Origin: a virus
Reading direction: 5' to 3' (one strand)
Length of the DNA stretch: 27,571 bases
IMG/VR virus record: IMGVR_UViG_3300033155_000566
Location: 1 to 27,571 of that record
The position numbers and the translations under genes were made by a program. The notes below the pieces were generated by a model that did no database searches, was not told the origin of the DNA, and worked only from the letters and a program-made list of their open reading frames with translations. Positions within the stretch are counted from its first letter, which is position 1, and each line of letters starts with the position of its first letter. Positions 1 through 27,571 of the stretch are shown one piece after another.

Positions 1-115
1 TTGCATACGGCAGAAAATAGCTTAATTCTTCTTGTAACTTTTTTCTTGTTACGATGTCTAATCCATGAAATTTACAATTTACTTCATCCATTAATTCTAA
101 TGTACATTTTTTCAT
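1..115 (-). CDS. uvsW: UvsW-like helicase, N-terminal fragment (cut by window edge)
   Basis: This reading frame starts at 115 and runs off the left edge of the window, giving 38 codons. The peptide starts MKKCTLELMDEVNCK and continues with FHGLD, then a basic TRKKL and ends near LSYFLPYA. From memory this matches the N-terminus of UvsW in marine T4-like phages, the recombination and replication helicase that unwinds R-loops and branched DNA. No helicase motif is visible because only the first few residues are present. The ATG overlaps the TGA stop of the upstream GIY-YIG gene (ATGA), so the two are probably translationally coupled. The call rests on a short stretch, so another conserved phage protein cannot be excluded. 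Confidence 0.55.
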   Translation of the reverse strand, partial: MKKCTLELMDEVNCKFHGLDIVTRKKLQEELSYFLPYA

Positions 116-759
116 ACAGAATACCTACAATTATCAAAGTGCCACCTAGGCATTATGTTTTCTCCGCCTGTCTTTTTACAATTCGGGCATTCTACTATCT
201 TGTGCAAGAATCCTGTTTTTGCAATTGAAATTTTTCTTTTGGCCGCTCTACTTAATGGTCCGTGTTTTGTTCCTCGGTGAGAATCGGCCTGTTTTTGGAT
301 ATGTTCAGGAGATTGCGGACCACGAATTTTACCAGTATGAGCTATTGACATTCGTTCTCTAGTTTTTTGGGTTACTTTTTTGCCTGTGTGCGCTTCTGAC
401 ATACGCTTTCGGGTTTCAGTACTCTTAGGATGCTTACGTTTAACTCGGACTTCAGCAGAAAGTGTATATCCAAACTCCCCACCAGTAGTACTATTGTATC
501 CGTTCACAAATGTATTGTTTTCAGATATTAGTTGTGTTTCCCGAATGCCCGCGAGTTCTCGGGTTTTGCATGTATCAACAATCTCCCATTTCCAAGAATC
601 AGAGCCGTGTTTACGCAAAGAACGATGAAAGTGCGTTGCTGATTCGAATTTCGCATCCCGAAAATGCTGTGCTTTTCGAATATCGAGGCTAGATTCTGTG
701 AATCCAATATATGCTTTTTTTGTTCTTATGTTTGTTGCTTTATATACTACTATTGCCAT
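112..759 (-). CDS. GIY-YIG homing endonuclease with NUMOD3 repeats
   Basis: A 215-aa free-standing homing endonuclease, expected to nick or cut DNA at a target in related phages and spread its own gene. The N-terminal nuclease core has VVYKATN (GIY position) and KKAYIGFT (YIG position), then a catalytic-type Arg in the LDIRKAQHF stretch. The middle carries repeated NUMOD3-type DNA-binding segments (TRKRMSEAHTGKK, TRERMSIAHTGK). The C-terminus has a zinc-binding tail, CPNC followed by HFDNC. I chose the ATG at 759 (MAIVVYKATN) because it begins directly at the nuclease fold; a TTG at 795 would add 12 residues. An extended -10 sigma-70 promoter lies just upstream. It sits immediately before uvsW, a typical location for a seg-like endonuclease next to a replication gene. 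Confidence 0.9.
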   Translation of the reverse strand: MAIVVYKATNIRTKKAYIGFTESSLDIRKAQHFRDAKFESATHFHRSLRKHGSDSWKWEIVDTCKTRELAGIRETQLISENNTFVNGYNSTTGGEFGYTLSAEVRVKRKHPKSTETRKRMSEAHTGKKVTQKTRERMSIAHTGKIRGPQSPEHIQKQADSHRGTKHGPLSRAAKRKISIAKTGFLHKIVECPNCKKTGGENIMPRWHFDNCRYSV

Positions 760-766
760 TGATGGT

Positions 767-795
767 ATTATAGCATGTTTTTGATAAATACACAA
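767..795 (-). promoter_or_regulatory. Sigma-70 extended -10 promoter for the GIY-YIG gene
   Basis: On the minus strand TTGTGT (790-795) is followed by a 17-bp spacer and TATAAT (767-772), with a TG one base upstream of the -10 (TGCTATAAT). The start codon is 8 nt downstream of the -10, so the leader would be very short. It overlaps a plus-strand late promoter, making the pair divergent and overlapping. Confidence 0.55.
783..790 (+). promoter_or_regulatory. T4-like late promoter motif GATAAATA
   Basis: GATAAATA lies 38 bp before the ATG at 828, the only gene it could serve on this strand. The leader carries a ribosome-binding site (AAGGA about 10 nt before the ATG), so this gene has a conventional leader. 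The same octamer occurs in front of many structural genes in the window. Confidence 0.6.
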
Positions 796-827
796 GTAAT
801 ATTTATATATCTCAAGGACTTACACAA

Positions 828-2879
828 ATGTCACAAAAGCAATGGAAATTCAGATTATGGGATGGTGCTAGTAATCGTGGTAGCACAATAAGTGCTGATA
901 CGTATGATGAAGCTTGCTGGCAGGCAGGCGTAGACACTTTCCCTCCGAGTTACATATGGTCTATAGAACCTAAGATGAATGCAATATCTGAATTTCGTAA
1001 ATTACAAGAAAAGCTAGAGAGAATTGATGAAAGTTATTTTTCTCGACTCGCAGCAGCAGCAGATGATATGGCACTATATAATCAGCGTATGCCAGTAGAC
1101 GAATTAGTTAAATTGATCCGTACTGAACTTGGCGATCAAGCGGCACAATACATAAGCGATAAACTTGCAAAGGGTGGTCGTATCGAAGAAGATATAGATG
1201 AAGCTGCTCCGTCTGTACAAAAAGGCGATAGAATAAAAATCCAGCGAGAACATCACATCGGCAATAAAATCGAAGAATTTGCTGGCACAGTAATAGATGT
1301 TAGCCAAGATGTACACGGCTATAAAGTCGGTGTTGTATACAGGGATGGCAACAAAAATATTCGTGCTTGGTATCATGTCAATGGCGTACTTTCTGGTCGT
1401 TGGTATGATGAACGTATTATGATTGAATCTGAAATTGAAGAAGATACATTCTATCACGAAGAAGATACTATCTCTGCACAAGTTAAGAGTTTACTCGCAC
1501 AAGGTAAAGAAGTACGCTCAGCCATCAGTGGTGCTATAGGCAAAGTTACAAGAACAGACGGAAGACTTCTATACATACAGAATTTAGGCCGCCAAGAAGA
1601 TGTTACAAGTTTTGATAATAATCCTGAATATAAAATTCATCCTAAAGGATTCTACTACGTAATTGAATCTGATTACGAAAATGAATTAGATGAAGGAATA
1701 GATGAAGGCAAGTGGGATTATCCCGACCATATAAAAGGCAAAGGATCCAGCCCAGACTATTTACGCACTGATATACTGAACAAAGAAGCACGTAAAAAAT
1801 TCCGTAAAGCAGAAAAAGCTAAAGCACACCAAGCACGTATGCGTGGTGAAGTTGACGAAGACGTAATGGACGAGCGGGGCAAAATGTGTCCTGTCTGTAT
1901 TGGTCAGCGGCGCGAAGGATACGGTAACGATTGTCCAAATTGTAACGGCGAAGGTTATGTTGATGAAGCAGTAGGAGTAGGAGAGGAACTTCCGCCCATT
2001 CATGCTATTGCGCGTGATGTTATAAAAAATTGGAAAAAACCTTATTTTGGCGCGGTGCCATATTTAGATGCTATGCAATCTCTTAGCACGAAACATGATG
2101 CATATGGAGCTGATAGTGGCAGCAGCATTCTTGCGTATGGATTAAGTAATATGAGTCACTATAGTGGCAGATCAGTACATGATCCTGAACTAGCAAAGAA
2201 GCATAGGGCACAATTGAAACGTCATTTAAATGAAGCGATAGTTGAAGTTCCTGCAGGATTGCGCGGCGAAGATCAAGAAAATTTAGAACAAGGTGGTTAT
2301 ACAAGTCGCGATGCGGAACGCTTCCTAGCTGATCTTGGCCCTAACGATAGTGTTGACACAGAAGTTATTGATCCAGATTCTGGCGAAGTATTAGATTGGC
2401 CTACTAAAGATACACGACGCGACCAAGACGATGCAGAATACGCAAAACAAGAAACCGAAAGACAGAGCCAAGAAGATGAGGATGAAGATTCTATCCTTTC
2501 TACTCCATATATCCCAGGCGGTCAACGCAAAACAGACGCCGGCGGAGTTGAAAGTTTTGACTATGTAGATCGCGCACAAGAGGATCTCGGTAAGCTAAGA
2601 TGGGATCAGCAAATTACTGACTTTTATGATATGACTTGGAGAAACATTGAAGACTTAGTTGATGAGCCTCAGCAATACTATGATGGTGATTACGATATTG
2701 GCTGGGACATGCCAGTTGCTATTAAAAGAACGGACGGACAGAAATTCACAGACGAAGATCATAACAATTTCCGTCGCCTAACTTCATTATTCAGGGCAGC
2801 AACACACAATATTAGCGCAAGCTATGTTGGGACATCTGATAACGGCACAGTTGCACGTTTCGTTCCTAGCTTCCACTAA
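828..2879 (+). CDS. Large acidic protein of unknown function with one zinc-knuckle pair
   Basis: A 683-aa protein I do not recognise as a named family. The N-terminus (MSQKQWKFRLWDGAS) looks like a compact folded domain. Residues roughly 340-385 hold CPVC and CPNCNGEG, a DnaJ-like CxxC pair that probably binds zinc. The rest is acidic and low in hydrophobics, with charged linkers such as QSQEDEDEDS. A late promoter motif precedes it, so it is probably made late and could be virion-associated. Two other large proteins in the window (ending at 13939 and 18016) share the design of acidic linkers plus CxxCxGxG knuckles. Its stop overlaps the start of the FeoA-like gene (TAATG), so the two form an operon. 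It is one of few plus-strand genes here. Confidence 0.85.
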   Translation: MSQKQWKFRLWDGASNRGSTISADTYDEACWQAGVDTFPPSYIWSIEPKMNAISEFRKLQEKLERIDESYFSRLAAAADDMALYNQRMPVDELVKLIRTELGDQAAQYISDKLAKGGRIEEDIDEAAPSVQKGDRIKIQREHHIGNKIEEFAGTVIDVSQDVHGYKVGVVYRDGNKNIRAWYHVNGVLSGRWYDERIMIESEIEEDTFYHEEDTISAQVKSLLAQGKEVRSAISGAIGKVTRTDGRLLYIQNLGRQEDVTSFDNNPEYKIHPKGFYYVIESDYENELDEGIDEGKWDYPDHIKGKGSSPDYLRTDILNKEARKKFRKAEKAKAHQARMRGEVDEDVMDERGKMCPVCIGQRREGYGNDCPNCNGEGYVDEAVGVGEELPPIHAIARDVIKNWKKPYFGAVPYLDAMQSLSTKHDAYGADSGSSILAYGLSNMSHYSGRSVHDPELAKKHRAQLKRHLNEAIVEVPAGLRGEDQENLEQGGYTSRDAERFLADLGPNDSVDTEVIDPDSGEVLDWPTKDTRRDQDDAEYAKQETERQSQEDEDEDSILSTPYIPGGQRKTDAGGVESFDYVDRAQEDLGKLRWDQQITDFYDMTWRNIEDLVDEPQQYYDGDYDIGWDMPVAIKRTDGQKFTDEDHNNFRRLTSLFRAATHNISASYVGTSDNGTVARFVPSFH

Positions 2880-3097
2880 TGTGCATCACTGAATTAGGCT
2901 TCAAACAAAAAGGCATTATCACAAGCATAGATGCATCTGATCCATATGTTCAGCGTCTTATGACTATGGGATTTGTCGAAGGCGCAGAGATTGAACACCT
3001 TACTACTGCTGGCAATGCATACGAATTCAGAATTATGAATACACTATTCGCATTCTCAAAAGAGCAGGCTCAACATTTTACTGTTGAACCTGCGTAA
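2879..3097 (+). CDS. FeoA-domain-like small protein
   Basis: A 72-aa protein with the layout of a FeoA/SH3-like domain: an opening strand with KGIITSIDA, a central VQRLMTMGFVEGAEIE matching the FeoA pattern RRLxxMGhxxGxxhe, and a final strand FAFSKEQAQHFTVE. In bacteria FeoA is a cytosolic partner of the ferrous iron transporter FeoB, and the same fold is used in metal-dependent regulators. No FeoB is visible here. The ATG overlaps the preceding stop (TAATG), so expression is probably coupled to the large acidic protein. It ends one base from the 3' end of a convergent tRNA-like gene. A role in iron handling in the infected cell is inference only. Confidence 0.75.
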   Translation: MCITELGFKQKGIITSIDASDPYVQRLMTMGFVEGAEIEHLTTAGNAYEFRIMNTLFAFSKEQAQHFTVEPA

Positions 3098-3098
3098 T

Positions 3099-3281
3099 TG
3101 GTGGGAGCGGGTGGATTCGAACCAATTTAGGATTGTAACACATCAACTACTCGATCAACCGCGTTTAACATGTGACCTAACTAAACTTTACCGACCTTCT
3201 ACATCACTAGAACCAATTATCAAGTGTGTGGACGCTCTACGAGCATCTACGTAGTTACTCTACCGACTGAGCTACGCTCCC
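3099..3281 (-). tRNA. Interrupted tRNA-like gene 1 (183 nt, encoded CCA)
   Basis: The ends are those of a tRNA: GGGAGCG pairs perfectly with CGCTCCC, followed by A and an encoded CCA; a D-arm GCTC-AGTCGGTA-GAGT follows the first stem; TTCGAAT is a normal T-loop. The interior is about 107 nt too long. The best fit has two inserts. One of about 41 nt lies in the anticodon loop, between ACTAC (3251-3255) and GTAGA (3198-3202). A second of 66 nt (3124-3189) lies inside the T-stem. Removing the second restores a canonical variable loop AGGTC and a perfect T-stem GGTGG/CCACC. Removing both gives 76 nt, the normal tRNA length. The anticodon cannot be assigned because the first insert boundaries are unclear. 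A degenerate tRNA or a tRNA-like ncRNA is the alternative. Confidence 0.7.
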
Positions 3282-3293
3282 GTTATTTAAAAA

Positions 3294-3472
3294 TGGTGGA
3301 GGCACGGTGCGATTCGAACGCGCTACAAGGATTGATTCAGATTCTTGGCCGTAATCCTACTACCTAACTTGCAGTTTACCGTCTTCTGTCTGCTCATTGC
3401 AGTGATGCTATATATAACTGGCCGCGCTATATAACTTTGCCCCAGACGCTTTACCCTTAAGCTATTGCCTCC
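3294..3472 (-). tRNA. Interrupted tRNA-like gene 2 (179 nt, encoded CCA)
   Basis: Built like its neighbour 12 bp away: acceptor GGAGGCA/TGCCTCC is perfect, then A and CCA; the D-arm is GCTT-AAGGGTA-AAGC; the T-loop is TTCGAAT. About 100 extra nt are inside. TCTG of the anticodon stem can pair with CAGA only across a loop of about 52 nt. A second insert of 56 nt (3322-3377) separates CGGT from GCG; removing it makes a perfect stem CGGTGCG/CGCACCG around the T-loop. The inserts of the two genes share AGAAG, CGGTAAA and AGTTAGGT in the same order, then AATCCT near the 3' end, so they are related. They look too short for ordinary group I introns. Anticodon not assignable. Confidence 0.7.
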
Positions 3473-3482
3473 ATTGTTCGTG

Positions 3483-4055
3483 TTACACTCTCCCTAGTAC
3501 TCTGACTGTCTTAGCAATGTTTTTGCCTACAGTAGGCTTCGTGAACTTTCGTTGTTCCTCAGCTACAATTGATGGGAGTGCTTGGCCTGATAGGTGTTCA
3601 TATACTTCACTTGCGAGTTCATACAGCATTGCATTAGTGATTGTATCACCGAATGGTAATCGTAATTTATCTACAGCCTCTCTTGCGTATCTTCGACTAA
3701 ACTCTGATTCAGAATTTATGTCTTTGACTCGTCGTGCTGATTGAATGAGATTGGATACGGTTAAGTCATAGTTATACCACGGGCTTCCGCAATGCGCACC
3801 CAATCGACCTTCGTTGACGATTGGTGTGAACCCTCGATGACTTTCGTAACCTCGCAAGAGGTTGTAAATCATGTAATGGGTAGAGTCAAGCATGTTGACT
3901 TTGTATTCGTGTGTGCCGAGACGGTCTTTGTATTCCCGTGTTTCGACCACATGGCCGTCGTTATGGAAATCTTTCCATGCTTGTTTAAAGTTTAAATAGT
4001 CTTCTTTTGAGTTGAAGAATCGCGTCTTTGCGTCTTCGATTTGAAATGCTTTCAT
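3483..4055 (-). CDS. Conserved-looking phage protein, unknown function (190 aa)
   Basis: A 190-aa soluble protein starting MKAFQIEDAKTRFFNSKED. It has mixed charge, many aromatic residues (HYMIYNLLRGYESHRGF) and no membrane segment or motif I recognise. The start is supported by AGGAG seven bases upstream. It has its own strong sigma-70 promoter and a 150-nt structured leader, which mark it as an early, individually regulated gene. Two tRNA-like genes follow 11 bp after its stop. An early host-takeover role would fit the promoter, but that is inference. Confidence 0.8.
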   Translation of the reverse strand: MKAFQIEDAKTRFFNSKEDYLNFKQAWKDFHNDGHVVETREYKDRLGTHEYKVNMLDSTHYMIYNLLRGYESHRGFTPIVNEGRLGAHCGSPWYNYDLTVSNLIQSARRVKDINSESEFSRRYAREAVDKLRLPFGDTITNAMLYELASEVYEHLSGQALPSIVAEEQRKFTKPTVGKNIAKTVRVLGRV

Positions 4056-4081
4056 TGTAGTTCTCCTAATAATAGTTTAAT

Positions 4082-4119
4082 GTTGTTTTCAGGGCGAATG
4101 CCCAAAGGTGTGAAACAAC
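4082..4119 (-). promoter_or_regulatory. Leader hairpin upstream of the 190-aa early gene
   Basis: An outer inverted repeat GTTGTTT/AAACAAC (4082-4088 with 4113-4119) encloses an inner hairpin GGGC-GAAT-GCCC (4092-4103, plus-strand spelling). It sits between a two-codon mini-ORF and the ribosome-binding site of the 190-aa gene. No U-run follows on the minus strand, so it is not an obvious terminator. A translational control element is possible. Confidence 0.45.
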
Positions 4120-4149
4120 CTAATATTAGGGTGGTCTTTGTTGGTAGCT

Positions 4150-4158
4150 CTAAGTCAT
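4150..4158 (-). CDS. Two-codon start-stop mini-ORF (Met-Thr-amber) in the leader
   Basis: The leader contains AGGAG followed at normal spacing by ATG ACT TAG. The same AGGAGAAC precedes both this mini-ORF and the 190-aa gene, so a ribosome should be able to load here. The stop is TAG, a codon otherwise almost unused as a stop in the window. Reading through TAG would add only seven codons before TAA. It may be a regulatory minimal ORF or a coincidence. Confidence 0.35.
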   Translation of the reverse strand: MT

Positions 4159-4182
4159 GCCTGTTCTCCTAGTTAAGTACAT

Positions 4183-4211
4183 ATTATATATATTTAGCAG
4201 TTGAAAGTCAA
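4183..4211 (-). promoter_or_regulatory. Sigma-70 promoter (TTGACT-17-TATAAT)
   Basis: The -35 TTGACT (4206-4211) and -10 TATAAT (4183-4188) are separated by exactly 17 bp. This is a near-perfect host-type promoter and probably drives early expression of the 190-aa gene and perhaps the tRNA-like genes behind it. Confidence 0.8.
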
Positions 4212-4230
4212 CCACTTTATTTCCACTTGT

Positions 4231-4521
4231 TTATACTGGTATTATATGAATCGGAATAAAGTAAAATTGTGTATTTCCTTTCGGTTGAATAGCCAGATCA
4301 ACCCACAATTCGTTATTGTTTATACGTTCTTTTGTGTTGTTACTCTCATCAACGATGATTGCAAAATCTTCTAATTCATCTATTTCTTTTAGTGTAACAG
4401 ATAGTGCAGAGCGAATAGAATTGCGTGTTACGCTATCGTTAACTTCAAAGAAGTATTGCTCAATTACGTTGTTTGCACGACTACGTATTGATTCGAGAAG
4501 TGTTTCATCTAATGTATTCAT
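4231..4521 (-). CDS. Stand-alone tail-sheath C-terminal domain paralog (96 aa)
   Basis: This 96-aa protein aligns along nearly its full length with the last 100 residues of the tail sheath protein encoded at 24761-27571. Shared landmarks are IR near the start, F-x-x-NDxVTR, an identical VDESNNT followed by RI and NELW, then the closing IQP/VQP strand and YIPI/FIPI. In contractile tails the sheath C-terminal domain forms the conserved inner layer and exchanges strands with neighbouring subunits. A free copy could cap, regulate or plug sheath assembly, or be a relic of duplication; function is inference. ATG 4521 has an AGAGGAT ribosome-binding site and is the last gene of a late micro-operon beginning at 4773. 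Confidence 0.85.
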   Translation of the reverse strand: MNTLDETLLESIRSRANNVIEQYFFEVNDSVTRNSIRSALSVTLKEIDELEDFAIIVDESNNTKERINNNELWVDLAIQPKGNTQFYFIPIHIIPV

Positions 4522-4526
4522 AGTGG

Positions 4527-4559
4527 TTATCCTCTAATAAGATCAAATTGTTTAGTCAT
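4527..4559 (-). CDS. Ten-residue ORF coupling two genes
   Basis: ATG at 4559 overlaps the TGA of the 43-aa ORF (CAATGA) and encodes MTKQFDLIRG before TAA. Its last codons contain the AGAGGA ribosome-binding site of the sheath-domain gene five bases on. It may act only as a translational bridge. No coding signal beyond position supports it. Confidence 0.3.
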   Translation of the reverse strand: MTKQFDLIRG

Positions 4560-4687
4560 TGTACGTGACCTCCGTTTTGCATCATTGGCAAATGCACGTT
4601 GTAGTAATAATCAGCGCATTTACCTAAACCACCCAATACGATTAGTGCAATGATTATCTGAATTGTTCGTTTCGTTTTTAGTTTCAT
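4556..4687 (-). CDS. Small membrane peptide (43 aa)
   Basis: Begins MKLKTKRTIQIIIALIVLGG: a basic N-terminus followed by a hydrophobic span of about 14 residues, then a polar tail with DYYYN and MMQNGGHVQ. This looks like a single-pass membrane peptide or an uncleaved signal anchor; a cysteine follows the span but the preceding residues do not make a good lipobox. The ATG overlaps the stop of the upstream 29-aa ORF (ATATGA). No family recognised. Position in a late operon would fit a lysis or envelope role, but this is inference. Confidence 0.55.
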   Translation of the reverse strand: MKLKTKRTIQIIIALIVLGGLGKCADYYYNVHLPMMQNGGHVQ

Positions 4688-4773
4688 ATGAAGAATGACC
4701 AGTTACGAAGCAGAAAATATCCAACAACGCCAATCGCCAGTAAGAAAAACATGAGTTTAAATTTCTTTTCCAT
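4684..4773 (-). CDS. Small hydrophobic membrane peptide (29 aa), leaderless
   Basis: Starts MEKKFKLMFFLLAIGVVGYF and ends with RNWSFFI: a charged start and one transmembrane helix. The ATG lies exactly 5 nt after a GATAAATA late promoter. By analogy with T4 the transcript would begin on the A of the ATG, so translation would be leaderless; no ribosome-binding site is present. It heads a four-ORF chain joined by ATGA-type overlaps that ends with the sheath-domain paralog. Confidence 0.6.
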   Translation of the reverse strand: MEKKFKLMFFLLAIGVVGYFLLRNWSFFI

Positions 4774-4778
4774 ACTTT

Positions 4779-4786
4779 TATTTATC
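4779..4786 (-). promoter_or_regulatory. T4-like late promoter motif GATAAATA (leaderless arrangement)
   Basis: GATAAATA on the minus strand with 5 nt to the ATG at 4773. It lies just downstream of a tRNA gene, so the micro-operon has its own late start. Confidence 0.65.
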
Positions 4787-4789
4787 ATT

Positions 4790-4862
4790 TGGCGCCAGTG
4801 GAGGGATTCGAATCCTCAAGTTAGAGTTTTAGAAGCTCCTATCTGCCCAGCAGCGCACCAGC
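4790..4862 (-). tRNA. tRNA with apparent CUA (amber) anticodon
   Basis: Acceptor GCTGGTG/CACTGGC pairs over seven positions with two G-U wobbles; discriminator G and encoded CCA follow. The T-arm has loop TTCGAAT with GAGGA/CCCTC. The anticodon arm is best read GGAGC-TTCTAAA-ACTCT, putting U at 33, CTA at 34-36 and A at 37, a UAG decoder. A C-A mismatch closes the loop. The D-arm is very short (CTGC-TGG-GCAG), so the molecule is unusual. An Arg TCT reading would need an asymmetric nine-base loop and fits worse. The preceding frameshifted gene runs into its 5' part. Confidence 0.7.
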
Positions 4863-5138
4863 GAATTATCAGAATGTACATTTTTCAAAATATATCGGAT
4901 GGTATCTGCAAGAGATTTCCTTCGGGAGTCCCCCACCATATCGAAATCGTACTGCAAATAATCCAAAATACAAAGTAAAGCAGCGATCAGTAGTTGATCT
5001 ACCAAATACTGGTCGTGAACTTCCTTCGGTTGCGCACCAATTCCACCAAACTTCTCGCCATTGCATCTCAGGTGGCGCAGGCGGCTTACCATTTTTCAGT
5101 GAATCTTTAAATTTTTGTTTTCGTTTTCTACTAAACAT
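4829..5138 (-). pseudogene. Small phage gene apparently split by a frameshift
   Basis: Two overlapping frames each look real over only part of their length. The first starts at 5138 (MFSRKRKQKFKDSLKNGKPP) and reads well to QWREVWWNWCA. The second, offset by one base, then gives PKEVHDQYLVDQLLIAALL and continues to SRRKSLADTIRYILKNVH, while the first frame becomes low-quality. Dropping one base near 5030-5040 would join them into one protein of about 100 aa. Causes may be a real mutation, programmed frameshifting or a sequencing error. The second frame ends inside the neighbouring tRNA. No family recognised. Confidence 0.5.
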
Positions 5139-5146
5139 AAACCAGC

Positions 5147-5314
5147 TTATTTCGGTTCTATGTCGTATCTAACTTCATCTACAACCACATATGGCCCGTA
5201 GGTCATTTGATCGACGTAAAGCTGCGCTTCACTAATCTTTGCTTGTAGGTCTGCTTTAGCATCTTCGGACAAATTTTCAATTTCTTCCGTTGTTGCTGTT
5301 CTAGTGTATGTCAT
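5147..5314 (-). CDS. Small protein of unknown function (55 aa)
   Basis: I chose the ATG at 5314 (MTYTRTATTEEIENLSEDAK) over one at 5383 because AAGGAAAAT lies just upstream and the longer form would overlap the preceding gene in another frame. The protein is acidic, helical in its first half, and ends with a strand-like YGPYVVVDEVRYDIEPK. No recognised family. It lies in a run of small genes read toward the tRNA island. Confidence 0.6.
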   Translation of the reverse strand: MTYTRTATTEEIENLSEDAKADLQAKISEAQLYVDQMTYGPYVVVDEVRYDIEPK

Positions 5315-5315
5315 G

Positions 5316-5510
5316 TTATTTTCCTTGTAGCTTTCGCTTGAATTTCGCTCTCTGTAATCTGCGAAATACTTTCCAAACTTCATCCCAGTGTTCTTTCTGT
5401 TCGTCTGGATCGTGTGTTCCAGTCAAGTCATACGCAGCTTTTCTGTTGGCCTTGCAGACCCAACAGAGTCCGACTTCGTTTCTATTTTCGCTGTGTTTAC
5501 ACGTTTCCAT
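5316..5510 (-). CDS. Small putative zinc-binding protein (64 aa)
   Basis: METCKHSENRNEVGLCWVCK shows CxxH followed eleven residues on by CxxC, a likely four-ligand zinc site. The C-terminal half is basic and helical (VWKVFRRLQRAKFKRK), so nucleic-acid binding is possible. It begins six bases after the 3' end of the second amber-type tRNA and abuts the next gene (TAACATG). No named family recognised. Confidence 0.6.
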   Translation of the reverse strand: METCKHSENRNEVGLCWVCKANRKAAYDLTGTHDPDEQKEHWDEVWKVFRRLQRAKFKRKLQGK

Positions 5511-5515
5511 AAAAT

Positions 5516-5591
5516 TGGAGGCTCGTCAGGGAATCGAACCCTGGACTGATACGTTTTAGAGGCGTCTGTTCTACCATTGAACTAACGAGCC
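5516..5591 (-). tRNA. tRNA with CUA (amber) anticodon
   Basis: A cleanly folding 76-nt tRNA: acceptor GGCTCGT/ACGAGCC, D-arm GTTC-AATGGTA-GAAC, T-arm CAGGG-TTCGATT-CCCTG, discriminator T and encoded CCA. The seven-base anticodon loop CTCTAAA places C32, U33, anticodon CTA and A37-A38, as in an amber suppressor. The anticodon stem is weak: three central pairs with mismatches at both ends, including the same C31-A39 seen in the other CTA tRNA. The amino acid it carries cannot be told from sequence alone. The upstream gene ends in TAG within its 5' part. Confidence 0.8.
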
Positions 5592-6037
5592 GATTTAATT
5601 CTTTCTATAAGTTCATCTATTGTATTTACTTGTTTAAGTTTGTAACGTTCACATACAATATCAACATTGCCCTTACGCCAAAATCCTTCAGGGCAACATA
5701 CTATTAATTTATTTTTTCGAGCAAATAATCCTAATTCTAAAAGTGAAATTGGAGATTTTGTAGCGGGGTCAAAGTAAAGAGCAATAATATCTGCTTTTTC
5801 TAGGTGCAGTAGTTCCCATGTTACTTGTTGGTTGAATTGTACGTTTTCAATTGTTTGTTGCCAGCTACTGTCCCAATCATCGCGTCTAGGATTATAAAAA
5901 GTTATATCTTCGTTTTCTAATTCACGGACAATTCGTTCTTGCCACGGTTCCGCTTTGCCCATTTCAATGCTGCCTGCAAGAAATACTGACAGTGCTGTTT
6001 TTTCTGGACTTTGATTTGGTGCTTTTATTTCAATCAT
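5582..6037 (-). CDS. Nucleoside 2-deoxyribosyltransferase-like protein
   Basis: 151 aa. VFLAGSIEMG near residue 18 is the nucleotide-binding loop, followed by FYNPRRDDWD, QFNQQVTWELLHLEKAD and the SPISLLELGL motif with the expected catalytic Glu. This order is that of the nucleoside 2-deoxyribosyltransferase-like family (Nuc_deoxyrib_tr_2), which exchange or hydrolyse bases on deoxynucleosides and often occur in phages for nucleotide salvage. It starts one base after the TAA of the previous gene. Its stop is TAG, the only TAG stop I found among the normal-size genes, and it lies inside the amber-type tRNA gene, so gene and tRNA overlap by 10 nt. Confidence 0.8.
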   Translation of the reverse strand: MIEIKAPNQSPEKTALSVFLAGSIEMGKAEPWQERIVRELENEDITFYNPRRDDWDSSWQQTIENVQFNQQVTWELLHLEKADIIALYFDPATKSPISLLELGLFARKNKLIVCCPEGFWRKGNVDIVCERYKLKQVNTIDELIERIKSAR

Positions 6038-6352
6038 TTACCATTCCACTAAAAATTCTTCTTCGTCACCGAACTCATCAATGAACGCTTGTGTGATTTC
6101 ATTTTGCCAATCTGTAGCTTCACCGAATTCAATCATTTCTGACGAAATATAGATAGAACCAGGATTAGTAGGTTCGCATATTTCACAAATATAATGCCAG
6201 TAATCCCAATAAGGATTTCCGAGTGTTCTATTCTCGCCTAAGTGATTAGCATAGTCGCGAATCTTTCGGCCGAGCTTGTGTTCGATCCACGTTACTGATT
6301 CTGACCAATCATACGCACACGTAACAATAGTTTTCTTCTCTGGCTTATTCAT
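6038..6352 (-). CDS. Small acidic protein of unknown function (104 aa)
   Basis: Starts MNKPEKKTIVTCAYDWSES. It is rich in Trp and acidic residues, with NPYWDYWHYICEICEP in the middle containing CEIC. The ATG overlaps the end of the upstream DUF4326-like gene by eight bases. It sits in a tight run with that gene and the deoxyribosyltransferase-like gene, so they are likely co-expressed. No family recognised. Confidence 0.65.
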   Translation of the reverse strand: MNKPEKKTIVTCAYDWSESVTWIEHKLGRKIRDYANHLGENRTLGNPYWDYWHYICEICEPTNPGSIYISSEMIEFGEATDWQNEITQAFIDEFGDEEEFLVEW

Positions 6353-6599
6353 TTGCTAGCTCCATTAAAATGTCACCATGGCACAATTCGGGCGCACACC
6401 AACATCCTAAAATTTTTCCATTCAATTCAACCTTTATTTTAGCAAGTAATTCGGGCTGTGTCAAGACCCATTCGGCATATTTTTCCACTACTTCTTCGCG
6501 AGTTCCGTCTCTTCCGATGGTAAATGGGTTGCCAAACGGGCCAGGACGACCGATATATACATCATATGGGTTTTTTTTGATGTGAACAACCTTTACCAC
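6345..6599 (-). CDS. DUF4326-like protein
   Basis: The sequence has the hallmarks of DUF4326: an opening VVHIKKNPYDVYIGRP, then GPFGNPF, and a closing LGCWCAPELCHGDIL with Cys-His pattern. The family's function is unknown; it is common in phages and may be a small nucleotide- or metal-binding fold. I place the start at the GTG at 6599, overlapping the stop of the GIY-YIG gene (GTGGTAA), since family members begin right at this strand; a TTG at 6623 would add eight residues. About 84 aa. Confidence 0.75.
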   Translation of the reverse strand: MVKVVHIKKNPYDVYIGRPGPFGNPFTIGRDGTREEVVEKYAEWVLTQPELLAKIKVELNGKILGCWCAPELCHGDILMELANE

Positions 6600-7267
6600 T
6601 TTAATTTTCGTCCTTTGATCCAACCATTATCTAGGAATTCCTGTATTTCATTCTTCGGAATTGTTTTAGAAATTTTCTGGTCTTCGTGATATATCCAACA
6701 TGTTCCGAAATTAGGATTCTTGTTGCCCTGCATTTCTTCACTTCTTTTGTGTCTTATTTCGATTGCTCGGCCATTATAAATTTCTTCATATGTTCGACCT
6801 TTACAATGTGATCGTTTTCCTTTCATTGCCCTAGATACGTTTTGGCGGGTTTTGTCTGTGTGTCTGTATCCCGTAAGCGCCTTTGATATTTTCTTTCTTG
6901 TTTCTTTAGAAACTTCACGGCCAAGTCCGATTCCCTTTAGGGCCCTTGACCTACGTTGCCGTTCTTCTAAACTCTGTTTTCTTCCTTTCGGAGAGCCACC
7001 AAAGCCGCCAAGTTTTAAATTGTATGTATCGAGGCGCGATATAAATTCTTCTGTAACGATTTGTCGTTCCGTATCGAACATCTCTGCCTGCGAATCAAAT
7101 ACATGTAGCACTACCTTGGTAAAGTTTTCCTTGCCGTATTTCTCTATGGCTTGCAGTAGAATTTTTCCTGATCCCATATAATCATCATCAACGGTTTCAG
7201 TTTGATGGCATCCTATGTAAAATCGGTCATTTATGTTGTTTGTAGTCTTGTAAACTGTATATCTCAT
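6593..7267 (-). CDS. GIY-YIG homing endonuclease with NUMOD segments
   Basis: 224 aa. The nuclease fold is visible as YTVYKTTN and RFYIGCHQTE near the N-terminus, then a conserved IVTEEFI with the metal-binding-type Glu. NUMOD3-like helices follow (TRKKISKALTGYRH, TRQNVSRAMKGK), then a C-terminal segment GTCWIYHEDQKISK typical of endonucleases that also bear a NUMOD1-like unit. The ATG is six nt after a GATAAATA motif with no ribosome-binding site, so a nearly leaderless late transcript is likely. It is inserted among small accessory genes. Confidence 0.9.
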   Translation of the reverse strand: MRYTVYKTTNNINDRFYIGCHQTETVDDDYMGSGKILLQAIEKYGKENFTKVVLHVFDSQAEMFDTERQIVTEEFISRLDTYNLKLGGFGGSPKGRKQSLEERQRRSRALKGIGLGREVSKETRKKISKALTGYRHTDKTRQNVSRAMKGKRSHCKGRTYEEIYNGRAIEIRHKRSEEMQGNKNPNFGTCWIYHEDQKISKTIPKNEIQEFLDNGWIKGRKLKW

Positions 7268-7273
7268 ATAGTT

Positions 7274-7281
7274 TATTTATC
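7274..7281 (-). promoter_or_regulatory. T4-like late promoter motif GATAAATA
   Basis: Minus-strand GATAAATA, 6 nt before the endonuclease ATG at 7267. By T4 spacing the transcript would start one base before the ATG. Confidence 0.6.
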
Positions 7282-7326
7282 TACTTTGCAACGTACTTTA
7301 CGCTAAGTCATTGATTTTATTGAAAT

Positions 7327-7379
7327 TGAGGTCGTGTGTAAGTGTTTGATTCTATTGGAATCGTGTGCTAGCGACCTCA
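7327..7379. other. Two-tier hairpin in a non-coding stretch
   Basis: TGAGGTCG (7327-7334) pairs with CGACCTCA (7372-7379). Inside it GATTC pairs with GAATC over a five-base loop (7348-7362). The structure is within the 183-bp gap 7268-7450, which holds no convincing gene on either strand. It could be a small structured RNA, a leader element for the GIY-YIG gene, or a DNA cruciform site. Confidence 0.45.
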
Positions 7380-7400
7380 TACGTGCTGTGCTTTGGATAT

Positions 7401-7442
7401 AACGGGGGCCGTTGCACTAATAGAGTACAATCGGCCCCTGTT
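7401..7442 (-). terminator. Long GC-rich hairpin after the winged-helix gene
   Basis: About 14 base pairs can form between 7401-7414 and 7428-7442, with one bulged base and a GC-rich core (GGGGCCG/CGGCCCC). It starts 9 bp after the stop of the 88-aa gene on the minus strand. The downstream side lacks a clean U-run (CGTTATATCC), so it may stabilise or process RNA rather than terminate. Confidence 0.5.
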
Positions 7443-7450
7443 GTCAGCTA

Positions 7451-7717
7451 TTAAAGCCCTAGCGCCATTGCGCGATAGCCTGCAGCTACGATTGCGCGAG
7501 ACGGGCGACCGAGACGATAGAACGTCTTTGTGCGGCCCTTGGTGTCTGTCTTTCTGTTTGCGTAGATTGCGTAACCATCAAAACGAAGATCACTAACGGT
7601 AGCGCGAACGTTACCGATATTGAGCCAAGCTTGTAGTTGTGCTGCTGTTACTCCGCTTTCATTGTTTTTCAGAGCCTCTAGGACTGCTGCTTTCTTTGTT
7701 AGTGTTGCTGTTGACAT
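7451..7717 (-). CDS. Winged-helix / HTH-like DNA-binding protein (88 aa)
   Basis: Starts MSTATLTKKAAVLEALKNNE and continues SGVTAAQLQAWLNIGNVRATVSDLRFDGYAIYANRK. The layout of helix, short turn, recognition-like helix and beta-hairpin wing is that of small winged-helix DNA-binding proteins found in phages. It could repress or activate phage or host transcription; target unknown. It has its own consensus sigma-70 promoter and a strong AAGGAG, so it is an early gene. The ribosome-binding site lies partly in a leader hairpin. Confidence 0.7.
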   Translation of the reverse strand: MSTATLTKKAAVLEALKNNESGVTAAQLQAWLNIGNVRATVSDLRFDGYAIYANRKTDTKGRTKTFYRLGRPSRAIVAAGYRAMALGL

Positions 7718-7754
7718 TTTAAAATGTTCTCCTTATATTACGTTCATAAGGTAC

Positions 7755-7783
7755 AGTATAACACTAACAACTTATGCTGTCAA
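7755..7783 (-). promoter_or_regulatory. Sigma-70 promoter (TTGACA-17-TATACT)
   Basis: TTGACA at 7778-7783 and TATACT at 7755-7760 with a 17-bp spacer, reading toward the winged-helix gene. In the leader CCTTAT and ATAAGG can pair and cover part of the AAGGAG site. Confidence 0.8.
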
Positions 7784-7807
7784 TGATTTTGCGGAAATAA
7801 AGTTAGG

Positions 7808-8257
7808 TCAGTCCCACCAGAGTCGGAGGACTGGACCAGGAAGGCCTGATGTACCATCTTCATAAAGATGAAGTTCATCCACATTTGCGAAGCTTTTGCG
7901 ATTCTTGCCAATGTAGTTTCCTACTTGTTCAAGTGCATCGTATTCGCCGTGAACGTATAGTGCCACACTATATTCGCGGGCTGGACGGAATTTTAGATTG
8001 CGGACTGAGTCTTCGCCATAAGAAATGAATGCCTGATAAACGTCATTCACATCGAAATCATTGTACTCACCATCTGATTCGTGAAGTGCAGATGTCATTA
8101 CACGCCGCCACTCTTGCAGATCGACTGCTTCGCCACGGACATCAAGCTGTCGTGTGCTTTCGTTATAGGCATCCATCAATTCCATGTTTCCAACAAGAAT
8201 ATCAGATCCTTCGTTGATCTTAGCAATAGATTCTATCAGTGCGCGCATTTCGTTCAT
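7808..8257 (-). CDS. Unknown protein (149 aa)
   Basis: Starts MNEMRALIESIAKINEGSD. The first half is helical and acidic, the second contains strand-rich VALYVHGEYDALEQVGNY and ends PGPVLRLWWD. I do not recognise a family. It begins one base after the stop of a 17-residue hydrophobic ORF whose late promoter should serve both. Its stop is TGA. Confidence 0.75.
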   Translation of the reverse strand: MNEMRALIESIAKINEGSDILVGNMELMDAYNESTRQLDVRGEAVDLQEWRRVMTSALHESDGEYNDFDVNDVYQAFISYGEDSVRNLKFRPAREYSVALYVHGEYDALEQVGNYIGKNRKSFANVDELHLYEDGTSGLPGPVLRLWWD

Positions 8258-8258
8258 G

Positions 8259-8312
8259 TTATGTGTCCCAGAATATTATTATCAAGATGAGTAAAAATAT
8301 GAACCATCCCAT
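8259..8312 (-). CDS. Seventeen-residue hydrophobic peptide, leaderless
   Basis: The ATG at 8312 is exactly 5 nt after a GATAAATA late promoter. The peptide MGWFIFLLILIIIFWDT is almost entirely one membrane helix. TAA is followed by CATG starting the 149-aa gene, so the two are tightly packed. The promoter geometry is identical to that of the 29-aa membrane peptide and of gp16, which argues that it is translated. Confidence 0.5.
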   Translation of the reverse strand: MGWFIFLLILIIIFWDT

Positions 8313-8317
8313 ATAAC

Positions 8318-8325
8318 TATTTATC
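8318..8325 (-). promoter_or_regulatory. T4-like late promoter motif GATAAATA (leaderless arrangement)
   Basis: Minus strand, 5 nt before ATG 8312. It is divergent with another late motif at 8351-8358 on the plus strand, 25 bp away. Confidence 0.6.
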
Positions 8326-8350
8326 TTTTATATCCAAAAAAAGGAAGTAA

Positions 8351-8358
8351 GATAAATA
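8351..8358 (+). promoter_or_regulatory. T4-like late promoter motif GATAAATA
   Basis: Plus strand, 8 nt before the ATG of the GIY-YIG gene at 8367, with no ribosome-binding site between. The transcript would have a leader of about 3 nt. Confidence 0.6.
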
Positions 8359-8366
8359 CTATTATA

Positions 8367-8771
8367 ATGATAATTTATAAAGCAACTAGTACAGTTTCCA
8401 GAAAGTCGTACATCGGTTTAACTGCTGATCTGCATAAACGAAAAACAGAACACCTAAGTTTAGCGAATCAAAAATGCCAATATCATTTTCACAAAGCAAT
8501 ACGCAAATACGGATTCCATGCGTTTACCTGGGATATTTTAGAAGAATGTGTAGATCGTGATACTGCAGGCGACTGCGAAATCGAATTGATTGCAAAATAT
8601 GATACTTTTCATAACGGATATAACGGCACCCGAGGTGGAGACGGCGGATTCAACGGATTTCATACAGAAGAAACTAAACAGAAGATTAGAGAAGCAAGCC
8701 TAGGAAATATTCCAGGAAATAAAGGTAAGAAGCGACACTATAATCCTGACGGATCCTATTCTTACAGGTAA
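8367..8771 (+). CDS. Short GIY-YIG homing endonuclease
   Basis: 134 aa. MIIYKATSTVSRKSYIGLTA gives the GIY and YIG strands, followed by KRKTEH with the conserved Arg, and an acidic CEIELIAKY containing the metal-binding-type Glu. One NUMOD3-like unit (TEETKQKIREASLGN) follows, then a short tail HYNPDGSYSY, so it is shorter than the other two endonucleases and may be near-minimal. It lies alone on the plus strand between two minus-strand operons, a placement typical of a recent mobile insertion. Confidence 0.88.
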   Translation: MIIYKATSTVSRKSYIGLTADLHKRKTEHLSLANQKCQYHFHKAIRKYGFHAFTWDILEECVDRDTAGDCEIELIAKYDTFHNGYNGTRGGDGGFNGFHTEETKQKIREASLGNIPGNKGKKRHYNPDGSYSYR

Positions 8772-8796
8772 AAAAGACCGCCCACTAGGGACGGCC
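8769..8796 (-). terminator. Rho-independent terminator of the ATPase operon
   Basis: On the minus strand a GC-rich stem (CCGTCCC with GGGCGG, loop TAGT, one bulge) is followed directly by TTTTTT. It lies just after the stop of the 66-aa acidic gene. It overlaps the last codon and stop of the convergent GIY-YIG gene. Confidence 0.75.
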
Positions 8797-8828
8797 AAAG
8801 GACTACACAATAAATCTTAAATTCGGTG

Positions 8829-9029
8829 TTACTCTTCCGTCAAGTCCTCGTCAACCTCTGAGTCCTCGTCAACTTCCTTGCATTCAGTATCTTCCCAATC
8901 AGTGTCAGAATCAGCAAACCCATCATCGCCAAGTTCGCCGACATATTGTTCTGCTTCTTCCTCTGAATCTGCACGAACAACAATCGTGTGTACTGTGACT
9001 TCTCTCTGCGTAAATTCAAATACGGGCAT
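8829..9029 (-). CDS. Small acidic protein, possibly DpnD/PcfM-like (66 aa)
   Basis: Starts MPVFEFTQREVTVHTIVVRA, then DSEEEAEQYV and a very acidic tail (EVDEDSEVDEDLTEE). The pattern of a strand, VxADSEEEA helix and DxW resembles small DpnD/PcfM-like domains of unknown function. A GAGGGAAG site precedes the ATG. It is last in an operon led by the AAA ATPase. The family match is by eye and weak. Confidence 0.65.
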   Translation of the reverse strand: MPVFEFTQREVTVHTIVVRADSEEEAEQYVGELGDDGFADSDTDWEDTECKEVDEDSEVDEDLTEE

Positions 9030-9113
9030 GTTCTTCCCTCAGTTAGTAAATTCGTTGCCACATTCTTCGTAACGTGGCCAAGCGTTTCGGCTCCAAGCGC
9101 CTCTTTAAAATCC

Positions 9114-10175
9114 TTATGCTGCGGCCTTTGCAAGCTTCTGCATACGACCTCTGTGTGACAGAACTGTAGCAAGATCAGCAACCTTCAAAACAGTTCTCAG
9201 AGAAAGCTCCTGCAAGTAATCCACGTTATCGTACACGTAGTTTACTACCTTGTCTTCCAGAGCCTTGCCAAGATTCCTGTCGTCCAGCATACCCTCACCA
9301 ACAACCTGCTTAACGCGGAGCAACTGCTCACGACGCGAATCAAGACACAGATCAAGATAATGTACGCGAGACATGATAGCCTCTAAGTGAGCGCCGATCT
9401 TCTTGCTGCCAAACTTGTCAAACTTCAAGTTGGTCAAGAAAACGATGCTACCCTCAAACACAAATGCGTTCGGAATGTTCTCGCCTTCTTCGTCGCCGCT
9501 ACCCTTCAGGGAGTTAGACTCTTTCATCCAACAAATGCGACGTTTCTTTTTCGTGTCCATTGCAGCCTTCAGCATGTTCAACTGCAATTCATCAAAGAGA
9601 GCGGTATCACAATCATCAAAGACAAGAACCTTGCCTTCTTGCCTGCAATCCCAAAGCTTGATGTACAAGCCGATTGCAGAAGTACCACCAGTGATGATTT
9701 CAAACTTCTCAGGGCGGCCAGCAAGCGTATGTTGGAAGTTCATGCGTTCCAGCGTCATTTCAACACCGTACGATTTACCAACACCAGCTGGGCCTGAAAT
9801 AATAAGTGCGCGAAGCTGATTTTTCTGCGCAGCGGCAGTCAGCGTTTCGATGTACTTGAATGTCTTTGTGATACGAGCAATCGTTTGCTCGTCAGTCTCT
9901 ACGAAGATCGGAGCAGCCTCTTCCTCAGCTTGCTTGCCCTTCGGAGCAGAAAACGTACCGGCCAACTCGCCAGTCTGTTCGAAATTCTCTTCCAAGACAT
10001 TGATGCGAACTTTTGCACCCTTCTTGGCAACGTCTAATGAACCGTTGTTGAGGACTGTAACGAAGCCGCCCTTCTTGCCGTCTTTCCAATCAGCGACTAA
10101 TTCGAAATCGCCATTCAGAGGAGTGACAGGAGCGTTGCGATACGTGCCTTCTAAGATAGTTACTTTTGCAGTCAT
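9114..10175 (-). CDS. AAA-family P-loop ATPase (353 aa)
   Basis: After a beta-rich N-terminal domain (about 1-85) a P-loop ATPase domain is clear: Walker A GPAGVGKS at 128-135, Walker B KVLVFDDCD at 182-190, a sensor-like FLTNLKF, and an Arg-rich region (SRVHYLDLCLDSRREQLLR) fitting an arginine finger. Similar AAA proteins are common in marine T4-like phages and are often of unknown role; a DNA-loading or remodelling function is possible. It is not the sliding-clamp loader gp44 by its N-terminal domain, though this is a judgement by eye. A perfect sigma-70 promoter and an AAGGA site make it an early gene. Confidence 0.8.
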   Translation of the reverse strand: MTAKVTILEGTYRNAPVTPLNGDFELVADWKDGKKGGFVTVLNNGSLDVAKKGAKVRINVLEENFEQTGELAGTFSAPKGKQAEEEAAPIFVETDEQTIARITKTFKYIETLTAAAQKNQLRALIISGPAGVGKSYGVEMTLERMNFQHTLAGRPEKFEIITGGTSAIGLYIKLWDCRQEGKVLVFDDCDTALFDELQLNMLKAAMDTKKKRRICWMKESNSLKGSGDEEGENIPNAFVFEGSIVFLTNLKFDKFGSKKIGAHLEAIMSRVHYLDLCLDSRREQLLRVKQVVGEGMLDDRNLGKALEDKVVNYVYDNVDYLQELSLRTVLKVADLATVLSHRGRMQKLAKAAA

Positions 10176-10220
10176 TGTGTGAGTCCTTGATAAGTTAGTG
10201 TGTCCTAACTGTTATATAGA

Positions 10221-10249
10221 ATTATACAGGTGGCTTTCCACTTTGTCAA
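10221..10249 (-). promoter_or_regulatory. Perfect consensus sigma-70 promoter (TTGACA-17-TATAAT)
   Basis: TTGACA at 10244-10249 and TATAAT at 10221-10226, spacer exactly 17 bp, reading into the AAA ATPase. AGTTAG and CTAACT can form a small hairpin near the transcript start. Confidence 0.85.
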
Positions 10250-10278
10250 CTGATTCTCAAAGTATAATCCGTTGGGAA

Positions 10279-10325
10279 TCAATGACTTAGAGGAAATTTG
10301 GGATTTCCAACTGTATCAATGACTT
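10279..10325. repeat. Direct repeat TCAATGACTT, two copies, with a hairpin between
   Basis: TCAATGACTT occurs at 10279-10288 and 10316-10325, upstream of the -35 of the ATPase promoter. GGAAAT and ATTTCC between them can form a six-pair hairpin. The same word occurs inverted at 7305-7314 in another intergenic region. This 110-bp gap holds no gene. Confidence 0.45.
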
Positions 10326-10359
10326 TAAGTTGTTGATTTAATTGGGGTTTTGAAATTAG

Positions 10360-10818
10360 TTAGATTGTAGCATCATCAATGCCCGCTGCGCGCAATTTGA
10401 CGATATTGTTTAACTGAAAATTCTTGGCTTCGAGGGCTTTGTGCAGCCCGATCCATTTGTTGCGCAATAGCGCGAATTCATTTATGAGAATCGCCATATC
10501 GACTACATCCTCATTGCCCTCGGCATACTTGTCAGCATCCCTTGAACTCAGTGCCCGATCATGGTGCTCCATGTATTTTCGAAATGCTGCTGTCTTTTTA
10601 CGTCGTAATTCTATATTGAGATATTCAAGAATTGCTTCGATTTCTTGTAGTTGGTTGTAACGTTGCTCAACGATGCCTGGGATTTCTGCTGCGAATCGCT
10701 CCAAGCGTTTTCCCCTGAGTGTTAAGTCTGCTTGCCGTGCTTCTGCGAGTTCCGCATCGAAATGCATCATGCAGGCAGGAAGTTCACTCAAATCTTTTAC
10801 AACTTTATTATACCACAT
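10360..10818 (-). CDS. uvsY: UvsY-like recombination mediator
   Basis: 152 aa, close to T4 UvsY (137 aa). UvsY loads the UvsX recombinase onto single-stranded DNA covered by gp32. The C-terminal stretch LRNKWIGLHKALEAKNFQLN followed by NIVKLRAAGIDD matches UvsY proteins of marine T4-like phages as I know them. The middle is helical and charged (RYNQLQEIEAILEYLNIELR). It closes the operon that begins with uvsX, which supports the call. The ATG follows the stop of the previous gene by one base, with no strong ribosome-binding site, so translation is probably coupled. Confidence 0.78.
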   Translation of the reverse strand: MWYNKVVKDLSELPACMMHFDAELAEARQADLTLRGKRLERFAAEIPGIVEQRYNQLQEIEAILEYLNIELRRKKTAAFRKYMEHHDRALSSRDADKYAEGNEDVVDMAILINEFALLRNKWIGLHKALEAKNFQLNNIVKLRAAGIDDATI

Positions 10819-10819
10819 A

Positions 10820-11104
10820 TTATTTTATTACGTGTGTTATTCCGTTGCGCATTGCTTTCGCAAACATTACTGCTCTTGTTTTTGAATTAGGAAAGCGTCG
10901 ATTTAATTGCATTGCTCTAGGAGCTACTTCTAAATGCTCAATGAGCAATTCATGTAGTTCTGTAATAATAGCTGGTGATAGAATTTCTGTCATTAAATCT
11001 CCATCATCAGGTATCTTTTCAATCACTAAATCAATTGCGACTAAAGCTTTCTCAGCATTGCCTTCCTCGATCTTTTCTTTCAAATTTTCTAGTAAAACTT
11101 TCAT
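10820..11104 (-). CDS. Small helical protein in the uvsX-uvsY operon (94 aa)
   Basis: Starts MKVLLENLKEKIEEGNAEKA, wholly helical by composition, with VVIEKIPDDGDLMTEI-like acidic segments and a basic NRRFPNSKTRAV near the end. Unknown family. The ATG overlaps the stop of the preceding ORF (TAATG). Its setting suggests a part in recombination or replication, which is inference. Confidence 0.65.
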   Translation of the reverse strand: MKVLLENLKEKIEEGNAEKALVAIDLVIEKIPDDGDLMTEILSPAIITELHELLIEHLEVAPRAMQLNRRFPNSKTRAVMFAKAMRNGITHVIK

Positions 11105-11328
11105 TAGTATTCCTCGTATTCTTCATCCTCATCAGGATATTCTTCATCTAGTTGTGTTTTTATGGCTGCCGTTAGTTCATTATCTAAATGTTCGTGATGT
11201 TCTAATTCTTCAAGAATTCCAAATTCATCACAAACTGCGACTACTGCATCTGCTCCATCTAATCTGTCTTTAGCTGGAATTAATGGCTTAAGTCTAGACC
11301 ACACTTCTATTATAAAATCATTTTGCAT
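11104..11328 (-). CDS. Small acidic protein in the uvsX-uvsY operon (74 aa)
   Basis: Starts MQNDFIIEVWSRLKPLIPAK and ends in a run of acidic and Tyr residues (EEYPDEDEEYEEY). Unknown family. The ATG lies inside the end of the upstream gene (11-nt overlap) and its stop overlaps the next start, so it is translationally coupled both ways. Confidence 0.62.
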   Translation of the reverse strand: MQNDFIIEVWSRLKPLIPAKDRLDGADAVVAVCDEFGILEELEHHEHLDNELTAAIKTQLDEEYPDEDEEYEEY

Positions 11329-11572
11329 CTTCTTTCTCTAATTGTTGTACTTTTTCTTCTAATTGTTTGATCTGTGACCGTAGATATACTTCTCTCGCTA
11401 TTGCTTCACGGAGTAGCTGCTTTTCGCTAGGAATCATTGTTACTCCTTCGTCCTCAGCTTTGCACTTGTTACAAATCTCATATGTGATCGTTTTATCCTC
11501 GGCCATACAGCGACACTGTCCTATTACAGTGCCACATTCTATACATAGTGTCTTTTTATGCCCGTGTGCCAT
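11318..11572 (-). CDS. Small zinc-knuckle and coiled-coil protein (84 aa)
   Basis: The N-terminal half has CIECG, then CRC, then CNKC, a likely zinc-binding arrangement. The C-terminal half is a heptad-rich helix (LRSQIKQLEEKVQQLEKE), probably a coiled-coil dimer. Unknown family. The ATG overlaps the uvsX stop (TAATG), so it is made with the recombinase. Confidence 0.7.
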   Translation of the reverse strand: MAHGHKKTLCIECGTVIGQCRCMAEDKTITYEICNKCKAEDEGVTMIPSEKQLLREAIAREVYLRSQIKQLEEKVQQLEKEDAK

Positions 11573-12705
11573 TAGTCTTCAATCTCAATAAAATCTGTTG
11601 GATTATATTCATCAGCAGGATTTATTGCAAGACTAGCCTGCCTATCAGCAAGCGTGTAGTTAGCCATTTTCTTAATCTGATCCCATTCAGTCATAACACG
11701 ATCTAGACATCCTTCATTATTCTTGTTCCAAGCTTTCCTGAACTTTTTGATTTCTGTACCGTCAGTTGGTGAGGTGTAAACATAGCTATTGCCGTCTTTT
11801 ATCAAAATACCCATATCAAGAATCATATCAAACAAACCCGAATACGGATCCATGCCGGTGTCAAACGGAATATACACTTTTACAGACTCTTGTGGTTTTG
11901 CAAATCGTGTCTTAACGACCTTGCAATTTGCACGAATGCCCATTACTTGTGTGATTTTGTTGCCATCAGCATCTTCCTTGAGTTTCAATTTGCCCATTGC
12001 AATTACAATCGAACTAGCAAAGATCACGCCCATGCCGCCACTGATAACATCATCAGGATCGAACATATTTTGTGATTTATATGTGTGATTAGTTGCAACA
12101 AATCCTATGTTCCATTGAGCAATTCTATTTACCGTTTGTTGTACGAGTGCTTTAAGCGATTTTGCCTTTCGACCCATATCACCCTTCATATCTGCTCGAT
12201 CAAATTGTGCAACATCAGTTGGTGTTGATAGCATACCTAATGAATCAACAACAAATAGAACCTTCGGACGATCCTCAGGTTCAACATTTGTGTACTCTTT
12301 CTCATAGTCTTCGATGAAAGTAGATAGAATTCCTGCAACATCATCGACCATTGTAACGCCGTATCGTTGTAGCTTGTCAGGACTTGTGTCAACGCCTACT
12401 GCTTTGAGCCATTCTTCGTCAAGTGCATTCTCTGAGTCTAATAGGACTACAAAGATGCCTTGCTCTTGCGCATTGCGCACAATATTACCTGCTGCAATAT
12501 AGCTTTTTCCTGATCCTGATTCACCTGCAAGACAAGTAACCTTGCCTAGCGGAATTCCAGCGTTGAAGTCGCCTGAAATTAAGAAATTTAGTGTGAAGTT
12601 GCCTGTGCTTATCCATGTGTTTGGATCGTTGAAGCCTGCGCTAATTCCTTTTATTGATTTTGTAATACTTTTCCTGAACTTGTCAGGGTTAAATGGACGT
12701 ACCAT
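11572..12705 (-). CDS. uvsX: UvsX recombinase (RecA family)
   Basis: 377 aa, near T4 UvsX (391). Walker A is GESGSGKS at 61-68, followed by VVLLDSENALDEEWL, and Walker B is VLFVVDSLGML. The later FVATNHTY and ISGGMG stretches match the DNA-binding loop regions of RecA-like proteins. It forms filaments on single-stranded DNA and drives strand exchange for recombination-dependent replication. Start supported by GGAG upstream of MVRPFNPDKF. It heads an operon running through three small genes to uvsY and lies just behind gp32, separated by a terminator. Confidence 0.93.
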   Translation of the reverse strand: MVRPFNPDKFRKSITKSIKGISAGFNDPNTWISTGNFTLNFLISGDFNAGIPLGKVTCLAGESGSGKSYIAAGNIVRNAQEQGIFVVLLDSENALDEEWLKAVGVDTSPDKLQRYGVTMVDDVAGILSTFIEDYEKEYTNVEPEDRPKVLFVVDSLGMLSTPTDVAQFDRADMKGDMGRKAKSLKALVQQTVNRIAQWNIGFVATNHTYKSQNMFDPDDVISGGMGVIFASSIVIAMGKLKLKEDADGNKITQVMGIRANCKVVKTRFAKPQESVKVYIPFDTGMDPYSGLFDMILDMGILIKDGNSYVYTSPTDGTEIKKFRKAWNKNNEGCLDRVMTEWDQIKKMANYTLADRQASLAINPADEYNPTDFIEIED

Positions 12706-12720
12706 AATTATTCTCCAGTA

Positions 12721-12747
12721 AAATAAAAGGGGCAGTTGCCTGCCCCT
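12721..12747 (-). terminator. Rho-independent terminator after gp32
   Basis: Minus-strand AGGGGCAG-GCAA-CTGCCCCT makes an eight-pair stem with a GNRA-type loop, followed by TTTATTTT. It separates gp32 from uvsX; partial read-through could still feed uvsX, which has no obvious promoter of its own. Confidence 0.88.
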
Positions 12748-12752
12748 AATTA

Positions 12753-13745
12753 TTAGCTTTGTGGGCGGTTACGAATCTTAGCAAGAATGTCTTGCGCAGA
12801 GGTGCTAGTTGGTGCAGAAGCACTTGGAGATTCTGTTACAGTCTCCTTTTCTTCTACGATTTCAACTGCTGGAGCTTCTGATACTGTAACTACTGGTGCT
12901 GCTGTAGTCGTTGTTTCTTTCTTGCTCTCACCTTCAATTTCGAGACCCCACGGACGATAGTACTTACCCCATCGCTCTGGATCATAAAGCTCGCCTTCTA
13001 CAGATGCTTCGAACATTTCAAAGATTGCATTAACGCCATCTGCTGTAGGTTTCTTAGGAGCCCAGTCGTTTAGAGTAAACAGACCGTGCTTCTCAATAGC
13101 TTCCAACTGTTCCTCATTCAATGCTGTTTCCTTTCGGCTCCAGCTAGAAGTGTTGTAGTCGTTGTAATCGCCGCCTGGCTTTTTGGTGCGTATAATACGG
13201 AAATTGATGCCATTTAGATAATCTGTAGGCAATGTTTCCAACTCAGGATCCATCAATGCTTCTTTAATAATATTAAAGATTTGAGGTCCGATGCTGAACT
13301 TGCGAATTGGATTTTCTGGTGCATCTGCCGCGTCTTCTGCGATTGGATTGTCAAGAACAAAGCCTTGAAAGATGTACGAACGTTTCTTCCAATACTTACG
13401 AGCCGTTGCTTCCAACGACGAGTCCTTAAACCAAGGACGCAATTCTGCGTGAACTGGACAAACATCTCCCCACATTTCAACACAAGGTACTTTTATAAAT
13501 ACCTTCTTAGATTCGTCGCCGCCTTTAACGCCTGGGAATTCTAAGTTGATTTGCTGTATTTCTTTCCAGAAATATGGATTTTCCTCGTCTTCGACTGCAT
13601 CAGGCAAAAAACGCAGTTGTACTGGTTCGTTTTCTGCAACATTCCAAAACGGGTAAACTAGTGATGAACCAAACGATTGTTTGTTTCCTGATTTCTTATC
13701 TTCAAGCGCCTGTAATTTGGCGCGTATTTCTTGTAGCGTAGCCAT
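12753..13745 (-). CDS. 32: gp32-like single-stranded DNA-binding protein
   Basis: 330 aa. The N-terminus (MATLQEIRAKLQALEDKKSG) is the basic cooperative-binding region. The core has the gp32 landmarks VQLRFLPD and VPCVEMWGDVCPVH; C88, C96 and H99 are candidate zinc ligands. A Thr/Ala/Glu-rich linker starts near 270, and the tail AQDILAKIRNRPQS replaces the acidic T4 tail. It coats single-stranded DNA during replication and recombination. AAGGAG precedes the ATG. It has a perfect sigma-70 promoter and a late motif, giving early and late supply. T4 gp32 represses its own translation; the long AU-rich leader here would allow the same. Confidence 0.92.
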   Translation of the reverse strand: MATLQEIRAKLQALEDKKSGNKQSFGSSLVYPFWNVAENEPVQLRFLPDAVEDEENPYFWKEIQQINLEFPGVKGGDESKKVFIKVPCVEMWGDVCPVHAELRPWFKDSSLEATARKYWKKRSYIFQGFVLDNPIAEDAADAPENPIRKFSIGPQIFNIIKEALMDPELETLPTDYLNGINFRIIRTKKPGGDYNDYNTSSWSRKETALNEEQLEAIEKHGLFTLNDWAPKKPTADGVNAIFEMFEASVEGELYDPERWGKYYRPWGLEIEGESKKETTTTAAPVVTVSEAPAVEIVEEKETVTESPSASAPTSTSAQDILAKIRNRPQS

Positions 13746-13772
13746 GATTAATTCTCCTTAATGTAATTATTA

Positions 13773-13838
13773 TTATAGCCAAAATGCATACCATGTTTCT
13801 CGCCATAAGTGCATTATTCTTATTTTGAGCGAATGCAT
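13773..13838 (-). CDS. Possible 21-codon leader ORF upstream of gp32
   Basis: ATG at 13838, about 7 nt after the predicted transcript start, opens MHSLKIRIM and ends LWRETWYAFWL before TAA. No ribosome-binding site is visible. It may be an upstream regulatory ORF or chance. Confidence 0.25.
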   Translation of the reverse strand: MHSLKIRIMHLWRETWYAFWL

Positions 13839-13851
13839 ATTATGTTTGCAC

Positions 13852-13880
13852 ATTATAATACATTCTAAGTGATCTGTCAA
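13852..13880 (-). promoter_or_regulatory. Perfect consensus sigma-70 promoter for gp32
   Basis: TTGACA (13875-13880), 17-bp spacer, TATAAT (13852-13857). The leader to the gp32 ATG is about 100 nt and AU-rich just before the AAGGAG. Confidence 0.85.
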
Positions 13881-13899
13881 CTTTATTAACAGACAACTT

Positions 13900-13907
13900 T
13901 ATTTATC
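13900..13907 (-). promoter_or_regulatory. T4-like late promoter motif upstream of gp32
   Basis: Minus-strand GATAAATA about 20 bp upstream of the sigma-70 -35, giving gp32 a likely second, late start. Confidence 0.55.
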
Positions 13908-13938
13908 CGAATTTGTTTGTGGAAGGGTTGTTATTAGG

Positions 13939-16344
13939 TTAGAAAATTGTATCGCTTTCGCCTGGTTCCATAAAATCTTCAACACCAACATTGTAATTAC
14001 CACCAAACGGATCTTGCCTACTGCCTTTGTCATATGATGCTTTGCCTGATCCATCACATTTAGAACATAGTCCTAAATCGTCTAGATCATCATAACCTCC
14101 TGATTCTTTTGGCGAACCAGTACCTTGACACCATTCACATGTTGCACGATTATCTTTACCAGTACCTTTGCATACGTCACAATCTTTGCCACCGCTAGGT
14201 GCGCGGCCTAGCCCAAAGCAACGTTTACATTCATCTGACTCATCAGCAAGTGCTTCCGCAATAGATTCATCATATTGACCGTGGTCCCAATCATCCCCGC
14301 CATGAAAGTCTTGCCACTCATCATATTCTGATGGCTGGCCGTCGTCTTCTATAGGTTCGTAATTTTCATCACGACAATCTGGACATGGAATAGTGTCAGG
14401 ATCAGATGGTTCTGTATCACGCCAAGATTTTCCAGTGGAAGAGACAAAGCCCCAGCCACCACATGTGTCGCAATCGTCTAAATCCGCTGAAGGCATGCCA
14501 CTGTGTGCGCCAGCTTCAATCTCGCCTGCATGGTGATCGTCAAATTCTTCTTCGTTTATTTGCTGTTGATAACCACAACGATCACACTGTTTTGCCGGAC
14601 CCATCATCGTGTCACCTAGATGCATTGTGCCTTTACGACAACGGATGCACTTCTCACTCCCGTCTTCACCGACGAACTGCGTTGATTGCTTAACGTCTGT
14701 TAGCGTTGCGCTAACACCTGCTGTAGAGTTTAGACCCCAAGCTTCTGCTGCTTTCTTTGCAGCACCGTAGCTAGAATCTGCGTTACATTCATGCTCGCCT
14801 TTCTTATTGTGGTGGCATACGTATGGGCGTTCTTCACCTTCTGTGAATATTTCTTCATGCTCGATCATTTTCATTTTGAGTTCGAACTGATCGCCGATGC
14901 TCTCAACGGTGTCTGTCGGCTCATCGTATGCTTCATCGCAATGCCCATCACAATCGTCGTGTCCGCAATGCTTACATTCTTCTGTGATCTTAGCATTTTC
15001 CATTACGTTGCGTACAATAGTTTTCTCAAAGTCAGAAATCTTTTCGCCCTCGATTAACTTGCCGGCAACTTTAGAAACAAAATTGGATAGATCACCTGAT
15101 TCAACCATGCGCTTCGCAATCTTGCCGATCTTATAGCCGACTTGCTGAACTGGACTGTCAAATTCCATGATGTCTTCTTCTGCTAATTCTTCCTTAGCTG
15201 TCATGTAAATCGTTTGCTGACTGGCTTCAACTAGTGCATCACGCCATATTTGCTTTTCGTTCATTAGTCTACGTACTAGCGGTAGTGTACCGCTGATCTT
15301 TTCATCAAACTTGCGCACAGTAAACATGTCTTGTAGGTCTGTTGTATCGTCTTCTTCTAGTACGCTAGCTTCTCGCGCAGAAATAGCTTCGCTTACTCTA
15401 GCATATGACTTCGCACCAGTCAGTCCTTTAAATTCATTACGGATGGTTGCAATGTTTTCTCTAACTGTTTTTACAACATCTTCATTAGCTTCATTCATAA
15501 GCTTGTTTGTACGTGCGTAACGAACAAACTCATTTAATTTGATTAGATTTGCAGAAGATTCAATGATGTATTCACCAATTGTATCTTGCATGTTGCCGCC
15601 TTCATACATGTGTCGAGCCATTGCTCTTGCGCATGGCAAGCAATTGTGTGGGAAACGGAAACGTTCACCGGCCTGCTCTAGAAAGATTGCTTTGATCTGG
15701 CGACTGCGTGAGCCGCGTACATCTTCATCAACTGCTTTACGATGGCGTACGATCATTTTAACTGATTCTAGTGTTTGGTAGCTTGTCTTTTTGCTTCCAC
15801 TCATGCGTGATAGTGATGCTTCGGAAATTCCGTGCATGGGAGTTAGTGTCCAATCAGAACCAGGATATTCTCGTTCAACTTCATGCGTTGCTTCTTTAGA
15901 TGCTTGTTGTTCAGTACGATTTTGAATTGGAAATTTGTCAATCTCTACTTCACCATTATATATTCTAACTAACCAGTCACTTGTGTTATAACTTTCCATC
16001 GTGTTGTCCTTGAATTTTTTAGCTTGATATGCGAAATCTTTAGGAGTAATTTCTTTACCGAATACCTTGACTTGAGTATTGAGCATATTTTCTCTTGCGA
16101 GATTTTTCATCTGCTTCATAATACTTTCAAAATCTTCTAGCTTAAGATTGCTGTTTTTGTTGACTTTGATTGTATTTGTTTGTTCGTCAAGCGTAATCAT
16201 GTAATTAGGCTTTGCTACGAAAAATCTACGAGCCTCAGCGGCATCAGTAGTGTCCATGCCATCTTCTTTGTACATAGACAAAGTGTGACCGTGGCCTTTG
16301 ATAATAGAAAAGATTTTTTCTGCTACTCGTTCGTAATTAATCAT
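13939..16344 (-). CDS. Large acidic multi-zinc-knuckle protein (801 aa), unknown function
   Basis: Residues 1-450 are helical and charged. About 455-770 holds a dense series of Cys motifs: CKHCGHDDCDGHC, CIRC with CDRC, CDTCGG with CPDC, then CKRC, CDVCKGTG, CEWCQGTG and CSKCDGSG. The last resemble DnaJ-type CxxCxGxG repeats and should bind several zinc ions. The linkers are rich in Asp and Glu. No J-domain or enzyme motif is visible, so it is not a DnaJ. It lies directly after gp17 with its own late promoter and an AGGAG, hinting at a virion or assembly role. The ATG at 16344 is well supported. Confidence 0.85.
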   Translation of the reverse strand: MINYERVAEKIFSIIKGHGHTLSMYKEDGMDTTDAAEARRFFVAKPNYMITLDEQTNTIKVNKNSNLKLEDFESIMKQMKNLARENMLNTQVKVFGKEITPKDFAYQAKKFKDNTMESYNTSDWLVRIYNGEVEIDKFPIQNRTEQQASKEATHEVEREYPGSDWTLTPMHGISEASLSRMSGSKKTSYQTLESVKMIVRHRKAVDEDVRGSRSRQIKAIFLEQAGERFRFPHNCLPCARAMARHMYEGGNMQDTIGEYIIESSANLIKLNEFVRYARTNKLMNEANEDVVKTVRENIATIRNEFKGLTGAKSYARVSEAISAREASVLEEDDTTDLQDMFTVRKFDEKISGTLPLVRRLMNEKQIWRDALVEASQQTIYMTAKEELAEEDIMEFDSPVQQVGYKIGKIAKRMVESGDLSNFVSKVAGKLIEGEKISDFEKTIVRNVMENAKITEECKHCGHDDCDGHCDEAYDEPTDTVESIGDQFELKMKMIEHEEIFTEGEERPYVCHHNKKGEHECNADSSYGAAKKAAEAWGLNSTAGVSATLTDVKQSTQFVGEDGSEKCIRCRKGTMHLGDTMMGPAKQCDRCGYQQQINEEEFDDHHAGEIEAGAHSGMPSADLDDCDTCGGWGFVSSTGKSWRDTEPSDPDTIPCPDCRDENYEPIEDDGQPSEYDEWQDFHGGDDWDHGQYDESIAEALADESDECKRCFGLGRAPSGGKDCDVCKGTGKDNRATCEWCQGTGSPKESGGYDDLDDLGLCSKCDGSGKASYDKGSRQDPFGGNYNVGVEDFMEPGESDTIF

Positions 16345-16362
16345 TAAGTACTCCTGTAGCAG

Positions 16363-16370
16363 TATTTATC
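16363..16370 (-). promoter_or_regulatory. T4-like late promoter motif GATAAATA
   Basis: Located 18 bp before the ATG of the 801-aa gene, with AGGAG between, so this late transcript has a normal short leader. Confidence 0.65.
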
Positions 16371-16379
16371 AAATAACTA

Positions 16380-17957
16380 TTATAATACGAGCATTGGAAG
16401 CGGCATCTCAGGCTCTTCCTCAAACCGACCCGCTACCCCACTGTTTATATAATCTTGAAGTTGATCGTCCCATGTAGCTATATGCTGGATCATGCGTATA
16501 TTGAGAAGCATTGACATGATTAGGTCATCTGTTTCACCGACAGTTGCTTCATATGTATTGCCTTTAGCAATGAAATACTTGAGTTCATGCACTAGATTTT
16601 CACTGAAAATCTGTAGCTTATCACCTTCTAACAATCCCTTGAATTTAGAACAAGCTTCAAGCTTAGTACGATGGGTTGTATTGTAGCCTTTTCGCTTTTT
16701 AACTCCCAAATGACGGTTTGGATCATGCATGAATGTACCTGGGAATCTATCTTCGCCAGTGTCACGTATGACAACAAGTGCAGCCTCGCCCATTGTGTTG
16801 TTTTCTACTGTCCAATAGATGTCTGATTTAGGTGCATGGTGGTGTATGTCTAGCAAAATGCTACGCAATATTTTTATTTGATCTTCGATTATGCTATGAT
16901 TGTGTTGCCATTCTGCAATTTGTTTCATACTTGGTAATTCTAACACTTGTATAGCGGCATTATCGCCGCCTGTGCCCATGCTTGGGTCTAGTGCTACACA
17001 ATATGAACGACCATCACGAATTTTACCGTACCAGCGTACTTGTCCCTTTTTGTGTAACGGCTTAATTGTATTGAAACCTAGTTCTGATAGTGTCTTAGAC
17101 TTAATAAGCGTTTCTTGGAATGAGATAAACTGACATTCATGCTCACGTTTAAACCTATCGTCAGTTGTTTTGGCTCGTTCAACACGCGCCCACTGTTCAT
17201 CACGATCTGGATGTGCTTCCCAAGTAGCAAAATAACCTTTGAATCCGTTTGCTCCGATTTCTGATTTGTTACCAAATTCGTCAATTGTACGCTGTGATTC
17301 AAACCAAATTTCTGCAAATTGGTCATCATCAACATTTGGTGTAGAAGTAATAATACACTTACCACCTGTTGATAGCGTTGGAGAAATAGCAGTCCAGAAT
17401 TCACGCGCAATCTGCGGCGGAACGAATGCAAACTCATCAAGATATACTAATGATAGAGCAAGACCACGACCAGTAGTTGCGGTAGTAGCTTGTGAAAGTA
17501 TACGAGAACCATTATCAAATGTTAGTGTTTGTTTATTGTACTCTGATGCACCAGCGCGAATGTGATCGGGAAGCATTTCATAGCAATAGCGTATCTTCTG
17601 CATGATTTCAGAAGCGCCTTCGCGTTTATGTGCTGCGATTAGGATTGTTGAATCAGGTCTAAACATTGCATACCACAATAGGTAGCCTGATGCTAATGTA
17701 GTCTTACCAAGTTGGCGACCAATCATAGCAATAGAGGATCTATGTTCGTTATATACTGCACATAATTCTCTTTGATAATCAAACGGACTAAATTTTAGCT
17801 TACCCTGAATAGGATGCTGAATGTACATGAAATTTTCCATGAAATACATCGGCCCCGTTATAGGGTCAGTACACTTTACTAGTTCATCTGCCATTTGTGG
17901 CGTGTAACGAACCTTAGCGTGTGCTTTTTTGATTAATTCAGAATCTAATTGCGCCAT
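16380..17957 (-). CDS. 17: Large terminase (gp17-like packaging ATPase-nuclease)
   Basis: 525 aa from the ATG at 17957. ATPase: Walker A GRQLGKT at about 80-86, Walker B VYLDE at about 171-175, coupling motif STP at about 205-207. Nuclease: acidic triad candidates in ALDPSMGTGGD (D324), TVENNTMGEA (E385) and GETDDLI (D477). It pumps and cuts the concatemeric genome into the prohead with gp16. It is shorter than T4 gp17 (610). I chose 17957 over an upstream GTG-type start because a late-promoter-like GCTAAATA sits exactly 5 nt before this ATG and a terminator lies just upstream. No ribosome-binding site is seen, so it is probably leaderless. Confidence 0.93.
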   Translation of the reverse strand: MAQLDSELIKKAHAKVRYTPQMADELVKCTDPITGPMYFMENFMYIQHPIQGKLKFSPFDYQRELCAVYNEHRSSIAMIGRQLGKTTLASGYLLWYAMFRPDSTILIAAHKREGASEIMQKIRYCYEMLPDHIRAGASEYNKQTLTFDNGSRILSQATTATTGRGLALSLVYLDEFAFVPPQIAREFWTAISPTLSTGGKCIITSTPNVDDDQFAEIWFESQRTIDEFGNKSEIGANGFKGYFATWEAHPDRDEQWARVERAKTTDDRFKREHECQFISFQETLIKSKTLSELGFNTIKPLHKKGQVRWYGKIRDGRSYCVALDPSMGTGGDNAAIQVLELPSMKQIAEWQHNHSIIEDQIKILRSILLDIHHHAPKSDIYWTVENNTMGEAALVVIRDTGEDRFPGTFMHDPNRHLGVKKRKGYNTTHRTKLEACSKFKGLLEGDKLQIFSENLVHELKYFIAKGNTYEATVGETDDLIMSMLLNIRMIQHIATWDDQLQDYINSGVAGRFEEEPEMPLPMLVL

Positions 17958-17962
17958 ACTTA

Positions 17963-17970
17963 TATTTAGC
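17963..17970 (-). promoter_or_regulatory. Late-promoter-like GCTAAATA before terminase (leaderless arrangement)
   Basis: A one-letter-pair variant (GCTAAATA) of the window's GATAAATA motif, placed between the preceding terminator and the gp17 ATG with the same 5-nt spacing as at gp16. Confidence 0.5.
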
Positions 17971-17975
17971 GGATA

Positions 17976-17999
17976 AAAATGGGGCCGAAGCCCCATTTT
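17976..17999 (-). terminator. Rho-independent terminator upstream of gp17
   Basis: A ten-pair stem AAAATGGGGC/GCCCCATTTT closed by a cUUCGg tetraloop on the minus strand and followed by a T-rich tract. It ends the transcript of the 864-aa gene; being nearly symmetrical it could also work on the plus strand. Confidence 0.9.
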
Positions 18000-18015
18000 C
18001 TATGCTTTTTCCTTC

Positions 18016-20607
18016 TTAAACTTTGCGATGTCTACGATATGCAAGTTTCATGCCTTCGTAAACGTCATCTTTTTCAATGCTACGCATCTTGTTAGACATT
18101 GGGTTGTCAGTTTGGTTACTTGCTGTTGGACCGAGGTCTGTAGCTGGTTGACTTGTTGCACCCTTAGGAAAATAGTCTTGTCCATCTGAGAACGAACGAT
18201 CATTATAGCCATTTTGTAAATCAGCTTCATATTGTTCGCCTGCTACAGAAAAATCAACACCTTTTACAAAACCTTGTTGATCTAATGCAGCTAGAACTTG
18301 ATCGTTACGTGATTGCGGAACGAGTACTTCGTCTTCTGGACCGAAGTCTAGCTCATTGCCAATGACATCAGCCATTACATAGTAAGCTTTCTCGTCAGAA
18401 ATATTATATGCAACTAGATCACCTATAACTGGATTGCCTGCTGCTTGACCTTCTTCAACTGCATCTGTTTCTTCGATTACTTCTTCGTCAACTTCTTCTT
18501 CCTCGTCAACTTCTTCCTCTACAAGCTGTTCTAAACCAGCGAGTCTGCGTAGATCATTCATTTCATACATACCGTTATACTCTGCTCCTGGCATATCACT
18601 TGTGCCGCCTAGCATTTGTTCAAACTCACTATCAAAATCATATTTTTCGTAATCTTCTTCATCACCAACATCAATAATACGTTCATCATCATTTGGTTCT
18701 TCGCCAAGAGAGCGCGGATCATCATCATAATCATCACCGCTATCAAATGGCATACTGTCAGACATATCACGATCATGTGCTTGTAAATTAGTTTCGTCGT
18801 GGAATGGATTATCTACCGCAGGACCAGGTTCGTCTATAGGAGAAAGTAACATATCTTCTTCGAAGTCATCTTCGTGTACCATTTCAACGTTCTCATCTGC
18901 ATGAGTGAATGGACTGCATTCGCCGTCGTCATTCTTTTCTACGTCTTGGTCACAATCTTCTTCGATTACTTCTTCGTCAACTTCTTCTTCCTCTTCAACT
19001 ACTTCTTCATCGACTTCTTCATTCACTGGACCGCTGAGTCTGTCAAACCTCTTCATCCAATTACGGACATCTTCATCAACTTCTTCTTTGTCATCATCTG
19101 AATCATCATCCTTGTCATCACCTGAATCATCATCCTTGTCATCACCTGAATCATCATCCTTTGCGCCGAACTGATGCTTCTTAAGAGCGTCAGGCAACTT
19201 ACCCTCGCCAACTACATTAGAATTTTCTACTGCTGGCTGCATAAGAGGTGCGAGAAACTTAGGACCAATTTCTTGACCACGTTCTTCGAAATCTTGCATA
19301 GATGTAGATGCAAGTAGATAATCAAGTACTTCGCCATTCAATACGACCTTTACTTCTTCTGCTCTTGGATGTGTAGCTGGGATTAAGCCGTTAAGTTGTT
19401 TCACAACATTACGTGCTTCGTTGTCGATAATTTCTCTGAAATCTACATCGAACGCCTTGCTTACTACATCAGCTATGCGTGATCTAAGACTTTCAGTAAG
19501 TCTATCTTCTAACGACACAATACCTGCCGCGATTTGCATTTCTCTAATAAATTTATCCATGTTTTCTTCCTCATTCACAGCGTAACTTTCACCGCTGCTA
19601 GAATATACCTCTCCTTTACCGTTACATGTATTGCACCATTCGTCATCCGCAGGATCTGTAGGATCTGCGCCGTCAATGACACCTTCGCCATTACAGTCAG
19701 GACACGTTTTTAGTGACTCTTCCAATTCTTCTTCGCCATTTTCTGGCTCATTGTCAGCAGAGCCGACTAGTTTTTGTTTTTGATCTTTGCGGAACAAATA
19801 CTTATCTGGTCCGTCTTTCATTGTTGCGTAAGGTTTGTCACCTTCGCCAAGTCCTTCAATCTTACGTATCTTTGCTACGCACCTATCACAAATAGGCACA
19901 TCACCAAGTACTGGGTGCGGCTCAGTTGTTGTTGCTTCATTTTCGCAGCCAGCCCACCATGCACACTCTTGTCCATTCTGTTGTGCAGGGAAATCTTCGC
20001 CTAGTTCGTCTACGCCTAGATCACTTGCGTTACATGCTGCCATGAACTTATCTTTATCAAAGCGCGGATTCTGTAGTGCAAACATTGTTGCATGATCTTC
20101 CGCAGATGAGTCACGTACTACAGGATCTTCAATCTTAGAAATTAGATTAGCAACTAAACGAAAATCTTTTCGTGATGCTGCTTCATTTATGCTTTCAAAC
20201 ACTTCGCCACTGTTATCACAAGTAGAACAAACTTCATCATCAAAGTGATCCCACTCGCCCTTGCAATCTGGGCATGGTGACGAATAAATCGGGTCATCAT
20301 CGTCTATGTTTTCAAATACTGCTCCTTCACCATTACAACGTTCACATTCATAACCTAAACCTGGAAAATGTGAGTCGCTCCCCATGTGAGCATCGCCTGT
20401 ACCTTCGCAATCTGGGCACATGTTTATCTTGGGCTCAAAGTCAGTGCGTAGCTTATTTCGATTCTTCCATACTTCTGTATCTTCAATGTCTACTGCCAAG
20501 CTATCAGGAACCGGCGAGCCGTCAGGCATTCTATTTGCTTCTTCAACTGCTGAATTATAAGATTCTACAATTGCTCTTAGTTCACGTATGCTAGGGCCAT
20601 GAGACAT
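18016..20607 (-). CDS. Large acidic zinc-knuckle protein with Asp-rich repeats, unknown function
   Basis: About 863 aa from the ATG at 20607 (MSHGPSIRELRAIVESYNSA), chosen because GGAGG lies just upstream; the open frame extends 15 codons further. Near residues 64-135 there are CPDCEGTG, CERCNGEG, CPDC and CSTC; near 215-245 C-x5-C with CDRC; near 302-330 CPDCNGEG and CNTCNGKG. The middle is extremely acidic with three DDDSGDDK-like repeats and runs of EEVDEE. The C-terminus is less charged and ends in a basic RRHRKV. It has the same architecture as the 801-aa protein on the other side of gp17. No recognised family. Confidence 0.82.
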   Translation of the reverse strand: MSHGPSIRELRAIVESYNSAVEEANRMPDGSPVPDSLAVDIEDTEVWKNRNKLRTDFEPKINMCPDCEGTGDAHMGSDSHFPGLGYECERCNGEGAVFENIDDDDPIYSSPCPDCKGEWDHFDDEVCSTCDNSGEVFESINEAASRKDFRLVANLISKIEDPVVRDSSAEDHATMFALQNPRFDKDKFMAACNASDLGVDELGEDFPAQQNGQECAWWAGCENEATTTEPHPVLGDVPICDRCVAKIRKIEGLGEGDKPYATMKDGPDKYLFRKDQKQKLVGSADNEPENGEEELEESLKTCPDCNGEGVIDGADPTDPADDEWCNTCNGKGEVYSSSGESYAVNEEENMDKFIREMQIAAGIVSLEDRLTESLRSRIADVVSKAFDVDFREIIDNEARNVVKQLNGLIPATHPRAEEVKVVLNGEVLDYLLASTSMQDFEERGQEIGPKFLAPLMQPAVENSNVVGEGKLPDALKKHQFGAKDDDSGDDKDDDSGDDKDDDSDDDKEEVDEDVRNWMKRFDRLSGPVNEEVDEEVVEEEEEVDEEVIEEDCDQDVEKNDDGECSPFTHADENVEMVHEDDFEEDMLLSPIDEPGPAVDNPFHDETNLQAHDRDMSDSMPFDSGDDYDDDPRSLGEEPNDDERIIDVGDEEDYEKYDFDSEFEQMLGGTSDMPGAEYNGMYEMNDLRRLAGLEQLVEEEVDEEEEVDEEVIEETDAVEEGQAAGNPVIGDLVAYNISDEKAYYVMADVIGNELDFGPEDEVLVPQSRNDQVLAALDQQGFVKGVDFSVAGEQYEADLQNGYNDRSFSDGQDYFPKGATSQPATDLGPTASNQTDNPMSNKMRSIEKDDVYEGMKLAYRRHRKV
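19090..19161 (-). repeat. 24-bp tandem repeat, three copies, in the acidic gene
   Basis: Three units of 24 bp (plus-strand gtcatcacctgaatcatc plus catcctt; first copy with one change) encode DDDSGDDK-type octapeptides in frame. This is a likely site of copy-number variation. Confidence 0.85.
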
Positions 20608-20608
20608 T

Positions 20609-21217
20609 TTATTTAGCGCCTCCGAGTACACTATGGCCGCCATGTTCACCAACGTCTGGTGTCGCTACACTAGTGTTATCAACTGCTGTCTTTTGCATCA
20701 ATGGATTTTCAACTTCAACTACTGGACGCTCTTTACGTTCATCCGCGAGTTCTGCTAAGAACTTATCGTTATAGTCTTTACCGTAGTCTGATTTTTCGTC
20801 TGCTTCGTATTCAGTTCCGAGTTTTGCTACATAGTTAGGATCTTTGCCTGCTAGTTGTGCAATTCTTTGTTCGTTGTATTCGTCACGAGGATCATAGTTA
20901 TTATATACTGCAATTTCTTGCTGATTAATAGCTACTTTATCGCTAATGTACATGCGAAGCTCATCAACCGTTACTGGATAACCTAATACAACTTCAGCTA
21001 CGAAAACTTTGCTGTTGCGTACACTAGGAAAATCTAGTGGTGATTGTTGAATTGGGGAGTCTGTAAACTTGCTGATTGAACGTAGATCAAATTTTGCAAG
21101 TGCATCTTCTAGCGCACCCTTTTGATCTGATGATAGATCGTTAACCGCAAATTTAATACGATACGTATACTCCTTAGCGGATTCGGCCAAGTAATAGTCT
21201 CGATATTGTGATGTCAT
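20609..21217 (-). CDS. Unknown protein (202 aa), probably structural or assembly
   Basis: Starts MTSQYRDYYLAESAKEYTYR; the first 120 residues look folded (YTYRIKFAVNDLSSDQKGAL, VAEVVLGYPVTVDELRMYI), the rest is polar and low-complexity, ending in a Gly/His-rich GEHGGHSVLGGAK. AGAGGAA precedes the ATG and a late motif lies 30 bp upstream, so it is a late gene. Position between gp16 and gp17 suggests a packaging or virion link, which is inference. Confidence 0.75.
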   Translation of the reverse strand: MTSQYRDYYLAESAKEYTYRIKFAVNDLSSDQKGALEDALAKFDLRSISKFTDSPIQQSPLDFPSVRNSKVFVAEVVLGYPVTVDELRMYISDKVAINQQEIAVYNNYDPRDEYNEQRIAQLAGKDPNYVAKLGTEYEADEKSDYGKDYNDKFLAELADERKERPVVEVENPLMQKTAVDNTSVATPDVGEHGGHSVLGGAK

Positions 21218-21246
21218 TGTAAGAAATTCCTCTGCTTATTTTCTAG

Positions 21247-21254
21247 TATTTATC
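21247..21254 (-). promoter_or_regulatory. T4-like late promoter motif GATAAATA
   Basis: 30 bp upstream of the 202-aa gene ATG; the leader contains an AGAGGAA site. Confidence 0.65.
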
Positions 21255-21277
21255 AAATACTGTAAATAAACGTCGGA

Positions 21278-21772
21278 TTAATCGTCGTGTTGAATGTGCA
21301 AATGCTTAAGTAACTCGTTACGGTCAAATTCTGTACCGTCTGATAATGGAGCAGTACCACTCTGATCTGATAGTCGATCCATTCGCATTTTCTTAAGCTG
21401 TAGATCAATAGTCTTAAGCTTGCGATTGATTTTTGCTTCTTTTGCTTCAAGTGAAGTCTTGAGCATAGATGCAGCAACTTCCATCATACGACCTGCGTGT
21501 GCATCGGCCATATTCATAGCTAAATCCTTAAGCTCTGCATACGATTCAAGCGCCTCTTGTGCTATTTCATCCATTTCAACATCACTGTTATCAAGTTCTG
21601 TGACAGTTGTTAGTGCATGTTCAATCTTTTCTGCTACTGTGAGTGCATTTAAAATTCTAGTTGGCTCATCATCTACTTGTGCAACTTCTGTAGACTCGAC
21701 TAGCTTATCTTGCGCGGCTAACGCATCTTTTATTGGAGGTAGATCGAATGTTTTTTCAAGTGATTTAGTCAT
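21278..21772 (-). CDS. 16: Small terminase (gp16-like)
   Basis: About 164 aa from the ATG at 21772 (MTKSLEKTFDLPPIKDAL), the same size as T4 gp16. The central HAGRMMEVAASMLKTSLEAK and KLKTIDLQLKKMRMD parallels the T4 gp16 coiled-coil core (RHMEVFATLMGQM region), the part that forms the ring recognising DNA for packaging. It stimulates gp17. An upstream ATG at 21787 overlaps the late promoter and is unlikely. The promoter lies 5 nt before the chosen ATG and no ribosome-binding site is present, so the mRNA is probably leaderless. Large terminase lies two genes on, not adjacent as in T4. Confidence 0.78.
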   Translation of the reverse strand: MTKSLEKTFDLPPIKDALAAQDKLVESTEVAQVDDEPTRILNALTVAEKIEHALTTVTELDNSDVEMDEIAQEALESYAELKDLAMNMADAHAGRMMEVAASMLKTSLEAKEAKINRKLKTIDLQLKKMRMDRLSDQSGTAPLSDGTEFDRNELLKHLHIQHDD

Positions 21773-21777
21773 AATAG

Positions 21778-21785
21778 TATTTATC
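21778..21785 (-). promoter_or_regulatory. T4-like late promoter motif GATAAATA (leaderless arrangement)
   Basis: Exactly 5 nt before ATG 21772 of gp16. A weak hairpin (AAACAGA/TCTGTTT) between gp4 and this motif could end the preceding transcript. Confidence 0.65.
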
Positions 21786-21814
21786 ATCTAAACAGATGAA
21801 TAATGTCTGTTTGA

Positions 21815-22294
21815 TTACTTTTTTCTGGCTTTCTTCTTAGCGCGCTTGCCCTTTGGTTTAGGCTTTTTGCCAAAGAGTTCGCTTTCATTAATAACTTTGA
21901 ATCCAAGATTATGATTTTTGCAAAAAACTGCTGCTGCTTTCCACTTTGCCATGTTAACTGCGTAACGCAATCTATCGCCTTGCGATCTTGCTTCACTCAG
22001 ATGAGTTTCTTTTGCAGGCTTGACTTCAATTATTTCTTGTTTGCGATTACCTTTCTTATCTTCGTACACCATTAAGAAATCAGGCACATACACTGACAGC
22101 TTATTAGTTAACGGATTCATATAAGGAATTCTAATAGGTTCGCTTGCCCAGCTAACAATATTAGGATGATTATCACACATACGCATAAACGTTAGCTCCC
22201 AACTACTTCTGTAGCGAGGCGCTCTTGGTCCTGTATACTTATCTGGGTTGCCAGGAGTGAACACTCCACTTTCAAATTTTGTTCGCTTAGCCAT
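21815..22294 (-). CDS. 4: Head completion protein gp4-like (nuclease-like fold)
   Basis: 159 aa. Matches the gp4/gp50 head-completion family of T4-like phages: RYRSSWELTFMRMCDNHPNI, then SWASEPIRIPY, VYVPDFLM and EIIEVKPAKE. The E, PD and ExK residues form a TnsA/restriction-nuclease-like site. In T4 gp4 finishes filled heads before tails join. The C-terminal tail is strongly basic (KPKGKRAKKKARKK), fitting DNA contact. The ATG is at 22294, sharing bases with the previous stop. The gene lies in the late tail-to-terminase run. Confidence 0.85.
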   Translation of the reverse strand: MAKRTKFESGVFTPGNPDKYTGPRAPRYRSSWELTFMRMCDNHPNIVSWASEPIRIPYMNPLTNKLSVYVPDFLMVYEDKKGNRKQEIIEVKPAKETHLSEARSQGDRLRYAVNMAKWKAAAVFCKNHNLGFKVINESELFGKKPKPKGKRAKKKARKK

Positions 22295-22743
22295 TACGCT
22301 ATCAAATAACGACTACGTAGGCTCTCACTATTGTCGATGTCTTGTGAAGCACTGAGTTGACTGCTGCCGTCCCTTAGTTGATTTATATATGTATACGCGG
22401 TGTTTGATATTAGTGACATTTCTTCTGTGCTAGATGAATTTATAAGAGACATAACACCAACACCTTGCGCTTTTGCTGCATCTACCATTACCATTGCCAT
22501 AGCTTTTGCAGTAAGAGGTTCAGCACCTAGACCTTGCATATGTCCTAATGCTGCTTGATAATCAGCAATTTTTATAGAATCTGGTTCTAGTGTATTTGCT
22601 GTTCTTTGATAATCAGCAGGCTGTGTACGCTCACCGCCTAGTCCATTTACAACATTGTTTGCAAGTTTTCCGTTAGTTTGTCTTGCAGAAACCTCTGCAC
22701 CCAGGAAGCGGACTAAGCTCGTAGATTGTCTATTAACCGTCAT
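22294..22743 (-). CDS. Unknown protein (149 aa) in the tail gene cluster
   Basis: I chose the ATG at 22743 (MTVNRQSTSLVRFLGAEVSA), which overlaps the end of the tube-like gene; a TTG at 22758 would add five residues. The middle is Ala-rich and helical (AMAMVMVDAAKAQGVGV) with a polar C-terminus. No recognised family. Overlaps on both sides indicate translational coupling with the tube-like gene and gp4. A neck or tail-completion role is possible from position only. Confidence 0.7.
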   Translation of the reverse strand: MTVNRQSTSLVRFLGAEVSARQTNGKLANNVVNGLGGERTQPADYQRTANTLEPDSIKIADYQAALGHMQGLGAEPLTAKAMAMVMVDAAKAQGVGVMSLINSSSTEEMSLISNTAYTYINQLRDGSSQLSASQDIDNSESLRSRYLIA

Positions 22744-24016
22744 CTTCTTCTGGCTCAACTATGCCTGTTACAATAGAAGAAACTCCTGCTGCAACACCTG
22801 CAGTAAAATTATCGCGTGTGCGATTTACTGCACTACGACCAATTTGATTTGCTGTTGTACGTAATGTTTGTATGGGATCAGGATTAAAACTAACTGTGCC
22901 ACCGAATATACTTGCCGCTGCTATAGTTCCGATTGCGTTAGGAATTGAACCAACGATACCACCAATGTCATCAGAGACACGCTGAATATTCTGTTGTCCT
23001 ATTATACCTGATACAACAGAACCAATCGGTGATGATATAAAATTGTTTAGCCAACCGCCAGCGCCTGAAAATGCATCAGCAACTCCAGGCGGACAAGATG
23101 TGTCTGGAAATCCAGGTTTGTTTTGATTAGAAATATTTCTGCCTAGTATTGGCGTGCGAATAGTAATAAGATTTGCTAGTTCATAGAAATCGCCATAGCG
23201 AAAACGGTCTAGCTCATCTGCATTTAATCTGTCATTAATGTTTGCATAGACAACACCTTCATATGCAAATTCAAATTGCATTTGAACTAAGCCTGAACTA
23301 TCTTCGTAATCTAATGTGTCGTGAGTAAACGCTGTTACTCGTGGTCGTATAATTTCTGTACGAGAAAATTTTCCGCCGTGTATTTGGAAAATTTCAATGC
23401 TTTCAATTAAATATTTGTTGTTACCAACACGCTTAAGATTATAACCATAATTATCATTAAAACGATCTTTGATTATATCATTTTCATATTCTCGTTGATT
23501 TCGCTTTGGTGCATCACGGCCAGCAAATGCATCAAAAAATGATGTGAGAAATCCAGGATTACTTTGTCCGCCACTTGAACCTAATTTTTCAAATGCATCA
23601 CCATCTTTAAAGTAATATTCGTAATACATTTCCCATAGACGTAGAGTACGTCCTTCTACGCTGTCGTGCATCGTTATGCTAATTGGGTTATAGTCTATAC
23701 GTGATTGGGAAATACGTTTCTTGTTGTATTGATTAAGTACTTCTGTATCAATAGACATAGACGGCATTGTAACCGTCTTGACCATTGTATGGATGATATT
23801 TTTGTCGTTTTCTGATAAGAAACGTTGAACGAATCTTCGAACATCAGGGTTCTGGTTGAAATTGATGCGGAGGAAAAACTCAAATTTATGCCGAGGAGTT
23901 CCGTTACTAAGGTCTGCTTTATTAAACCCGTACGCATTTGCGGCATGACGCGAATCACGTAGATGTACGTTTTGATCGAATATGCCGCCAAAGATTCCTT
24001 CGAAACTCTTAGGCAT
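22733..24016 (-). CDS. Second tail-tube-fold protein, baseplate/tube-cap candidate
   Basis: 427 aa starting MPKSFEGIFGGIFDQNVHLR. The FEFFLRINF strand, TVTMPSMSIDTEVLNQYNKK and PISITMHDSVEGRTLRLWEM resemble the tail-tube fold seen in gp19-type proteins. Its larger size and position fit the T4 tube cap/initiator proteins gp48 or gp54, but I cannot tell which. The C-terminal third is Gly/Ile-rich and partly hydrophobic (GSVVSGIIGQQ, IGTIAAASIFGG), unusual for a tube subunit and perhaps a core-threading segment. It starts 4 bp after the gp19 stop. Confidence 0.68.
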   Translation of the reverse strand: MPKSFEGIFGGIFDQNVHLRDSRHAANAYGFNKADLSNGTPRHKFEFFLRINFNQNPDVRRFVQRFLSENDKNIIHTMVKTVTMPSMSIDTEVLNQYNKKRISQSRIDYNPISITMHDSVEGRTLRLWEMYYEYYFKDGDAFEKLGSSGGQSNPGFLTSFFDAFAGRDAPKRNQREYENDIIKDRFNDNYGYNLKRVGNNKYLIESIEIFQIHGGKFSRTEIIRPRVTAFTHDTLDYEDSSGLVQMQFEFAYEGVVYANINDRLNADELDRFRYGDFYELANLITIRTPILGRNISNQNKPGFPDTSCPPGVADAFSGAGGWLNNFISSPIGSVVSGIIGQQNIQRVSDDIGGIVGSIPNAIGTIAAASIFGGTVSFNPDPIQTLRTTANQIGRSAVNRTRDNFTAGVAAGVSSIVTGIVEPEEDDG

Positions 24017-24020
24017 TATA

Positions 24021-24641
24021 TTATCCTACTGAGGTGCCGCCGGTGAAGCCGTCTGTAATATTAGGGAACGGATCTCCGCCAACTGTAGTGCCGTCATTGT
24101 CATTTGGACCACTTAATAGAGTTGCGTTATCGTAACGTACCGTCATGTTGATACGCATAATTTCGCCGCCGTTCTCGTAGTTAAACTCATTGTTGACAAC
24201 ACTCGTCAAGAAACAACCATCTAGCTGCCAGCTTTCTAATTCTTCGCCGTTTGTGCCGTCAAGTGTATGAACTTGCATGCCAAACTTATAGTTTGTACCA
24301 GCTACAGGGCCAATTTGTTCAAAGTGATTAAGCTGTCGCTGCACTTGTGAATGAACTGCTGAAGTTGTAGCATTAGTAATGTCATCTCTTAAGATTACAT
24401 CAATCGTCTGCCATTCATGTTTGCCCATTGCATATGCAATTGAATTGTAAGAATGAACAGGAACTTCTGTGTAAGTTAGTCCTGGGCGTTGAACAGATAC
24501 AACATTTGCTGTCAATTCGCGTAGATTATTATTGGTTCCGAAGTTATTGAAGATAATACGAAAGCGATACATCAGCTTAGGCTGAAGCATTCCTAACTTA
24601 TTGCCGTCTATTGGGACACCGAATTTACTTAAATCTGCCAT
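24021..24641 (-). CDS. 19: Tail tube protein (gp19-like)
   Basis: 206 aa. MADLSKFGVPIDGNKLGMLQ leads into LMYRFRIIFNNFG, VSVQRPGLTYTEVPVHSYNS and the long strand region with LDGCFLTSV and MRINMTVRYDN, the pattern of gp19 tube subunits. It polymerises on the baseplate hub to form the inner tube surrounded by sheath. Slightly longer than T4 gp19 (163 aa). AGGAG and a late motif lie upstream; the sheath gene precedes it behind a terminator. Confidence 0.9.
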   Translation of the reverse strand: MADLSKFGVPIDGNKLGMLQPKLMYRFRIIFNNFGTNNNLRELTANVVSVQRPGLTYTEVPVHSYNSIAYAMGKHEWQTIDVILRDDITNATTSAVHSQVQRQLNHFEQIGPVAGTNYKFGMQVHTLDGTNGEELESWQLDGCFLTSVVNNEFNYENGGEIMRINMTVRYDNATLLSGPNDNDGTTVGGDPFPNITDGFTGGTSVG

Positions 24642-24675
24642 TTATAATGTTCTCCTCTGAACAAGTTGATACACT

Positions 24676-24683
24676 TATTTATC
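24676..24683 (-). promoter_or_regulatory. T4-like late promoter motif GATAAATA
   Basis: 35 bp upstream of the gp19 ATG, with AGAGGAG in the leader; placed just after the sheath terminator. Confidence 0.68.
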
Positions 24684-24711
24684 ACTTTCGCCGATTTTAT
24701 TTTCCGTGCCC

Positions 24712-24741
24712 AAAAAAAATACGCCGCGAACGACGTATTTT
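24712..24741 (-). terminator. Rho-independent terminator after the sheath gene
   Basis: Minus-strand stem AAAATACGTCG with CGGCGTATTTT, loop TTCG, one G-U pair, ending in a run of eight T. It separates gp18 from the gp19 promoter. Confidence 0.9.
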
Positions 24742-24760
24742 CTTATGTGGATCCTTTCTC

Positions 24761-27571
24761 TTATAGATTCAAGTCTGCACCCGTATTCTGAATACGAATT
24801 GGGATGTAGATAAATTCAATAGATTTCACTGGTTGTACAGCAATATCAATCCAAAGCTCGTTTCGATCAATACGTGCTGGTGTGTTATTGCTTTCATCAA
24901 CAACTACCAAGAAGTCTTGTAGACCACGTAGAGTTACTAGTTCTGCTAAGAGTGCGTCAAACGATTCTTTAACAGCATCGCGTGTTACTCGATCATTTGG
25001 CTCAAACAAGAACGGTTGTCCTAGCTGATCCGCTTGATAACGAATGTGATTTATTAGACGCGCAACATTAACACGATCTAGTGCCGATGCTGTAGCTTGT
25101 CGTGTCTTCTGACCATATACAACTAAACCTCTGTTAGGAATACTTGCAATTGGGTTGACATTATTAAGCTGTAGCGTGTCACGTTGGCCTTGATTCAGTG
25201 AGCTAGCTATAAATTCGTCTGAACTATTTAGATAGCCAACCGATGTTGCGTTGCTTACTGTACCGCGTGTGTAACCTGCGGGAGCGAACCAAGGATAAGA
25301 GACTTGATCGTTGAATGCCATTGTGCGTAAGATCATATGACTAGCTGGTACAACTACTTCGCTACCATCTACGTTAGTAGAAAGTCCGCTTGGGTAGTAA
25401 ACACCTAGATTTGAGTCTGCGCTTACAAGACCAACATCACCGTTGCCTGCAGCATTGGCGCTATTAGAACTCCATGCTTGAAGATCAGTTGTGCTGTCAC
25501 TCAAGTTGAATGGTGAATCACCTAGAACAAATGCTTGTTCTTTGCGATCAATATTTAGTGTTAGCATTTCATCAATTAGTTCTGGGAAACCAGGAACAGC
25601 AATCAAGTTATAGAAAATTGTATCATCACGTACTTCTTCGTTGCTGATAATCACTGATGAAATTGCATTTGCAATAACTTTACGTTGTGCATCTGAACCT
25701 GCAATCAAACTGCCGTCTAGTGCGTTGCCGCTTGAGCTAACCCAACGATCAACTGCAATTGTGCCTGCTGCATCATCGAATGTTGCGTTTAGCGTCCATT
25801 GCTTAACGTTACGTCCACTGTAGCGTGTGTTGAACAATATTGTTCCCACAGGATACAATAGTGAATCTGGACTATCAAAATCTAAGTCAGGATCTGTGCC
25901 GTTGCCGCCGTTATTAATACCTGTGCCGCTGCCTGCTGCTACTGATGCCGGCCTTGCGTCTGCAAAAAGAATGCCTAGTGCTGATGTTTGGTCAGTGTTG
26001 TCAATCAATACCCACGCATCAACAGTCAAGTCAGTCCAGCGATAGATAACTGGGTAGCTACCTGATGCATCTGTATCTAACCATAGATCACCAAAGCTAG
26101 GTGTTCCAGGTGCTGCTGTAGCAATAGTTAGTGTACCTGTATAATTATCCCAAATATTACGACTTAGTGCATTCAGTTTGTTTTCTAGAATGTCAACTGT
26201 GAAACTTGGGTCATACCAATACGTACCATCTGCTACTGTGCCTACAGGTTGTGTTGTGTCTGCTTCATATAGCGTAATCGCTGAGAAGTTAGATGATGTA
26301 TACGTTCCTGCTGGATAATGCGTACCTACATCAATAAATAATTCGCCTGCGATTGATGTTGTGAATGCTGAAAGAATAATATCACGGCCGTCTGCCGCTC
26401 TTAAGATTAACAAATCTGTTGATGATTTACTTGCTACAATACCTTCGCCTGTTAGTGCTGCATCAGCATTTAAGAAAATAACCAATGCATCAATATCTGC
26501 GATACCTGCTAGATCACTTGTTGTCGTTCCGTTAAGATCAAATGATGTTATTGTATCATCTGTAATCGGGAATGTTGGTGCTGCTGAACTAGTAACAGAT
26601 AAGCTTGTAGCGCCACTATGAATTTTCAACTCAACTGTTGCCTCAGATAGTACCTGAGGTGTGTGCGGTAATTCATCTGCACCAGCATATGAGTTAATTC
26701 GATCAATGAAACCGACAACTGTATTTGCTGCTACTGTGTTTGACGCATTACCTGTCTGTGCATAATATGAAGTAGGAGTATTAGCTATGCCAATCTCTCC
26801 GTTACTTACAAACTGTGCTAGTGATGAATCATAATGACTTACATCAAGACTTAGGCCGTTATTTGGTGTAGATGATTTGAGCCAGTATGAACTAGTATCA
26901 AGACCTGTCGCATTATCACTTGCTAGTGTAGGAATAAAGTTGTGAGGTGACCATTGAAAATCATTAGTACCGACACCACGCCACGATGAGCCGCCTACCA
27001 AGCGCCATACACCTGAAACTCGTTCCATGTACTGGAATCCGCCTAGCGGATCAACCTGTTCACCTGCGGGTGCTGATAGTGCTGTAGCAAAGTTAGCAAT
27101 AAATATACCATTAGCATAACCACTTGAAGGTTCTGCTGCACCATCAGCAATTAATAACGTTGTTTCTACTGTAGAAGTGTTTACTGCATTCCAAATACCT
27201 GCACTAGCCCATTTGAACAAACCTGGAACAAAGTTATTTGTATTATTCCAGTATGTAGCGTCTGCTGGCGCTGACGTTGGTGCTATGCTTGTAGGATCTA
27301 GTTCTGCTAGATCAAGGTCTGCTCTAATTACGTATGCTCGGTTAGCTGCACCTAGATAAGAGTATGCTGCTAGTAGGCCGAACTCGTTAAGAGGATAACC
27401 ATGCTGTGCTGTTCCGCCGATCTCGTTAAAATCTGGATCGCCGAATGTTTGTAGAAGCTCACGCTGGCTGCTAACTAGGAACAATTGTTCTGCTGTTGCA
27501 GTTGTTGATCCAGGCGCAGTTGCAGTACCATCTGGGGTAAGCTTATCTTGTTTTGTTGCGATGAAAATTAG
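24761..27571 (-). CDS. 18: Tail sheath protein (gp18-like), 5' end outside window
   Basis: The frame is open to the right edge: at least 936 residues, already much longer than T4 gp18 (659). A TTG at 27484 is not the start, since the upstream codons stay open and continue the protein. The early part (LLQTFGDPDFNEIGGTAQ, LNEFGLLAAYSYLGAANRAY) and the C-terminal third (YPWFAPAGYTRG, NPIASIPNRGLVVYGQKTR, FLVVVDESNNT, NELWIDIAVQP) are classic sheath motifs. The extra length is in the middle, a Thr/Ser/Ala-rich set of beta domains likely exposed on the sheath surface. The sheath contracts to drive the tube through the cell envelope. Confidence 0.95.
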   Translation of the reverse strand, partial: LIFIATKQDKLTPDGTATAPGSTTATAEQLFLVSSQRELLQTFGDPDFNEIGGTAQHGYPLNEFGLLAAYSYLGAANRAYVIRADLDLAELDPTSIAPTSAPADATYWNNTNNFVPGLFKWASAGIWNAVNTSTVETTLLIADGAAEPSSGYANGIFIANFATALSAPAGEQVDPLGGFQYMERVSGVWRLVGGSSWRGVGTNDFQWSPHNFIPTLASDNATGLDTSSYWLKSSTPNNGLSLDVSHYDSSLAQFVSNGEIGIANTPTSYYAQTGNASNTVAANTVVGFIDRINSYAGADELPHTPQVLSEATVELKIHSGATSLSVTSSAAPTFPITDDTITSFDLNGTTTSDLAGIADIDALVIFLNADAALTGEGIVASKSSTDLLILRAADGRDIILSAFTTSIAGELFIDVGTHYPAGTYTSSNFSAITLYEADTTQPVGTVADGTYWYDPSFTVDILENKLNALSRNIWDNYTGTLTIATAAPGTPSFGDLWLDTDASGSYPVIYRWTDLTVDAWVLIDNTDQTSALGILFADARPASVAAGSGTGINNGGNGTDPDLDFDSPDSLLYPVGTILFNTRYSGRNVKQWTLNATFDDAAGTIAVDRWVSSSGNALDGSLIAGSDAQRKVIANAISSVIISNEEVRDDTIFYNLIAVPGFPELIDEMLTLNIDRKEQAFVLGDSPFNLSDSTTDLQAWSSNSANAAGNGDVGLVSADSNLGVYYPSGLSTNVDGSEVVVPASHMILRTMAFNDQVSYPWFAPAGYTRGTVSNATSVGYLNSSDEFIASSLNQGQRDTLQLNNVNPIASIPNRGLVVYGQKTRQATASALDRVNVARLINHIRYQADQLGQPFLFEPNDRVTRDAVKESFDALLAELVTLRGLQDFLVVVDESNNTPARIDRNELWIDIAVQPVKSIEFIYIPIRIQNTGADLNL

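Follow-up and report, generated by a model that had tools for sequence, protein, structure and literature searches.

Two adjacent genes on the minus strand of an uncultured virus genome encode tRNA-like RNAs of 183 and 179 nt, over double the usual tRNA size, in which a hairpin is inserted into the T-stem and the loop of the anticodon arm is replaced. Comparison with related genes supports a common architecture composed of a tRNA chassis, a covarying anticodon stem with its loop replaced, and a hairpin grafted into the T-stem after the motif GGT. The extra hairpin in the T-arm and the replaced codon-reading loop point to tRNA mimics rather than to decoding tRNAs. With moderate confidence, both genes may therefore be assigned to a family of non-decoding, tRNA-derived structured RNAs that would be kept whole and perhaps act as tRNA mimics; support for the structure is higher than for the function. 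A preliminary description of the same DNA had offered a small tRNA intron, a split-tRNA relic and a novel tRNA-like noncoding RNA as possibilities, the last of which fits best.

The DNA analysed, henceforth the window, comprises 27,571 bases of an uncultured virus record. Its encoded proteins are T4-like and include UvsX, the large terminase and the tail sheath, and among phage records the terminase comes closest (57%) to those of PA5oct, Paride and similar Pseudomonas jumbo phages; the source is an uncultured giant-type bacterial virus of a T4-like, jumbo-phage-related lineage. On the minus strand, gene 2 (3294-3472) is followed head to tail by gene 1 (3099-3281) after a gap of 12 bases, and both were missed by ARAGORN and by Rfam at the gathering score. 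Convergent to this array is a FeoA-domain gene (2879-3097, plus strand; Pfam PF04023), which adjoins the array in each contig found. The phage-encoded, stand-alone FeoA domain shares 64-79% identity with the equivalents in five further contigs and is fully identical in 3300033143_001408; the array is present in all six contigs returned with a FeoA-like neighbour, a small sample that includes one contig nearly identical to the window. A terminator-like hairpin (3064-3093, minus strand) lies 5 nt beyond gene 1 and shares bases with the terminal part of the FeoA-like gene, which runs towards it. With one such hairpin found against 1.2 expected in shuffles it carries little weight alone; similar sequence follows the arrays of the related contigs L004, L007 and L021, and its first arm follows those of L012 and L013, where the sequence covered extends only that far. 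Upstream of both genes and of the ORF 3483-4055, a promoter-like site TTGACT-17-TATAAT is located at 4183-4211 on the minus strand (11/12 matches); here, too, the two sites found against 3.3 expected in shuffles are weak if taken alone.

Gene 1, assigned to type C, carries an encoded CCA end and is recognised by its pairing and by the covariance model R1 (129 bits, gene 1 itself being among the eight training sequences of R1). The 5′ acceptor strand GGGAGCG (3275-3281) pairs with 3103-3109 in all seven positions, and the anticodon stem CTAC/GTAG (3199-3254) encloses, where an anticodon loop would be expected, a loop of 48 nt (3203-3250). The T-stem insert of 66 nt (3124-3189) consists of AAAG, a hairpin stem P1 (TTTAG/CTAAA), an internal loop formed by TTAGG and CAATC, and an inner helix P2 (CACAT/ATGTG). 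The T-loop, the upper T-stem GG/CC and the 3′ strand ACC are found at 3110-3123, and GGT at 3190-3192 completes the stem. Gene 2, of type A, likewise ends in an encoded CCA and reaches 83 bits with R1, type A being outside the training set. Its 5′ acceptor strand GGAGGCA (3466-3472) pairs with 3298-3304 and is separated from the D-arm by three nucleotides (ATA). The remodelled anticodon arm (3385-3446) is closed by the stem TCTG/CAGA, which pairs in all four type-A genes and whose 3′ strand is the second CAGA, that is, the covarying register. Within this arm lie the hairpins H1 (3409-3433, loop GCGCGGCCAGTTA) and H2 (3390-3402, CTGC AATGA GCAG). The T-stem insert of 56 nt (3322-3377) is built from AAA, P1 (CTGCAAG/CTTGTAG), the TTAGG and CAATC internal loop, and P2 (GGATT/AATCT) with the loop ACGGCCAAG.

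Much of the preliminary description is borne out by this analysis. The two adjacent genes of about 180 nt are real, both possess perfect 7-bp acceptor stems, D-arms, TTCGAAT T-loops and encoded CCA, the break follows CGGT in either gene with the insert beginning AAA, and AGTTAGGT and AATCCT are common to both. Removal of 3124-3189 from gene 1 restores GGT|GG with CCACC as proposed; removal of 3322-3377 from gene 2 likewise yields CGGT|GCG with CGCACCG, but the resulting stem has seven pairs instead of the canonical five. The view that the double inserts are related holds, by inspection, for the T-stem inserts, which share their plan, and not for the anticodon-region loops (48 and 54 nt), which are unlike each other. 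Similarly, a single compact fold accounts for the acceptor, D-arm, anticodon stem, T-stem and P1 of both genes, while the H1/H2 arm of gene 2 is absent from gene 1.

Five further contigs from uncultured phages contain ten more genes of this family, one to three per contig, and both window genes recur letter for letter in 3300033143_001408. The contigs were obtained by pattern and protein scans of IMG/VR (3300033148_001467, 3300010430_000621, 3300033388_001351, 3300027881_000104 and 3300031669_000179); one more family gene, in 3300031539_000734, is truncated by the contig end. There is no insert-free allele in the six contigs with a FeoA-like neighbour. The sample comprises 12 distinct complete genes, sorted by sequence into type A (gene 2 and three others), type B (four), type C (gene 1 and two others) and type D (one). 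Contigs carry one copy (D), two copies, or three (A-B-C in 3300027881_000104), and in 3300033388_001351, where only 54 bases separate the start of the array from the end of the contig, another copy may have been cut away. The A, B and C paralogues each recur in several phages with both the T-stem insert and the replaced anticodon loop.

The model R1 was built from the eight B, C and D genes, with type A left out, and recovers all four type-A genes with 65-87 bits, compared with 38.5 bits for the highest-scoring ordinary tRNA of that search. Since R1 finds the untrained type A, and since ten more genes follow one plan, the window genes are not a product of chance. The best ordinary tRNAs reach 44 bits in six isolate phages and 36 bits in two Lak phages. 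R1 matches in the isolate phages (17-44 bits) are of ordinary tRNA size save four; three of these correspond to interrupted tRNAs (two in GAP32, one in Atu_ph07), and the fourth, in Phosso, to a pair of neighbouring tRNAs taken for a single gene. Four pattern matches (L006, L008, L014 and L015) were discarded, having no tRNA frame on reading and no R1 match. A wider pattern scan returned 23 viral stretches and at least 117 stretches from 84,980 bacterial and archaeal species genomes. The acceptor score, used for the loci from L028 on, did not discriminate, one real gene scoring 8 and five other loci also 8; because it does not separate them alone, all 19 viral and 117 cellular loci were searched with R1. 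Family genes were recovered only in L036 and L038, which are copies of known contigs, and none was found by R1 in the at least 117 bacterial and archaeal stretches that one pattern had drawn from the 84,980 species genomes. The remaining matches score 20-38 bits and are tRNA-sized, except for one of 134 nt and 27 bits in L108 (802-935; Candidatus Micrarchaeota JACCLJ010000100.1), which is longer than a tRNA and possibly represents an archaeal tRNA with an intron. A blastn comparison of four arrays or array parts with 50,697 phage records gave, among the matches listed, none covering more than 26% of the query, and all of those listed fall on tRNA parts or chance stretches. Between window and L004, the type-A genes are 95.5% identical and the FeoA genes 77%; between window and L007 or L013, the values are 75-77% and 76-78%, respectively, and the type-C genes of window and L012 share 60%. 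Sequence identity alone is thus a weak guide, and in general the RNAs show no better conservation than the adjoining FeoA gene.

The conserved features were assessed by cutting the 12 genes into helices by eye and counting pairs; the H2 segment of B_L007, which was one base out, was omitted. All 12 genes have seven of seven acceptor pairs, a pairing anticodon stem of many different sequences, and a TTCRA T-loop; the D-arm is found in 11, being weak in A_L007, and CCA also in 11, B_L012 ending in CCT. Among the type-A genes the anticodon stems read TCTG/CAGA, CCTG/CAGG, CTCG/CGAG and CTCG/CGAG. The T-stem insert follows GGT throughout, and an uninterrupted 5-bp T-stem occurs in none of the genes. 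Below the insert the T-stem is GGT/ACC (GGT/GCC in A_L013), and above it GG/CC in types B, C and D and GCG/CGC or GGG/CCC in type A. T-stem inserts measure 53-66 nt and anticodon-arm loops 27-62 nt. Every T-stem insert starts with a linker of 3-4 nt (AAA or AAAG in nine of 12) leading into P1, after which TTAGG and the inner helix P2 follow in eight of 12. Discriminator bases are A in types A, C and D and G or C in type B; these differences, together with those of the acceptor sequences, argue against one conserved aminoacylation identity.

In a MAFFT alignment of the eight B, C and D genes, 98.1% of the cells of 27 pairs are paired and 13 pairs change on both sides, among them five of the seven acceptor pairs and four of five in the anticodon stem. 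The covariation score was reached by none of 500 shuffles, and structures slid by one to three columns were paired at 36-49% only; further pair types were not above the shuffles (143/500) in these eight genes. Across the nine A, B and D genes, P1 is paired in 98.1% of cells with five of six pairs changing on both sides, P2 in 84.4% with two of five, and the whole structure in 89.5%, the value of 77.8% for the T-stem pairs reflecting misaligned columns. The GGT/ACC pairs are nearly invariant and therefore provide no test of the T-stem. As all 12 genes belong to one lineage, the counts of changes are not independent and kinship inflates the covariation. Folding energies are ordinary: a single gene among the 12 lies below all of its 100 dinucleotide shuffles, and the values for B_L004 and C_L012 exceed the mean; single-sequence folding was not significant and was dropped as evidence. 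The compensatory changes in the acceptor, the anticodon stem and the hairpin of the T-stem insert imply that this insert is old and structured.

In types A, B and D, the anticodon stem continues into a short closing helix (GC/GC, or GT/GC in A_L007), beyond which it encloses the hairpins H1 and H2. The H1 loop carries GGCC or GGTC and the loop of the T-stem insert GGCC or GACC, the two being complementary over at least four bases (GGYC/GRCC) in all nine genes of these types. This match suggests that the T-insert loop may kiss H1; in gene 2, the possible contact (within 3344-3427, minus strand) would join GGCC of the H1 loop (3415-3427) to GGCC of the P2 loop (3344-3352). There is one double change, GGTC/GACC in A_L013; an outer U-A pair is missing in four of the nine genes, and the single-gene chance of such a match, as determined by loop shuffling, ranges from 0.006 to 0.29. 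In B_L012 and B_L013, the H2 loop matches the T-insert loop over six bases and might be the partner instead of H1. The type-C genes, gene 1 among them, differ in the loop of this arm (27, 27 and 48 nt), and no kissing contact is visible in them by inspection.

The closest published relatives found are the tRNA introns of the Lak megaphages, in which the anticodon is intact. According to the portions of the literature consulted, all phage introns seen until 2014 sat in protein genes (PMC3984707), and the Lak authors (Devoto et al. 2019), to whose knowledge phage tRNA introns had been unreported until then, termed the conserved inserts of the Lak tRNAs enigmatic and described a possible tRNA within some of them (PMC6784885). 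Lak phages and the present family have in common that large phages carry tRNA genes enlarged by conserved inserts. In the Lak Gly, Tyr and Thr genes, the inserts lie after the anticodon and contain T-arm-like parts, and upon their removal all three leave a cognate anticodon loop, whereas the present family has an insert in the T-stem and, in nine of 12 genes, no recoverable anticodon loop. Among the open-access literature matches listed, judged by titles and abstract openings, a T-stem insert in a phage tRNA is undescribed.

A second group of interrupted genes occurs in GAP32-like jumbo phages (Mimasvirus and Eneladusvirus), where tRNA-Lys(UUU) genes have a hairpin-bearing insert of about 50 nt (46-51) between positions 28 and 29 of the anticodon stem. 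The nine genes, from seven phages, are annotated as tRNA-Lys, tRNA-Phe, tRNA-Ser, pseudo-tRNA or protein; those of GAP32 itself are located at 300083-300209 and 306871-306996 of JN882285.1 (L169, 584-710 and 7372-7497). As in the present family, a structured insert of about 50 nt is found in the 5′ strand of a tRNA stem that is restored on removal. These inserts differ in lying in the anticodon stem and in keeping a perfect stem with a CTTTTAA loop in seven of nine genes; a T-stem insert is seen in none of the nine. They may be regarded as candidate short tRNA introns in cultivable phages, and the parts seen of two papers on such phages (PMC5259590, PMC7760394) mention no tRNA intron. An unannotated tRNA-Tyr(GTA)-like gene of Atu_ph07 (MF403008.1, 323902-324023; L170, 903-1024, minus strand) has an anticodon-loop insert which can fold as an acceptor and T-arm minihelix, like the nested tRNA of the Lak introns. 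In archaea, a tRNA may contain multiple introns at unusual sites (compare PMC4090602, seen in part), and the bulge-helix-bulge intron is characterised by a 4-bp helix that is flanked at the splice sites by two bulges of 3 nt each. The window genes resemble the archaeal ones in having more than one insert at unusual sites; they reside in a bacteriophage-type genome and show no bulge-helix-bulge by inspection. Group I introns of bacterial tRNAs likewise interrupt tRNA genes (PMC3984707, seen in part).

These systems bear on the question of whether the T-stem insert would be a genuine intron of small size, spliced out exactly at the GGT|GG junction by some ribozyme or by a nuclease and a ligase, with the anticodon insert as a second intron or a degenerate loop. 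We consider this reading rather unlikely as a whole; an intron would be possible for the T-stem insert alone. The position of the insert is the same in all 12 genes, its removal gives GGT|GG:CCACC in all eight B, C and D genes, short tRNA introns are described for Lak phages (PMC6784885, seen in part), the anticodon-stem inserts of GAP32-like phages fall into the same size class, and the Rfam tRNA model spans C_L013 (44.5 bits) and D_L021 (32.1 bits; cut-off 29) end to end with large insertions. Against it stands that type A keeps a T-stem of 6-7 bp after removal and that the anticodon region does not behave as an intron would. Any single excision in that region leading to a 5-bp stem and a 7-nt loop with U33 and a purine at position 37 was accepted as a solution, and nine of the 12 genes have none; B_L004, gene 1 and C_L013 do have solutions, with mutually different loops. 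Nine genes without a solution and three inconsistent ones indicate that the anticodon insert is not an intron leaving a decoding tRNA. The same procedure returned CTTTTAA for seven of the nine interrupted GAP32-like genes (the exceptions, Vibrio D479 and the second CBB gene, having no solution) and included the cognate loop, among others, for all three Lak tRNAs. The removable second insert of the preliminary description is thus contradicted for gene 2, which offers no solution with U33 and 7 nt, and for gene 1 it gives only forms seen in no other family gene; the lengths of 76 and 78 nt are arithmetically correct, yet fail as evidence of splicing. What survives of the intron proposal is the intron-like removal of the T-stem insert in types B, C and D.

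By inspection, the linkers that flank the insert hairpins, 3-4 nt long at the 5′ side and 0-2 nt at the 3′ side, are unlike the archaeal arrangement, no bulge-helix-bulge being seen by eye in the cut gene segments, and an insert-free relative is lacking among the six FeoA-neighbour contigs. A T4-type RNA ligase is encoded by all four insert-bearing GAP32-like phages searched (GAP32, BF, XbC2 and Vibrio D479), which would suit an intron. It has no match in the six family contigs, which are fragments, nor in PA5oct, and its occurrence in Phosso, Atu_ph07 and Vibrio 2.275.O means that it is not specific to insert carriers. Group I introns are far larger than the 53-66-nt T-stem inserts or the 27-62-nt anticodon-arm loops, as had been pointed out from the outset, and cmscan of window 3000-3600 (E up to 5) matched no intron family and no credible Rfam class; a group I remnant was dropped. 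The split-tRNA relic was abandoned as well, both halves being contiguous.

The most tRNA-like parts of the genes are their ends and the insert hairpins are conserved, which would also suit a precursor whose ends serve as handles for RNase P and 3′ processing and whose inserts are released as small RNAs or cut by phage or host. This is improbable, as the covarying anticodon stem encloses its hairpins and the acceptor closes the whole, arguing for an intact body. Decay into tRNA pseudogenes with accumulated insertions would be compatible with the missing decoding loop, the weak D-arm of A_L007 and a between-phage identity mostly no higher than that of the FeoA gene; compensatory changes in the acceptor, the anticodon stem and P1 render it very improbable. 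Still less is to be expected from an RNA of a known class. An RNA with acceptor and T-arm in which a long substitute takes the place of the anticodon region is reminiscent of tmRNA, and a weak YrlA match (19.1 bits) across the junction of both genes recalls Y RNA, but the Rfam scores are 9 and 15 bits for tmRNA against thresholds of 84 and 47, and 19 against 69 for YrlA. We know of no tmRNA with a T-stem graft. With no match at the gathering score, no ARAGORN tmRNA in the window and weak fragments only in L013, the tmRNA assignment was dropped.

Several other features of the window were recorded. Three GIY-YIG-like ORFs of the free-standing homing endonuclease kind are located at 112-795, 6593-7267 and 8367-8771; a match to PHROG homing endonucleases backs the first, the other two are assigned solely by eye, and none falls within the tRNA-like genes. 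A 96-amino acid ORF (4231-4521, minus strand) has its sole match in the C-terminal stretch (positions 821-909 of 915) of PHROG 10581, a phage tail sheath family, and would be a stray sheath tail; the ORF 24761-27484 (907 amino acids), whose end resembles it by eye, is probably the full sheath. Two further tRNA-like genes on the minus strand (5516-5591 and 4793-4862) display CTA in an enlarged anticodon loop (CCTCTAAAA and CTTCTAAAA) and are candidate amber suppressors. ARAGORN calls only the former, as tRNA-Pyl, and the latter is below the Rfam cut-off (19.1 bits); of the six related contigs that have complete family genes, five contain one or two CTA tRNAs according to ARAGORN in the parts scanned. 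TAG recoding was dropped as the setting, the stop codons of 26 window ORFs being TAA in 23, TGA in two and TAG in one case; the inspection for in-frame TAG covered the region around 4520-5600.

Returning to tRNA mimics kept whole, the genes would be co-transcribed with the upstream ORF 3483-4055 from the promoter-like site at 4211-4183. The RNAs would be released by RNase P and tRNA 3′ processing and, with no splicing step, would remain whole at 150-185 nt. Placed in the 5′ strand after GGT, the graft leaves the T-stem able to stack through, and in types A, B and D the kiss between its loop and H1 (GGYC/GRCC) might lock the two arms together. As to function, for which the indications are weak, the mimic could occupy a protein that reads the tRNA elbow and acceptor end, such as a tRNA-attacking defence nuclease or another tRNA-binding enzyme, to which it would offer no anticodon to cut or decode. 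The complete scheme of a new phage RNA class acting as a clamp, in which T-stem graft and rebuilt anticodon arm kiss and tandem paralogous, stable, anticodon-less mimics bind and block a host protein acting on tRNA, is a tentative proposal and, taken in full, unlikely.

Summarizing, the initial observation holds for the most part and reaches beyond the window. Few biological shapes are as constrained as the arms of tRNA, and outside the archaea one would not expect a conserved RNA with a CCA end to carry a hairpin within its T-stem. If the RNAs are kept whole, they would represent a new family of viral tRNA mimics; if they are spliced, the insert would be a new kind of very short intron. The interruption of phage tRNA genes is also more widespread, as is evident from the tRNA-Lys genes of GAP32-like phages, the Lak phages and Atu_ph07, and since interrupted genes are present in isolates that can be grown in the laboratory, how and why phages interrupt their tRNA genes becomes testable.
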